Part shown: positions 1 through 64,000 of the stretch, in pieces | How the letters are laid out: each line of letters opens with the position of its first letter | How positions within the stretch are numbered: position 1 is the first letter of the stretch | NCBI GenBank assembly: GCA_016179685.1 | Contig: JACPCR010000071.1 | Span: forward strand, 49,259-113,258 | Length of the DNA stretch: 64,000 nt | Direction: 5' to 3' | Source: Planctomycetota bacterium | GTDB taxonomy: Bacteria > Planctomycetota > PUPC01 > JACPCR01 | Notes under the pieces: model-generated | Database searches by the model: none | Told to the model about the DNA's origin: nothing | What the model saw: the letters and a program-made list of their open reading frames with translations, nothing else | Position numbers and translations under genes: made by a program

Positions 1-1821
1 GTAGGGGCCGACTTGGTGGGCAAGATCGAGGCAGGGATTCCGGAGGATGATCCCCGGAATGCGGCGACGATTGCGGACAACGTGGGGGACAACGTAGGGG
101 ACTGTGCTGGGATGGCGGCGGACATTTTCGAGTCGTATGAGGTAACGATTGTAGCGGCGATGATCCTGGGCTTCGCCAGTTTCGGCCACAAGGGCGTTAT
201 TTTCCCCCTTCTGGTCCGCGCCATCGGCGTCATCGGCAGCATCATCAGCACCTACAGCGTCCGGGCGGGCGAGAAGGACACATCGGACACGGCCTTGCAT
301 TCGGTGCATCGCGGCTTCCTCATCGGAAGCCTGATCAGCGTGGTGGGCTTCTTCGCGCTGGGCTTCGTCTACCTCAAGTTCGACACGGCCTATTTCGCCC
401 AGTACACCACGACGCTGGGAGGGTTCGACGTCAACGGCGATGGGCAGGCCTCGATTGCCGAGCTTCCGGCCTGGGCCAACTTCGGGACGGGATATCTGGA
501 CATGAGGCCAGCCCTGACGTGCCTGATCGGCGTCTTCCTGGCCATGGCCCTGAACAAATGCACAAGCTACTTCACCCACACACAGTACTCGCCCGTCAAG
601 TCCCTAGCGAAATCGTGTCAGACCGGCCATGCCACCAACATCATCCAGGGTTTTGCGGTCGGCTACGAATCCACGGTGATTGCCATCCTGATCATCGCTG
701 GGGCCATTCTGGGGTCGGTCCTGATCTACCAGGGGACGAGTCCGGTCTTCATTGCGTATGGCGTGGCCATGTGCGGCATCGGAATGTTGACGCTGACGGG
801 GAACACGATCTCCATGGACGTCTTCGGGCCGGTGGCGGACAATGCGAACGGGATCGGAGAGATGGGTTACGACAAGGAGGAGATGGAGAGAGAGGAAGCG
901 GGGAGCTACCAGCGGTCGCGGCAGATTTTGGCGGACCTAGATGCCGTGGGCAACACGACGAAGGCGGAGACGAAGGGGATCGCGATCGGATCGGCGGTCA
1001 TCGCCGCGGTCTCCCTGTTCGCTTCGTTCATCGCCGTGATTGCCGTGGGGAGCGAGGACAAGATCGATCAGATGAGTCCGGCGCAATATGCGGCCGAGGC
1101 AGGGAAGCTGACGGTGGCCGAGCCGATGGTCTTCATCGGTTTCCTGATCGGCGGGGCGGTGCCGTTCCTTTTCAGCAGCATGTTGATCCGGGCCGTGGGC
1201 CGGGCAGCCTTCCTCATTGTCAAGGAGTGCCGAATCCAGTTCCGCGACAAGGAAATCTGGGCGGGCACGAAATCGCCGGACTACGGCCGGGTCGTAGGCA
1301 TCTGCACGGCCTCGGCCCAGAAGGAGCTGATCGGGCCGGGGCTGCTGGCCATCATGTGCCCCTTGCTGGTGGGCTTTGCGCTGGGCCCCTATGCGCTGGG
1401 AGGCTTTCTAGCGGGCATGATCCTCGTGGGGCAGCTCTTGGCCGTGTTCATGGCCAACGCGGGCGGGGCCTGGGACAACGCCAAGAAGTCCATCGAGGAT
1501 GGGCTCTATGGCGGAAAGGGCAGCGAGGCCCACAAGGCGGCGGTGACGGGCGACACGGTGGGGGATCCGCTCAAGGATACGGCGGGGCCTGCTGTGAACC
1601 CGTTGATCAAGGTGATGAACATGGTCAGCCTGATCGCCCTGCCGCTGGTGATGAAGTACAATATTCGTGCGAAGACCAGCGAGTTCATGCACGAGGTGAG
1701 CCCGTCGGTCGGTTGGGTGGTCGGCCTGATCGCTCTGGCGGCGATCATCTGGGCGGTCTGGCAGTCGAAACGCGAGACGGAAGAGATGAGGCAGATGGAG
1801 GAGGCGACTCGCCAGGCCTAG
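1..1821 (+). CDS. hppA: Membrane-bound proton-translocating pyrophosphatase, 5' end truncated by window
   Basis: GADLVGKIEAGIPEDDPRNAATIADNVGDNVGDCAGMAADIFESYEVT and GDTVGDPLKDTAGPAVNPLIKVMN signatures; reading frame open to base 1. Confidence 0.95.
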   Translation, partial: VGADLVGKIEAGIPEDDPRNAATIADNVGDNVGDCAGMAADIFESYEVTIVAAMILGFASFGHKGVIFPLLVRAIGVIGSIISTYSVRAGEKDTSDTALHSVHRGFLIGSLISVVGFFALGFVYLKFDTAYFAQYTTTLGGFDVNGDGQASIAELPAWANFGTGYLDMRPALTCLIGVFLAMALNKCTSYFTHTQYSPVKSLAKSCQTGHATNIIQGFAVGYESTVIAILIIAGAILGSVLIYQGTSPVFIAYGVAMCGIGMLTLTGNTISMDVFGPVADNANGIGEMGYDKEEMEREEAGSYQRSRQILADLDAVGNTTKAETKGIAIGSAVIAAVSLFASFIAVIAVGSEDKIDQMSPAQYAAEAGKLTVAEPMVFIGFLIGGAVPFLFSSMLIRAVGRAAFLIVKECRIQFRDKEIWAGTKSPDYGRVVGICTASAQKELIGPGLLAIMCPLLVGFALGPYALGGFLAGMILVGQLLAVFMANAGGAWDNAKKSIEDGLYGGKGSEAHKAAVTGDTVGDPLKDTAGPAVNPLIKVMNMVSLIALPLVMKYNIRAKTSEFMHEVSPSVGWVVGLIALAAIIWAVWQSKRETEEMRQMEEATRQA

Positions 1822-1974
1822 GTGACGAGCTTGCAAGTGCACCCGCACTTCCCCCGGCACGTGTACTCGGTGACGGATTCGCCCGTGCGGGCCCTGCGGG
1901 GATTTCAAGCCACGGTGAGCCCCAATCGCTCATTCCTCCGATATTCCCTTGGAATCGAACTGGAGTTGAAAGCC

Positions 1975-2274
1975 ATGCCGGCGACCGTCACGCAGACCGA
2001 TGCGGCTCATGCCGTGCGACTGACGCCCCGGTATCGGGTGCTGGTCCACAACGACGACGTGACGCCGATGGACTATGTGGTCCGGGTCCTGAGGTCCATC
2101 TTCGGGCTCGAGCCGACGCACGCCGAGCAGGTGATGCTTGAAGCGCATCATACGGGTGTGGCCCTGGTGGCGGTTCTGCCGATCGAGCTGGCGGAATTCC
2201 GGATGGACCAGGCCCATTCCCTGGCGCGGACGGCTCGATATCCCCTGCGATTCAGTTGCGAGCCGGAGGCGTGA
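1975..2274 (+). CDS. clpS: ATP-dependent Clp protease adaptor ClpS
   Basis: YRVLVHNDDVTPMDYVVRVLRSIFGLEPTHAEQVMLEAHHTGVALVAVLP; ATG at 1975 fits better than the 1822 start of the ORF track. Confidence 0.85.
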   Translation: MPATVTQTDAAHAVRLTPRYRVLVHNDDVTPMDYVVRVLRSIFGLEPTHAEQVMLEAHHTGVALVAVLPIELAEFRMDQAHSLARTARYPLRFSCEPEA

Positions 2275-2280
2275 TTCCCC

Positions 2281-4881
2281 ATGACCTCCGCCGAGGTCCG
2301 GCAAAGCTTCCTGGATTTTTTCCGGCAGCGGGGGCACGAGATCGTTCCCAGCGCCCCGGTGATTCCCCAGGACGATCCGACTCTGCTGTTCACGAATGCG
2401 GGGATGAACCAGTTCAAGGACGTGTTCTTGTGCCAGGGGACACGGCCTTATCGCCGGGTAGCGGACACGCAGAAGTGCATCCGAGTGAGCGGGAAGCACA
2501 ACGACCTGGAGGAAGTCGGCCGGGACACCTACCATCACACGTTTTTCGAGATGCTGGGCAACTGGTCATTCGGCGACTACTACAAGCGGGAGGCCATTGG
2601 GTGGGCCTGGGAGCTGCTGACGGGCGTGTGGGGCCTGCCGAAGCGCCGGCTTTGGGCCACGGTGCACCACACGGACGAGGAGGCCTCCAAGCTCTGGAGA
2701 GAGGTGACGGACATCGATCCGGGCCACATCCTCCGTTTTGGCGACAAGGAGAATTTCTGGGAGATGGGGGAGACGGGGCCTTGCGGCCCCTGTTCAGAAA
2801 TCCACATCGATCTGACGGCGGGGGGATGTGACCCCGAGTGGGTGAATGCAGGCCGGGCCGACGTGATCGAGCTGTGGAATCTCGTTTTCATCCAATATGA
2901 CCGCAAGGCTGACCGGGTGCTGGCGGAGCTGCCGGCGAAGCACGTTGACACGGGCATGGGGATGGAGCGAGTGACGGCGGTGCTCCAGTCGAAGCCTTCG
3001 AACTATGATACGGACCTCTTCATTCCGGTCCTGGAGGCGATTGCCGTAATCACGGGCCGGACGTATCGGGACCCCTACCAGGTGCCGATGCGGGTGGTGG
3101 CGGACCACCTCCGGGCGCTGTCTTTTGCCATTGCGGACGGGGCGATTCCGTCGAACGAGGGCCGCGGCTACGTCTTGCGGCGGCTGCTGCGCCGCGCGGC
3201 CCGGTACGGCCGGCAGCTCGGCATGGAACAGCCGTTCCTTTACCAGCTTGTCCCGACCCTGGCCAAAGTGATGGGGCCATCGTTTCCCGAGCTGGTGGAG
3301 CGCGGACCCCACATCCAGCGCGTCGTACACAGCGAAGAGGAAAGCTTCGGGCGGACGTTGAGCCGGGGACTCGAATTGTTCGAGCAGGTCACCGGCCGGC
3401 TGCGGGGAAGCTCCTCCCGCATTTTCCCCGGCGTCGAGGCCTTCCGGCTCTTCGATACGTTCGGATTCCCCGCCGACCTCACCGAGCTGATGGCCCGGGA
3501 GGTGGGCCTGGAGGTGGAGATGAAGGAGTTCCAGGCGCTCATGGAGGAACAGCGCCGGCGCAGCCAGCTCGCGGGAAAGCTGCGCCTGGCCGAAGGGGAG
3601 ACCTCGGAGTGGCAGATCATCCGGGAGGGCGAGCACTCCCTCTTCACCGGCTACCAATCGCTGCGGGAATCCGCTCGGGTCTGCCAGGTGCGCCGGCAAG
3701 GAGAGCTGTTCCAGGTCGTGCTGGACCGGACGCCCTTCTATGCCGAATCGGGCGGCCAGGTCGGCGATCGGGGCGTCCTGCGGTTCGGCGACGTGCAATC
3801 GGCGGTGCTAGATACGCGGAAGGAGGGGGATGGGATACTTCACGTGGTGGAGCGGCTTCCGGATGACCTGTCGTGTGAGGTGGAGGCGCTGGTGGAGGCC
3901 GATCTGCGGCTGAACACGGCTCGCCATCACACGGCCACGCATCTATTGCATGCGGCTCTGCACCGAGTGGTCGGCGAGCATGCACGGCAGGCGGGCTCGC
4001 TGGTGGCCCCGGACCGTCTTCGTTTTGATTTCACGCACTTCGAGGCGGTGCGGCCGGAGGAGCTGGAGCGCATCGAGGCGATGGTCAACGAGGCGGTGCG
4101 TGGAGACCTGGCGGTGGAGACGGAGGTGACCCGGTACGACGAGGCCCGGGCGAAGGGGGCGATGGCCTTGTTCGGTGAGAAATATGGAGATCGGGTCCGG
4201 ATGGTCACCATCGGGGAATTCAGCCGCGAGCTTTGCGGCGGCACGCATCTACGTTCCACGGGCCAGATCGGCTACTTCCGGATCGTTTCGGAAGGGAGCG
4301 TGGCGAGCGGCGTGCGGCGCATCGAGGCCCTGGCGGGCGAGGCGAGTGCGGCGCTGATCCGCCAGGAGCAGCGCGTGCTGGACGACCTCCGGCGGGTCTT
4401 TCCTTCGACGCCCATTGAAAAGATTCCCGGGCAGGTGCAGGCGCTGCTGGAGGACCGCAAGGCGCTGGAGCGTCATTTGAGGAAGCTGCAGGCGGAGGAA
4501 GCGGCGAGCGGGATAGGGGACCTGGTGCAATCCGCTAAGGAACTGGACGGTCTGAAGGTCGTGGCCGCCCGGGTGGAGGCCCGGGACGGTGAGGAGATGA
4601 AGAGCCTGGGGGATGCGTTGCGCGCCCAGCTTGGCCGCGGCGTGGGCGTCCTGGGTGCCGTGATCGGCGAGAAGGTGTCCTTGATCGCTGTGGTCACCGA
4701 CGACCTCGTTCGAGAGAAAAAATTGCAGGCGGGGCGGCTCGTCGCCGAGGTGGCAAAGATGGTCGGCGGCGGCGGCGGCGGCCGACCCCACATGGCCTTG
4801 GCGGGCGGCAAGGAGGCCGACAAGCTTGAAGAGGCCCTGGCCGCGGTACCCCGCCTGGTCCGGAACATGCTCTGCTCGTAA
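2281..4881 (+). CDS. alaS: Alanyl-tRNA synthetase
   Basis: 866 aa; HHTATHLLHAALH, CGGTHLRSTGQIGYFRIVSEGSVASGVRRIEA and glycine-rich C-Ala signatures. Confidence 0.96.
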   Translation: MTSAEVRQSFLDFFRQRGHEIVPSAPVIPQDDPTLLFTNAGMNQFKDVFLCQGTRPYRRVADTQKCIRVSGKHNDLEEVGRDTYHHTFFEMLGNWSFGDYYKREAIGWAWELLTGVWGLPKRRLWATVHHTDEEASKLWREVTDIDPGHILRFGDKENFWEMGETGPCGPCSEIHIDLTAGGCDPEWVNAGRADVIELWNLVFIQYDRKADRVLAELPAKHVDTGMGMERVTAVLQSKPSNYDTDLFIPVLEAIAVITGRTYRDPYQVPMRVVADHLRALSFAIADGAIPSNEGRGYVLRRLLRRAARYGRQLGMEQPFLYQLVPTLAKVMGPSFPELVERGPHIQRVVHSEEESFGRTLSRGLELFEQVTGRLRGSSSRIFPGVEAFRLFDTFGFPADLTELMAREVGLEVEMKEFQALMEEQRRRSQLAGKLRLAEGETSEWQIIREGEHSLFTGYQSLRESARVCQVRRQGELFQVVLDRTPFYAESGGQVGDRGVLRFGDVQSAVLDTRKEGDGILHVVERLPDDLSCEVEALVEADLRLNTARHHTATHLLHAALHRVVGEHARQAGSLVAPDRLRFDFTHFEAVRPEELERIEAMVNEAVRGDLAVETEVTRYDEARAKGAMALFGEKYGDRVRMVTIGEFSRELCGGTHLRSTGQIGYFRIVSEGSVASGVRRIEALAGEASAALIRQEQRVLDDLRRVFPSTPIEKIPGQVQALLEDRKALERHLRKLQAEEAASGIGDLVQSAKELDGLKVVAARVEARDGEEMKSLGDALRAQLGRGVGVLGAVIGEKVSLIAVVTDDLVREKKLQAGRLVAEVAKMVGGGGGGRPHMALAGGKEADKLEEALAAVPRLVRNMLCS

Positions 4882-4889
4882 ATTCGACT

Positions 4890-5648
4890 TTAACGCGCCG
4901 CCACTCCGTGGGCGTCGCTCAGGAGGCGAAGGCCCTCGAGCGTCAGGTTCGGGTGGGCCTCGATGGGCTGGCGCGATCGGCGGAGAAACCACTCGAGATC
5001 GCCTCCCGTGCCGAGGACGCGCGTCGGACCCGGGCGTTCCGCCAGCAGGCCCTCGAGGAGGCGATCGACCAGACCGGGAAGGCCCCAAGTGAGGGCACTC
5101 TGAATGGCCGCCTCGGTGGATGCCCCCGTCACCCTCGACGCCGGGACGGGCAAGACCTCCGGCAGCCGGGCGGTTTGCTGATGAAGCGCCCGTGCGGACA
5201 TCTTCAGTCCGGGAGCGATGGCCCCGCCGAGGAATGCTCCATCCTTCGAGACGGCGCTGAACGAGATGGCGGTCCCGAAGTCCACCACGATCAGGTCGCC
5301 GGAACAGAGCTGGTGGGCCGCGAAGGCGTTGAGGAGGCGGTCGACGCCGACGGATTCAGGCGGCGAGCAGCGATTTTCGAGGGGAATGGTGAGATCGCGT
5401 CCAGCGACGAGAGGCGTGAGGTGGAAGAAAGATTCGGCCCAATCCAGGAAGCACGCGAGGCCGGCGGGGTGGACTCCGGCGGCGGCGATGGCATCGATTC
5501 GGGCCGTGCAAGAGGCCGCGGGGCCCTTCGGCCAGGAGTCGCCCCAGTTCACATCCTGCACCGGCAGGCGCCAGGCGTGCCGCAGATCCCGGTCCTCGAA
5601 GAGTCCCAAAGCCACATTCGTGTTACCGACCGCGGCGACCAGAAGCAT
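4890..5648 (-). CDS. coaX: Type III pantothenate kinase
   Basis: GNTNVALGLF, GVDRLLNAFAAHQL, DLIVVDFGTAISFSAVSKDGAFLGGAIAPGL. Confidence 0.9.
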   Translation of the reverse strand: MLLVAAVGNTNVALGLFEDRDLRHAWRLPVQDVNWGDSWPKGPAASCTARIDAIAAAGVHPAGLACFLDWAESFFHLTPLVAGRDLTIPLENRCSPPESVGVDRLLNAFAAHQLCSGDLIVVDFGTAISFSAVSKDGAFLGGAIAPGLKMSARALHQQTARLPEVLPVPASRVTGASTEAAIQSALTWGLPGLVDRLLEGLLAERPGPTRVLGTGGDLEWFLRRSRQPIEAHPNLTLEGLRLLSDAHGVAAR

Positions 5649-5656
5649 GCAACAAC

Positions 5657-6637
5657 TTACTTGAACTCGTAACTGAGGAGAAGCTCCTGGTTTTCCCGCT
5701 TCACCCGGACCCGGATGACGGGCGTGTTCAGGAGCTCGGAGACCATGGTAAAAGGGTTGAAATTCGTATCCACTCGTTTTCCGTTGATTTCAGAAATGAC
5801 ATCATTTTCCTTGAAGCCGTATCGGCCCGCGACGGTCTGGGGATCGATGCCGGCGATTTTGAAGCCGACCACCTGGCCATTGTTTTCCACAAGGGTGTAG
5901 CGCATGCCGCGGAGCGCCTCGATGGGCTTGGCCAGGACATCGAGCACCTCTTGGCGGGGCACGACACGGTGATTCTGCGGATCGACGGGCTCGGTGGCGG
6001 CCGCAGGGGCGGGTGACGGCACGGCCGCTTGCGAGGGAGTCCGAACGGGGACGGGTCGAGCCGCGCCGGCCGCCCCGCTGAGGGCGATCACCACCTCCTG
6101 GCCCGCATAGAGGAAGTGGGCGCAGTTCTCTTCGACCTGGACGATCTTGGCGTCAATCCCCCGAATCCGGTCCGAATACCAGTAAAGCTCCTGCTGATTG
6201 TTATTCCGGATATTCTCGATGACCACCCCGCTGAGGAAGGGGTCCGAGTGGTGAAGGACCGCCACGAGCCGGAGGAGCGACTGGAGAGGCGGAGCGGCTG
6301 GTGGTTCTGGCTTTGCAGCGGCGGGGGCCGGCTCGGATTCCGGGGCATCGGGAACCCTCGTCCCGGACCCCTGGGAACTTGACGCGGATGCGGCCGATCC
6401 GGCGGGCGAGAATGTCCGAGAGAACACTTTGTCGAGGTCGTCAACGGAAAGGGAACGCCGCCGGCTTTCGGGCGGCGGCGGAGCGGGCCGCGTTCCGGGA
6501 TTCGTCAAAAGGACGTCACCAGCATCCGGTCCCGGGCCATGAGGTCCCAGGAGCGGCCCAGCGGCGACCATGACGACGGCGACGCCAATGAGGGCATTGG
6601 ATGCCCAGACCAGTTTTCTCAAGACGGCGGTTCTCAT
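5657..6637 (-). CDS. GspC-like general secretion protein with C-terminal PDZ domain
   Basis: N-terminal TM (MRTAVLRKLVWASNALIGVAVVMVAAG), HR-like middle domain, PDZ-like GFKIAGIDPQTVAGRYGFKENDVISEINGKRVD; start inferred at 6637. Confidence 0.7.
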   Translation of the reverse strand: MRTAVLRKLVWASNALIGVAVVMVAAGPLLGPHGPGPDAGDVLLTNPGTRPAPPPPESRRRSLSVDDLDKVFSRTFSPAGSAASASSSQGSGTRVPDAPESEPAPAAAKPEPPAAPPLQSLLRLVAVLHHSDPFLSGVVIENIRNNNQQELYWYSDRIRGIDAKIVQVEENCAHFLYAGQEVVIALSGAAGAARPVPVRTPSQAAVPSPAPAAATEPVDPQNHRVVPRQEVLDVLAKPIEALRGMRYTLVENNGQVVGFKIAGIDPQTVAGRYGFKENDVISEINGKRVDTNFNPFTMVSELLNTPVIRVRVKRENQELLLSYEFK

Positions 6638-6750
6638 GCGAAGCTGTGCCTTCCCGGCCGGGAGGATATTGTTTATTTTAGCAGGAGGGGCAAAACGCGG
6701 CAATCGAGGGGCGATTGCAATGGACGGCGGATCGGGTTAAACCATGCAGC

Positions 6751-7536
6751 ATGATCCTTGACGAGATCGTCCAAAACAAGCGTGTCGAGGTGGAACGTGC
6801 AAAACAGGCGACGCCCCTCAGTCATCTCGACGCCCAGGTCGCACTCGTCGGCCCGGCCAGGCCGTTTGCGGCCCGTCTGAGGGGCGGATGGCCCCCGTTC
6901 CACATCATCGCGGAAATGAAGAAGGCCTCGCCTTCGGCCGGTGTGCTCTGCCCGGCGTATGATCCGGCCGCCATCGCGAGAGCCTACGAGGCGCACGGCG
7001 CGTCAGGACTGTCCATCCTGACGGATGAGAAGTATTTCCGGGGCGGGCTGGCGGACCTGGTTCGAGCGCGGGAGGCGGCGAGCCTTCCCGCGCTCAGGAA
7101 GGACTTCACCATCGACGCCTTCCAAGTCCATGAGGCCCGTGCCGCCGGGGCCGACTGTGTTCTCCTTATCGTTCGAATTTTGAGCTGCCAGGAGCTGAGT
7201 GACTTCCTGGTTCTCGCCAAAGAGCTTGGGATGGACGCCCTGGCCGAGGCGCACACCGAAGGTGAAATCGAGGCTGCGCTGGAAGCCGGAGCGGGCATGA
7301 TCGGCATCAACAACCGTGACCTGGACAGCCTGACGGTGAGTCTGGCGACGACGGAACGCCTGAGGAGGCGAATTCCAACGGGGCCGACGGTGGTCAGCGA
7401 GAGCGGGATCAAAACTTCGGACGATATTCGCCGACTGCGGGACTGGGGGGTGGACGCGGCGCTGGTAGGCGAATCGCTGCTACGGAATCGGGACCCAGGC
7501 GCTGCGCTGGCCGCCCTCGTGCAGGCCTGCCTTTAA
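6751..7536 (+). CDS. trpC: Indole-3-glycerol-phosphate synthase
   Basis: MILDEIVQNKRVEVERAK, FHIIAEMKKASPSAGVL, SILTDEKYFRGGLADL, IGINNRDL, VSESGI, ALVGESLL. Confidence 0.95.
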   Translation: MILDEIVQNKRVEVERAKQATPLSHLDAQVALVGPARPFAARLRGGWPPFHIIAEMKKASPSAGVLCPAYDPAAIARAYEAHGASGLSILTDEKYFRGGLADLVRAREAASLPALRKDFTIDAFQVHEARAAGADCVLLIVRILSCQELSDFLVLAKELGMDALAEAHTEGEIEAALEAGAGMIGINNRDLDSLTVSLATTERLRRRIPTGPTVVSESGIKTSDDIRRLRDWGVDAALVGESLLRNRDPGAALAALVQACL

Positions 7537-7811
7537 CGAGGGTGAATCGGTTGGTGGTGAAGACCAAGAGGCCGAGTGGGAGTGCACGATCGCCGCCTGG
7601 GGAAATCGGTTGGTGGTTCGCGGTTGGTGGTTGGTGGAAAAAACGAAGAGCCCGAGTGAGAAAGGCCGATTGCCAGGCCATACCGCCTGCCAGGCATGCC
7701 GTCAGGATGGCGGCGCTCCCGGGCACCCGAGTGTGAGCGCACGAAGGCCAGCCCGTGCCGCGAGGCGGTCGGGCCACCCGGTCATTCACGTACTCAGACT
7801 TGGCTTGAAGT

Positions 7812-8141
7812 TTACTGGAGGTGCTTGTCGAGGGCGGAGGCGTAGACGGTCTTGTTCATCACGCCGACGAACTGTTCGACGGGCTGGCCGCCCTTGAAGA
7901 TGAGCACCGTAGGGATTCGCATGATGCCGTACCGGGTGGCCACTTCCTGCTGATCGTCCAGATTGATCTTACCGACGATGGCGCGTCCCTTGTATTCCTG
8001 GGCGAGCTGTTCGACCACGGGTGCGACGGCCCGGCAGGGTCCGCACCAGCTCGCCCAGAAGTCCACGAGGGCGGGCTGGCTGGCCTTGAGGACAGTACCC
8101 TCGAAATTCGAGTCGGTAATTTCAACCACGCTTTCGGCCAT
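7812..8141 (-). CDS. trxA: Thioredoxin
   Basis: LVDFWASWCGPCRAVAPVVEQLA and RYGIMRIPTVLIFKGG. Confidence 0.93.
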   Translation of the reverse strand: MAESVVEITDSNFEGTVLKASQPALVDFWASWCGPCRAVAPVVEQLAQEYKGRAIVGKINLDDQQEVATRYGIMRIPTVLIFKGGQPVEQFVGVMNKTVYASALDKHLQ

Positions 8142-8160
8142 TCATTCATCTCCCATAGGG

Positions 8161-8637
8161 TCACCGAGGAACGGCCGCTTCCGGCGGCGGGGCCTTGAAG
8201 GATATCTCGGTGAACTTGGCCTTGACGCAGGCATTCAGAGCGCCCAGGATGTATCGGAAAGGCACGTCCGACCTGCCGTCGATCACGACGGGGATGGTGG
8301 ACATTTCGGCGCCCAGGCGGAGGAGCTTGCTTTCCAGGTCCGCAATGCTTTCGCACTGGTACTGCTCGAAGAAGATATTGACCTTCACGTTCCCGGGCAC
8401 GGAGGCCTGGTCTCGTTCGAGCCGGATGCGCAGCTCGGGCGGGGGCACCTGGTCGTCCTTGGGCCGGCCGCCGGTGCCGCGGTCCTTCGGAAGATAGGCG
8501 CGCAGGATGCCTTCCGGCACACGGATTTGCATGCCGACCATGAAGAAGATGAGGAGCTGGAACGTGACGTCGATCATCGGAGTCATGTTCAACTGGGCGA
8601 TGGTGTCGTCGACCGTTGGCGCTTTTCTCCGAGCCAT
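8161..8637 (-). CDS. ExbD/TolR family biopolymer transport protein
   Basis: LNMTPMIDVTFQLLIFFMVGMQIRVPEG. Confidence 0.88.
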   Translation of the reverse strand: MARRKAPTVDDTIAQLNMTPMIDVTFQLLIFFMVGMQIRVPEGILRAYLPKDRGTGGRPKDDQVPPPELRIRLERDQASVPGNVKVNIFFEQYQCESIADLESKLLRLGAEMSTIPVVIDGRSDVPFRYILGALNACVKAKFTEISFKAPPPEAAVPR

Positions 8638-8712
8638 AGCGAAATCCTTCAGAAATCGGGTCAGTTCCTCGCTTAACCCGCAATTCTCTTCCCGTCGGGG
8701 GAGAAATGCGGG

Positions 8713-9174
8713 TTAACGGACTTCGGGCTTCGACGCGCCGAAGGAAATCTTCCAGATCTTGTACTGCATCAGCAAATCCATCACTCTCTGGACATAGCCG
8801 TAATTGACGTCCTGGTCCGCCCGGATCAAGACGGGCCGGGTGGAGAATCCGCCCTCGCCCCTGGCCAGTTCCGCTTCCTTGTAGACAACCGCCCGGAGCG
8901 CCCGGTCGTTCCGGTCTTCACCTGCGACGATGTAGCGGACACCTGACCCGTCGCCGGCGGGCAGGACATTGATGACCAGGCGGTTGACCTCAGGCTTGTC
9001 ATCGGGTTTTGCCGCGTCGGCCTTGGGGAGGTGCAATTCGGCGATCTGGTCCTGCTTGGCCATTTCCGAGCAGACCATGAAGAAGATGAGAAGCTGGAAC
9101 GTGACGTCGATCATTGGCGTCAGGTTCAAATCGGCGATGCCAGAATCCGTATCGGCCTTAGGCTTGAGAGCCAT
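8713..9174 (-). CDS. ExbD/TolR family biopolymer transport protein
   Basis: LNLTPMIDVTFQLLIFFMVCSEMAKQ; adjacent second ExbD and upstream TolQ/ExbB. Confidence 0.9.
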   Translation of the reverse strand: MALKPKADTDSGIADLNLTPMIDVTFQLLIFFMVCSEMAKQDQIAELHLPKADAAKPDDKPEVNRLVINVLPAGDGSGVRYIVAGEDRNDRALRAVVYKEAELARGEGGFSTRPVLIRADQDVNYGYVQRVMDLLMQYKIWKISFGASKPEVR

Positions 9175-9241
9175 GTTCGGTACTCACGAAGAAAGCGCTA
9201 AAGGGCTCATTACAGCGTCGTCAAAGGGCATGCCTGGCGGC

Positions 9242-10069
9242 CTACTTGCCCTTGAAGCGTTCCATCAGCTCGTTTCCGGTGACGGCAGCTTCCATGACCA
9301 GTTTGGTGACCCGATTCTTCAGGAACATGTGAAAGGAGACCATGGGGATGGCCACGATCAGTCCCTGGAGCGTGGTGACGAGGGCCAGGGAGATGGAGTC
9401 GGCCAGCTCGGATGGCTTGGGCGCCCCGCCCGAGGCCGCAATCTGCTGGAAGGCCATGACCATCCCCTGGACGGTGCCGAGCAGGCCGAGCATGGGGCCG
9501 ACGTTGGCGATCAGGTTGAGGTAGTTGATTTTCTGATGGAGATGGGTAGCGCCCTCTTCGAGGGCCGCGCCCATGGAATCCATGATGGCGTCGTAGCCTC
9601 CGGCGATCTTGGAGAGGCCGGCCCCGATCATGTTCGTCAACAGGTTTTGTTCCGCGTCGCAAAGTTCCAGGGCCTCTTCATAGTTTTCTTCCTGGAAGAG
9701 GCGTTCCACCTCGTCGATGATGTCCCTGGGCATCAGGACCGAACGCCGGAGGGAATAGAAGTTTTCGAAGACGATTCCGAGGCCGACGACGGAAAGGGCC
9801 ATGATGAGGTATCCGACGGTACCGCCAGCCTCCATGAGCTCCCAGAGGGTCATGCCGAACGCCGCTTCCACCATGCCGCCGCCCTCGCCGGGCTTCTTCT
9901 TAGGCGAGCCACCGCCGCCTTCAGGGGCCGCCGGCTTGGTGTCGCCTCCGCCGGCCGGCGCGGCCGTCTCACCACCGCCCGGAGGCGCATCCTCGGACCA
10001 GACGATGGCTGTGCCGATGCCCAGAAATAACACGGACACCACGAGGCTGCAGACCAATAGGCGGTTCAC
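9242..10069 (-). CDS. MotA/TolQ/ExbB proton channel family protein with N-terminal signal-like and Gly/Pro-rich segment
   Basis: GPMLGLLGTVQGMVMAFQQIAASGGAPKPSELADSISLALVTTLQGLIVAIPMVSFH. Confidence 0.9.
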   Translation of the reverse strand: MNRLLVCSLVVSVLFLGIGTAIVWSEDAPPGGGETAAPAGGGDTKPAAPEGGGGSPKKKPGEGGGMVEAAFGMTLWELMEAGGTVGYLIMALSVVGLGIVFENFYSLRRSVLMPRDIIDEVERLFQEENYEEALELCDAEQNLLTNMIGAGLSKIAGGYDAIMDSMGAALEEGATHLHQKINYLNLIANVGPMLGLLGTVQGMVMAFQQIAASGGAPKPSELADSISLALVTTLQGLIVAIPMVSFHMFLKNRVTKLVMEAAVTGNELMERFKGK

Positions 10070-10182
10070 GTCAGGGCCTCCTTACTTACAGACATCTCCC
10101 TGGCCAGTCACCGGACGAGTCAGAGGCAAGCCCGGACCGCCAGAAAGAGAAGAGTTTATCGACTCCAAACCCAAATTTCAAT

Positions 10183-11805
10183 TCATGGGGAAAGTTTGAC
10201 GTCCTTGGCGCTGATCCATCCAAGAATTTTCTTTCCACCGGCAGTCACTTCAATCCGATACCATCCTCTTCGCTCCTCGAGCACGGGATAGGTCTCGCCC
10301 TGCTTGACCTGGGCGACCTCGGCTGAGCCGCTGAAGACCTTGGCCTTGTCCGTGACGACGGTCACCGTGCCCTTGCCTGCCGGCACGGGCTCTGGCGTCT
10401 TCACCTCGATGGGCTCGGCCGTTCCACCTCCGGCCTCTCCGGGCTCTCCGGCCTGGCGAATCTGGCCGAGGCTCTTCTTGATCCAGCCGGACTTCCCATC
10501 GGCGAGGGTGATCTGGACCCACTCGCCCCGGTCGTCGGAGATGACGTAGGTCTCCCCCTTCTTGGCGTTCCCGACCACCTTTTCGCCCAAGTGAACCGTC
10601 GTATCGGCGCTGAGAACGATCTGGGGCCGGCCTGAGGAAGCCGCTCCGGCCGATCCGCCCCCATTCCCCTCTCCCGCGCCTCCGCCTTGGACGATTTCGA
10701 CTTTGGGCTCGCTTCCGGAGTCGGGGTAATTCTGTTTGTAGAGATTCACGTATTCCGCGGCCCGCTTCTTGTCTCCGGCCTGATTGAAACACTCGACGCA
10801 GCGTTTCAGGGCGTATTGATGCTGGCCTGATTCATGGAAGTAGACCGTAGCGACTCTCAGGTAGTCCCACAGGGCTCTCTGGTGCTCTTTAGCGGCGAAG
10901 AAGCAATCGGCCCGGCCGTTATAGGCTTCTGCGAGGCCTTTCCGAGCTTCCCGGGCGCCCTGGATGAGCTGGGAGAACCACTGGACGGCCTCGTCACGGC
11001 GGCCCTGGGTGCTCAGGACCTTGCCTTTTCGCGTCTTGGCCCGGAAGAGAATTTCCTTGTAATTTTCATCCTTAAAGTCCGCCGATTTTTCCATGGTGTC
11101 CATGATGCCTTCATAAATCTTGAGTGCTTCTTCGAGGCGGCTTTCGTGCAGGGCCTGATTGCCGGAGGCGAGAAAGCTCAGGGCCTCCGACTCCCGCGCC
11201 AGACCTTTTCCCAGGCTTCCGAGGAGTTTCCAGCGCGGCCCGTATTCACCGGACTCCAGCTTCTCATAGGCCTCGAGGGCCTTGGCGAACTGATCGCCGC
11301 CCATGGCCAGGTAGGTCAGCGCCATGCCCTCGAGCGTCGAGGGCACGAGCCTCGACTTGGGGGCAGTATCGAGGACCTTCTGGTAGTCCCGGAGCGCCTC
11401 GGGGTACTTCCCGAGGTTGCGCTCGCATTCGGCCATGCCGAAGGGGACGTAGACTTGCAGCCAGGGACGCGCCTTTTCGCCCGAGGACTCGGCAAACTTT
11501 TCGAGCGCCTTCTGATGCTTCCCGCGCTCCAGGAACGTCCGGGCGCTATTGAAAGAGAGCGGCTCATCACCATAAATCACGGCCACCACGTGATCGGCCG
11601 GAAAGTTGGAGACCATCTGCCCGCCATCCGGTCCGCCGGGAATGGAGAAGACGACCTTGGTGTATTCATCGGCGGTGATGATGACCTGCTCCGTTCGAAG
11701 GCCGTTGCGCCGGACCAGCGTATCAGAGGCCGTTTCGGCCTGGAGCGTGGTGGGCCGGGCGGGAAGGAGCGCCAGGCATACAAGGATCAGTCGAGTACGG
11801 CTCAT
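10183..11805 (-). CDS. TPR protein with two C-terminal SH3b-like domains, secreted/periplasmic
   Basis: Signal peptide MSRTRLILVCLALLPARPTTLQA; TPR helices; two repeats containing KKGETYVISDDRGEWVQITLADGKSGWI and KQGETYPVLEERRGWYRIEVTAGGKKILGWI. Confidence 0.75.
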   Translation of the reverse strand: MSRTRLILVCLALLPARPTTLQAETASDTLVRRNGLRTEQVIITADEYTKVVFSIPGGPDGGQMVSNFPADHVVAVIYGDEPLSFNSARTFLERGKHQKALEKFAESSGEKARPWLQVYVPFGMAECERNLGKYPEALRDYQKVLDTAPKSRLVPSTLEGMALTYLAMGGDQFAKALEAYEKLESGEYGPRWKLLGSLGKGLARESEALSFLASGNQALHESRLEEALKIYEGIMDTMEKSADFKDENYKEILFRAKTRKGKVLSTQGRRDEAVQWFSQLIQGAREARKGLAEAYNGRADCFFAAKEHQRALWDYLRVATVYFHESGQHQYALKRCVECFNQAGDKKRAAEYVNLYKQNYPDSGSEPKVEIVQGGGAGEGNGGGSAGAASSGRPQIVLSADTTVHLGEKVVGNAKKGETYVISDDRGEWVQITLADGKSGWIKKSLGQIRQAGEPGEAGGGTAEPIEVKTPEPVPAGKGTVTVVTDKAKVFSGSAEVAQVKQGETYPVLEERRGWYRIEVTAGGKKILGWISAKDVKLSP

Positions 11806-11866
11806 GGTGTGCCGAAAGTCCTGGAAGGGAACAAGAAGAACAAAACGAACCTGACGGGCGCGGCAT

Positions 11867-14800
11867 TCAGGCTGCAAGCTTCTTCAACAGCTCGCCGATC
11901 TTCTGGGTGTTCTCGGCATCGTTCTTGAACACCTCTTTGAGGCGGTTGAGCAGGTCAACGAATCTCGGCTTCCAGTCGGGGCCTCCCATGCTCGGATACA
12001 TGAGGCCGGTGGAGAGGAGGTGTTTCAGGCTTCCGGCGTAGTCCTTCTTGGCGTAAAGGACATCCCCGATTTCATAGACTGCTTCCCACCAGTCCTTGGT
12101 TTCCTGCTGGATGCTGTTGCGGTAGCTTGCCCAGTTCGTGATGGCCTTATCGAACTCGCCCATGGCCTTGAAGCAGGCCCCGAGCTTGGGTTTCATCAGG
12201 AAGCGCTTATCGTCGTCTTTCTCGGCGTATGCCGCCTCGATGAGCTGGAGATAAGTGAGGGCATCCTTGTAGGCCTTGCAATTGAAGAGGGCCAGGCCCA
12301 AACGGTACTTGACGTCGAACACACGCTCCGCCTCCTTGGGGTCGTTGCCATAATTCTTAAGAAAAAACTGGTAGTAACGGACGGCCTTGTCAAAAACATT
12401 GTTGAAGTAGTAGGTATCCCCGGTAAAGAGGTAGATGCTCGGGTCCTGCTGGGGCACTTTTTCCACGAGCTGCCCATACAGCTCCGCGGCCTTGATTCTC
12501 AGCTCATTGGCCTGCTTATCGAGCGCATCCGACTCAGCGGCCTTTCCTTCCTCTTTGAGGGTCTTGGCCTGCTGGGCGAGCGCCTCGGCGGCCTTGGTCT
12601 TGTCCTGGGCTACATACTTGAACGCGTTGGCCAGATCCTTGAAATCCGGATAGGACAGGAGCTTGCCCAGCATTTCCTCAGCTCCGGCCAGGTCCTTCAT
12701 CTCGCTGAAGGCCTTGAGCCTGAGGTTGAACACCTGCGGGAACAACTCCGCCTGGTCCTTCCGAGTCAGGTACGCCGTGAACTCTTCAGCGTAGCGGTCG
12801 GTGGCCTCGATCACCTTCTTAGCGTCCTCGACCCTCTTCTCGGGCGCATCGGCAATCGTCAGGGCACGGATCAGGTAGAGATTTGCGAGCCGGAAGACGG
12901 ACTTGGCCTGCGATTCCTTGCGGCGCTTCCGGGTCTGGTCGTCGGGCGGCTCCTGCGTCTCGACCCACCCGATGTATCCAGTAATCTTGTCGAGGCTGTC
13001 CGTCAGGACCTGCCGGGCCTCATCCGTTGTTCCTTTTTTCTCGTTGTAGAGCTGGTAGAAGTGATTGGAATGGCAGACGCTTTCGAGGTAAATCGCCTGT
13101 TCGTAAAAGCGGGAGACCTGGGGCACCTTGGCGAATTCGACCGCGGCCTGGGCGAAATCCCCGCGAGCGTAGAGAAGCTGAGCGATGAAATACTGGCAAT
13201 CCGCCGCCTTCTCATGTTCCGGGAACAGGGTGATGAAGTCCCGAAGGGTCTCCTCGTAGAAGTAGCCCTCGACCTGGTTTTCCGGCGGCTTCTTGGTCTT
13301 GTAGATTTGCCCGTGGACGATGGTGCTCAGGTAACCGGCTTTCTGGCCCTTCGGGTCCTTGGGAAAGTATCGGGCGCAGGCGTTCCAGGCCAAGGCGGCC
13401 TCGTGAAGCCGGTTGGTCGCATGATAGGCCACACCCATTTTGTACCAGGAGTCCACCAGCTTGTCGTCGTCCATTTCCTCCTTCCCGCGGTTCTCGTCCA
13501 TTTCGCCGAGGGCAGTGAATTTCTGGAAGGCCCGGACAGCCTGATCGTAGAGGGTGACCTGCTCGGTTGAATTCTTGACGGCCTGGTATCCCTCGATGAA
13601 GGAGTAGATGCCTTCCGCGTAGAACAGGATGGGGGTATCTTCGCCGATGAATTCCTTCCAATCCTTGGCCCACTGGGCGAGAAGCTGGGTGGCCTTGTAC
13701 GCCCAGGCGTCGTCCCCCTCTGCGACGGTGACGGCGTGGCTCAGGCCCCGGCTGAACTTAGGCATCCATTCCTTCCGTTTTTCCTGCTTGTCTCGGAGTT
13801 CTTTGGCCCAGCCGACGAGGCCTTCCGAGACCAGGAGCTTGGCCGCCTTGCCCAGCTCATCGTTGTCCACGCCCTTGAATCGGGTGAACATGCCCAGAAA
13901 TATCTTCATGGGCCGCTTCTCCCAGTCGGCCTTCTTGACGATGTTGGTGGTCACCCCGTTCATCTCACGCACCACCGCCGCCGTGGTCCCGTACTTCTTG
14001 GCGATCCCTTCTATGCCGTCCTTCTCGTCCTCCTTGGTCACGGTATGATTGAGCCCTTCGAGGGTATAGACGACCATGGGATAATTCTTGGCGTCCATGG
14101 CGCACATGGCCTTGCGGAAGTAGGTCTTTTGGATAACGTCATTGATGGCCTCGTGGTCCTTCTGGGCGAGGTTTTCGTCGAACTTCTTGAAGGCGTCATC
14201 GTATTTCTTAAGGAGGTGGTAGCAGTAGCCCTCGAGCATCACGGCATACTTGCCGATCACCCAGCTTCCATACATGGGATGCCCGCCCATGCTCTTGAAA
14301 TTCTTTGCGGCCTCCTCGAGGGCCTTCGTCCCGTCCGGCGTGCCGGGGCCGTGTATCTCGCCCAGGACCTGTTGTGCGAGATACCACTCGAACTGAGCCC
14401 GGACCATTTCCTCTTCCACTTCCGTCTTCTGCTTGTCCAACTTCTCCCGTTTTTCCTGCTCGTTGGCCTTCTGGAGGTCTTCGATCAGTTTCATCTTGAG
14501 GGCCTCGTTGGCCTTGGCCATCTTTGAGAAGTATTCGATAGCTTCCTGGAGAAGCTTGACCGCATCCTTCTTGTCCTTGTCGATCTCCAGCCTGAATTCC
14601 TTCCGCTTCTTCTCGTTCTGGGCCTCCGTCGCCTTCTCCTCGGCCGTCAACTGCTTCTGAGGGTCCGGAGGGGGACCGATCTTGTTGAGGTCCTCCTCCA
14701 CCTTTTCCCAATGCTTCTTGAGCGTCATCGCCCGTTCCTTGAGGATCGTTCCGATCTTGAACTGGCTCTTGGAGGCCCGTTCATCCTGAGGAGCCGAGGC

Positions 14801-15145
14801 CAGGCCATCCTTGTGGCATTGGAGCGCCTTGCCCAGAAGCTCCTCGCTCCGGTCGGTCTTTGACACGGCGGGCACATTGGGGTCCTTCATCACGTCCCGC
14901 GCCCACTCCTCGTAGAGATCGGCCCGGCCGAACTGAAGGACGCCCCTTTCCTCCTTGCTGAGGCCGGGCCACCCGAGGACGGAATCGAAATGTTTTTCTG
15001 CAAGGTCGAAGTATCTGCGCTTCCTCAAGCCCTCAGCGAACTGGATTTCCGGCGACAAATCCGCCGCCAGGACGAGGGGGAGGGCGGCGGGGCAGAGCCA
15101 CGACACGAGCAGCAGTAGGATGCGGGAGATGGGCACGGCTCTCAT
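11867..15145 (-). CDS. Large tetratricopeptide-repeat protein (1092 aa), exported
   Basis: Signal peptide plus multiple TPR-like A/B helices across the length. Confidence 0.75.
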   Translation of the reverse strand: MRAVPISRILLLLVSWLCPAALPLVLAADLSPEIQFAEGLRKRRYFDLAEKHFDSVLGWPGLSKEERGVLQFGRADLYEEWARDVMKDPNVPAVSKTDRSEELLGKALQCHKDGLASAPQDERASKSQFKIGTILKERAMTLKKHWEKVEEDLNKIGPPPDPQKQLTAEEKATEAQNEKKRKEFRLEIDKDKKDAVKLLQEAIEYFSKMAKANEALKMKLIEDLQKANEQEKREKLDKQKTEVEEEMVRAQFEWYLAQQVLGEIHGPGTPDGTKALEEAAKNFKSMGGHPMYGSWVIGKYAVMLEGYCYHLLKKYDDAFKKFDENLAQKDHEAINDVIQKTYFRKAMCAMDAKNYPMVVYTLEGLNHTVTKEDEKDGIEGIAKKYGTTAAVVREMNGVTTNIVKKADWEKRPMKIFLGMFTRFKGVDNDELGKAAKLLVSEGLVGWAKELRDKQEKRKEWMPKFSRGLSHAVTVAEGDDAWAYKATQLLAQWAKDWKEFIGEDTPILFYAEGIYSFIEGYQAVKNSTEQVTLYDQAVRAFQKFTALGEMDENRGKEEMDDDKLVDSWYKMGVAYHATNRLHEAALAWNACARYFPKDPKGQKAGYLSTIVHGQIYKTKKPPENQVEGYFYEETLRDFITLFPEHEKAADCQYFIAQLLYARGDFAQAAVEFAKVPQVSRFYEQAIYLESVCHSNHFYQLYNEKKGTTDEARQVLTDSLDKITGYIGWVETQEPPDDQTRKRRKESQAKSVFRLANLYLIRALTIADAPEKRVEDAKKVIEATDRYAEEFTAYLTRKDQAELFPQVFNLRLKAFSEMKDLAGAEEMLGKLLSYPDFKDLANAFKYVAQDKTKAAEALAQQAKTLKEEGKAAESDALDKQANELRIKAAELYGQLVEKVPQQDPSIYLFTGDTYYFNNVFDKAVRYYQFFLKNYGNDPKEAERVFDVKYRLGLALFNCKAYKDALTYLQLIEAAYAEKDDDKRFLMKPKLGACFKAMGEFDKAITNWASYRNSIQQETKDWWEAVYEIGDVLYAKKDYAGSLKHLLSTGLMYPSMGGPDWKPRFVDLLNRLKEVFKNDAENTQKIGELLKKLAA

Positions 15146-15616
15146 GGTGGGCAGAACGGCGAATAGGGGAAAGGAGACGGAAGGCGGTGCGACCCTGTAG
15201 CTGGGGACCGCAACGTATTACTTACTTAGCAGAAAGTGATTGAAGATGCCAGTCTATTATGTGTTTACCGACCGGAAAGGCAAGCATGTCCTTGGGAGTG
15301 CAAGCGCATTGGGGGCGAGTGATACGCAGCCCGACAAACTTAGGAAAGGTGTCAGGTTTCAGGTTTCAGGAAGCCCCCGACACACCATGAGCTCCGAGGA
15401 CTCATCCGGCATCAAGGCGGTGTCGGGTGTCGGGTTTCAGGAAGCCTTCGGCACTCGATGCCCATGCAACCATCAGAAACTGTCCGGCAGGGACGAAGAG
15501 GTGTCGCTCCAAAAAGAAATCCTTGCCTCACGAGGCAAGGATTTCCTGAATTTCGACCTCTCCATTTCCGTATCGATTCTGAAATCCGCGAAGCCAGAAG
15601 GGCGCAGCGGATTTCA

Positions 15617-18600
15617 CTAACCTGCTTCGGGTTCCATCTCCTCACGGATCAGGATGTTGGCGCGGATCATGATGAGCAGGTAGCGCTTGAGCCGGCGCTT
15701 GTTCTTCTGGCCGACGAAGAGGCTGAGCACGGGGATGCGGTCGATGAAGGGGACGGAGGACTTCTGCATTTCGTCGTTGGAATCGATGAGTCCGCCGATG
15801 ACGAGCGTGCCACCGTCCGGCACCGAGACGGAGGTCTGGATGATCTTGATGCTCTGCTCAGGGAGCTGGATAGGCGCTATCAAGGGGTTGCCTGCCGCGT
15901 CGAGCCCGAGGGTCAGGTCCAGCCGGCCGATATCGATGATGTCCTCGACCTGGGGCTGGAGGTCGAGGGTGACGTAGCGTTTATCGGAACTGACGGTGGG
16001 CCGGACGAGGAGGTTGACGCCTTCCTCGATGGTACCGATGGTGAAGTCAAGGGCGGTGCTGGTGGTCTGACCACCGCTGGTGGTCGTGGCCTCGACGTCC
16101 TCGATAAACCGCACCTGGGTGACCACGGCGATACGGGCCTGTTGGCCGTTGAAGCAGGTCAGCTCGGGCGCCAGGAGGGTATTGATTTCCTGGTTTTCCG
16201 TAGCGGCCTGGATGACCATCTGGGCCTGGAAATCGGTGAAGTAGCCGATCGACCCGGCGAAGCCGGTGACGCTGGTGTTGTCGAAGAGGCTCGGGGCGGG
16301 GTCGACCGTACTCTGGATGCTTCCCTGGAGGTCGGTTAAGCGGTTACCCATGTCGGTCTGGTCCAACTGTGGCCAGGAGACGCCGACGGAGCGCAGGAAA
16401 TTCTCGGTGACCTCGATGAAGCGAGCGGTGATATGGACCTGGATGGCGGCGGACTCGCGGAATCGGGAGAGGAGGTCCTCGATCTGGCGGTGGATATCCG
16501 GCGTCTGCACGATGACGAGCTTGCCGCGGGTATAGCTGATGGTCCCGCCGGCGGCGCCCTCCTCCTCACCGCCGCCTTCGCTCCAGCTCGATGGAGCGAC
16601 GGTGGTCTTGATGAACTCCACGAGATCGTCTCCCGTGAAGGATTCTGCGCCTTCACCGTCACCGCCGCCGAAGAGGTCGTCGCCGCCGCCGCCACCACCA
16701 CCACCACCTTCCGAAATGGTGGGCAATCCGGTCCCCGTGAAATCGGGGATCGTGGCCAGGAGGTCGCGGACGTCATAGAGCCTCATGACGACCTTGTCCG
16801 TGATCCCTTCCTTGGTCGAGATGAAGATGGCCTCATCCTTGAGGGTGTAACTGAGATTCACGAGGCGGAGAATCCATTCGATGGCCGCTCCCAGGCGCAT
16901 GTCGTTCACCTTCAACGTCACCGGCGTGTCCTGTCCGGCCACCGCCTTCGGATCGAGGACGAAGTTGGCCCCCGTGAGGTTATTGAGGAATTGGACGACA
17001 TCGACCAGCGGCGTATCCACGAAATCGAAGGAGATTCTTTTTTCCATCTGGGACTTGATATTTCTTTTCCATTCCGGCTCCTCTTCCTCGGTAATGACGG
17101 AAGTGGGCCGCTTGGCGATGATGTCTTTCCAGTCCGCCGGATACTCCATGAGGGGCCCCTGCGGCGTGCTTTCATCGGTGACACGCGTCATCAGCTCATC
17201 CCCGCCGAGGCGAGCCTTGACGACCGACTCGGCATAGCGGTTATCTCGGATGGCCCGGTCGAGCTGGGCGAGAAGCCCGCGGGCCGTCGCGTTCATGGGG
17301 TCCCGGGCCAGCAGCTCCTTCAGATGTTCCTCGGCCAGGCCGTAGTTCTCCTGTTCCATCTGTATCCGGGCGCGGGCGAGGAGCTGATCGATCTCCCTTT
17401 CCTTCCGCTTTCCGGCCTCTTCCCTCTGCTGCTCGGCGACCTTCCGGGCCTGGTCATCGCGGATACTCGCCTGTTTCGCGTCTTCCCGGGCCTTCAGCTC
17501 GCGGACCTCCGAGTACTTGAGATTCACGTCCTCTCTAAAGAACTTTAACTCCTCGTTCTCTGGCAGGGTCCGGAGGATTTCCTTGACCTTATCCAAGCGG
17601 TCGATGGCTTCATCGTACTTCTCGTTCTGGACGAGGTCGCTGGCCTCGCGGAACAGCTTCTGCATCTCCGTCGTGTTCATTTCGATGACGACCCTCCGCT
17701 CCTCGCCTTCCCGGATGAGGACTTCCTCGGGGGTGACCTCCTCGATCCCCTTACTCTTTCTGAGCTTGGCCTTGAGCATGAGGACTTTTTCGCTCTTCGG
17801 ATCGATTTTTTCCGCCTGCAGGAGCAGCTCGCCGGCCTTGGCCCAATCGCTGACGGACAGGCGCTGCTCGGCCTGGTCGCACAGCGTATTGATCTGGAAC
17901 TGCTGCTCCTGCCGCCGGATATTGATGGTCGTGGCGAGCTTACTGAGGAGTTCCATGGCTTCCATGTATTCGGCGGGGTCCACGCCTTCGGGCGGCGGCC
18001 CCATCTCGATCACCTCGGTGCCCATCTCCTGCTGGCGGCGGCTCAGACGGATATCGGCCAAAAGCTGGGTCGCCTCGGGCGTTCGGGCTTCCAGAGCGAT
18101 CACCTGGTTCACGAGGCGTTCCGCCTCGTCGAACCGGCCGGCCTTCTTGAGGCTATCGGCCTCCTTGAACCACTGGGCGACCATTTCGAGGCGCTGCTGT
18201 TTCTGAGCTTCCGTTGCCTGGATGAGGGCCTGGCGGGGTCCTTCGGTCTGCCCGAGCAGCCGTTTCTGCATGGCGAGGGCGCGCCGGTGCTCCGGGTCCG
18301 CCTTCAGGGCTTCATCGACCTTGGCGAGGGCTTCATCGAACTTATTCAGGGCTTCGAGGTCTGCGGCTTCCGTGAGCAGGACCTGAATCTGCTGTTCCTT
18401 TTCCCGTACTTGCAGGTTACGGGCGTCGCGCTGTCTCCAGACCTCCTCGTTGGCCCGGACTTCTTCGAGGAGCTTCTTGGCCTTCTTGTTTTCGGGGTCC
18501 CAGACCAGGATGGCCTCGTAGGCCGCCTGCTCGGCCTTGTAATCGCCGTCGAGGTGAGCCACCTGCGCCGCGGCGAACAATTCATCTACCTTGCTCGCAT

Positions 18601-21064
18601 ACGCGGGTATGGTCCCCTCCTCCCTCAACTTCTTCGCCTTGGCGATCCGGGCGTCGATGATGTCCGCAGGGTAGCCTTCCCCCTTCAATTTCTCGTACAT
18701 CTGGACGGCGTTATCCCACTGGCCCTTTTCCATGGCGCGGTCCGCCGCCGCCAGCTCGTCGGCCTTGGCCGTCTCGAAGTGCGCCCGTTCCTCCTTGTCG
18801 ACGCGGGCGAGAAGCTTCTGGGCGTCACGGACCAGAGTCGGGTGCATCGCCGCCGCCGCCTGCGCCGAGGCCCGAGCGGCCGCAAAGTCCTTGCGGTTCA
18901 ACTGCGCCTCCGCCTCGGCCAGCTTCTCGCGACCGGCCTGGCTTTCCACCCATTCCTTCTTCCGAGCCGGAATCTGTTCCTGCAGGACGGCATCCACCTT
19001 GCGGCCAATATCCTTGGACACGGTGCGGTCCACTTTAAGCAAGATACGTTCCGCCTCATCGATCTTCCCCTGCTCAGCGAGCACCAAGGCGTCGGCAATC
19101 TGCTTCTCGGCCTTCCTCACATTCAGGTCCGATAGAACCTTCTGGATGGCCTTGTTCCCGGCCAGCTCCGGCCTCTGCAGGAACTCCTGGGCCATGGCCG
19201 CGGCCTCTTCGAAAGCGCCGGCATCGATCTGCTGCTGGATGGCCGCCATACCCTCTCGCTCCAGCGTGGAGACATTCTCATAGAGCCTGGCTTCGGCCTT
19301 TCCCCTGAGGGCTTTGGCCTCGCTGGCCAGCTCCGGGCAGCGGTTGAGGACCCCCTCTGCGCCGTCTCTCGCCTCCGCCCATTGGCCCTCCTCGAAGGCC
19401 TTCTGGGCCTTGGCCAGGTCATCCTTGCCCTCGGCCACTCTTTTTCGCCGCGCCCGTTCGTCGGGGATATCCTTAGTCAGGGCCTTCTGCGCGTCAGCTC
19501 GGAGGGGCTCCGGCAACTCGGCGAGGAGACCCTTGATTTTCTCCTCGGCCTCGTCCAGCCGGCCGGAGTCGAGCATCGACTTCCCCGCCGCCAGTTGTTT
19601 TTCCAGCTCCTGGAACTTTGCCTTCCTCTGGGCCTCGGCTTTCTCCCTCTCGGCCTCGGCTGCCACCCTCTCGGCCTCGGCCTCCATCTCGGAAATCTTG
19701 GACGCCAGGGCTTTCACCGACGAGGCCTCCTCCGGCGAGGTTTCCTGCAAGTATTCCTTCAGGAAGGCTCTAGCCGCCTGGAACTGATTCTTGGCCAGCT
19801 TCTTCCGAGCCTCGTCCTGGACGGTCTTTTCGATCTTGCTGAGGAGGGCATCCGCTCCCTGGCCCACTTCGGGGGGGAAGGTCGCCTTGACGCCGACGGC
19901 GATGGCCCGTGCCGCCGCGAATTTCTGGATGGCCTCCGCGGCGGCCTTGGCGGCATCCTCCACTTTGGCCTCGGGCGATGCGGCCTTCGCCGCAGCGTAT
20001 CCAGCCTGGCGCAAAAGCGTTTCGCCCCGGGCCAACTGGGCCATGCCCTCGGCCGTCCGAAGGGCATCCTGCTTGGCCGGGATGTCTCGAGTCCGCATTT
20101 TCTGGACCGCATCAGCCAGGTGTTTGGAGAGATCGACGGGGATGGCCTCGAGAGCCTTCTCGGCCTCGGCGATCTTCCCAGCGTCCACGAGGGCCTGAGC
20201 CGCGGCCAGGCCCTCCTCCGCCTCCCTCAATCGGGCCGCCCGGACAGCCTCATCCTTGGCATTCCCGACCTCTGCAAGCGTCTGCTGGAGGTCTGCGCTG
20301 CCTTTGAAGGCCTCCTGGGCCAGAAGGCCTTTCAAGAAATCTTCGGCCTCATCGAGGCGACCACCCTTGATCAGGCCGCGGGCCTGTACCAGAGCCTCCC
20401 GTTCCCGGGCCTCCTGCTCCTTCTGCCGTGTCCGCGCCTCCTCTTCCCGACGCGCTTGAACCTTGGCCATCACCCGGTCGACTTCCCCAGCCAGCGCGGG
20501 CAACCGGACCTTGACCTCCTGCCCGAGCTTTTCGGCCTCGGAAAGCTGGCCTTCCTGGACCAGCTTTTCGGCCTGAGCCAGGTCGAGACGGCCCCGGGCA
20601 AGCTGCTGGGCCGCCCGGGCATCCGGAATCTCCTTCTGCAACGCGGCCGCTGTCTTCTCCGCCAGCTCCCTGGACATGCTCGTGTCCACCTTGCGGAAAG
20701 CCGCCTCCGCTTCGTCCACCCGGCCTTCCCGGAGCAGGTCGCGCCCAATCCGGTAAGTCTCCTCCGCCTGCTGAAGCCGGGCCATCACCGCTGCCTTCTC
20801 TTTAGCCGCACCCACTTCAGCCAGAAGGCCCCGGAAGGCCTCATTCCCCTTCCAAGCTTCCTGGGACAGGAGACCATTCAAAAGGTTTTCAGCATCCTGA
20901 AACCGTTCCTCCGCCAGGAGCTTCCGGGCCACCGCCGCCGTCTCCTTCTCCTGGGCCTTGACCCGCGCCTTGCGCTCGCCTTCGATCTTGCCCGCGGGCC
21001 ACCTCGGGATAGGACCGCGCCGCGGCCTCGACGAGCTTCTGAGCCTCCTCGAGTTGGCCTTCAC
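15617..21064 (-). CDS. TPR/coiled-coil protein with C-terminal secretin domain (GspD/PilQ superfamily), C-terminal part of a giant ORF
   Basis: SFDFVDTPLVDVVQFLNNLTGANFVLDPKA (secretin N domain), ARFIEVTENFLRSVGVSW, PDGGTLVIGGLIDSNDEMQKSSVPFIDRIPVLSLFVGQKNKRRLKRYLLIMIRANIL (secretin); homologous coding starts near 20995. Confidence 0.85.
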   Translation of the reverse strand: MKANSRRLRSSSRPRRGPIPRWPAGKIEGERKARVKAQEKETAAVARKLLAEERFQDAENLLNGLLSQEAWKGNEAFRGLLAEVGAAKEKAAVMARLQQAEETYRIGRDLLREGRVDEAEAAFRKVDTSMSRELAEKTAAALQKEIPDARAAQQLARGRLDLAQAEKLVQEGQLSEAEKLGQEVKVRLPALAGEVDRVMAKVQARREEEARTRQKEQEAREREALVQARGLIKGGRLDEAEDFLKGLLAQEAFKGSADLQQTLAEVGNAKDEAVRAARLREAEEGLAAAQALVDAGKIAEAEKALEAIPVDLSKHLADAVQKMRTRDIPAKQDALRTAEGMAQLARGETLLRQAGYAAAKAASPEAKVEDAAKAAAEAIQKFAAARAIAVGVKATFPPEVGQGADALLSKIEKTVQDEARKKLAKNQFQAARAFLKEYLQETSPEEASSVKALASKISEMEAEAERVAAEAEREKAEAQRKAKFQELEKQLAAGKSMLDSGRLDEAEEKIKGLLAELPEPLRADAQKALTKDIPDERARRKRVAEGKDDLAKAQKAFEEGQWAEARDGAEGVLNRCPELASEAKALRGKAEARLYENVSTLEREGMAAIQQQIDAGAFEEAAAMAQEFLQRPELAGNKAIQKVLSDLNVRKAEKQIADALVLAEQGKIDEAERILLKVDRTVSKDIGRKVDAVLQEQIPARKKEWVESQAGREKLAEAEAQLNRKDFAAARASAQAAAAMHPTLVRDAQKLLARVDKEERAHFETAKADELAAADRAMEKGQWDNAVQMYEKLKGEGYPADIIDARIAKAKKLREEGTIPAYASKVDELFAAAQVAHLDGDYKAEQAAYEAILVWDPENKKAKKLLEEVRANEEVWRQRDARNLQVREKEQQIQVLLTEAADLEALNKFDEALAKVDEALKADPEHRRALAMQKRLLGQTEGPRQALIQATEAQKQQRLEMVAQWFKEADSLKKAGRFDEAERLVNQVIALEARTPEATQLLADIRLSRRQQEMGTEVIEMGPPPEGVDPAEYMEAMELLSKLATTINIRRQEQQFQINTLCDQAEQRLSVSDWAKAGELLLQAEKIDPKSEKVLMLKAKLRKSKGIEEVTPEEVLIREGEERRVVIEMNTTEMQKLFREASDLVQNEKYDEAIDRLDKVKEILRTLPENEELKFFREDVNLKYSEVRELKAREDAKQASIRDDQARKVAEQQREEAGKRKEREIDQLLARARIQMEQENYGLAEEHLKELLARDPMNATARGLLAQLDRAIRDNRYAESVVKARLGGDELMTRVTDESTPQGPLMEYPADWKDIIAKRPTSVITEEEEPEWKRNIKSQMEKRISFDFVDTPLVDVVQFLNNLTGANFVLDPKAVAGQDTPVTLKVNDMRLGAAIEWILRLVNLSYTLKDEAIFISTKEGITDKVVMRLYDVRDLLATIPDFTGTGLPTISEGGGGGGGGGDDLFGGGDGEGAESFTGDDLVEFIKTTVAPSSWSEGGGEEEGAAGGTISYTRGKLVIVQTPDIHRQIEDLLSRFRESAAIQVHITARFIEVTENFLRSVGVSWPQLDQTDMGNRLTDLQGSIQSTVDPAPSLFDNTSVTGFAGSIGYFTDFQAQMVIQAATENQEINTLLAPELTCFNGQQARIAVVTQVRFIEDVEATTTSGGQTTSTALDFTIGTIEEGVNLLVRPTVSSDKRYVTLDLQPQVEDIIDIGRLDLTLGLDAAGNPLIAPIQLPEQSIKIIQTSVSVPDGGTLVIGGLIDSNDEMQKSSVPFIDRIPVLSLFVGQKNKRRLKRYLLIMIRANILIREEMEPEAG

Positions 21065-21986
21065 CGAGGAGCTTTTCGGCCCGGGCGACCTCGCCCAAGC
21101 CCGCAGCCCTCCGCTGTTCCTTCCTCAGGTCCGGAATCTCCTTCGCCAATGTGCGTTCCGTCTTCGCGGCCACCTCGGCGGAATCACCCGGGGCGATCCG
21201 CTTCAAGGCCGCCTCCGCCTCGTCGAGCCGGCCCCCACGAACCATGGCCATGGCGGACTCGTATTGCTCCTCCGCCTGCCGCTTCCGCGCGGCCAGGACC
21301 GCCTGCTGCCGGGCGGCCCCGACCTCGGTGATGACCTGGCCGAGGGCCGGATTCCCCTGGAGGGGCCCCTCCGAGACCAGGCCGCGGAGCAGCTTGTCCG
21401 CCTCGTCGAGCCTCCCCTCCTTCATCAAGGCACGGCCCTGAGCCACAGCCTCTTTCTCCCGGTTCTTCAACTCACGCTCCCGGGCTTTCTGCTGGTCATC
21501 CTTCGCCTGCTCCACTTTGGCCATCAAGCGGTCCGCCTCGCCGGCCAGGCCAGGGACCTGTCCCTTGACCGTCTCGGCGGCCCGGCGGGCCTCGTCCAGA
21601 TTCCCTTCGGCGAGGAGCGCCTCGGCCTTCTCGAGATCGGCCCGGCCACGGGCCTGAGCCGCCGCCACCCGAGCCGCCGGAACGTCCTTCTCCAGCGCCT
21701 TGCTCACCCGAGCGGCCAGGTCCGGCGCGGCGGCCACATCCACCTTCCGCAGGGCAGCCTCGGCCTCCTCGAGCTTACCCCCATTCAGCAGCGCCAGCGC
21801 GGCCTTGAAGGACTCCTCCGCCTGACGCTTCCGAGCGGCTTCCACCGCCTGGGCCTTCGACGTCCCCGCCTCGGCCAGCAACTGCCCCAGGGCCTCGTTC
21901 CCCTGGAGCGGCCCCTGGGCCAGCGCCTTCTTCAACATTTCTTCCGCTTCCTGAAACCGTTCCTCCGCCAGGAGCTTCCGGGCCAC
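20889..21986 (-). CDS. Middle segment of the giant TPR/secretin ORF, in a different frame from its neighbours
   Basis: Same TPR-like repeat motif (ARKLLAEERFQEAE..., GGRLDEAEAALKRIAPGDS) as both flanking ORFs; frame differs by 1 from the 15617 and 21932 ORFs, which share a frame. Confidence 0.6.
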   Translation of the reverse strand: MARKLLAEERFQEAEEMLKKALAQGPLQGNEALGQLLAEAGTSKAQAVEAARKRQAEESFKAALALLNGGKLEEAEAALRKVDVAAAPDLAARVSKALEKDVPAARVAAAQARGRADLEKAEALLAEGNLDEARRAAETVKGQVPGLAGEADRLMAKVEQAKDDQQKARERELKNREKEAVAQGRALMKEGRLDEADKLLRGLVSEGPLQGNPALGQVITEVGAARQQAVLAARKRQAEEQYESAMAMVRGGRLDEAEAALKRIAPGDSAEVAAKTERTLAKEIPDLRKEQRRAAGLGEVARAEKLLGEGQLEEAQKLVEAAARSYPEVARGQDRRRAQGAGQGPGEGDGGGGPEAPGGGTVSGC

Positions 21987-22049
21987 CGCCGCCGTCTCCT
22001 TCTCCTGGGCCTTGACCCGCGCCTTGCGCTCGCCTTCGATCTTGCCCGC
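20941..22049. repeat. ~1054 bp tandem duplication inside the giant ORF (direct repeat copies ending at 20995 and 22049)
   Basis: tctccttctcctgggccttgacccgcgccttgcgctcgccttcgatcttgcccgc occurs at both junctions; the segment cacccggggcgatccgcttcaaggccgcctccgcctcgtcgagccgg is also duplicated (~21185 and ~22162). Confidence 0.85.
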
Positions 22050-24772
22050 TTTTCGGCCCGGGCGACCTCGCCCATTCCGGCAGCCTTGCGCTGGTCCCTT
22101 TTCAGACCCGGAATTTCTTTCGTCAACGCCCGTTCCACCTTGGCGGCCACCTCGGTCGAATCACCCGGGGCGATCCGCTTCAAGGCCGCCTCCGCCTCGT
22201 CGAGCCGGCCCCCACGAACCATGGCCATGGCGGACTCGTAAGACTTCGAAGCCTTTCGGGCACGGGCGGAACGGTCCGCTTTTTCCTTGAGGCCCGGCAT
22301 ATCCGACGCCATATCCCGCAGCCGTTCGCTGGACTTGAACTGGGGATCATTGAGGCTCTGCTTGAGAATGTCGTCCGCTTCCTCCCAGCGCCCCTCCTGC
22401 AAGAGGGCCATGACCTTCCGAGCCGTCTCTTCTTCCGCCGCCTGCTGCGCCTTGGCTTTCTGGAGGTCCCGGTCCTTGATGGCCTGCTCCAACTCCCGTG
22501 TCTTCATGAAAACGTCCCGATACTGGCCCTCGAGCTGGTAATCGCGCACCATCTCGGCGGCCCGAGCATGCGCCTCGAACGAACGATCAATGTCCCCGCT
22601 CTTATCCGCCGCAGCCGCCTCGGCCAAGGCCGCCTCGACCTCCTTGCGACGCGCCTCCTTCGCCATCCCTGCCTCAATGGCGGCCATGAGCTTCATCGCT
22701 TTCGGGTTGTCCGGGTCCACCGGCAGAACGATATCCTGCAACCGTTGCCGGGCTTCCTCAAACTTGCCGCTCCTCAGGTGTTCCTCGGCGTCCTTCAAGG
22801 CCTGGCTGATTCTCTGCTCGGCGGCGCCCGCCTGGTGAGCCTGCTCCGCTTCATCAATCTTACCGAGAAGCTGCTGCGCTACCCGGTTATCCGGTGACAG
22901 CGACAGCATCTTATTGGCGGCCTGACGAGCCTTGTTGAAGTTCTTCCCAGCCAGGTACTGACGGCTCTCCCCTTCCAGCGCCTGGAGCTGATTCTTGACG
23001 GATGCCTCCTGCGCCTGTGCCCGAGCCTGATCACGTTCCAAGGTCCACTTCTTTACGCATTCACCCGCCTCCTTCGAGTTGGGGTTCTTAGCCAAGACCT
23101 TCTCCGCCAGCGTGATGGCTTCGTCCAGCTTTTTCTGGCGGGCTAGCCTTCGGGCGTCCGCCAGCACGGAATCCAACGCCTTTTCCCCCTCCTCGGCCTT
23201 CTTCGCCTCAGCCTCTGCACGCTCTTTTTCAGCTCTGGCCCGGGCTTCGGCCTCTGCTTTCGCCTTTGCCTCGGCTTCGGTTTTCGCCTTCGCCTCGGCC
23301 TTCTCCTTCTCGGCCTTCGCCTTCGCCTCGGCCTGGGCGCGCTCCTTCTCTTCCTTCGATTTCGCCTTCGCCTCAGCCTCCGCTCGCTCACGCTCAGCCT
23401 TCGCTTTCGCCTCAGCCTCCGCCTTCGCCTTCGCCTCGGCCTGGGCGCGCTCCTTCTCTTCCTTCGCTTTCGCCTTCGCCTCAGCCTCCGCTCGCTCACG
23501 CTCAGCCCTCGCTTTCGCCTCAACCTCCGCCTTCGCTTTCGCCTCAGCCTGGGCGCGCTCCTTCTCCGCCTTCGCCTCAGCCTCCGCTCGCTCCCGGTCA
23601 GCCCTCGCTTTCGCCTCAACCTCGGCCTTCGCCTTCGCCTCAGCCTGGGGACGTTCCTTCTCCGCCTTCGCTTTCGCTTCAGCCTCTGCTTTTGCCTTCG
23701 CTTCAGCTTCCATTTTCACCTTCGCCTCGGCCTGGGCGCGCTCCTTCTCCGCTTTCGCCTTCGCCTTCGCCTCGGCCTCCGCTCGCTCCCGGTCAGCGCT
23801 CGCTTTCGCCTCAGCCTCGGCCTTCGCCTTCGCTTCAGCCTGGGCGCGGTCCCTCTCCGCCTTCGCCTTCGCTTCAGCCTCTGCTTTTGCCTTCGCTTCA
23901 GCTTCCGTTTTCACCTTCGCCTCGGCCTGGGCGCGGTCCCTCTCCGCCTTCGCCTTCGCCTTCGCTTCAGCCTGGGCGCGGTCCCTCTCCGCCTTCGCCT
24001 TCGCTTCAGCCTCTGCTTTTGCCTTCGATTCAGCTTCCGTTTTCACCTTCGCCTCGGCCTGGGCGCGGTCCCTCTCCGCCTTCGCCTTCGCCTTCGCCTC
24101 GGCCTGAGCGCGGTCCCTCTCCGCTTTCGCCTTCGCTTCAGCCTCTGCTTTTGCCTTCGATTCAGCTTCCGTTTTCGCCTTCGCCTCGGCCTGGGCGCGC
24201 TCCTTCTCCGCTTTCGCCTTCGCCCTCGCCTCGGCCTGGGCGCGGTCATTCTCCGCTTTCGCCTTCGCTTCAGCCTCTGCTTTTGCCTTCGATTCAGCTT
24301 CCGTTTTCGCCTTCGCCTCGGCCTTTGCCTTCTCTTCCCGCGCCTTCGCCTCGGCCTCCGCTTTTTCTTTCTCCGTCTGGGCCCTCGCCTTGGTCAAGCG
24401 CTCGAGCAGGCGCGTCCCTTCTTTATGACCCGGGAACTCTTTCAACAACTGCTGGAGATCAGCTTCCGCGGCCTCGTCTTGGCCTTTGGCCAGCTTCTGG
24501 CGGACGTCCTGCAGGAGCTGCTTTTCGCGCTGCTCCTGGGCGCGCTGGCGTTCCTTCGCCTGGCGCTTCTGGCGCTCCTCTTCGTCCTTCTTCTGCTTTT
24601 CCGGGCTGATCGGCTCGGAGGAAGCCAGAAGGTCCTGTCCCTGGAGGGCTGGAAGGGCATCGAAGGAAGGCCCGATCCCATCAGTGACGACAGATAGGCA
24701 AAGGATTCCCATGGCCGTCAGCAGAACGAGCAGGCCCGCCCACGGAAACTTCACCTTATTCATGTTCCGCAT
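21932..24772 (-). CDS. N-terminal part of giant TolA-like/TPR protein (signal-anchor, TPR, ~380-residue Ala/Glu/Lys helix, TPR repeats)
   Basis: MNKVKFPWAGLLVLLTAMGILCLSVV anchor; KAKAEAEAKAKAERDRAQAEAK repeats; ends in out-of-frame Arg-rich tail (RARSKASARRGSRPRRR...). Confidence 0.7.
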   Translation of the reverse strand: MRNMNKVKFPWAGLLVLLTAMGILCLSVVTDGIGPSFDALPALQGQDLLASSEPISPEKQKKDEEERQKRQAKERQRAQEQREKQLLQDVRQKLAKGQDEAAEADLQQLLKEFPGHKEGTRLLERLTKARAQTEKEKAEAEAKAREEKAKAEAKAKTEAESKAKAEAEAKAKAENDRAQAEARAKAKAEKERAQAEAKAKTEAESKAKAEAEAKAKAERDRAQAEAKAKAKAERDRAQAEAKVKTEAESKAKAEAEAKAKAERDRAQAEAKAKAKAERDRAQAEAKVKTEAEAKAKAEAEAKAKAERDRAQAEAKAKAEAEAKASADRERAEAEAKAKAKAEKERAQAEAKVKMEAEAKAKAEAEAKAKAEKERPQAEAKAKAEVEAKARADRERAEAEAKAEKERAQAEAKAKAEVEAKARAERERAEAEAKAKAKEEKERAQAEAKAKAEAEAKAKAERERAEAEAKAKSKEEKERAQAEAKAKAEKEKAEAKAKTEAEAKAKAEAEARARAEKERAEAEAKKAEEGEKALDSVLADARRLARQKKLDEAITLAEKVLAKNPNSKEAGECVKKWTLERDQARAQAQEASVKNQLQALEGESRQYLAGKNFNKARQAANKMLSLSPDNRVAQQLLGKIDEAEQAHQAGAAEQRISQALKDAEEHLRSGKFEEARQRLQDIVLPVDPDNPKAMKLMAAIEAGMAKEARRKEVEAALAEAAAADKSGDIDRSFEAHARAAEMVRDYQLEGQYRDVFMKTRELEQAIKDRDLQKAKAQQAAEEETARKVMALLQEGRWEEADDILKQSLNDPQFKSSERLRDMASDMPGLKEKADRSARARKASKSYESAMAMVRGGRLDEAEAALKRIAPGDSTEVAAKVERALTKEIPGLKRDQRKAAGMGEVARAEKRARSKASARRGSRPRRRRRRRWPGSSWRRNGFRKRKKC
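23190..24370 (-). repeat. Coding minisatellite encoding TolA-like Ala/Lys/Glu helix
   Basis: Iterated AEAEAKAKAERDRAQAEAKAKAKAERDRAQAEAKVKTEAESKAK (44 aa, 132 bp higher-order unit). Confidence 0.85.
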
Positions 24773-24844
24773 ACGAACACCTTTCGTTGAAGTAAGAATC
24801 GGGCGCCGCGCCCGGTTTCCATTTAGTGATTGCAGCAGGAGAAG

Positions 24845-25843
24845 TTATTTCGGGCCGCCCCCTCCCTTGGGCTGTTTCATCTTAGGCATCTTGACTTTCC
24901 CGCTGCTGGTACCTGTGGTTGTTTTCGTCTTACCGCCCCCCTTGGACTCCTCAGAACTCTCTTCCTTCGGCTTGACTCCGCCGCTGTCGCCTCCGCCGAT
25001 CCCCGTCGACTTGGCCGGCGCCCTGGGAGAATCTTCCTTCTCGTACTTTTCAAATTCCAGCGTCCTTCCCTTGGCATCCACCACCACGATCTTGCTCGTG
25101 TCCTTGACGATTTCGATATTGACCGTCCTCGTCACCGGCTTGTTATCCTCATCCCGCCGTTTAATGGACATGTCCGGGTTGAAAACAATTTTTTCGGTGG
25201 GGGCCACCTGCACCTTGCGGACGTCCGTGATGATGTCGACGAGGATGTTCCCCGTATTGAAATCCACCCTTTTCCGGTTTTGTTCCCAGGGCAGCTTCAC
25301 CACTTTGCTTTCGCCAATCGTGTCGCCAATGAGGACATAGAATCTTTCTTCGACGAACTGCTGCTCGTCAAACCATTTCTTGACCGTGATGTTGGCCGTA
25401 TCCTGCGCCGTCCCGTTGAAAAAAATCTCCAAGTTCGAGCTGGTCAAGACTTCCTTGGACACCGTCATCTTGCTTTCCAGCTTTTCTCCAAAGGTCTCGT
25501 CCTTGGCCAGGGTCGTGACCGCGTAAACATAGACCGTATCGGGCTTGACCTGAGTATCAATCCACTGGATAGCGTCGATTTCCGGCTGGCTCTCTTCCAC
25601 GGCCGTTGCCGCTCCCTCTTCCTTCCGGCTGATGACGCCGCCTCCCGCCGGAGGCTTGACCTCTGCGGCAGCGGGAGCGGTGCCAGCGGAGACTCCCGCC
25701 GTGTTGCCAGGCTGGCCCGCGGCCGGATTGACGCCGGGCATTCCGGCGCCTGGTGCGCCATCGCCGGGCATTCCCGGTGCGCCACCGCCGGGCATTCCCG
25801 GTGCGCCACCGCCGGGCATTCCCGGTGCGCCACCGCCGGGCAT
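24845..25843 (-). CDS. C-terminal segment of PilP-position periplasmic protein, frame-disrupted from 25465..26838
   Basis: GGGAPGMP repeats continuing the Gly/Pro/Met linker, then conserved-looking domain IDAIQWIDTQVKPDTVYVYAVTTLAKDE... Confidence 0.55.
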   Translation of the reverse strand: MPGGGAPGMPGGGAPGMPGGGAPGMPGDGAPGAGMPGVNPAAGQPGNTAGVSAGTAPAAAEVKPPAGGGVISRKEEGAATAVEESQPEIDAIQWIDTQVKPDTVYVYAVTTLAKDETFGEKLESKMTVSKEVLTSSNLEIFFNGTAQDTANITVKKWFDEQQFVEERFYVLIGDTIGESKVVKLPWEQNRKRVDFNTGNILVDIITDVRKVQVAPTEKIVFNPDMSIKRRDEDNKPVTRTVNIEIVKDTSKIVVVDAKGRTLEFEKYEKEDSPRAPAKSTGIGGGDSGGVKPKEESSEESKGGGKTKTTTGTSSGKVKMPKMKQPKGGGGPK

Positions 25844-25915
25844 TCCCGGTGCGCCACCGCCATACCGCCTGCGGGCATACCGCCTGCGGGCATGCCGCCT
25901 GCGGGCATGCCGCCA
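25751..25915. repeat. Two abutting coding minisatellites: 24 bp units (GGGAPGMP) and 15 bp units (GGMPA)
   Basis: ggcattcccggtgcgccaccgccg units up to 25860, then cataccgcctgcggg/catgccgcctgcggg units from 25861. Confidence 0.9.
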
Positions 25916-26817
25916 GGCTGACCGGTGCCGCCGCTGGCGGCGCCGGGTGTGGTCGTCCCGGCTGCGCCGGGACCTGGCGCGGCAGCGGCGGCCCCCGTCC
26001 CAGCGGCGGGTACGTTCCCTGTTCCGGCCGCAGCACCAGCCCGAATACCAGGGGGCTGCCCGGCAGCAAAGGCATTGACCTTCCGTTTTCGTGCATTTTC
26101 GTCGAAGGGGATGAGGTGGATGGGTGCAAACTCCCCGCCAGACTCTTTTCGAAAGACCTGATGACCTGTGATCTTGGATTTCTTGGGCATGCGGGTGGTG
26201 GGCTTGATGGTGATGACGATGCGGCCGCGTTCCACGGTGGTGGTGACTTCAGCAGGTGGCTGCGGCGCCTCTCCCCGCTGGGGCGTCTTACCTTCCTCGT
26301 CGCTCACGACGAAGGTATGAACTTCCTTAAGGGAATTGGTAGCCACATATTCCACCTTGGCGATGCCCGCGCCCAGGCCCTTCACCCTGAGCTCCCCGGG
26401 AGTCCCCGATGGCTCGACCTGAACGAACTCCTTGCCTTCCAGGATGTTGATGGCCGGCTGGGCGTCCTGGACAAGCCGCAGAGGGATGGTCTTCTCGCCG
26501 CCGACGACCAAATGATGATCGGACTCCACTTTAGGAATCCGGTACACCCGCCAGGTATCCTGAATCTTGACACGAGGGACCCGGACGAACGGGGCCGCCA
26601 TTTTGGAGTAGAAATCCTCGCTCGTCAGGGTCTCCGGCACTGATTTTTCCCGGTTGATCCGGATGGTCTCCATCATTCGATCGAGGCTCTGGCTCTTCTC
26701 ATCGTAATCGGAAGGGGAGAAGACCCGGATGCTATGGAAGACACCCCACGCCAGGACGAGGAGGAGTACGACCTTCTCGGAGTGATTCAGGAGGAAGTTT
26801 TTCAGAGTATCCTTCAT
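25861..26817 (-). CDS. N-terminal segment of single-TM inner-membrane protein in PilP position of the pilM-O-Q locus
   Basis: MKDTLKNFLLNHSEKVVLLLVLAWGVFHSIRVF TM; ordered domain; PAGGMPAGGMPAGGM linker after which the frame changes. Confidence 0.55.
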
Positions 26818-26834
26818 ATCTTCTCTCCCCGACG

Positions 26835-27686
26835 TCAACTGGATTTGGCCGGCTCGGCCTTGGCCGCCGGGGCCGGAGGCTGCTGGAACAGGAACATTCT
26901 GCCGTACAGAGAGACCTCGACCAAAGGCTCCTCCAGGGGCTGATTTCTCCGGAGAGTGGGAAGCGCTCTTTGGTCTTTGGACACCCGGAGCGAATCGATG
27001 TAGCAGAGGAATTTTCGATCGAGGCTCAGGACCGAGGCGACGAGTGCTGGCAGGTCGCGGTATGGCATGAGGACTTTGACATGGAAGCTGCTGACCTGGA
27101 AGAGGCTTTTGCCCTCATCGCTGAGCGGCAGGTCCTGGAGCTCCAGCAGGATCAACTCCCGCGACTGACCGGCAATCACCACGTCGAACAGGGCATCTTG
27201 AACCCAGCAATAGCGCTGAATGAAGAGGATTCTTTCCTCGCTTCCCTCTGCGAGATCTGGCCAGCGGAAGCAGTTCGATCTCAATTGGATTTGACTTTCA
27301 GCTTTGGCCGCGAACTTTTTCTGGATATCGCCATAAATGTACTTGAAGACGTCCTTATCGGCCGCTTTTTGACCTTCAGCCGGCTTGGCGCCCTCGAAGG
27401 GCCGGTCCCAGTCATAGCGGAATTGCTTCAGATAATCGAAGCATTTCTTGTTTTGATCCTTCACGCTGCTGACGTAGTCTTTCGCGTTCTTGAACCAGCG
27501 ATCGTTCACAATCTTGGGTGCTTCGGCGAACCTCTTCAAGTCAGAGATCTGCTGCTCGAGTTCCTTGTCGAGCTGATCGGTCTCCTTTTTCACGGGCCGG
27601 ACCACCACGAAGTAAGCCGCGCCGATGACCAGGAGGATGACGACCAAGACGATCCAGAAGACAAATTTTGAGAGGGTCAGTTTCAT
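26835..27686 (-). CDS. PilO-like inner-membrane protein
   Basis: Single N-terminal TM (FVFWIVLVVILLVIGAAYFVVVRPVKKE), coiled coil; location between PilM/N and secretin; PilO assignment positional. Confidence 0.5.
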   Translation of the reverse strand: MKLTLSKFVFWIVLVVILLVIGAAYFVVVRPVKKETDQLDKELEQQISDLKRFAEAPKIVNDRWFKNAKDYVSSVKDQNKKCFDYLKQFRYDWDRPFEGAKPAEGQKAADKDVFKYIYGDIQKKFAAKAESQIQLRSNCFRWPDLAEGSEERILFIQRYCWVQDALFDVVIAGQSRELILLELQDLPLSDEGKSLFQVSSFHVKVLMPYRDLPALVASVLSLDRKFLCYIDSLRVSKDQRALPTLRRNQPLEEPLVEVSLYGRMFLFQQPPAPAAKAEPAKSS

Positions 27687-27737
27687 GACATCGTTTCAGG
27701 AGATCCTGCGGTCCGCCATGCGCCGGGCCGCAGGGAA

Positions 27738-30083
27738 TCAAGGTTGAACGACTCCGAGGGCCGGGCTAGCCGGAGCGGCGGGCGTGGCCGTCGCCGCTGG
27801 CGTGGCCGGGTGAGCGGCCTGCTTGGGCTTCGGCAACTGGCCAGGGGCGAGCCGCTTGAGCATATCGAGGCACTGCGGGTACTGGGGAGTTTCCCGGAGC
27901 TGAGGCTCGAGAGCCACGAGCAGTTCGACCACCTTCTTCTTCAGCTTGTCGCCACCCAGGTCTGGGCTTGTGAGCTGATAATTCCAGAGCGTTTCCATCG
28001 CCGACGGGTACTGCTGTTCCTTCACGGCGTCTTCAACCATCTGGACAACGACGGACCACCACGCCTCGCTCGCATTGAGCTTGGCCTGCGTCTTGACGGC
28101 CCAAATGAATTTCACGCGGAGAAAATTCAACTTTTCTTTGTACACCACCTCGGTATCCGATCCCCCTGACACCGGGCCAGGTTCCGGCATGGCTCTTCCC
28201 GCTCCGACGCCTCCCGCGGGCAACCCGCCCGGGAGGGCGCCCGGCAACCCACCCGGAAGTCCGCCGGCACCTCCTGGGGGCGCTGAGGGTTTCGCCGCTG
28301 CGGCCCCACCGGAGGCAGCATTGTCCTCTTTCTTCTCCGCTCCTTCTTTCGCTCGAAGCAACCCCACCTCCTGGGAAACGGTCTGCACCTCCAGTCGTTT
28401 CACGTTCTCGAAGATGGGAACATTTTTCAGGTTGGATTCGATCCCGCCCGCGTCGGTCAAAGAGGTCACGATCCTGCCCTCATTGACCCCTTCCGGGACG
28501 AGGATATCGACCACGAGCTCGAATCCAATGGACTCGGAGCTATCGGAAGCGGTGGCTGCGGCTACCGCTCGTGGTGCTGGCCCGGCCCCTCCTCCTCCCC
28601 CGAAGGCGGACGCCCCTCCCATCCCGCCCGGGGCGCTTCCGCCCGGCATCTCCTTCGTATCCACCGTCTTGAAGGTCACCATCCAATGATTCTCGCGAGG
28701 GATGGCCCGGTCCAACTGATTGAAGATGAACGGCCAATATTCCCGACCGAGGCCCAATCCGATGACCTTATTGATCCCTTGATCGCCATCGACCGCCGGA
28801 ATGGCTTCATTCTTGATATCGTTATAGCGCTGCTCATCGGACTTGCACACGGTGATGACTTGCGGGACCCGTTTCACCGCATCGCCAATCACGTCCCGTG
28901 TCTTGTTGTTCATGTAATAGGAGCTTCCAACCATCATGGCGAGAATCGCCGCTGCGGCCGCTCCGTAAGGCTTCTTCCGGCTGATGAGCTTCTCGATGCG
29001 CTCCTCTTTCGGCACGAGATTGATCTTGATCGGGCCGATATCGAGCGCCTGGAGGGCAAGGCCGAGGGCCACCCCGCAGCTCCGCAGCTCCTCCTGCAGC
29101 TTGTCGTTATCCAGGGCGGGGGCGTACTGGATGCGTTCAAGCTGATCCAAGACGGCCAGGTTGTAATCGAGATGCTGGCCAAAGAAATCATCCGCGCCTT
29201 TGAGCCTGAAGGCGTTGCCCAGGAGCAACATCCGCTCGAATTTCACATTGTGCGCCTGGGACTTGTAATACCCAATGGACCGATGAATCTCGCTAACGAT
29301 GTCCCCCAGCACCGGCTTCATCACGTTGAACAGCTTGTCCGCTTGCTGGGACTCCGAAGCTTTCAGCTTCAGCTCCTCCGCCTCATCAAAACTGATCTGG
29401 AACTTTTCCTGAAGCGCCTTCGTGATATCATCGCCCGAATACGGGATGGAACGATTCCAGAAGCGTTCGCCGTCCAGCAGAACCAGGTCCGCATTTCCCG
29501 CTCCGATGTCCACCACCACGATGCTCCCCTCGGGCTGCTGCTCAAACTGCACGAAATTGTAGAGCGCCAAAGGCGCGACCTGGATCAAGTCCACATGGAG
29601 TTTGGTGGCCTTGATGTTCGCCAGAAAGCTGTAAATGATCTGCGTCTTGACGGCAAAAAGCGTGACTTCCAGCTCGTCCGGGGCGCCCGCCTTGGCCAAC
29701 CTCTGGTAGTCCCAGACCACCTCATCGATGGGAAACGGGATGAGCTGCTGCGCCTCGTACTTCACAATGCTCGGGATACGCTTTTCCTCCACCGGGGGCA
29801 GAGGAATGGTGCGGGTGAAGGCCGAACGGCCCGGAATGGCGACAGCGATAGCGGACCCCTTCGGCTTGCCGCGCTTGATGAATTCCGTGAGGGCATTGCG
29901 CACGTGTCTGGCCCGCTCCATCGAGTCCGGATCGGGCTCGATCCCCTCGTAAGGTATCGCCTCGAACTGTTCGAGGGTGACCGTCGTTCCCTGGCTGCGG
30001 AGCTTGACGGCGCGGAGGGTCCGGTGTCCCAAATCAATGCCCCAAGCTGTCCTGGACCTTTTGAACATCGACGAATTCCCCAC
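27738..30083 (-). CDS. PilM-like actin-fold ATPase fused to PilN-like TM region
   Basis: AWGIDLGHRTLRAVKL, FTRTIPLPPVEEKRIPSIVKYEAQQLIPFPIDEVVWDYQ, VVDIGAGNADLVLLDG; TM near KKPYGAAAAAILAMMVGSSYYM. Confidence 0.85.
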   Translation of the reverse strand: MGNSSMFKRSRTAWGIDLGHRTLRAVKLRSQGTTVTLEQFEAIPYEGIEPDPDSMERARHVRNALTEFIKRGKPKGSAIAVAIPGRSAFTRTIPLPPVEEKRIPSIVKYEAQQLIPFPIDEVVWDYQRLAKAGAPDELEVTLFAVKTQIIYSFLANIKATKLHVDLIQVAPLALYNFVQFEQQPEGSIVVVDIGAGNADLVLLDGERFWNRSIPYSGDDITKALQEKFQISFDEAEELKLKASESQQADKLFNVMKPVLGDIVSEIHRSIGYYKSQAHNVKFERMLLLGNAFRLKGADDFFGQHLDYNLAVLDQLERIQYAPALDNDKLQEELRSCGVALGLALQALDIGPIKINLVPKEERIEKLISRKKPYGAAAAAILAMMVGSSYYMNNKTRDVIGDAVKRVPQVITVCKSDEQRYNDIKNEAIPAVDGDQGINKVIGLGLGREYWPFIFNQLDRAIPRENHWMVTFKTVDTKEMPGGSAPGGMGGASAFGGGGGAGPAPRAVAAATASDSSESIGFELVVDILVPEGVNEGRIVTSLTDAGGIESNLKNVPIFENVKRLEVQTVSQEVGLLRAKEGAEKKEDNAASGGAAAAKPSAPPGGAGGLPGGLPGALPGGLPAGGVGAGRAMPEPGPVSGGSDTEVVYKEKLNFLRVKFIWAVKTQAKLNASEAWWSVVVQMVEDAVKEQQYPSAMETLWNYQLTSPDLGGDKLKKKVVELLVALEPQLRETPQYPQCLDMLKRLAPGQLPKPKQAAHPATPAATATPAAPASPALGVVQP

Positions 30084-30651
30084 TTAACGAAACATAATAC
30101 CCACGGCGGCGCTATTTTCCTGCAAAACTCAATCAGGCTACCCGGGGCAGCCTAGGCGCTATTCTTGACAAACGCGCCCAAAAAAACCGGGCCAATCAGT
30201 TTCTGGCCATCATTGGCAATCTGAGCAGCGTGTCATTGCCAGAGGGAATGGGAAGTCCGATTTATAAGAATGAACCACGGAAGGCACGGAGGGATTCAGA
30301 TAAACACCCTTACTGGTTTTCTCCAAACTCTCCGAAGTTCACCGTGGTTTACACCGACATTGTATTTCTCAGTCACAACCAGCGAGTCTGTAAACTTCGT
30401 AAAACCCACTCCCAACGCGACATGTCCCGACGGACAGGTCCGGGAGGCGGAGCATAGAGGCTAAATCCGCATAAGTGGCGGATTCAAAATTAGTTAAATC
30501 CAGCCACCGCGCTTCCCATTTCCTAGGCCGACCACGGCGGAGCGAGCAGAATAGGAAAGCCCACTCATGCAGGCGACTGGGGACGCTCGACCATGCCGGT
30601 TCACTGCACGCCAGATGACGGGCGATATGTAAGGCCTGATTTTATCTAGGG

Positions 30652-30921
30652 TTGAATGAGATGTCAATACCAAACATCGAAAAACTCAAGGAGATTTTGG
30701 GCAGCCCAAGAGGCAAATGCAAAATACGAAAGGGCAAGTTTGACTATGACATGGTTTTCGCTATAATTCCGCCACATTTGGGGGTGTTGTTCCGCCGAGC
30801 TACCGTTCTTGGGAATGGACCTTTAATTCATGGAAAACAATCAGCACGCAGGACACATTGTTTTGTGGAGGCTTCATTTGATCGGTTAATCGGCTTAACT
30901 TGGGTTCTAAGGGATTTTTAA
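30652..30921 (+). CDS. Hypothetical small protein in AT-rich intergenic segment
   Basis: Open 89-aa ORF only; no recognised family. Confidence 0.2.
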   Translation: MNEMSIPNIEKLKEILGSPRGKCKIRKGKFDYDMVFAIIPPHLGVLFRRATVLGNGPLIHGKQSARRTHCFVEASFDRLIGLTWVLRDF

Positions 30922-30966
30922 TTTTGTTATTTAATCTATTTGCATCATAAGTACGGTGACGTGATT

Positions 30967-31455
30967 ATGAAAAAGGCAGGTAAGAAAAACCCAGGAAAGT
31001 CCAGCGTGCCTCCCGGTACAGCAAGACGAACAGGTTTTCTGGCGGAGATGAAAAAAATTCTCTTGGTAAAGCGATCGGAACTGGATGACCGTATCAGTGA
31101 GAAGATCAAAGAACATTTGGCCTTTTCATCACAGAGAAGCGCCGACACAACGGATATTGCAGCAGACGCCCTGGACGACGAGCTGGCTTTACTGGTAGCC
31201 GAGGCGGAGACCAAGGAGCGGGGACAGATAGATGAGGCGTTGGGCAAGGTAGCCGCCGGGACATACGGCACCTGTGAGGGGTGCGGGAAAACCATCCCGG
31301 TTGCAAGACTCAAGGCCCTTCCATTCGCTGCTTTGTGCGTGAATTGCAAGCAAATGGAAGAGAAGCTGGGTCCCAACTTTCTGGGTGTCGCTGACAACGA
31401 AGAGTCCGATTCAGAGATTTCGGACCATGCGGACGAGGAGCCGGCGGCAGGTTAG
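30967..31455 (+). CDS. DksA/TraR-type zinc-finger protein
   Basis: Coiled-coil N-terminus and CEGCGKTIPVARLKALPFAALCVNC zinc finger. Confidence 0.88.
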   Translation: MKKAGKKNPGKSSVPPGTARRTGFLAEMKKILLVKRSELDDRISEKIKEHLAFSSQRSADTTDIAADALDDELALLVAEAETKERGQIDEALGKVAAGTYGTCEGCGKTIPVARLKALPFAALCVNCKQMEEKLGPNFLGVADNEESDSEISDHADEEPAAG

Positions 31456-31456
31456 C

Positions 31457-32668
31457 TTAATCGCCTATAATCCTGGGGCAATTCGGATTTATATCTGGAC
31501 CGAAGAACTTGATGATTTCCAGCGTTTCCTTCCCATCATTGACGATCTCCAGGGGAAGGACGGCGCGGCGGTGAGTCACCACCAGTTCGTCCGAGCTGAA
31601 ATCACCCGCCCGAACTCGAAGCCCATCAAACGTGCCGGTCCCTTTCCAGACCAAGACTGAATAAACGCCCTGGTCGATGCTTCGAAACTTCGCCCCTGGC
31701 CGCACCAGAAGCCGCTTCCCGCTGAACGCGGTGGTATTATAGTAAATCCAATACTCCTCACCGCCCTTTTGCCGGGTTTCCTTGACCAGCCTTTGCCCGA
31801 GATGGCGGTGTTCATAGAAAGAACGGTCACCGGAAAGCTTCCAGTTAATCTGTTTCAGGATGATGCGCTCCCCGAACCTTTTCCTATCCTGTTTTCTGAC
31901 GTCCTTGAAAAGCAGGTCTTTCGGTATGATTCGGCCTGCGACCTTGGCTTGAAGCATCGCGAAGACATCGGAATCCTCCTGCAGCTCGATGGTCAATGCC
32001 GTACCGGGGCCGTGCAAGATGCCGGAGGGGATATGGAAACCATCGCCCGGCACGAGCAGTTCAGCCCATGCATGCTGAAGGATCAGGTCGCTGTTCCAAT
32101 CCACGAGATAGGGCAGCAGCACGTCGTATTTCCTGCTTTCAACGATCCAGGGATGAACCCCGAAAAAGGTCTCCGGATGCGGTCCGAGGGGAACGCCCTC
32201 GGGGAAGAAATAGGCCTCCTCTTTCGAGTTGCGGCCCACGAGGGCCGCATCCTTTTTCATCTGGTGGTAGTGATAGGGGATGCGGTCATTGAAGTCGTAG
32301 ATTTTGGCCAGGCGGCCCAGCCGATTGCCGTGCGTCCGGGCATAAACCTCGCCCAATAGAAGATGGCCGCCGATCTCGCACGCCTCCTGGAGGCTCATCC
32401 GTGAGCCATCCTGGAACTGCAAGTAGCTCAGCCCCTCGTCCGGCGGCCCCACGCGGTTGTCCGCCCGTGTCGTCGAGGCCAGCCACCGCTCGCAGATGAA
32501 ACCCCGCTCGCCAACGTCGTACTGATCTTCTGGAAGGCCGAGACGGCGGCCCGGCGGAAGAAAATCCCGGGCGACCCATGCCGGTTCGCATCGAAGGATT
32601 CCGTTTCCGTCTACCAGGGCTTTTTCCAGGAGGGACAGGCGTTTGGAGGACGCGCTCGTGCGAGACAT
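31457..32668 (-). CDS. Cupin-type protein, class I mannose-6-phosphate isomerase-like
   Basis: YHYHQMKKDAALVGRNSKEEAYFFPEG, LVPGDGFHIPSGILHGPGTALTIELQEDSDVFAML. Confidence 0.55.
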   Translation of the reverse strand: MSRTSASSKRLSLLEKALVDGNGILRCEPAWVARDFLPPGRRLGLPEDQYDVGERGFICERWLASTTRADNRVGPPDEGLSYLQFQDGSRMSLQEACEIGGHLLLGEVYARTHGNRLGRLAKIYDFNDRIPYHYHQMKKDAALVGRNSKEEAYFFPEGVPLGPHPETFFGVHPWIVESRKYDVLLPYLVDWNSDLILQHAWAELLVPGDGFHIPSGILHGPGTALTIELQEDSDVFAMLQAKVAGRIIPKDLLFKDVRKQDRKRFGERIILKQINWKLSGDRSFYEHRHLGQRLVKETRQKGGEEYWIYYNTTAFSGKRLLVRPGAKFRSIDQGVYSVLVWKGTGTFDGLRVRAGDFSSDELVVTHRRAVLPLEIVNDGKETLEIIKFFGPDINPNCPRIIGD

Positions 32669-32686
32669 CTCAATTTCTCCTTATCG

Positions 32687-32768
32687 TTCGCGAAGCGCCT
32701 GCCGTCTCCTGTTTCGACTCCGCTCACTGGCTCGCGTCACGGGTCGGTTTGAGGCGGCGCTTCGCTAA
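32687..32768. repeat. ~80 bp TIR-bounded intergenic element, copy 1
   Basis: TTCGCGAAGCGCCTGCC...ACGGGTCGGTTTGAGGCGGCGCTTCGCTAA; contains the stop codon (TAG, minus strand) of the 32765 gene. Confidence 0.7.
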
Positions 32769-34078
32769 AGCTTGACGATTTTCTCCCGACCCCGTTGAAC
32801 GTTCTTGAAGGCGTTCCGGGTATCCACGATCAAATTCGCCCACAGGGCCACGGACCCGAGGTCGATGGAGGCGTGGTCCGTTACCAGGACGACGCAATCT
32901 GCCCGGCGCACGGTGGACTCCTCGAGGGGGCAGCACGTCAGCTCGATATCGCCGACCTGGACCCCCGGGACGAAGGGGTCATGGTAAAAAAGTTCCGCCC
33001 CGTGGCGTCGGAGAAGCTGCAGAATATCGAGGGCCGGGGATTCCCGGGTGTCCCCGACATTGCGTTTATAGGAAACCCCCAGCATCAATATTTTGGCGCC
33101 GTTGACGGACTTCCGGTGCTGGTTCAGGGCCGTGACGATCTTGAAGAACACGTGCTCGGGCATGGAACTGTTGATCTCGCTCGCCAGCTCGATGAAGCGG
33201 GCAAAGAACTCGTAGGTCTTCGCCTTCCAAGAGAGGTAAAGCGGATCGATGGGCAGGCAATGACCTCCGAGTCCGGGTCCCGGATAAAAAGGCATGAAGC
33301 CGAAGGGTTTGGTCGCGGCCGCATCGACAATTTCCCAGACGTCCAGGCCCATCTTGTCGCACATCAGCGCCATCTCGTTGACCAGCCCGATGTTGACGCT
33401 GCGGAAGGTGTTCTCCAGCAGCTTCACCATCTCGGCCGTCCGGGCGCTGGACACCCGGACCACGGTCTGAATGAACTGCTCGTAGAAGAATGCGGCGACC
33501 TCGGTGCATCGCGGCGTGATTCCACCAACGATTTTCGGCGTGTTTTGCACGTGAAACCGCTTGTTGCCAGGGTCGATGCGCTCCGGCGAAAAGGCGAGAT
33601 GAAAATCGACGCCGACCCGCAGCCCCCCCGACTGCAATCTCCGCAGGACCACTTCTTCGGTCGTGCCCGGATACGTGGTGCTTTCCAGAACGACCAGCTT
33701 GCCTGGCCGCATGTTCCTGCCGATCATGTCCACCGCCCCGTCGATATAGGACATGTCCGGGTCCTTGGATTTTCGGAGCGGGGTTGGAACGCAAATACTG
33801 ATAGCGTCCAGCCCTTCGATGACCCGGTCCTCCGTGGTCGCCGTCAGCTTCCCGGACGCGGTCAATCCGCGTAGTTCGTCCTCGTTGACGTCCTGGACGT
33901 GGGAACGACCCTGGCGCACACCCTCAACTCGTTCCGGGTTCACATCGATACCGGTGGTCGTGAATCCCGACTTGGCCATGGCCACGGCCAGGGGGAGACC
34001 GACGTAGCCGATCCCGATGACTCCCGTGCGGGCGGTCCGATTCTGGATACGTTCGACGAGCAACTCTACGGGTGTCAT
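32765..34078 (-). CDS. Nucleotide-sugar (UDP-glucose/UDP-N-acetyl-hexosamine type) dehydrogenase
   Basis: IGIGYVGLPLAVAMAKSGFTTTGIDVNPERVEGV, ESTTYPGTTEEVV, KLLENTFRSVNIGLVNEMA, PGPGLGGHCLPIDPLYL. Confidence 0.92.
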   Translation of the reverse strand: MTPVELLVERIQNRTARTGVIGIGYVGLPLAVAMAKSGFTTTGIDVNPERVEGVRQGRSHVQDVNEDELRGLTASGKLTATTEDRVIEGLDAISICVPTPLRKSKDPDMSYIDGAVDMIGRNMRPGKLVVLESTTYPGTTEEVVLRRLQSGGLRVGVDFHLAFSPERIDPGNKRFHVQNTPKIVGGITPRCTEVAAFFYEQFIQTVVRVSSARTAEMVKLLENTFRSVNIGLVNEMALMCDKMGLDVWEIVDAAATKPFGFMPFYPGPGLGGHCLPIDPLYLSWKAKTYEFFARFIELASEINSSMPEHVFFKIVTALNQHRKSVNGAKILMLGVSYKRNVGDTRESPALDILQLLRRHGAELFYHDPFVPGVQVGDIELTCCPLEESTVRRADCVVLVTDHASIDLGSVALWANLIVDTRNAFKNVQRGREKIVKL

Positions 34079-34170
34079 AAGACGCGACGCAACATGATAG
34101 GGAAAGACCGATGACAATCAATAGCACCCCGTGCGGAAAAACCTCACGTACGGCTGAGGCGGCTGGCGCG

Positions 34171-34872
34171 TCAGAACCACAGGTACTTGAACAAGGTGTA
34201 GACGTAGCGGAAGGCCACCTTATGCAGCTTGATGGAGGAGCTGCCGAACTTCCTCCGGTGCTCATGGCTGGGCACCTCACCCATACGGTAACCTTTTCGC
34301 AGGGTTTTCATAATCATCTCCTGCTCGATGGTGGTGATGTTCTCGCGCAGGTCGAGTTTCCGGAGGACATCGGTCTTGATGGCGCGGAATCCATTCTGGC
34401 TGTCGCTGAGGCATACGCCGAAGCGCTTGTTGATGCAGGCGGTGATGAAGGAGCTTCCCATCAGGCGGAAGAACTCATCGAATCCTCCGTGCAGCTCGCT
34501 GGAACCGCCCTTGAGCCGCGAGCCGGTGACGTGGTCGGCCTCGTCGCGGTCGAGAGGCTCCAGCATCCGAGGAATATCTCTTGGGTCGTGCGACCCGTCA
34601 GCGTCGATAAAGACAGTAAGATCGCCCCGTACAGCCTCGGCGGCCACACGCAGCGCATCGCCTTTGCCCCTGCCACGGTCGAGGATGACCCGCGCGCCCA
34701 GGCGTTGGGCAATCTCACGCGTGTCATCTGTAGAATGGCCGTCCACAACGACGATTTCATCCGCGTGGGGTTTGCAGCCCTCGATGACCTCGGCAATGGA
34801 ACGCGCCTCGTTCCTGGCCGGGATGACGACCGAAACATGAATCCTATCTGGTGATTTTTCTTCCATGGGCAC
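34171..34872 (-). CDS. Glycosyltransferase family 2 (dolichyl-phosphate-sugar synthase-like)
   Basis: VSVVIPARNEARSIAEVIEGCKPHADEIVVVDGHSTDDTREIA; DADGSHDP. Confidence 0.88.
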   Translation of the reverse strand: MPMEEKSPDRIHVSVVIPARNEARSIAEVIEGCKPHADEIVVVDGHSTDDTREIAQRLGARVILDRGRGKGDALRVAAEAVRGDLTVFIDADGSHDPRDIPRMLEPLDRDEADHVTGSRLKGGSSELHGGFDEFFRLMGSSFITACINKRFGVCLSDSQNGFRAIKTDVLRKLDLRENITTIEQEMIMKTLRKGYRMGEVPSHEHRRKFGSSSIKLHKVAFRYVYTLFKYLWF

Positions 34873-35257
34873 TCGATGCGTCCAACGTAATCATTCACTC
34901 GGCCTTTGTAAAGAAGGCTATTAGGATCCGCTGAGCCCTTCGGGATCGCGGATTTCAGAAGATTAGAAGGCGGATGGGAATAGAAAGTTCCGGTCGGGTA
35001 GGTTTTCTGTTGACTTTTTGGGCCATTTTGGTATCCTAGCGCTTCATAGTGCGGGAGGCGCACTCATGCTTTTGCACGAGGAACCTAACATAAGTTATTT
35101 TATATAAAGGCTTAATGTCCTTTGCCCATCATCATGGGATTTTGGGAACTCGCCGGATTTGATTAGCGTCTAATTTTGTAAAGAAGTAGACCGGGCACAT
35201 GAAGTGGGCCTGGACTCAGCTCGGTATCGGGGATTCGGAATCATCAAGGGGGCTTCC

Positions 35258-36307
<1,050 letters not shown>

Positions 36308-36396
36308 GCCCGCCTCAGTTCGCCTAACGGCGCTAACGTGATATCATCGGCTGGCAGGCTAGTGCTTGCCAGCCGATTTTTTTCAGCTCCCCTATC

Positions 36397-36852
36397 GTGC
36401 CCAATTCAAGACCCGAAGAGACGACGCGAGCCAGCCGAGTCAGGGAATGGGTCAAGACCAGGCCGCAGGTCGCCATCTACCTACTCATCCTGCTGGGATA
36501 CGTGGCCCTTTATCAGGCGACCCAGCCTGATGTGGACTACCGCCTTAACATCGTCTTCCAGAAATGGGTAGCCGCCGGAATCTCGGTCTTCTTCATCCTG
36601 GCCATCATCGAACTCATCCGGCGATTTCGGACAAGCCAGGTGATCAAGGTAGTCTTCTGGGCCCTTGCCCTTGTCTATACCCTGGGTGATGTCGCCATCT
36701 TGCTCCGCCGGGTGAACCGATTTCCCTACTTCCCTGAGCTCCTCGTGGGCTGTTATCTAACGGCCATCATTCTGGCCGAATCCGAGAAAAAACCAGCGCG
36801 CACTGGACATCCGGCCGGAAAGAAAAGAGTTAACAAATCCGTTCAGAAATAG
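36397..36852 (+). CDS. Hypothetical membrane protein (3-4 TM)
   Basis: Hydrophobic segments VAIYLLILLGYVALYQ, WVAAGISVFFILAIIELI, VIKVVFWALALVYTLGDVAILL. Confidence 0.55.
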   Translation: MPNSRPEETTRASRVREWVKTRPQVAIYLLILLGYVALYQATQPDVDYRLNIVFQKWVAAGISVFFILAIIELIRRFRTSQVIKVVFWALALVYTLGDVAILLRRVNRFPYFPELLVGCYLTAIILAESEKKPARTGHPAGKKRVNKSVQK

Positions 36853-36873
36853 TGCGCTATTTCTGAACGGATT
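36836..36873. terminator. Perfect 17-bp-stem palindrome between convergent genes, candidate bidirectional terminator
   Basis: aatccgttcagaaatag-tgcg-ctatttctgaacggatt; spans both stop codons; T-tract only on the minus-strand side. Confidence 0.7.
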
Positions 36874-37315
36874 GATTAGACACCTCCTCGTAGAGTGCTC
36901 GCAGGAGAGCCCGGTTTGTACCCACCCGGCGATCTTTCTTGTCCCTTTTCCTGACCTCGTTCTCGGGGCTGCGAACGTAGAAATTGATGCATCTCTGGCC
37001 CAGTCGTAGCTCATCACCGTCCCGCAGCACGACGCGCCGGACCCTGTTCCCGTTCACGAAGGTCCCATTATGACTCCGGTCCTGAATGAAATAGCCACGC
37101 GGACAGATTCGTATCTCGGCGTGGACTCTGGAGATACGTTCGTCATCGCCGAGGATGACATCGCAGTCCGAGGCGCGGCCTATCGTGGTGAGTTCCTTCC
37201 GGACCTTGTACCGCGCCCCCTCATCCACCACTACCAACTCGGCCAGCGGCAACTCCGACCCGGGCGGACGCTGCGGATTTTGCGGGCTATCCGTGTTCGA
37301 GTGATCTGTGGTCAT
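36857..37315 (-). CDS. FHA-domain protein
   Basis: LTTIGRASDCDVILGDDERISRVHAEIRICPRGYFIQDRSHNGTFVNGNRVRRVVLRDGDELRLG. Confidence 0.92.
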   Translation of the reverse strand: MTTDHSNTDSPQNPQRPPGSELPLAELVVVDEGARYKVRKELTTIGRASDCDVILGDDERISRVHAEIRICPRGYFIQDRSHNGTFVNGNRVRRVVLRDGDELRLGQRCINFYVRSPENEVRKRDKKDRRVGTNRALLRALYEEVSNQSVQK

Positions 37316-37493
37316 GGCGAAGAGCGCACGGTTCGGCGGTCCGGAGCATGATGCTATCAGACAGCTTTAGCGAGCCGAATGGAAACCGGTTGGAATACGC
37401 GACCACTGCGATTTTATTATTTTGTACATAGTTTTTCTATTCACAGCGGCCCTCGTGGCCAACCCCTTCAAGAACTGAATAAAGGAGGTCTTG

Positions 37494-38240
37494 ATGAAGC
37501 TGCAAAACAAGGTGGCCCTGGTGACGGGCGGAGGGACGGGCATTGGCCGCGCTTGTACGCTCGCCTTGGCACGTGAGGGGGCCGCGGTGATCGTCAACTA
37601 CTCTCGTTCAAGGGACGATGCGGAACAAACTGCGCTCGAAGCACGCGGACGAGGTGCAAGAGCCCTCGCCGTCCAGGCCAGCGTGGCCTCGGACTCCGAA
37701 ATCCGGGCCCTGATGGAGCGCGTCGAATCGGAATTCGGCCGGCTGGATATCCTCGTCAACAATGCTGGAACGACCTCCTTCGTCCCTCATGAGGACCTGG
37801 ACGGCCTGACGGAGGAAAAGTGGGACGAGGTTATGGCGGTGAACGTCAAGGGCGCTTTCTTCGCCAGCCGTGCGGCAGTCAAGCTCATGCTCAGGAACGA
37901 CGGCGGGTCCATCGTCAACGTCGCCTCGATAGCCGGGACGACCGGACTGGGAAGCTCCGTCGCCTATTGTGCGTCGAAAGCGGCGATGCTCTCGATCACC
38001 AAGTCCCTCGCTCGGGTGCTCGCTCCGCGCATCCGGGTCAATTCCGTCTCACCCGGGCTGGTCATGACGCGGTGGGTCTCCGGCTGGGACCGTTTCATCG
38101 AGGCGAACGTTCGGGCGACGCCGATGCAGCGTGCCGCACAGCCTGAGGACATCGCCGATGCGGTGGTTTTTCTCTCCACCGGGACGTCGTTCATCACGGG
38201 CCAGAACCTGATCGTGGACGGCGGGAAGACCTTATGTTAG
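37494..38240 (+). CDS. Short-chain dehydrogenase/reductase (FabG-like)
   Basis: VALVTGGGTGIGRACTLALAREGA, LVNNAG, YCASKAAMLSITKSLA; AAAGGAGGT Shine-Dalgarno at 37481. Confidence 0.92.
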   Translation: MKLQNKVALVTGGGTGIGRACTLALAREGAAVIVNYSRSRDDAEQTALEARGRGARALAVQASVASDSEIRALMERVESEFGRLDILVNNAGTTSFVPHEDLDGLTEEKWDEVMAVNVKGAFFASRAAVKLMLRNDGGSIVNVASIAGTTGLGSSVAYCASKAAMLSITKSLARVLAPRIRVNSVSPGLVMTRWVSGWDRFIEANVRATPMQRAAQPEDIADAVVFLSTGTSFITGQNLIVDGGKTLC

Positions 38241-38308
38241 TGAAGCGCCGCCTCAAACCGCCTCGGTGGCGAGTTTGGAAGTGCACCTGCACATCCAGAC
38301 TCGCCTAC
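38236..38308. repeat. Composite copy of stop-codon element plus AAGTGC hairpin element
   Basis: TTAGTGAAGCGCCGCCTCAAACCG followed by GCGAGTTTGGAAGTGCACCTGCACATCCAGACTCGC. Confidence 0.55.
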
Positions 38309-39798
38309 TCCTTTTTCCTTTCAGGAGAAGGTTCCTGCAAGAAAAAACGGTCGAACTCTTCAAGTCCCTCCGCCTTCTCGCCGAGGTATTCCACGTAAAG
38401 GATGCGGGCGCCGCGGGGCCCGATCTGAGACCAGCTCCGCAGGCTCAAGACGCCTTTCAGCTTGCAGGTGACGGACGATGCGGTCGCCGAGACGACGGTC
38501 CCTTCCCCGAGGCCGAGCGATGCGGGCAGCGGGCGCTCCCCGCCCGCGGGAGCGTTGATCGCCTGGACCGCCTCTCCATGCAGTTTTTCCAGCGTCTCGA
38601 CCTGGCGCATGCGGCCCTCCAGCGTTTCACGGTGCGCCGCCCGCTTCAGCAGGTCACGGGTGGTGCGAATGACCTGGAGTGCGGAGGCGAAACGGAATTT
38701 TTCGCTCAAGCCTCTCGCATTGGCTTCCGCCTTTTGGGCCAGTTCTTTTTCCCGGCGCTCCGCCTCGATCTCCTCCGGCTCCGGTTCGGCCGGCAGGTTG
38801 CCCTGCGGCGAGAGGGCCAGAATCTCCCGCGTGAGAAGCCCCTGGAGGATCGAATCGGGGAATTTTTTCTGGAGATTTCTCAGTAAGCGAAGGGCAGAGG
38901 ATGGTTTATCGGCCGCGAGGGCCCGGGCCTGCGGCACGATCTCTTCCGCCTCGCGGATCAGGTCCCGGAGGGCAAGGACCCGCGGCACATCCGCAAAGAA
39001 CTGGTTGATGTCGTCCAGGACGCGATGGACCGCCTCGAGGTCGCCGCTGTCCAGGACGCCGCGCACGTGCTGGATGAAGGCATCGGCCGACTGGACGAGT
39101 TGGGGCTTGAGCCGGTCGCGCTGTCTTTCGGCCCGCCGGACCCAGGCCGCGTATCGGCCGTCCGCATGCTGGCGTCGGAACTGTTCCCAGGCCTCGAGGG
39201 CACGGACGGGCTGGGCCTCCCTGCAGCCCTCGGTGAAGGCGAGGGTCTCGTAGAATCGTTGGCCTGCGGGCCCGGCCGCGAGCCATGCGGCGGCGGGGCC
39301 CGGATCGATACCTGGTCCGCCGGTGAGCCGATCGACCAGGGCCATCAACTGGCCTATGCGATACGGGGCATGCAGAGCGGGGTCGGGCCCCGACCAGTTC
39401 TGCAACCGGTCGAGCTGTTGAGGAGGCGGGTAGAGCGCGGCGTCGAAGCCGGGGTGCATGAAGCAAGCGAGGGACACGGCGGAGGCGAGGAGGAGGCCTG
39501 CGGCGGCGCCGAACGACGCCCCGAGGATTTGGTCCACAGGAGTGATGAGGAACAGCTCGTGGGACGTCCAGTATCGGGCTGCGAGCAATCGTCCGGCGGC
39601 GAAGGTCAGTCCCGCTGACAGCCAGAAGCCGACGAGTCGGACCGGAATTTCTGGCCATCGCATGCCCTGGATCAAGCAATCCTGCAGGGGCCCGGAGACG
39701 AGGAGAGCGACGAGGATCGAGACGCCGAGGATGACCGCGTGTACCCAGGCCGTGAAGGCTCGCAGCAGATATCCGGCGTAGGCCAGGCTGGCGATCAA
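38305..39798 (-). CDS. CvpA-family-like membrane protein with long C-terminal coiled-coil region
   Basis: N-terminal TM segments with ILGASFGAAAGLLLASAVS; helical C-terminus. Confidence 0.55.
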   Translation of the reverse strand: MIASLAYAGYLLRAFTAWVHAVILGVSILVALLVSGPLQDCLIQGMRWPEIPVRLVGFWLSAGLTFAAGRLLAARYWTSHELFLITPVDQILGASFGAAAGLLLASAVSLACFMHPGFDAALYPPPQQLDRLQNWSGPDPALHAPYRIGQLMALVDRLTGGPGIDPGPAAAWLAAGPAGQRFYETLAFTEGCREAQPVRALEAWEQFRRQHADGRYAAWVRRAERQRDRLKPQLVQSADAFIQHVRGVLDSGDLEAVHRVLDDINQFFADVPRVLALRDLIREAEEIVPQARALAADKPSSALRLLRNLQKKFPDSILQGLLTREILALSPQGNLPAEPEPEEIEAERREKELAQKAEANARGLSEKFRFASALQVIRTTRDLLKRAAHRETLEGRMRQVETLEKLHGEAVQAINAPAGGERPLPASLGLGEGTVVSATASSVTCKLKGVLSLRSWSQIGPRGARILYVEYLGEKAEGLEEFDRFFLQEPSPERKKE

Positions 39799-39856
39799 AC
39801 CCAGGATGGCCAGATTCAGCAGGGTGAGGGATAAGGAAATGGCGCTTCTCCTCCGG

Positions 39857-41464
39857 TTACAGACCGGAAAGCGAGAGGACTTCCTCCATGCTGGTCATGC
39901 CTTGTGCAGCTTTAAGGAGGGCGTCGCCCCTCAGCTCGATCAGCCCCGCGGCCCCGGCCTTGGCCTGGAGGTCGGTCAGGGCCGGCCGGCTCTGAATGAT
40001 GGCGCGCATGGCATCATTGAGAATCAGCAGCTCGAACACGCCGATGCGGCCGCGATAGCCCTGGCCCGAGCATTTCGGGCAGGGAGCGTTGAAAAGGGAA
40101 CCCGACGGCCGGAAGAACCGCGGGTCGGCGATTCCATGCCGCTTGCACCACTGGATGGCCTCGGGCTTCGGGTCATCCGGCTGGCGGCACTCGGGACAAA
40201 TCTTGCGCACCAGCCGCTGGGCCAGAACGGCCCTCAAGGCGGTGCAGAGCGTGGAGGGGTCCAGCTCCAGGTCGAGCAGGCGGTAGACCGAGCTGACCGA
40301 ATCGTTGGCGTGCAGGGTCGTGAAGACCAGATGGCCCGTCATCGAGGCCTGGGCTGCAATCTGGGCCGTCTCCACGTCCCGGATTTCCCCGACCATGATC
40401 ACGTCGGGGTCCTGCCGGAGTGCGGACCGCAGCGCCTTGGCGAAGCTAAGGCCCGCCTTCTCATTGATGGGCGTCTGATTGACGTTCGGCAGATGGTATT
40501 CCACAGGGTTTTCGATGGTGATGACGTTTTTCCGTTGAGCGTCGATCTCGCCCAGGGAGGCATAAAGAGTGGTGGTTTTCCCGCTGCCGGTGGGCCCGCA
40601 GACGATGAGCATGCCATGGGGCAACCGTACGATGCGCCGCATCTGGTCGAGCATCTCCGGCTGAAATCCCAGGTCCACCAGATGCCGGACGCCTCGGGTG
40701 CGGTCCAGCACGCGGAGGGCCATCTTCTCGCCCTGGGCGCTGGGCGCGGTGGAGACGCGGAAATCCACCGTGTGGTCCTCCAGCGCCATCGAGAACGAGC
40801 CGTCCTGAGGCCGCCGCCTCTCCGCAATGTCCATGTCTGCCGCCACCTTCAGGCAGGCGATCACGGGCGTGCCCAGCCTGGACTCCAGGACCCGGTCCGT
40901 CACCAGATCGCCGTCGATCCTCAGGCGGACTTGCAGATCATCGCCCTTGGGCTCGAGGTGAATATCGGAGGCGCCCTGGCGCACCGCGCTGACGATGATC
41001 TCCCGTACGGCCTTGAGCGCCGGTCCGGCCTGAATCTCCTTGATGTCGCCCTCCGCCCCCGTGATGACCGTTTTTTCTTCTTTTTTGACGGTCGCTTGCA
41101 GCCCAGCCAGGCCGAGGGTAAGGAAATTCAGCGTGTTATCGAGTCGAGCGGGGAAGGAAGCCGCGTCGCCGCGGCGGCGCTGTGCCGCGGCGACCAGGGT
41201 GAACCAGGCCCCGCAAACGGCCGAGACGACGCCGACGAAGACCCAATGGCGTGGCCGGCCGAAGCCCGGCGGGCCAGGAGACGCGGCCGGCCCGGAAGAG
41301 GGTGCAGGTTGCGGGCCCCGTCCCGTCTCCCCGAGGGCGGAAGCGGACCAGACCAAAGCAGAAAGAAGGCCCAAGGCGGCCCAGCGGCCCAATCGGGATG
41401 CCGGGGACCACGAGGTGGAAAGAAGGTTTAGACGATTCGCCACGAAGGCACCAGGAAAAACCAC
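39857..41464 (-). CDS. PilB/GspE-type secretion ATPase with N-terminal signal/TM segment
   Basis: RQGASDIHLEPKGDDLQVRLRIDGDL, GPTGSGKTTTLYASL, SLGEIDAQRKNVITIENPVEY, RQDPDVIMVGEIRDVETAQIA, tetracysteine CPEC...CPKC; GTG start. Confidence 0.9.
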   Translation of the reverse strand: MVFPGAFVANRLNLLSTSWSPASRLGRWAALGLLSALVWSASALGETGRGPQPAPSSGPAASPGPPGFGRPRHWVFVGVVSAVCGAWFTLVAAAQRRRGDAASFPARLDNTLNFLTLGLAGLQATVKKEEKTVITGAEGDIKEIQAGPALKAVREIIVSAVRQGASDIHLEPKGDDLQVRLRIDGDLVTDRVLESRLGTPVIACLKVAADMDIAERRRPQDGSFSMALEDHTVDFRVSTAPSAQGEKMALRVLDRTRGVRHLVDLGFQPEMLDQMRRIVRLPHGMLIVCGPTGSGKTTTLYASLGEIDAQRKNVITIENPVEYHLPNVNQTPINEKAGLSFAKALRSALRQDPDVIMVGEIRDVETAQIAAQASMTGHLVFTTLHANDSVSSVYRLLDLELDPSTLCTALRAVLAQRLVRKICPECRQPDDPKPEAIQWCKRHGIADPRFFRPSGSLFNAPCPKCSGQGYRGRIGVFELLILNDAMRAIIQSRPALTDLQAKAGAAGLIELRGDALLKAAQGMTSMEEVLSLSGL

Positions 41465-41698
41465 GTCACGAGGCGTCTACAAGGTTGAAAACCGTGACAC
41501 ATGAGACAAGTCTAGGGCTACCGTGTGTTCTCGTCCTCGTCGTCGTCCTCGGAAGGCGCGCCCGCGTTTCGAGAACGAGCAGAATGCCGCCATGAGACAA
41601 GGCCATCAGGGCGCCGCGTGCTATCGTCCTCGGCCTGGGGAATCACGGCGTTTATTTCGAGCACGAGCGGGACGACGAGGACGCGAAAATACTCGTCG

Positions 41699-41775
41699 GT
41701 TTGAGGCCGCCCTACGGCGGCTTCGCTGTTACACGCATGCGGAAGTGCACCCGCACTTCCGCATGCGTGTACTAG
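41699..41775. repeat. Composite of truncated GTCGGTTTGAGG element and perfect 18-bp-stem AAGTGC-ACCC-GCACTT hairpin
   Basis: acacgcatgcggaagtgc-accc-gcacttccgcatgcgtgt at 41731-41770. Confidence 0.85.
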
Positions 41776-41878
41776 ATGTCTCTTACGGTCGAAACCGTTA
41801 CAAATGAGTCAAATTTTTTCATTCGCTGGTAAAGGGCTGTATCCCCTTAGAAACCATGGCTTTGCGAAGCAAAGCCTT

Positions 41879-41958
41879 TTAGCGAAGCGCTTGCCGTATC
41901 CTATTTCGGTCTTGGTCGCTCGAACCACACGGGTCGGTTTGAGGCAACGCTTCGCTAA
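41879..41958. repeat. ~80 bp TIR-bounded intergenic element, copy 2
   Basis: TTAGCGAAGCGCTTGCC...GGGTCGGTTTGAGGCAACGCTTCGCTAA; near-perfect 16-bp terminal inverted repeats; supplies PilT stop codon. Confidence 0.75.
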
Positions 41959-43067
41959 TTGATGATGCCTCGGCCCTCGTCAAGAAAGATGCCTTGAAGG
42001 TTCATCTGCAGCAGGTCCGCATTGGGCGCGACGGTCAGTGCAACGGCCTTGTCGATGTACTGCTGCTTCACGAGCTGAACGAGGCTCGTGGTGAAATCGA
42101 TCATGCCCTCCTTCTGCCCGCTCCGGATGGCCTGCGCGATCTTTTCTTCCTCCTTCGACCGGATCAGTTTCTTGATGATGGGGTTCACGAGCATCAGTTC
42201 GATGGCCGGGACCCGGTCAAGGTCCTTGCGGATGGAAGGCAGCAATTTCTGGCAGATGACGGCCCGGAGGTTGAATTCGAGGCTCATGCGAATCTGCTCG
42301 CCGCGGTCGCCGGGAAAGAGGTCCAGGATACGTGAGATCACCTGGGGCACGGTCGAGGCGTGGAGCGTTCCGAAGACGAGATGTCCCGTTTCCGCGGCCG
42401 TCAGGGCCGTCTGAACGGTCTCCGCGTCTCGCATTTCACCCAGGACGATGACGTCGGGGTCCTGGCGCAGGACGTAGCGCAGGGCCGACTGGAACGACTC
42501 GACGTCCAGGCCCACCTCGCGCTGGTTGATGTAGGATTTCTTGTCCGAGAAGAAGTACTCGATGGGGTCCTCGATGGTCACAATGTGGCAGCGCCTGGTC
42601 ACGTTGATGAACTCGACCATGGCCGCGAGCGTGGTGGACTTCCCGCTCCCGGTGATCCCGGCCACGATCACCAGCCCGTCCTCGAGGTCCGCGATCCGGC
42701 GGAGGGTGTCGCCCGGGAGGTGCAGCTTCTCGAAGGGCGGGATATCGGTGTTGACGCGCCGGGCGACGAAGCTGATGACCCCGCGCTGCCGGAACGTGTT
42801 GATGCGGACGCGGCCGCCCTGGTCGAAGCCGTGGGCCAGGTCCACGCTCCCGGTCCGATCGAGGTCCCCGACCTGCTTCTCCGACAGAATTTCATAGACG
42901 AGGTCGCGCACCTGGTCACCCGTGAGAGGGGGAAGCTCCAGTTTGCGGAGCGTCCCGGCGATCCGCAGGATGGGCGGCGAATCGGCCTTCAGGTGGAGGT
43001 CCGAGGCGTTGTATTTCTCCATCGTCCGGAACAACTTGTAAATCTCGGGCTCGACTCGGGTGCTCAT
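41955..43067 (-). CDS. PilT-family twitching motility ATPase
   Basis: NASDLHLKADSPPILRIAG, GITGSGKSTTLAAMVEFIN, IVTIEDPIEYFFSDKKSYINQREVG, GEMRDAETVQTALTAAETGHLVFGTLHAS. Confidence 0.93.
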   Translation of the reverse strand: MSTRVEPEIYKLFRTMEKYNASDLHLKADSPPILRIAGTLRKLELPPLTGDQVRDLVYEILSEKQVGDLDRTGSVDLAHGFDQGGRVRINTFRQRGVISFVARRVNTDIPPFEKLHLPGDTLRRIADLEDGLVIVAGITGSGKSTTLAAMVEFINVTRRCHIVTIEDPIEYFFSDKKSYINQREVGLDVESFQSALRYVLRQDPDVIVLGEMRDAETVQTALTAAETGHLVFGTLHASTVPQVISRILDLFPGDRGEQIRMSLEFNLRAVICQKLLPSIRKDLDRVPAIELMLVNPIIKKLIRSKEEEKIAQAIRSGQKEGMIDFTTSLVQLVKQQYIDKAVALTVAPNADLLQMNLQGIFLDEGRGIIN

Positions 43068-43092
43068 GGGACGGAAGACTCGGAGAGAAGAG

Positions 43093-43860
43093 TTAGAGGC
43101 GCACGGGAACGCCCCGGGCCCGAAGAAAAGTCTTGACTTGCCGGATGGAAAGCTCCCGGTAATGGAAGATGGAGGCGGCGAGGGCGGCATCGGCCCGGCC
43201 GCGCTCGAAGACGTCTGCCAGGTGGTCGAGGCTTCCGGCCCCGCCGGAGGCGATCACGGGAATCTGAAGGCGATCCGACATGCGCCGAGTCAACTCCAAA
43301 TCATAGCCGTTCTTGGTACCGTCGCAGTCCATGCTTGTCAAGAGAATCTCGCCCGCGCCGTGGGCCTGCACGGTTTCGCCCCATTCCAGCGCGTCCATGC
43401 CCGCCGGACGCCTCCCGCCATGCGTGAAGACCTCCCAGCGGGCAGGCCCCTCCCCGCTCACCCGCTTGGCGTCGATGGCCACCACGATGCACTGGCTGCC
43501 GAAACGATCCGAGGCCTCGGAGACGAACGCAACGTTCCGGACCGCGGCCGTATTGATGGAAACCTTGTCCGCACCTGCATTGAGAAGGTCCCGGATGTCC
43601 TGGACCGTGCGGATGCCGCCTCCGACCGTGAGCGGCATGAAGACCTGTTCGGCGGTGCGCCGGACGACCTCCAGAATGATGCCGCGGCCCTCGTGGGACG
43701 CCGTGATGTCGAGAAAGGTCAATTCGTCCGCTCCCTCCCGGTCATAGAGTGCGGCGACTTCGACCGGATCGCCGGCGTCCCGCAAGTCCACAAATTTCGT
43801 CCCTTTGACGACGCGGCCGTCTTGGACGTCAAGGCAGGGAATGATGCGTTTGGCGAGCAT
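43093..43860 (-). CDS. hisF: Imidazole glycerol phosphate synthase subunit HisF
   Basis: [90 protein letters not shown]. Confidence 0.97.
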
Positions 43861-43940
43861 GGAGACCCTTGGCGGCTGTAAAAGACGAGTGAGCAAGTGC
43901 ACCCACACTTCTGAACAGGGATAGTAGCCGCGGAGCACCC

Positions 43941-44132
43941 TTACACATACGACTCGAGGGAACGGTCCGGAAGTACTTGTTCCGGCTTCAATCCCAGGAC
44001 TTCGCTCAAACAGAGCTGAAGAGCGCCCCACGCCTCTCGGGGTGTCCATCGGTTGAATCGTTCGGCGAGCGCCCCATAGTTTCTGAATCGGTCCTCGCAT
44101 TCGAGGACCACCTCAACGAGTTCCAGCCCCAT
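43941..44132 (-). CDS. Small protein, possibly acyl-carrier-like
   Basis: [16 protein letters not shown] resembles a GLDSVELV-type ACP segment; 63 aa. Confidence 0.3.
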
Positions 44133-44259
44133 GAAAACTCTCCTCCGTAGTGAAGCACCGGCCTCGACTTGCCTACTCCGACGCGCCTGCTACGCTACTT
44201 GCAGCGCACACCAGTGCTCCCCCCGTCCCGACGGCCTGCCGGGAGGCCAGGCCCGGAAG

Positions 44260-44304
44260 TCCCTCCCAAGCTTGTCCGTGGGCGACCTGTCCCGCCGGGA
44301 GGGA
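44260..44304. repeat. Imperfect hairpin, G-type (TCCCTCCC...GGGAGGGA)
   Basis: 8-bp outer stem; left arm similar to 44584 and 49927 sequences. Confidence 0.5.
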
Positions 44305-44585
44305 TTCTAACGGAAACGGGATGCCCACGAGAAACAGGGCCAGAAGGACAAGCCCAGGAGGCAGGCTTGCCTCTCACTCTCGTCCCCATGGGAAGGGTTC
44401 TGCGAATTCCGAGCGGCTGCGCAAACGGGCAAGCGCCCATCGCGATCCATTTCATCATAAGTTGCGGCAGGCGCTTCGCTACTGGACTTGAAGCATGGGA
44501 AGGAGGTTAACCGCGGATGACCGCGGATAACGCGGATTCCTTTTTCCTCTTGTCCGCGGCATCCCTTGGGTCAGCCTCCCACGTC

Positions 44586-44640
44586 CCTCCCGAACTTGCC
44601 CCTGCGGGAGGATCCCTCCCGCAGGGGCAAGTTCGGGAGG
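44586..44640. repeat. Perfect 26-bp-stem hairpin, 3-nt loop
   Basis: cctcccgaacttgcccctgcgggagg-atc-cctcccgcaggggcaagttcgggagg. Confidence 0.95.
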
Positions 44641-44660
44641 ACAAGCTCGGCGGACTTGGC

Positions 44661-44710
44661 CTAGTAGACGAGTTCGCAAGTGCAGCCGCACTTGCGAACT
44701 CGTCTACTAG
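44661..44710. repeat. Perfect 23-bp-stem hairpin, 4-nt loop, AAGTGC family
   Basis: ctagtagacgagttcgcaagtgc-agcc-gcacttgcgaactcgtctactag. Confidence 0.95.
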
Positions 44711-44757
44711 AGTGCTTCAGAATGGAAGTGCCAGGACACTTCCGTTTCTGAAATACT
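44711..44757. repeat. Third, imperfect hairpin in tandem
   Basis: agtgcttcagaatggaagtg-ccagga-cacttccgtttctgaaatact. Confidence 0.75.
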
Positions 44758-44777
44758 CGGATGCTTTGCCCCTCACG

Positions 44778-45083
44778 ATGAAAAAGCGCCCAAACCGTCA
44801 ACGGACCTCTCCGCCCTCTCAGCGACGACCTGTAGCCTCCATGCACGGTACTGCGGTCTGGCTGCCGTGGGTTTCGTTCTTACTGGCCCTGCTGGCCCAA
44901 CCCGAGGCCGCAGGCTTTGCGCCCGGCCTGTCCGATCTGCTCCTCCGCTCCGGCCGGAAGCTTCCGGAAGTCCGCCGTGAGGTCGCCGTCTCCGTCTGCA
45001 ACGCGGCCGAGCCGCACCCGCTTCAGGTGTTCGTTTATGAAGGAGGAAAACAGTTCTTCCCATGCAAAATCCCGAAAAGGTGA
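44778..45083 (+). CDS. Hypothetical small exported protein
   Basis: Hydrophobic LPWVSFLLALLAQPEAAG segment; overlaps downstream ORF start by 22 nt. Confidence 0.3.
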   Translation: MKKRPNRQRTSPPSQRRPVASMHGTAVWLPWVSFLLALLAQPEAAGFAPGLSDLLLRSGRKLPEVRREVAVSVCNAAEPHPLQVFVYEGGKQFFPCKIPKR

Positions 45084-46924
45084 CGCTGAACTACATCAAC
45101 CCCGCTGCGCCGCTCGTCCCGCCCCCGAGCACTCCCGGCGAAAGCTACGACGTGCTGGCGCCGGCAACGCTCGATCTCGCCGAGAGAGCGCGGCTGTGCG
45201 TGAACGCTCTGACGGAAACCACCGATCCCGCGTACGACGACGAGTTGTACTGGATCGTTGACCTCCTGGCCCAGAAGCCAGGCATGTATCACACGGTGGA
45301 CGATCACGTGCAGGCGAAGTTCCTCCAGGCCCTGCCTCTTGATCGCACCGCCTGCGGCAGCCCGCAGAACCTGGAGGTCGAACATCGGCTCATGCAGACG
45401 TACCTGAAGATGCAGGGGCCGGACGGGTTGATCTATATCCCCATCAAGGGCCGGCCATGGGCACTGCCTGCCGCGGCCAACCCCTGGGCCATCGACCCCC
45501 TCCCCACCGGCGACCACTGGTGCTCGCTCTGCCCGACCGGCCGAACTCTGGGCGCTTTCTGCGTGTATGCCCTCAGGTACCCGGCGGGTCCGTGGGCCGA
45601 CGCGGCCCGTCGCCTCGCCCGGGGCTTGATGAACCTCTGCATCGTCGAGGACGACATCGCTTATCTGCCCGGCAACTGCGCCGAGCCCGGGCGGCCGCTC
45701 CCGAAACCGGCCTCCAGACCGGTGGGGCTGCGCGCTGGCTACAGCGGCTGGGTCGCACAGGGCCTGGCCCAGTACGCGCGGTCGCTCGGCGACCGTGAAG
45801 CTGGAGCGATGGCGACCCGGCTGATGCGCTACGTCCTGCGCGATTCCGGCTACTTTGGGCCGGGGGGCGAGTTCACCTTCGAGTTCCCCGGTGTTGCCCG
45901 CGCCATCCACTTCCACGCGCACACCTGCCAGATTCTGGCCGCCCTGGAGGCCGTTCAGGCCTCCGGCGACGCGGAGCTGCTGGGCCTGGCGCGGAAGGCC
46001 TACGACTACGCCGTCAGCGAGGGCACGCCCCTGGTCGGCTTCTTCCCCGAATGGCTGGGCAACAGGGGCGGCGGATACGGCGAAGGGCAGTTCTCCTCCG
46101 AAATCTGCGAGGTGGCCGACATGATTGCCTCCGCTCTCAAGCTCTCCATGCTCGGCATGGATCAGTGGGACGATGTGGACCGCTGGGTGCGCAACCAGTT
46201 CGCCGAGTGCCAGCTCACCGATACGACCTGGCTCACCGACGGCCACCTGGAACGTGTGGACCGTAAACTGTCACCGCTGCCGGGCGCGGGTTGCTCGAGG
46301 CCGGAATACGGCACCACGGACCGCGTCATCGAACGCTCGGTCGGCTCCTTTTCCGGCTGGCCGTCGGCCAACGACTTCGTCCAAGGAAAGGGCTGGTCCA
46401 TCATGCACTGCTGCACCGGCAACGCCACCCGCACGGTCTATTACGTGTGGGAGAAAATCCTCACTCATGAGAGGGGCAAGCTGAAGGTGAACCTGCTGCT
46501 GAACCGGGCCTCGCGCTGGGCGGACGTCTACAGCCACATCCCGTACCGAGGCCGCGTGGACGTGAGAGCAAAACAGGACATGGACCTGGAGATTCGCCTG
46601 GCCGAGTGGGTGAAACCCGAGGAAGCCCGCTGCACAGTGAACGGCGTGCCGCGCCCTCTGAGTTTCGCAGGCCGCTACGCTCAGGTCGGGCCGGTGAAAG
46701 CCGGACAGGAGGCGACGCTGGAGTTCCCGATCCACGAGCGGACGGACCGCGTGATCATCGAGAAACGGCCCTACACCCTCATCCGCCGCGGCAACGAGGT
46801 GGTGTGGATCGACCCACCAGGCACGACCTGCCCGCTCTACCAGCGCGGGCACTATCGTTATGGCGAAACGCTCTGGAGGACCGTGCGCCGCTTCGTGCCG
46901 GACGCGGAGGTCCCCTGGTGCTGA
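45062..46924 (+). CDS. Glycoside hydrolase-like (alpha/alpha barrel, GH127-like) protein
   Basis: SSEICEVADMIASALKLS, GWSIMHCCTGNATRTVYYVWEKIL, C-terminal beta domain YSHIPYRGRVDV...; family call from motif memory. Confidence 0.55.
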   Translation: MQNPEKVTLNYINPAAPLVPPPSTPGESYDVLAPATLDLAERARLCVNALTETTDPAYDDELYWIVDLLAQKPGMYHTVDDHVQAKFLQALPLDRTACGSPQNLEVEHRLMQTYLKMQGPDGLIYIPIKGRPWALPAAANPWAIDPLPTGDHWCSLCPTGRTLGAFCVYALRYPAGPWADAARRLARGLMNLCIVEDDIAYLPGNCAEPGRPLPKPASRPVGLRAGYSGWVAQGLAQYARSLGDREAGAMATRLMRYVLRDSGYFGPGGEFTFEFPGVARAIHFHAHTCQILAALEAVQASGDAELLGLARKAYDYAVSEGTPLVGFFPEWLGNRGGGYGEGQFSSEICEVADMIASALKLSMLGMDQWDDVDRWVRNQFAECQLTDTTWLTDGHLERVDRKLSPLPGAGCSRPEYGTTDRVIERSVGSFSGWPSANDFVQGKGWSIMHCCTGNATRTVYYVWEKILTHERGKLKVNLLLNRASRWADVYSHIPYRGRVDVRAKQDMDLEIRLAEWVKPEEARCTVNGVPRPLSFAGRYAQVGPVKAGQEATLEFPIHERTDRVIIEKRPYTLIRRGNEVVWIDPPGTTCPLYQRGHYRYGETLWRTVRRFVPDAEVPWC

Positions 46925-47066
46925 TCAGCAAGAATGATTCGAGTTTGAGTGGCTGCTTTTCTCCGTGCACTCCGTGCTCTCCGTGGTTCAAACCGATTTT
47001 GCTTCTCTCTGTCACAACGAAGCGAATCCGCGAGCTTCGTACGACCCGCTCCTGATGAGAGGTCGC

Positions 47067-47113
47067 TTGAAAACCTACGGGACTGACGTATAATCCCGAA
47101 TTTGATATACGTC
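47067..47113 (+). promoter_or_regulatory. Sigma70-like promoter overlapped by 8-bp inverted repeat operator upstream of TA module
   Basis: TTGAAA (47067) - 16 bp - TATAAT (47089); GACGTATA-N13-TATACGTC at 47085-47113. Confidence 0.6.
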
Positions 47114-47137
47114 TCATGTTTGGGGCATAACGATTTC

Positions 47138-47383
47138 ATGCAGACCAAGTTAACGTTACGGCTTGAAAGCAGGTTGATCGAGGCTGCGAAGGCCTTCGCA
47201 AAGGAACATGGCAAGTCGCTCTCCCAGATCGTCTCGGATTACTTTGCATCCTTGACTGGAGACCGGGATCAGCGAGCGGAGGATGAACTGACACCTATTG
47301 TGAGAGCACTGAAAGGCACGCTTCGAGGTACGGGCATGCGCGTTGATAATTATCGTCAGCATCTTGAGAAAAAGCACTTGTGA
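47138..47383 (+). CDS. Antitoxin (DUF6364-like, ribbon-helix-helix-type)
   Basis: MQTKLTLRLESRLIEAAKAFAKEHGKSLSQIVSDYF; overlaps PIN toxin start. Confidence 0.75.
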   Translation: MQTKLTLRLESRLIEAAKAFAKEHGKSLSQIVSDYFASLTGDRDQRAEDELTPIVRALKGTLRGTGMRVDNYRQHLEKKHL

Positions 47384-47793
47384 TTGTTTTTTTCGATACA
47401 AACGTGGTCTTGGATGTCTTGTTTGACCGAAAGCCCTTCTCCGATGCTGCTGCGGAGCTTTTCTGCAAGGTGGAGAATAAACAAATTACGGGGTACCTGG
47501 GATCAACAGCCATTACTACCATCCACTACCTGGCCAGAAAGAGCAAGAGCAGCAAGGATGCTGAAGCAGACATCCGTAAACTACTTTTGCTGTTCGAGGT
47601 TGCGCCCATCAGTAAGCCCGTCCTTCTCGCTGCCTTGGAGCTTCCTTTCCAGGATTACGAGGATGCGGTCCTCCACGAGGCCGCCGTAACCGTCCGATCG
47701 GAAGGGATTGTCACGCGCAACAGGGCTGATTTTCGTCAGTCCAAATTGCCCGTTTATTCTCCGGCTGAGCTGGTCGCTTTGCTCAATAAGTGA
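47380..47793 (+). CDS. PIN-domain (VapC-like) toxin
   Basis: MIVFFDTNVVLDVLFDRKPFSDAA...; YEDAVLHEAA; GIVTRNRADF; GTG start overlapping the TGA of the antitoxin. Confidence 0.85.
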   Translation: MIVFFDTNVVLDVLFDRKPFSDAAAELFCKVENKQITGYLGSTAITTIHYLARKSKSSKDAEADIRKLLLLFEVAPISKPVLLAALELPFQDYEDAVLHEAAVTVRSEGIVTRNRADFRQSKLPVYSPAELVALLNK

Positions 47794-47829
47794 GATGGGG
47801 CCGGTCGTAGTCGATGCGCTGGGAGCGCC

Positions 47830-49848
47830 ATGGACGAAGAGGTGCTGAAAATCCTGCTGATCAAGGACGGGCCGGACGATCCTGCCTGGATACGGTCCGT
47901 GCTGGCCCAGATGACCGGGGATTCCGGTCAGCCTTTCTGCGAGGTCACCGAAGCGGCCACGCTCGCTGGAGGACTCGAACGCCTGGCCGTCGGAGGCGTA
48001 GATGTCGCCCTGCTGGCCCTTTCCGGACCCCAGGGGACCCGGTTGGAGACCTTCAAGCGGGTCAGCGCCTACCGTCCTGAAGCGCCGGTGCTCGTCCTCT
48101 TGACGCGCCGAGGCTCAGGCCTGGAGAACGATTTCATCCAGAGCGGTGCGCAGGATTGCCTGGTCGAGGGCGAAATCGACGACCGGCAGGCGAAGCGGTC
48201 CATCCTGTTCGCCATCGATCGGCAGCGGAGAGTCAACACGTTCCACCGCCACCTCATGGAGCTTCGACACCGGGAGGCCCGGTGGAAGGGAGTGGCCGAG
48301 CACAATCCGGACGCCCTGCTGGTGATGGACGAGAACCGGAGCATTCATTTTGCCAATCCGGCCACGCAGGACCTCACGGGAGTCAAGCCGGAGCTTCTGA
48401 TCGGGCAATCCCTATCGATTCCCCTGGAGCCCCAGAAGGCGGTGGAGATGAACTTGACCCGGAAAGACGGCAAGACTGTGGCGGTGGAGGTCCGGGCTGC
48501 CCCGATGCCATGGAAGGAGCATCGAATCTGGGTCGTTGCTCTGCGAGACATCTCGGCCCGAAAAGGCATGGAACGAACGGTACGGGAGCTGAACGAGCAG
48601 CTCCGAGCGTCCGCACACCTCATTGAGAAGCAGGCGCTCAGCGACCCGGTCACCGGATCGTTGAATCGGCGAGGCCTGGCGAAGGCGGTCGAGGATCACC
48701 TGGTCTCGGAGTCCGAGATTCAAGCCATCTTCGTCGATTTGGAGAATCTGGACGCCATCAACGAGCAGTTCAGTTACCGTGCCGGGGATACGGCCCTCCG
48801 TGAAATCGCCTCGCGCCTCCGCACCGCGGTCGGCGCGTCACACCCCATCGGCCGCATCACCGGCGGCCAGTTCCTGATCCTCATTTCCGATCCTGGCCCG
48901 GCGGATGCCGCCGCCCTTACCGACCAGGTCTTGAAGGCCGTCTCGCAGACTCCGCTCCGGATCGGCGGCGCAGAGGTTGGACTGCACGCTCACGCTGCGG
49001 GGGTTTCCCTCCGGCCTTCCGGTCTGGACGACCTGATTCTGGCGGGCCATCGCCAGATATCCGAGGCCCGGCAGGCCCAGAGGAAGGCCGAAGCGCCGCC
49101 ATCGCCGGAGGAAGCGGCCCCTTCGGCACGCCGAGAGCCCAAGGTGTCGGTCACCGTGGACGAATTCCGAAACAACGCCCGCTTTCTCGTCGTTTCTCAG
49201 CCCATTGTCCAGCTCAGGGACGAGAAGGTCGTCGGCTACGAATTTTTCAGCCGGCTGGTCAGCCTTCCCATGGAGCTTCCGGAGGAGTTTTTCACGTTTA
49301 CCTTCGAGAGCCATCTTCTGGCTTCGGTGGACCACCAGTGTTACCTGCTGGGCATTCGCAAAGCGGAGGCCGCGCCCCGGAATGCGCTGATCCACCTCAA
49401 CCTTTTTTCCTCGACCATCCTGGAATACTCCGTGGCGGACATCCTGGGTCGCCTGCCTCCGAAGCGCCCCAAGCAGGATTTTTGCCTCGAGATCAATCGC
49501 GAGCATCTTCCCGCGGACGTCGCTCACCTGGCCCGGCGCTGCCAGGCCTTCAAGCGGTCCGGAGTCCGAATCGGGCTCAACAGCGTGGAAACCACCCCCG
49601 AGGCCGCGGACCTCGTGCGGCGACTCGAACCCGACGTGATCAAGCTCGACCGGGCCGTCGTGAATGGGATTGCAGAGGATTCCGCCCGGCAGGCGGCATT
49701 GCGGGAATGGACCGGTAGCTTCTCTCCGTCCGCCAGGCTCGCGGCCGTCGGAATTGAATCCCGAGCGGACATGGAAGCCCTCAAGCACCTGGGCGTCCAC
49801 TACGGGCAGGGCTTCTACTTCGGCCAGCCTAAGCAGGAAGTCCTTTAG
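47830..49848 (+). CDS. Pseudo-receiver-PAS-GGDEF(degenerate)-EAL(degenerate) signalling protein
   Basis: ILLIKDGPDDPAWI; NPDALLVMDENRSIHFANPA (PAS); DPVTGSLNRRGL...IGRITGGQFLIL; GYEFFSRL...CLEINRE...GQGFYFGQP. Confidence 0.88.
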   Translation: MDEEVLKILLIKDGPDDPAWIRSVLAQMTGDSGQPFCEVTEAATLAGGLERLAVGGVDVALLALSGPQGTRLETFKRVSAYRPEAPVLVLLTRRGSGLENDFIQSGAQDCLVEGEIDDRQAKRSILFAIDRQRRVNTFHRHLMELRHREARWKGVAEHNPDALLVMDENRSIHFANPATQDLTGVKPELLIGQSLSIPLEPQKAVEMNLTRKDGKTVAVEVRAAPMPWKEHRIWVVALRDISARKGMERTVRELNEQLRASAHLIEKQALSDPVTGSLNRRGLAKAVEDHLVSESEIQAIFVDLENLDAINEQFSYRAGDTALREIASRLRTAVGASHPIGRITGGQFLILISDPGPADAAALTDQVLKAVSQTPLRIGGAEVGLHAHAAGVSLRPSGLDDLILAGHRQISEARQAQRKAEAPPSPEEAAPSARREPKVSVTVDEFRNNARFLVVSQPIVQLRDEKVVGYEFFSRLVSLPMELPEEFFTFTFESHLLASVDHQCYLLGIRKAEAAPRNALIHLNLFSSTILEYSVADILGRLPPKRPKQDFCLEINREHLPADVAHLARRCQAFKRSGVRIGLNSVETTPEAADLVRRLEPDVIKLDRAVVNGIAEDSARQAALREWTGSFSPSARLAAVGIESRADMEALKHLGVHYGQGFYFGQPKQEVL

Positions 49849-49863
49849 AGTCTTAGGGTGTGA

Positions 49864-49917
49864 CTTCTCCGCGCCGCGCCCACTTCGTGGGCAGCCGGCG
49901 GGCACCCGGCGGAGAAG
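49864..49917. repeat. Branched hairpin downstream of GGDEF/EAL gene
   Basis: cttctccg...cggagaag enclosing gcccacttcgtgggc. Confidence 0.6.
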
Positions 49918-50040
49918 ATGAAAGGTGTCCCGCCGGACTTGCCCCAGTGGGAGGCCGGTCGGGTGTCAGTTGATTCCTGAACCCTGAACCTTGACACCTT
50001 TTGCACCCTTGTTGGGTTGCGGGCTTCGCCCGCCTTAAAA

Positions 50041-50077
50041 GACGGTTTTGCGGGTGCGGGTGCACGTGCGATCCGTC
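50041..50077. repeat. Reverse-orientation AAGTGC-family hairpin, 13 bp upstream of RNase HII-like start
   Basis: gacggttttgcgggtgc-gggt-gcacgtgcgatccgtc. Confidence 0.55.
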
Positions 50078-50090
50078 ACCTTCAACCCTC

Positions 50091-51083
50091 ATGGTTCAGG
50101 AAGACACGAAGTCATCCCGGCTGGTGGTCGGCATCGACGAAGCGGGTTACGGACCCGTGCTGGGTCCCCTCGTCGTATCTGCCACCGTCTTCGAGGTCTC
50201 CGACCGGCCTCTCCCGTCCGATTTCTGGTCCGAGCTTCGCAGCGTTCCGGTCTGCCGGCCGGACGGAACGGAGGATTCCCGGGGCCTGGTCGTGGGCGAT
50301 AGCAAGAAGATTTACCAGTGCCGGGATGATCTGGGCCGGCTCGAGGCCGGCGTGCTTTCCTTCGCCGCGGCGTCGCTCGACGGGCCCATGCCGGACACCC
50401 TCGAGGCATTTCTCGGGCGCTTCGCCAGCGAACACTACCAGCCGCCCCGCCCGTTGCCCTGGTATGCGGGGCCGGGCCCGACGCTGCCTTGCGGGCCGCC
50501 AGGCCTTCCGCGCTGGACCGCTCTTGAAAAAGCGTTGCGAGACGCCAGACTGCGCTTCCATGGCTTCCTCGTGCGGCCCGTGTTTGAGCCTGAATTCAAC
50601 ACGCAGGTGCGCTCCATCGGGAACAAGGCCCAGCTTCTTTTCAATGTGAGCGCCGGGCTCTCCCGAGAGCTCCTCGGCCGCCACAGGAGCTGCCAGGAGT
50701 GCCTATTCCTCTACGACAAGCAGGGAGGCCGGGACTTCTACGGTCCGATGCTTCTCAATGCCTTTCCCGACTCCGGCTTCCTGATCGAGAAGGAGAGCCG
50801 GGCCAGGTCGGTCTACCGGCTTTCATCGGCTGGCCGCACGGTTTGCCACTGCTTCGAAATGAAGGGAGACGAGCACCACCTTCCGGTGGGGCTTGCGGCC
50901 ATGTGCAGCAAGTACGTGCGGGAATTGTTTCTCCGGCGATTCAACCTCTTCTGGGGGCATCATCTGCCCGGCCTGCGGCCCACGGCGGGATATTATGCTG
51001 ACGCCCAGAGATTCCTGGCGGAGACGGAGGCGCTCCGGCGGTCCCTCGAGATGGACGACGCTCAGCTCGTCCGCTGCCGCTGA
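50091..51083 (+). CDS. Divergent ribonuclease HII-like protein
   Basis: VVGIDEAGYGPVLGPLVVSA, VGDSKKIY; long insert; other RNase HII motifs weak. Confidence 0.6.
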   Translation: MVQEDTKSSRLVVGIDEAGYGPVLGPLVVSATVFEVSDRPLPSDFWSELRSVPVCRPDGTEDSRGLVVGDSKKIYQCRDDLGRLEAGVLSFAAASLDGPMPDTLEAFLGRFASEHYQPPRPLPWYAGPGPTLPCGPPGLPRWTALEKALRDARLRFHGFLVRPVFEPEFNTQVRSIGNKAQLLFNVSAGLSRELLGRHRSCQECLFLYDKQGGRDFYGPMLLNAFPDSGFLIEKESRARSVYRLSSAGRTVCHCFEMKGDEHHLPVGLAAMCSKYVRELFLRRFNLFWGHHLPGLRPTAGYYADAQRFLAETEALRRSLEMDDAQLVRCR

Positions 51084-51145
51084 ATGGGAGGTTTGCAGGG
51101 TTGCCATAGCCTCCTTATAATCCTCTGGCAACGAGGGAATCCGTC

Positions 51146-51394
51146 ATGCCGGAAGGGGAAAAAACCATGCAGCCGACGCCATCGGATGGGCCAGCGCCAT
51201 CCGTTCCCGAGGCGGGCGTGAAGCCGCCTGAGGATCTGAGGCCGCCGGGCCTGCTGAAGGAGCTTTGGCTCTTCGTCAAGGAGGAGAAGGTCTGGTGGAT
51301 GACCCCGATGATCCTGGTTCTTCTCTTGGTCGGCGGCCTCCTCATCGCGAGCCAGGCCGTTCCGGCCCTGCACTTTCTCTATCCCCTTTTCTAG
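51146..51394 (+). CDS. DUF5989-type small membrane protein
   Basis: LLKELWLFVKEEKVWWMTPMILVLLLVGGLLIASQAVPALHFLYPLF. Confidence 0.8.
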   Translation: MPEGEKTMQPTPSDGPAPSVPEAGVKPPEDLRPPGLLKELWLFVKEEKVWWMTPMILVLLLVGGLLIASQAVPALHFLYPLF

Positions 51395-51412
51395 TTTTCC
51401 GAGGCCGACGGC

Positions 51413-52252
51413 ATGGAGCATCGTGCTGCCTCGGAAAAGCCAGAAGAGTCCCGCATCCCTCCGATGGGGGCATCACAACGGGAGACGGGCCGTGGCAAGA
51501 CGATCGTGGTTCTGCCCGCCTATAACGCTGCCCGCACCCTCGAAGCGACCGTCCGTGACATTCCGGCTGGGTGCGTCGATGAGACGATCCTGGTCGACGA
51601 CGCCAGCCGCGATGATACCGTCCGGATCGCCCGGGACCTGGGACTAGCGGTGATCGTTCACCCGGAGAACCGCGGGTACGGTGCGAATCAGAAGACCTGT
51701 TATACCGAGGCGTTGAGACGCGGTGCGGACTACGTGGTCATGGTGCATCCGGACTACCAGTATGACAGCCGTCTGCTGCCGCATTTTTTGGGCTTCCTTC
51801 GCCAGGGCATCTGCGACATTGTGCTGGGCTCGCGCATCCGATGCCGGAAGGAGGCGCTGGCGGGCGGGATGCCGCGTTACAAGTACCTTTCAAATCGCGG
51901 GTTGACGCTCTTCGAGAATATCACACTCGGCCAGAACCTGGGCGACTTCCATTCCGGTTATCGCGCCTACACGCGCCAGGTCCTGGAGACCATTCCGTTC
52001 ATGAAAAATTCCGATGGCTTCGTCTTCGACACGGAGTTCCTGGTACAAGCGGTCTACTTCGGCTTCCGGATCGGGGACGTGCCCGTGCCGGTCCGTTACA
52101 TGGACGAGGCCTCGTCCATCCGTTTTTGGCCGGCCACGCGCTACGGACTGCTGACGTTGTGGACCGTGACGAAGTGCTGGCTGTGCTGGCTAAGGATTTA
52201 TCGGTCGAGGCTGTTCCAACGCACTTCGACGCCGCCAGACGCTATACTTTGA
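51413..52252 (+). CDS. Glycosyltransferase family 2
   Basis: [43 protein letters not shown]. Confidence 0.9.
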
Positions 52253-52274
52253 CACTTGAACCCTGAACCCTGGC

Positions 52275-53114
52275 TTGGACCCTCCTGCCTTGAACCCGCC
52301 TGAACGAGACCCCATCTCGGCAACGGTCATCACGCGAAACGAAGCGGGAAACATCCGCGAGTGCCTGGAGAGCCTTCGCTGGGTGGACGACCTCGTGGTC
52401 GTCGATTCGGAGAGCACGGATCGGACGGTGGAGATTGCCCGGGAGTTCACGTCCCGCGTTCACGTCCGCCCTTGGGACGGCTTCGTCGATCAGAAGAACT
52501 ACGCCTGCTCCCTGGCGGAACACGACTGGGTCCTGAGCGTGGACGCGGATGAGCGGGTGACACCCGAGCTGCGCGACGAAATCCTGGGCGTTCTTTCGCG
52601 GCCTGAGGGCCGGGCCGAAGGTTACTGCCTCCCGCGGCGCACCACTTACCTGGGCCGGGTGATTTGGCACGGGGGATGGTATCCGGACGAAACAGTCAGG
52701 CTTTTCCGCCGCTCCCACGGCGTCTTTGTGGGCCAGGAACTTCACGAGCGTGTCGAGGTCCGAGGCCGCGTGGAACGCCTCCTCCATCCCCTGGCCCACC
52801 TCAGTTACCATAATCTTTCAGACCAGATCGAGCGAGTGGACCGTTACTCGTCGCTGGCCGCTGGCGCCTGGTACAACTGGGGGCGCGCCAGCACGCTGGC
52901 CGGCCTGCTCGTCCGGCCCCCGTGGAAGTTCTTCGAGACCTACTTCTGGAAGCTCGGCATGCTGGACGGGATGCCGGGCCTGATCATTGCGGTCATGACC
53001 AGCTACTATGTTTTCCTCAAGCACGCGAAATTGTGGGAGTTGCGCCACGTGCCCTCCAGCCGCCGGGCCGTGCACGCGCCGAGGACCAACGAGCACCCGG
53101 CGATCTCCTCTTGA
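52275..53114 (+). CDS. Glycosyltransferase family 2 (WaaE/KdtX-like)
   Basis: ISATVITRNEAGNIRECLESLRWVDDLVVVDSESTDRTVEIA, WVLSVDADERVTPELRDEI; TTG start uncertain. Confidence 0.9.
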   Translation: MDPPALNPPERDPISATVITRNEAGNIRECLESLRWVDDLVVVDSESTDRTVEIAREFTSRVHVRPWDGFVDQKNYACSLAEHDWVLSVDADERVTPELRDEILGVLSRPEGRAEGYCLPRRTTYLGRVIWHGGWYPDETVRLFRRSHGVFVGQELHERVEVRGRVERLLHPLAHLSYHNLSDQIERVDRYSSLAAGAWYNWGRASTLAGLLVRPPWKFFETYFWKLGMLDGMPGLIIAVMTSYYVFLKHAKLWELRHVPSSRRAVHAPRTNEHPAISS

Positions 53115-53413
53115 GCCTGGAATCCGAGCTGGTCGGTCGCTACGCCGAGGCATTGAAGGCCTATCGCAGCCGGGAATGGATGCGAGCGATCGAAGGGTTC
53201 AAGCAGTGCCTGGCGCTCCGCGCCGCCGATCCCGCAGCGCGGGCCCTGATCGAGCGATGCCGGACCTTCCAGGCCTCGCCCTCCCCCAGCGGACTGGGAT
53301 GGCGTCTGGCACATGCGGAGCAAGTGAAGGGGTGGCCGCTCCACGGGTTCGAAGATGCGGGGAAGAGTCAAGGCCGGAACAGGTCAAGGTCAAGATCACG
53401 GATGCAAGAATAA
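53111..53413 (+). CDS. Short TPR-like protein or gene remnant
   Basis: YAEALKAYRSREWMRAIEGFKQCLALRAADPAARALIERCRTF; TTG start overlapping upstream stop. Confidence 0.35.
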   Translation: MSLESELVGRYAEALKAYRSREWMRAIEGFKQCLALRAADPAARALIERCRTFQASPSPSGLGWRLAHAEQVKGWPLHGFEDAGKSQGRNRSRSRSRMQE

Positions 53414-53745
53414 TGCCTGCGATCGGCCGTGCAAAGGGCAATACGGTTTTCCACCGCGGTGGCCGCTATCAGGGCATCCGCCATGCTCATGGCCACCTTC
53501 AGGGTGTACTCCTCCATGTAGATCGACGCTCGATGCCCGATGTTCTCCGTGAGGGGAAGCATCACCATGCCCAGGTCGGGAAGAAACGCCTTGATTTGCT
53601 TCATCTCCTCGACGTTCCTGGCGCCCTGAAAAAGTTCCATATAGGTGACCACGGACACGTGACGTTCGGCCTGCTCATCCAGAAGGCCAGCCGCCCTCTC
53701 GTGGCCGCGTAAAATCCAGATCAGCACGTCCGTGTCAAACAACAT
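53368..53745 (-). CDS. vapC: VapC-like PIN-domain toxin
   Basis: MLFDTDVLIWILRGHERAAGLLDEQ, VSVVTYMELFQGARN, MSMADALIAATAVENRIALCTADRRHY. Confidence 0.88.
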   Translation of the reverse strand: MLFDTDVLIWILRGHERAAGLLDEQAERHVSVVTYMELFQGARNVEEMKQIKAFLPDLGMVMLPLTENIGHRASIYMEEYTLKVAMSMADALIAATAVENRIALCTADRRHYSCIRDLDLDLFRP

Positions 53746-53983
53746 GACCGCGTCCCGTGCGCAGACGACGCAAGAAAGCTGGAACATCCTCCGCCTCTTG
53801 GCGATCGGCCCAGATTCCGAAGGCAGGATGCTCTCGAGCTCACGTGGCCTTCTGCCGGCCGCGTACGGGATGAAGAACGGCCTTCTCCTTGCCGTGGTAA
53901 AGGATCGTCACGGATTCATTCCGCTCCAGCGCACGGAGAACTTCCCGCATGCGGCGGCGCAAGTCCAAGAACGATGCTTTCAT
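53735..53983 (-). pseudogene. Phd/VapB-type antitoxin with in-frame TGA at codon 48
   Basis: MKASFLDLRRRMREVLRALERNESVTILYHGKEKAVLHPVRGRQKAT*AREHPAFGIWADRQEAEDVPAFLRRLRTGRGHVV* translated by hand; below the ORF-track length cutoff. Confidence 0.75.
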
Positions 53984-54115
53984 GGATGCCTTTCTCCTTC
54001 AAGTGGACACTATCAGTGTACCTGTTGCCATCCCCTTCAAGGGAAAAATTCCCAAGCACCGAACCTGGGCGTTGGCGGCCCCGTTTCTGCCCCTGCCAAT
54101 GGCTGGATACACAAG

Positions 54116-55150
54116 CTATCGCCGTTCCTTGGCGTGCCCACCGGCATGGCGCAAGCTGGGATGGTCCGGGCAGCCGCGGAGATGCCAGGCCACCAGCGAA
54201 GCGTAGATGCCGATGCGCTCGCGCACCCTCGGGATGAGAAAGAGGGTGAAGAGGCCGGCCAGAAGGTTGAGCAGCAGATTGGGAAAGAGCTTGAGGAACG
54301 CGCCGGCTCGGAGGAAAGCGTAACGGGGGCCGGGTGACCATTTCCTGAAGAAACGGTACTTGGCGCGGTAGTACTCGATGCGGCTCAGGCCCGGGAGGCG
54401 TCGCACGGAGCTCCGGCCCTGATGATGGACCGCCCGAGCCGCAGTCACCTGGCACACTCGAAATCCCTCCAGCCGCGCACGATAACAGAGGTCGGTCTCC
54501 TCCAAGAAAAGGAAATAGCCCGGATCGAAGCCGCCCAGCCGCCCAGCCAGGTCAGCCCGGACGAGCATCAGGGCGCCGATGACGACCTCGACGTCCCGTA
54601 TCTCGATGCCGGGCTGGAGCCTGCTGGGATATCGGGCGGGGAACAGCCTGCGGAGGACCGCCTTGTTCGTCAGCTCCGTGGCCAAAGTGGGGAAATTGTC
54701 GAAGGAGTTCTGGGGCGTGCCGTCCGGGTTCAGGAGTTGGCCGCCGCAGATGCCGACGTCCGGGTGGGCATCGAGGAAATCCGCGAGGGTATCGGCTGCC
54801 CCGGGAAGAAGGCGTGCGTCGCTGTTGAGCAGGAGCAGGTGGCGGCCTCGGGCGATCGCAAACGCCTGGTTGTTGGCGCAGCCGAACCCACGATTTTCAG
54901 CATTCTGGATGAGATGGACCTTGGGGAAGCGGTCGCGGACGGCCTCAGCGGAGCCGTCGCCGGAAGCGTTATCGACGACGATGACCTCGAAAGAATGGGA
55001 CTGGATGGTATCGAAGGCGGACTGTATGGCCTCCAGGACGAGGGCCCGGAGATTCCAGTTGACCACGACAACGCTGAGGTCACAGGAAACCGATGCCGAG
55101 GAGAGGCTGGCTTCTCGACCCTCGTCTGAACGCGGCATCTCACCAGTCAT
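54116..55150 (-). CDS. Glycosyltransferase family 2 (rhamnosyltransferase-like)
   Basis: LSVVVVNWNLRALVLEAIQSAFDT, VIVVDNASGDGSAEAVRDRFP, ENRGFGCANNQAF; ATGA overlap with upstream gene. Confidence 0.9.
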   Translation of the reverse strand: MTGEMPRSDEGREASLSSASVSCDLSVVVVNWNLRALVLEAIQSAFDTIQSHSFEVIVVDNASGDGSAEAVRDRFPKVHLIQNAENRGFGCANNQAFAIARGRHLLLLNSDARLLPGAADTLADFLDAHPDVGICGGQLLNPDGTPQNSFDNFPTLATELTNKAVLRRLFPARYPSRLQPGIEIRDVEVVIGALMLVRADLAGRLGGFDPGYFLFLEETDLCYRARLEGFRVCQVTAARAVHHQGRSSVRRLPGLSRIEYYRAKYRFFRKWSPGPRYAFLRAGAFLKLFPNLLLNLLAGLFTLFLIPRVRERIGIYASLVAWHLRGCPDHPSLRHAGGHAKERR

Positions 55151-56160
55151 TTGGAGAGATTCTGGAGAGCCGTCTCCGGGTCCTGGAAAACGGGAAGGAG
55201 CATATCGAGGCGTGTGGCCCGGAAGACCTCGCGCAGAGGCGGATTGAGGGAGGCGAATCCGACGGAGGCGCCGGACTGGCGCAGCTCCTTGTAGAGGGAG
55301 ACGAAGGCACCGAGGACGATGCTGGAAACGTACTGGACGTGGCGGAGATCGACGACGAGGACTGTCTGACCCTGGGCGGCGGCCACGAGCTGTTCCCTGA
55401 CCTGAGACAAGTTGGCATCGCTGATGCTTCGATCCTGCAGCTCGAGGACACGGGTCTGACCCTTCCGCAGGATGCGGAGCTGCCGCGTCTCCGATTCCAC
55501 CGTCGCCCCGGGGACGGACATCGGGGCCTCGGGCGCGGGACCGCCCTGCACGGCGTCGGGGCGCGTCGGGGCCGCGTCCGCTTCCGCTTCAAAATCCAGG
55601 CTCGCCGGCACATGGGAGAGCTGGGCCGCCGGCGTTACGTATTGGGCGCGGAAAACGTCGTCCTCGCTGGGAACGGCGACGTCCACGAGCCCTTCACCCC
55701 CTTCGGGGCCGGCATCGGGTGACCGGCGGCGCGTCATCAGGAGCTGGTTGCCGCGCCCCATGTAGACGACCTCGTCCTGCACGCTCTCCATGAGGATGAT
55801 TCCGTAACCGCTTTCCCGGAGGTCCTGTTCCCCGAAGAGAGGCTTGGGGACCCGTTCCGGCCTCATCCCGTTGCCCTCATCTTCGATGAGGATGGCCCAC
55901 TTCGAGTCATCGCCGTAGAGGCGAATGCGAATGTTCTTTCGGGGATCGTAATGATTGCCATGCATCATGGCATTCTTGATGGCTTCATCGAGGCTCAATC
56001 GGACGCGTTCCATGTCGTCGCGGCCCACGTACTCGTGCTCCTGGAGACACCGCAGGATGCGAATGATGGCAGCGTCCTTGTAGGACAACTCGGAGGGGAT
56101 CTCCATCTTGACCCAGGTGGTTCCGAAACGCGACCTCGTCTCCGGCTCGAACAGGGGCAT
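55147..56160 (-). CDS. Fusion of HATPase_c anti-sigma (RsbW-like) kinase and STAS (RsbV-like) domains
   Basis: RVRLSLDEAIKNAMMHGNHYDPRKNIRIRLYGDDSKWAILIEDEGNGMRPE...SGYGIILMESVQDEVVY; C-term VLVVDLRHVQYVSSIVLGAFVSLYKELRQSGASVGFASLNPPLREVFRATRLD. Confidence 0.85.
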   Translation of the reverse strand: MPLFEPETRSRFGTTWVKMEIPSELSYKDAAIIRILRCLQEHEYVGRDDMERVRLSLDEAIKNAMMHGNHYDPRKNIRIRLYGDDSKWAILIEDEGNGMRPERVPKPLFGEQDLRESGYGIILMESVQDEVVYMGRGNQLLMTRRRSPDAGPEGGEGLVDVAVPSEDDVFRAQYVTPAAQLSHVPASLDFEAEADAAPTRPDAVQGGPAPEAPMSVPGATVESETRQLRILRKGQTRVLELQDRSISDANLSQVREQLVAAAQGQTVLVVDLRHVQYVSSIVLGAFVSLYKELRQSGASVGFASLNPPLREVFRATRLDMLLPVFQDPETALQNLSK

Positions 56161-56185
56161 AGGTCTTCGTCCTTTTTCGGTTCAG

Positions 56186-56231
56186 ATCGCTCGCTATCGG
56201 CACGGGCGGGTTGGGGACGGCTCTTCGCTAA
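56186..56231. repeat. Degenerate stop-codon element copy
   Basis: minus strand TTAGCGAAGAGCCGTCCCCAACCCGCCCGTG; supplies stop of the 56228 gene. Confidence 0.45.
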
Positions 56232-57349
56232 CGGCCGCCCTTGGTCTTTGTGTCGCTGACTCCCGAAACCCCCGATTTCTCGAACGCGATGCGAATCTTG
56301 TTCTGCAAATCCACCTTGTCGATGGCCTTGGACATCGCCTCGCCGGGATCGGCCAGGCCGTCGGCCACGAGCTTGAGCAGGGCGTCATTGAGGAGGCACA
56401 TCCCCTCGCGGGCGCCGACCTGGATGGACGACGGAATCTGGAAGGTCTTCGCCTCCCGGATGAGGTTCGAAATCGCTGAATTGACGATCATGATCTCGAG
56501 GGCCGCACACCGGCCCTTCCCATCCTTCTTCTTCAAAAGGGTCTGCGACACCACGCCTTTCAGGGCGCTGCCAAGCTGCTGCCGGATTTGCTCCTGCTGC
56601 TCCGGCGGGAACTGGTCGATGATGCGGTCCACGGTCGAGGACGCCGTCGTCGTGTGAAGCGTCCCGAAGACCAGGTGGCCGGTCTCCGCCGTCTCGATGG
56701 CAATGTGCGTCGTCTCGAGGTCGCGCATCTCGCCCACCAGCACGACGTTGGGGTCCTGGCGCAGGGCGCCGCGAAGCGCCCGCGAGAAGCTCATCGTGTG
56801 GCGGTGGACCTCGCGTTGCGTGATCAGACAGTTCTTGGTCGGATGCACGAACTCGATCGGGTCCTCGATCGTCACAATGTGATCCTTCCGGTTCTCGTTG
56901 CAGTAGTCGATCATCGCCGCCAGGGTGGTGGACTTCCCGCTGCCCGTTGGACCCGTGACGAGGACGAGCCCCTTGGGCAGCATGCACAGGTTCTTGATCG
57001 CGCCCGGCAGGCCCAAATCATCCGCGGATAGAATCTTGGTCGGGATGATCCGGAACACCGCGCCGATGCTCTCGCCCGGCTGATGCCGCAACAGGTTCGC
57101 ACGGAAACGCGCACAGTCCTGAACTTCATAGCTGAAGTCCGTGTCCCCGCAGTCCAGGAATTCTTTCCAGTTCCGGTCCGGCGTGATCTCCGTCAGCAGC
57201 TTGTTCGTATCGTTGGCGTCCAGCGGCGGCACGTTGATGGGAACCATGGTGCCGTGAATGCGCAGCATCGGACGCAATCCGGTGCGGATGTGAAGGTCCG
57301 AAGCCCCTTGCTTCTGCATGAAACGGAAGAACTTATCAATTTCGGCCAC
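56228..57349 (-). CDS. Second PilT-family ATPase
   Basis: GASDLHIRTGLRPMLRIHGTM, GPTGSGKSTTLAAMIDYCN, IVTIEDPIEFVHPTKNCLITQREV, GEMRDLETTHIAIETAETGHLVFGTLHTT. Confidence 0.93.
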   Translation of the reverse strand: MAEIDKFFRFMQKQGASDLHIRTGLRPMLRIHGTMVPINVPPLDANDTNKLLTEITPDRNWKEFLDCGDTDFSYEVQDCARFRANLLRHQPGESIGAVFRIIPTKILSADDLGLPGAIKNLCMLPKGLVLVTGPTGSGKSTTLAAMIDYCNENRKDHIVTIEDPIEFVHPTKNCLITQREVHRHTMSFSRALRGALRQDPNVVLVGEMRDLETTHIAIETAETGHLVFGTLHTTTASSTVDRIIDQFPPEQQEQIRQQLGSALKGVVSQTLLKKKDGKGRCAALEIMIVNSAISNLIREAKTFQIPSSIQVGAREGMCLLNDALLKLVADGLADPGEAMSKAIDKVDLQNKIRIAFEKSGVSGVSDTKTKGGR

Positions 57350-57452
57350 CTCATTCCTCCTCTCTTTCGAGAGAATCGATAACTGGCGAATGGACGCACG
57401 GACAGACGACCACTCGGGAGAAATAAATCATTAACAATTCCCGCGGTTTCTG

Positions 57453-58427
57453 TCAAATGAGGACGCCGGTTAGGATTTCAGGATTGACCAGATTTTCGGG
57501 CCTCCCTCCGCGAAGGACGCGGACCACCTCCCGCGCGGTCCGCGCCCTCAATTCATCCACGGATTCCTGTGAAGAGAAGGCGGCGTGCGGCGTCAGGATG
57601 ACCCGCTCGTGGCCCGCGAGGGGATGACCCGGCGGCAAGGGTTCCGGCTCGGTGACGTCGAGGGCCGCGCCGAGGAGTCGCCCGGCGTCCAGCGCTTCGA
57701 GAAGCGCCGGGGTGTCCACGAGGCCGCCCCGGGCGGTATTGATCAGGAAGGCGCTCGGCTTCATGAGCTGGAAGGCGCGGACGTCCAGAAGATGCCGCGT
57801 CGATGGGCTGAGCGGGAGATGCAGCGAGAGGAAGTCCGACTCGGCCAGGAGGCCATCCCAGGAGGCGTGCTCGACCCCGGCGGCCTGGGACTCGACGGTG
57901 GTCAGGCGGCGGGAATAGGCGAGCACTTTCAGTCCGAAGACGGCGGCCCTGCGGGCCACTTCCCGCCCCGTCCGGCCGAATCCGGCGATGCCCAGGACTC
58001 GTCCTGAAATCCGGTGAAGAGGATAGCCCGCCTGCAGAGCGTAGCGGCCGGCCTTGATCGCACGGTCGTAGAAGGCCACCTTGCGGGCACAAGCCAGCAC
58101 GAGGGCGAGGGCATGATCGGCGACTTCTCCAACGCAGTAGTCGGGGACGTTCGTGACCGGGATGCGGAGGCGGCTGCAGGCCGCGACGTCGATGTTGTCG
58201 AGGCCAATGCCGTATCGGGCGACGATGCGGCAGCCCGAACAGGCCTCGATGACGGCCGGGCTGACCCTGGCCCAGCACGTCATGATGCCCGAGCAGCCGC
58301 GCGCGGCCCGGACCAGGCCAGGCTCATCCGCCTTGTCGGCCAGCAGGGGTTCGGCTTCTGCTTCCCGGAGTATGCGGCGCTCGATCTCCAGGTCTGGCCA
58401 GGCGATGTCCGTGACGAGGATTTTCAT
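57453..58427 (-). CDS. D-2-hydroxyacid dehydrogenase (C-terminal-binding-protein/SerA-like)
   Basis: VLGIAGFGRTGREVARRAAVFGLKVLAYSR, LSLHLPLSPSTRHLLD, LINTARGGLVDTPALLEAL. Confidence 0.9.
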   Translation of the reverse strand: MKILVTDIAWPDLEIERRILREAEAEPLLADKADEPGLVRAARGCSGIMTCWARVSPAVIEACSGCRIVARYGIGLDNIDVAACSRLRIPVTNVPDYCVGEVADHALALVLACARKVAFYDRAIKAGRYALQAGYPLHRISGRVLGIAGFGRTGREVARRAAVFGLKVLAYSRRLTTVESQAAGVEHASWDGLLAESDFLSLHLPLSPSTRHLLDVRAFQLMKPSAFLINTARGGLVDTPALLEALDAGRLLGAALDVTEPEPLPPGHPLAGHERVILTPHAAFSSQESVDELRARTAREVVRVLRGGRPENLVNPEILTGVLI

Positions 58428-58464
58428 AATTCGGAACCCTCCGCGTTCCCGGCGAGCTGCCGGG

Positions 58465-61347
58465 TTACTCGGGCCGCATGCTTTCTGCAAGGAGCTCGGC
58501 CGGGTGGAAGGTCTTCACGCCCAGGCCGTGCTCGATCTGGCTGCGGCAGGATGCCCCGCTGGCCATGATACGGCCGGGCCGGTTGCGGAGCTGCTGGAAG
58601 AGAAGCTCACCAATGCTCATCGAGAGGTCGTAGTGCGTCTTCTCGTAGCCGAAGGCGCCTGCCATGCCGCAGCAACCCGAGGCGATGACCTGAACGTCCG
58701 CACCGGCGAGGGTCCGGAGGACCTCGGGCGCGTGATGGGCGCGGCCCGTCGCCTTCTGGTGGCAATGGCCGTGGTACAGAAGGGGCCCGTCCAGCTTGCG
58801 GCCCGGCGCAGCCAGACCTTCCTTCGGGGCGTGCAGGTTCAGGAACTCCGCCCACTCGAACGAGTGGGACTCGACGAGCGCCAGGTCCGGGCTGTCGAGC
58901 AGGTCGCGGTAGTCGTCCTGGAGCGTCACCATGCAGCTCGGCTCGCAGCCGACGATCTCGTAGCCGGCGCGAATCTGCTCGGCGAGGCGGCGAACGTTGT
59001 AGGCCGCCTTTTCACGGGCGTCGTCGATCAGGCCCGCGGACAGGGTGGCGCGGCCGCAGCACTGGCGATCGGCGAGGACGACCTCGTAGCCGAGGGCTTC
59101 GAGGACGGAGACGGCGGCCTGGCCGACCTCGGGTGCGTGGTGGTTCACGAAGCAATCGGCGAAGAAGGCGATGCGGCCGCGGGCCGATGCGGCGGGCCGG
59201 CGCGTGCGATGCTGAAACCACCGGATGAAGGTCCGCCAGCGGAATCGAGGAAGCTGCCGCCGGGGGTCGAGCCCGACGAATTTTTCCAGGGCGAGGCGGC
59301 CGAGAAAGCTGCCGTTGAAGGCGTTGGCCAGCGGCGCGAGGGCGCTGCCGAAGACGCTCCACGCATCGATGTGCCCGAAAAAAAGGTCCGCCATCGAAGC
59401 CCCGTGCTCCTGGATGTACTGATACTTGATCTCCGCCTTCAGCTTGGCCAGGTCCACCCCCGAAGGACACTCGCGCTTGCACGCCTTGCACCCCAGGCAA
59501 AGATCAAGCACGGCCTCCTTGAACCGCCGGGAGGTCAGTTCGGACCCGGGGAGCTTGCCGGAGAGGGCTTGGCGCATGAGGTTGGCCCGGCCGCGGGTCG
59601 AGGTGATCTCCTCGTTGGCGCCCCGGAACGAGGGGCACATCACCCCCTCAACGCGGTCGCGGCAGCCGCCGCATCCGTTGCACATCTCGACGGACCGGAT
59701 GAAGTCGACCTGGCTGCTGAAATTCAAGGCGGTGCGGACCGGCGGAGCCGGCTCGACCTGCCGGTAGCGGAGATGCTGGCGGAGGTCGGTGGCAGGCCCG
59801 ACGATCTTGCCCGGGTTCATGATGCCCTTCGGATCGAAGAGCCGCTTGATGCGGGCAAAGGCTTCGGTGAGTCGGGGCCCGTAAAGCTTTTGAAGCCACT
59901 GGGTGCGCACCAGGCCGTCGCCGTGCTCGCTCGAGGTCGTGCCCCCGTACCGGATCACGAGGTCGCTGATCTGATCGGCGATCTCGTACATGCGCTCGAC
60001 CTCGGCCGGGTCCTTGAGGTTGATGACGGGCCGGATATGGAGGCAGCCGGCGCCGGCGTGGGCGTAGACGGCGGCCTCCGTCCCGTGCCGCTTCACGATG
60101 GCAAGAAACTCGGCGATGTACTCGGGAAGCCGGTCCGGCGGCACGGCCGTGTCCTCGACGAAGGCCGTCGGCTTCGCGTCACCCGGCTTGCTCATGAGGA
60201 TGGCGAGTCCGGCCTTGCGGAGATTCCAGAGGGCCCTCTGGCGCCCGGGCTCGAGGGCGACCAGGGTGTGGAAGGCGAGCCCCATCTCGTCGGCGGCGAG
60301 GCGGCGGACCTCTTCGATGCGCGGGCGGAGGTCGTCGGCGTCCTGGCCGTAGAATTCCACGAGGAGCGTGGCGCGGGTCCCTTCGGGGAGGGAGCGCGCC
60401 GTGCCGCCATGCTCGCGGTTTCGCCGGGCCAGGTCGAGGAGCATGTCATCGACGACCTCGAGGGCGCTGGGCCGGTGCTCGAGGAGGGGAACGACGGCCC
60501 GAAGGGCCTCGATCAGGTCGCGAAAACAGAGCACGATCATGCCCGTCGCCCGCGGCCGATCCACCAACCCCAGCTTCGCCTCGAGCACTGTGACGAGGGT
60601 ACCCTCCGATCCGCAGACCAGCGGGCAGAGGTTGAATACCCCCCCGGCGGTCACCTCGCGAAGGTTGTAGCCGGCGACGTTGCGGCGCATCGGTGGATAA
60701 CGGTGGCCGCACTCGAAGTCGTATTCCCGGCGGAGACGGTCCATCCCGCGCGTGATCTCGCCCGCGAGGCCCGGGGCCGCGGCCGCACGCTCGAACTCCG
60801 GACCCCCGCGCGCGACCGGCTCGAACGTCGCCACCTGCCCGTTCGAAAGCAGCACCCGCAGAGACTTCACGTGGTCCGAGGTCATCCCGTAGAGGAGGGA
60901 GTGCGCACCCGTCGAGTTGTTCCCGATCATCCCGCCCATGGCCGCGCGGTCGCCCGAGGCGGGGTCGGGCCCGAAATGCAAGCCATGGGGCCGGAGCGCC
61001 AGGTTCAGCTCGTCGTAGATCAAGCCGGGCTGCACCCGCGCCCATTTCTCCTCGGGCCGGACTTCGACCAGAGCGTGCAGGTGGCGGGTGAAATCGAGAA
61101 TGATGGCCTGGCCCACGGCCTGGCCGGAAAGGCTGCTGCCGGAGCCGCGGGGCAGGACGGGGATGCCGCGTTCATGTGCGTACTGGACGACGCGGACCGC
61201 GTCGGTCTCGGACCGCGGGAACACCACCCCGATGGGGGTAATGTCGTAGATGCTGGCGTCGGTGCTGTACAGGGTGCGGGTGTAATCGTCGAAACGGACC
61301 TCGCCCTCGACCAACGCCCTCAGATCGTGCTCGATGTCGTTCATCAA
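58465..61347 (-). CDS. FAD-linked oxidase fused to Fe-S/CCG domains (D-lactate/glycolate dehydrogenase-like)
   Basis: VLPRGSGSSLSGQAVGQAIILDFTRHL, GGMIGNNSTGAHSLLYGMTSDHV, CNGCGGCRDRV, CLGCKACKRECPSGVDLAKLK, CQHQ-type CCG motifs. Confidence 0.93.
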   Translation of the reverse strand: MMNDIEHDLRALVEGEVRFDDYTRTLYSTDASIYDITPIGVVFPRSETDAVRVVQYAHERGIPVLPRGSGSSLSGQAVGQAIILDFTRHLHALVEVRPEEKWARVQPGLIYDELNLALRPHGLHFGPDPASGDRAAMGGMIGNNSTGAHSLLYGMTSDHVKSLRVLLSNGQVATFEPVARGGPEFERAAAAPGLAGEITRGMDRLRREYDFECGHRYPPMRRNVAGYNLREVTAGGVFNLCPLVCGSEGTLVTVLEAKLGLVDRPRATGMIVLCFRDLIEALRAVVPLLEHRPSALEVVDDMLLDLARRNREHGGTARSLPEGTRATLLVEFYGQDADDLRPRIEEVRRLAADEMGLAFHTLVALEPGRQRALWNLRKAGLAILMSKPGDAKPTAFVEDTAVPPDRLPEYIAEFLAIVKRHGTEAAVYAHAGAGCLHIRPVINLKDPAEVERMYEIADQISDLVIRYGGTTSSEHGDGLVRTQWLQKLYGPRLTEAFARIKRLFDPKGIMNPGKIVGPATDLRQHLRYRQVEPAPPVRTALNFSSQVDFIRSVEMCNGCGGCRDRVEGVMCPSFRGANEEITSTRGRANLMRQALSGKLPGSELTSRRFKEAVLDLCLGCKACKRECPSGVDLAKLKAEIKYQYIQEHGASMADLFFGHIDAWSVFGSALAPLANAFNGSFLGRLALEKFVGLDPRRQLPRFRWRTFIRWFQHRTRRPAASARGRIAFFADCFVNHHAPEVGQAAVSVLEALGYEVVLADRQCCGRATLSAGLIDDAREKAAYNVRRLAEQIRAGYEIVGCEPSCMVTLQDDYRDLLDSPDLALVESHSFEWAEFLNLHAPKEGLAAPGRKLDGPLLYHGHCHQKATGRAHHAPEVLRTLAGADVQVIASGCCGMAGAFGYEKTHYDLSMSIGELLFQQLRNRPGRIMASGASCRSQIEHGLGVKTFHPAELLAESMRPE

Positions 61348-61634
61348 GGGCCAAGCTTAGGGACCCCGGGGTTCTTCGCAACTGGCAAAGCGCCTGCCCC
61401 GCCCGCTCATCGTGTCCCGGCTCAGCCCGGATTCCTCATACGCCCGCAAACGAATGTGGTAGAAATCCGGGCTCAATGGGATTTTTCGGGCCAAGAACGG
61501 ATGGCGGAAAAGCGCACACGAGTACACTGTGCACTTTTCATGTTCTTGAGCAAGAAGTTTCTGGGACACGGAACCTGCATCAGAAAAGGCTTCTGCCCGA
61601 ATCATCCCTCCTCACCCGCACTTCTGAACCGGAA

Positions 61635-62411
61635 TTACGAGTACAGCCCGTGCTCGCGGATATAAGCCAGGACTTTTGCGGGCACGACCTCCTCTGCGCC
61701 GATGCCGCCCGGCCCCAGACGTCGCCGGGCCTCCGTGGAGGACATCCCCGCATACCCGGCCTCGAGCCTGAGGGAATGCAGGCGGCTGGCCCAGGGCTTG
61801 ACCGCGCCGGATGCAAGCAGTTGCTGCTCCGCCTGCGGGTCGAAACCGCCGCGATGGGCGAAAAGGACCTCTGCCTCGCGAAATAAGTCCCCGAGAGCCG
61901 CCTGCGGGTCCGTGTAATACTTCGGGTCGAACAGCCGAACGAGCGTGTCGAACCCGAGGATGAGATGGATGCTGCAAGAGGGCCCGTAGGCGGCCCGGAG
62001 CGCCCGGGCCTTGTCCACGAAACGGCCATGCGCGGTCACACCCACCGAGCTTCCCTCCAGGCCGCGTGCCAGGATTTCCATCATCCTCAGCCGATGGGCC
62101 AGTGAGGCTCCGAAGACCGGCTTGTCCACGTTGGTTTTCGCCAGGAGCAGAAGCCGCCCATCCAGGCCGAACTTTTCGCAGGCGAGCTCGAGCATCCTGA
62201 GGTGGGCGTGCGTAGGCGGATTGAAGGAAGCGTCCAGCACGCCGAGCCGCCGGACCGAGGCCCCGCGGCCGGGCCCCGCCGTGAACACCACCCGCGGACC
62301 GCCCGCAGGGTCCAGGGTCGCCAGCAACGCCTCGATGGTCTCCGGTTTCATGGATGCCGATCCGCCTTCACCCAAGAAAGAGGTGACGTGGAGCGGAACA
62401 GACATTATCAT
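61635..62411 (-). CDS. NMNAT/NadD-like nucleotidyltransferase
   Basis: GVLDASFNPPTHAHLRMLELACEKFG; AGMSSTEARRRL. Confidence 0.75.
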   Translation of the reverse strand: MIMSVPLHVTSFLGEGGSASMKPETIEALLATLDPAGGPRVVFTAGPGRGASVRRLGVLDASFNPPTHAHLRMLELACEKFGLDGRLLLLAKTNVDKPVFGASLAHRLRMMEILARGLEGSSVGVTAHGRFVDKARALRAAYGPSCSIHLILGFDTLVRLFDPKYYTDPQAALGDLFREAEVLFAHRGGFDPQAEQQLLASGAVKPWASRLHSLRLEAGYAGMSSTEARRRLGPGGIGAEEVVPAKVLAYIREHGLYS

Positions 62412-62467
62412 CTCTGGGCTGCTTCGTCCAACCCAGCGCCTCCCTGTTTCGCTTGCCGGAGGCGTTC

Positions 62468-63349
62468 ATGTCCGCCGATTCCTCTTTTCTTCAAGACCTG
62501 GGCCGCAGACTCGGGGAAACGGCCTGGTCGACCCTCTGGATCCTGGGCGTCCTTGGGCTGCCCGCCCTGGCCTGCTGCATCGTGCTTCATGCCCTCGCAT
62601 GGTGGCAGAGCCGGAGGCTCGTCGAGGCCTTCGGCTGGCGCGGGCTGCTCCTCACCGGCTGGCTCGGCGTCCCCGTGCACGAGTTGAGCCACGCCGTGGC
62701 TGCGCTTCTCTTTGGCCATGAGATCAGGGAGATTCGGCTGTTCAAGCCTGACCCGTCGACGGGCCAGCTTGGCTACGTGGACCACAGCTACAACCCTCGG
62801 AATCCTTACGCCGCCATTCTGGGCAACGCGGTGATCCCGATGGCGCCTTTCTTCGGCGGCGCGGTCGCCATCGTCCTCCTCACGCTCCTCATCCAGCCGC
62901 AGCTTGCTCCACCCGGACGGCCAGCGGATGGGGCCATCGCCCCGACGCCCGCGTCCGCGCTCGGGGACCCGGCCTATTATGGGCCCCTCCTGGAACAGAC
63001 GTGGAGTTCCCTGTCCCGCGCCGCGGAGGCGATCCGGGCCCATGCCCTCTGGCGGAAGTGGTCCTTCTATGCTTACCTCTATGCGGTCTTCTGCGTCGCC
63101 ATGCACCTCGCGCCGAGCCGCACGGATTTCAAGAATTTCTGGACTCCCGCTCTCGTCGTCTTCCTCCTCCTCTTCCTCGCCAATTTCACCGCGCGGCTGG
63201 TCCGGGACGTCACCGGGCCGGTGATCGGCTACCTCTGGCCCGCGATGCTGGCCATCACCGGCCTGCTCTCCTTCGCCACCGTCGTCTCCCTCGCTGGCAG
63301 CGCCTGCGTCACCCTGCTCACGCTCCTCCTGGGGAAGCGGGCGGATTGA
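62468..63349 (+). CDS. Membrane protein with HExxH motif, M50-like
   Basis: GVPVHELSHAVAALLFGHEI in a TM; GNAVIPMAPFFGG in a second TM. Confidence 0.55.
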   Translation: MSADSSFLQDLGRRLGETAWSTLWILGVLGLPALACCIVLHALAWWQSRRLVEAFGWRGLLLTGWLGVPVHELSHAVAALLFGHEIREIRLFKPDPSTGQLGYVDHSYNPRNPYAAILGNAVIPMAPFFGGAVAIVLLTLLIQPQLAPPGRPADGAIAPTPASALGDPAYYGPLLEQTWSSLSRAAEAIRAHALWRKWSFYAYLYAVFCVAMHLAPSRTDFKNFWTPALVVFLLLFLANFTARLVRDVTGPVIGYLWPAMLAITGLLSFATVVSLAGSACVTLLTLLLGKRAD

Positions 63350-63463
63350 ATTGTCAAAATCAAACTTGATGTGAATCCCGGTTTCGACGTAGCCCCGCCC
63401 TGTCTGCGTGCGGCACGCACAGGCAGGCGCTGCGACGGCGGGGGGCCATTTGCCAAATTTGCG

Positions 63464-63507
63464 GTCGCACAGCAACCGCGCTACTCCGCACAGCGACCGC
63501 GCTACAC
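63464..63507. repeat. Short direct repeat, CGCACAGCRACCGCGCTAC x2
   Basis: cgcacagcaaccgcgctact ccgcacagcgaccgcgctacacc. Confidence 0.7.
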
Positions 63508-63521
63508 CAACTACCAGCCAT

Positions 63522-64000
63522 ATGAAACCAATTCGTAAGTCCATATTCGCCATGATGGCCCTCGTACTAACCCTTGACCAACCCGTCCTCGCCGGCAAGT
63601 CGACTCCCTCCCGGGCCACCGACGCGCCTTCGGAGGTCCAGCCGCAGGTGGCGATTGCCTTACCGGAATCGGGCTTCGCTACCAACGGGGCGAGCATCGA
63701 GGTGGTCGTTCCTTTTGCCGGAAAGGAGGAAAACGGCAAGCCGGCGGGCAACGTCAAGACCGCGATCCTGCGATTGGGTGCCAAGGAGGTCGGGCGTTTC
63801 CAGAATCCGCCGGGAATCAAGAGCGGCACGGTAAAGTTTCTTGTGGAGGTGTCCGGGCTACCGGACGGCCAGATTTGCTTCACCGCCGAGGCCTACGGGG
63901 GGGCTGTCACCGTCGGTCGGGCGTGTACCAGTTATCCGGTGGGAAGCGGCCACCTGGGTTATTTGATTTTCTATATCATTCGGAACCGGGAATTCAAAGA
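63522..64000 (+). CDS. Exported hypothetical protein, 3' end beyond window
   Basis: Hand translation MKPIRKSIFAMMALVLTLDQPVLAGKSTPSRATDAPSEVQPQVAIALPESGFATNGASIEVVVPF...; open to base 64000, missing from ORF track. Confidence 0.6.
   Translation, partial: MKPIRKSIFAMMALVLTLDQPVLAGKSTPSRATDAPSEVQPQVAIALPESGFATNGASIEVVVPFAGKEENGKPAGNVKTAILRLGAKEVGRFQNPPGIKSGTVKFLVEVSGLPDGQICFTAEAYGGAVTVGRACTSYPVGSGHLGYLIFYIIRNREFK

Follow-up and report, generated by a model that had tools for sequence, protein, structure and literature searches.

Dispersed, REP/MITE-like palindromes of probable mobile origin pile up in the intergenic gap beside hisF in a Planctomycetota genome

The locus lies in a 64,000-nt stretch of a Planctomycetota contig, hereafter called the window, and consists of an island of hairpins at positions 43886–44760. 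Its minus-strand flank is hisF, as a sequence-only reading of the same DNA had proposed and as matches to PF00977 and TIGR00735 bore out. The flanking open reading frame (ORF) on the plus strand matched nothing in Pfam, NCBIfam or PDB, leaving the GH127 label given by that reading unconfirmed. With hisF on the minus strand and the other flanking gene on the plus strand, the island is a divergent intergenic stretch. A 63-aa minus-strand ORF (43941–44132) sits where an "ACP-like" gene had been placed.

The island hairpins are by far beyond chance: folded as DNA, positions 44560–44780 (221 nt) gave −82.6 kcal/mol, compared with −33.2 ± 3.7 for shuffled sequences (z = −13.4). A hairpin search found two perfect long stems, of 26 and 23 bp, and an imperfect third hairpin directly adjoining the second, all exactly where the sequence-only reading had located them (Table 1). 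Two other structures that it had named also exist; the TCCCTCCC..GGGAGGGA structure at 44260–44304, however, has 8-bp arms lying ~29 nt apart, and the AAGTGC copy at 43895 (tip AAGTGC-ACCC-ACACTT) pairs only at its tip because its arms stem from two different subfamilies. The region had further been called extreme for an intergenic sequence, but hairpins with stems of ≥11 bp numbered 62 in 455 kb of the same genome, whereas a Markov control gave 6; long hairpins thus characterize the genome as a whole and are not peculiar to the island. The suggestion of a REP-like insertion hot spot fared better, since the island resolved into members of two dispersed palindromic repeat families, designated family A and family B.

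Table 1 Repeat elements of the island and related family A copies elsewhere in the window.
Feature	Position	Strand	Description
Family A chimera	1821..1864	+	Left arm of beta type, right arm resembling alpha2; tip (1835-1850) perfect
Partly decayed family A copy	38262..38311	+	46.3 bits
Family A solo element	41726..41775	+	Alpha2-type arms; 19-bp perfect stem; 65.3 bits
Family A chimera	43881..43924	+	Left arm beta-type (..AGACGAGTGAGC), right arm alpha1-type (CTGAACAGGGATAG)
Decayed family-B-like stretch	44253..44304	+	TCCCTCCCAAGCTTGTCC ... GGGAGGGA; likeness to family B consensus, unscored
Family B unit	44345..44361	-	CCTCCTGGGCTTGTCCT; family B motif scan
Family B doublet	44586..44640	.	Two CCTCCCGAACTTGCCCCTGCGGGAGG units head to head; 26-bp stem (44586-44611/44615-44640), 100% paired, 3-nt loop
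Family A solo element	44661..44710	+	CTA foot, 44-bp core palindrome, TAG foot; 76.5 bits to model R1; 23-bp stem (44661-44683/44688-44710), 100% paired, 4-nt loop
Core palindrome of the 44661..44710 element	44664-44707		20-bp stem, loop AGCC; beta-type arms GTAGACGAGTTCGC
Degenerate family A copy adjoining the 44661 element	44711..44757	-	14.7 bits; tips 48 bp apart

The family A palindrome spans 44 bp; its tip, AAGTGC-N4-GCACTT, is conserved, and its feet are CTA and TAG. Its unit reads C-TA, then GTA-(variable)-AAGTGC-ACCC-GCACTT-(variable)-TAC, then TA-G, and folds into a stem of 20 bp closed by a loop of 4 bases. Perfect tips occur 216 times in the 7.2-Mb genome, compared with a single occurrence of the reversed pattern. 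The sample used for detailed work, 1.59 Mb picked partly for known matches and therefore not random, contained 66 perfect tips and, with relaxed tips, 149 copies in all. Scaling from the 216 tips with this partly chosen sample, we estimated ~490 family A copies genome-wide.

The arms of these copies vary while remaining matched. Among 59 well-paired copies there were 47 distinct stems. In unselected copies with perfect tips, lower-stem positions were paired in 0.74–0.91 of cases; pairing dropped at the CTA/TAG foot and lay at background level beyond it. A sizeable minority was mismatched in the lower stem (≤11 of 14 pairs in 20 of the 66 perfect-tip copies), and partly paired copies showed no gradient of pairing from the tip outward. 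In an alignment of 81 copies, 91.6% of cells were paired, compared with 31–44% in slid controls, and 356 two-sided changes were counted, compared with 98 after shuffling; as these copies had been chosen for pairing, the unselected perfect-tip table is the fairer test, and the two agree. G–U pairs were nearly absent from the lower stem of the aligned copies. Two-sided stem changes with almost no G–U indicate that the constraint acts on DNA and not on RNA. Bacterial chromosomes normally lose long perfect palindromes, and the remark of the sequence-only reading that such palindromes are unstable unless maintained proved apt, as stem pairing is clearly maintained here; either selection favoring the hairpin or correction of the palindrome keeps it up.

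We then examined the placement of family A. None of 107 assignable copies fell inside genes called with a purpose-written gene finder, in sequence that is 82% coding. Gaps between convergent genes were slightly over-used (22 copies observed, 14 expected), and divergent gaps held copies at the expected rate. Outside this genome, the count of perfect tips never exceeded three in 296 further genomes from the phylum, and a covariance model found family A in its own genome only, besides one borderline match. The exact 20-base version occurred once, without a continued stem and apparently by chance, in a collection of 85,462 species from which the own genome was possibly left out. A viral collection yielded 15 loose-pattern matches, with no continued stem in those inspected, and a plasmid collection yielded no family A match. 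The expansion of family A is species- or genus-specific. DNA uptake sequences were rejected as a candidate: the Haemophilus-type sequence AAGTGCGGT, an over-abundant solitary 9-mer where it serves in uptake, occurs only 3 times in 1.59 Mb on both strands.

Family B (CCTCCCGRACTTGTCCC) makes the 26-bp hairpin of the island as a head-to-head doublet, in which two copies of CCTCCCG(A/G)ACTTG(T/C)CCC...GGGAGG face each other. Allowing ≤3 mismatches, its motif was found 77 times in the 1.59-Mb sample, compared with 9 times in a Markov control, and it often adjoins family A or sits inside composites. Family B units also line up in tandem arrays, repeating CCTCCCGGACCTGT every 14 or 15 bp, as at L109 13481, L095 742–770 and L050 8047–8076.

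Family A copies also combine into larger units. Facing pairs bound a common core that was found ~40 times. The recurrent composite comprises an alpha hairpin (arms GTATCCCTGTTCAT or GTACACGTGTAAGG), TAGCCGGAAACCC, the core, GGGTTTCCCATA and a beta hairpin (arms GTAGACGAGTTCGC), and at six loci the two tips are separated by 149 bp. It is a 199-bp miniature element in which each inverted-repeat end holds a full palindrome, alpha and beta at opposite ends, and it has the generic features of a MITE, being short and non-coding, bounded by terminal inverted repeats and dispersed in many copies. Among the facing hairpin pairs of the 1.59-Mb sample, none was an autonomous composite with an ORF. Adjoining head-to-tail pairs had tips exactly 46 bp apart at six loci elsewhere; the 44661 and 44711 elements of the island form such a pair, slightly decayed, at 48 bp. 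GAAAC, mostly inside GGAAACC, stands beside ~30% of family A copies on one side and beside none on both. In chimeras, including those at 43895 and 1835, the tip is perfect or nearly so and links arms from different subfamilies. Alpha1 and alpha2 arms dominate composite ends, and alpha3, the commonest alpha among solo copies, is rare there; among clearly classified chimeras, alpha1/beta and alpha2/beta occur and alpha3/beta never does, albeit in small numbers. These chimera types, few as they are, are consistent with the two tips of one composite having recombined. Elsewhere in the window, a 22-bp hairpin (36831–36878; AATCCGTTCAGAAATAG tgcg CTATTTCTGAACGGATT) bears the GTTCAG arm end of the alpha types; with AAATAG in place of the usual tip, it is possibly a tip variant of family A.

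Next, we surveyed candidate transposases in the genome, which is ~90% complete. Searches with PF01797 and NF047646 identified two Y1 (HUH) transposases above the NCBIfam RAYT cut-off, plus several weaker relatives, and DDE_3 (PF13358) had no match. Y1 genes of this genome lie at C6:50327, C6:53200, C27:6180, C50:14821 and C84:203901. RAYT-like genes at L168 and L169 are flanked by perfect palindromes carrying a GTAGTA tag close to the CTAGTA foot of family A; no family A hairpin lay within ~1.5 kb of any Y1 locus found. The cleavage sites of TnpAREP proteins are CT or CA beside a hairpin; a foot tetranucleotide appears to guide these enzymes, one group of which works with perfect palindromes (PMC8266576). 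Several Y1 loci had features of their own. The two RAYT-like genes with their GTAGTA-tagged REPs (L168 640–2178 and L169 121–1323; contig C6, 50–54 kb) lie ~3 kb apart, and one of them reads in frame inside an ORF that, by our impression of the sequence, resembles a DNA methyltransferase-type gene, apparently as an insertion. At L005 1219–1959 (C84:203901), a Y1 transposase domain is fused to a LexA-type N-terminal DNA-binding domain, without obvious flanking palindromic repeats. An IS200-like gene at L004 1225–1838 (C40) has flanking inverted palindromes with the foot GTAGTACGCCCC, near the CTAGTAC foot of family A.

Family A shares features with several known systems. REP/BIME sequences have reported stems of 6–13 bp, fall into subfamilies whose stem changes are complementary, also occur as dimers and mosaics, and are often species-restricted (PMC3733652). 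Family A is likewise high-copy, intergenic and palindromic with complementary-stem subfamilies, it occurs in the same genome as RAYTs with GTAGTA-tagged REPs, as in REPtrons, and it answers to the description of a REP as a short, high-copy, mainly intergenic palindrome (216 tips; 0/107 in genes). Its stem, however, measures 20 bp and not 6–13 bp; CTAG stands on both sides with GTA paired (CTA-GTA/TAC-TAG), whereas REPs have a one-sided, unpaired GTAG; its conserved part is the tip instead of a one-sided tag; and it flanks no cognate RAYT gene within ~1.5 kb of the Y1 loci. Because both the one-sided unpaired GTAG and the flanked RAYT failed to appear, we classified family A as REP-like and not as REP. 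TIRYT/TIRtrons, in which terminal inverted repeats (TIRs), some of them doubly palindromic, bound a Y1 transposase, recall the 199-bp composite, whose inverted-repeat ends each hold a complete palindrome, and TIRs too form dispersed repeat families (PMC3733652); in contrast to these, no Y1 gene lay inside any composite among the facing pairs of the sample, and the TIR motif GGGGWSAS was not seen in the family A consensus. REPINs are also non-autonomous palindromic units with hundreds of dispersed copies, and family B doublets resemble the REP doublets that form a hairpin, but a REPIN comprises two REPs around a spacer, whereas family A is a single self-contained 44-bp palindrome. Mitochondrial repetitive or double hairpin-forming elements are dispersed, single or tandem, intergenic hairpins (PMC2800124), as are those of family A; they belong to another genome with other enzymes, and in sponges the stems are fixed and the loops vary, the opposite of family A. 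DDE MITEs with a TA target are similarly TA-flanked miniature inverted-repeat elements, but this genome has no IS630-type transposase and the center of family A is its most conserved part. What sets family A apart from the families described so far is a stem of 20 bp that covaries, a tip that is conserved and a foot that is symmetric.

Taken together, we favor, with a probability of roughly 0.62, the reading that the island is a pile-up of non-autonomous REP/MITE-like mobile palindromes and not a single functional locus, with a Y1 (HUH) transposase as the probable mover. The unit would spread as a folded single-strand hairpin, and a trans-acting Y1 transposase of the IS200/RAYT/TIRYT group would recognize it by tip and foot (CT-AGTA; cf. 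the GTAGTA of REPtrons in the same genome). Such recognition would tolerate any change in arm sequence that preserves the match between the arms and would hold tip and foot constant, the pattern seen in family A. Solo copies with swapped arms probably arose when 199-bp elements collapsed through recombination between their two tips, and the island may be a landing site re-used by later insertions. The identity of the transposase is a guess, given that no Y1 gene flanked by family A and no autonomous composite was found. The presence of CTAG at each end, in place of a single unpaired GTAG, also counts against this reading. Transposition itself is what we infer from the sequence; the sampled 1.59 Mb held no convincing empty insertion site, paralogous ones included.

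Other processes could produce parts of this pattern. Replication template switching, in which quasipalindrome correction copies one arm onto the other, makes quasipalindromes perfect (PMC7202029) and would render the perfection of the stems unselected. It accounts for two-sided changes with almost no G–U, and outer and inner feet can indeed change jointly (L138); the sharp end of pairing at the element boundary and the absence of a gradient away from the tip nonetheless argue against it as the sole cause, the 20 mismatched copies among 66 remain uncorrected, and dispersal is left unexplained. We therefore consider this account doubtful, although such correction may act alongside the spread of mobile repeats and help keep stems perfect. 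A DDE transposase of the IS630/Tc1 type or another kind, inserting 44-bp or 199-bp elements into CTAG with duplication of TA (C-TA-[element]-TA-G), would explain why TA dominates both outer dinucleotides and why the head-to-tail step of 46 equals 44 + 2. We judge it unlikely in a genome without a DDE_3 protein, the more so as the outer dinucleotides of composites were equal in only 2 of 17 cases where the flanks were not both TA, and as a classic MITE would conserve its outer ends most and not a central tip.

The very stable folds might also suggest a structured RNA, a terminator or an mRNA-stabilizing element serving hisF or the divergent gene, in keeping with the stable RNA that the sequence-only reading had raised. 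This is highly improbable: the flanking genes diverge, the long hairpins lack a T-tract and none of the three appeared in the terminator listing, G–U pairs are nearly absent, and genome-wide the copies are mildly enriched in convergent gaps while divergent gaps hold no excess. Rfam searches at gathering and relaxed thresholds returned sub-threshold matches only, nearly all to miRNA precursor models, which can be matched by any hairpin. That the palindromes are inverted chimeras created by assembly or amplification, the refutation foreseen by the same reading, is hardly credible, even though the assembly has 137 contigs, palindromes are error-prone and several family A copies lie near contig ends (L076, L083, L093 and L096). 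Fixed 44-bp boundaries, a tip common to dozens of loci with covarying arms, fixed spacings of 46 and 149 bp and exclusively intergenic placement speak against it; the boundaries, tip and spacings recur at many independent loci, a pattern not expected of chimeric reads.

Within the preferred reading of mobile palindromes, a bolder version, to which we give little credence, makes family A a new class in which only tip and foot are recognized by a transposase not yet recognized, and the 14-bp arm is free provided that it is self-complementary. Arms would be continually re-homogenized after tip-to-tip recombination, and alpha/beta chimeras, the bacterial equivalent of solo LTRs, would be intermediates left as 199-bp elements collapse. 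A genome that keeps hundreds of long palindromes with changing yet matching stems offers a natural data set for asking what holds palindromes in place, selection on a transposase substrate or template switching in replication. It also widens the range of REP-like elements to far longer stems and a signature centered on the tip, the hisF locus itself being an ordinary case of repeat insertions in an intergenic gap.

The same genome carries other abundant dispersed repeats; L036 12050–12240, for example, contains CTTCTCAATAAGTTCGGGG, AAATCCGCTGCGCC..CGCGGATTTCAG and tandem ACACCTGACACC. In the window, at 47102–47793, adjacent genes encode a DUF6364 protein and a PIN-domain protein, likely a toxin–antitoxin pair.
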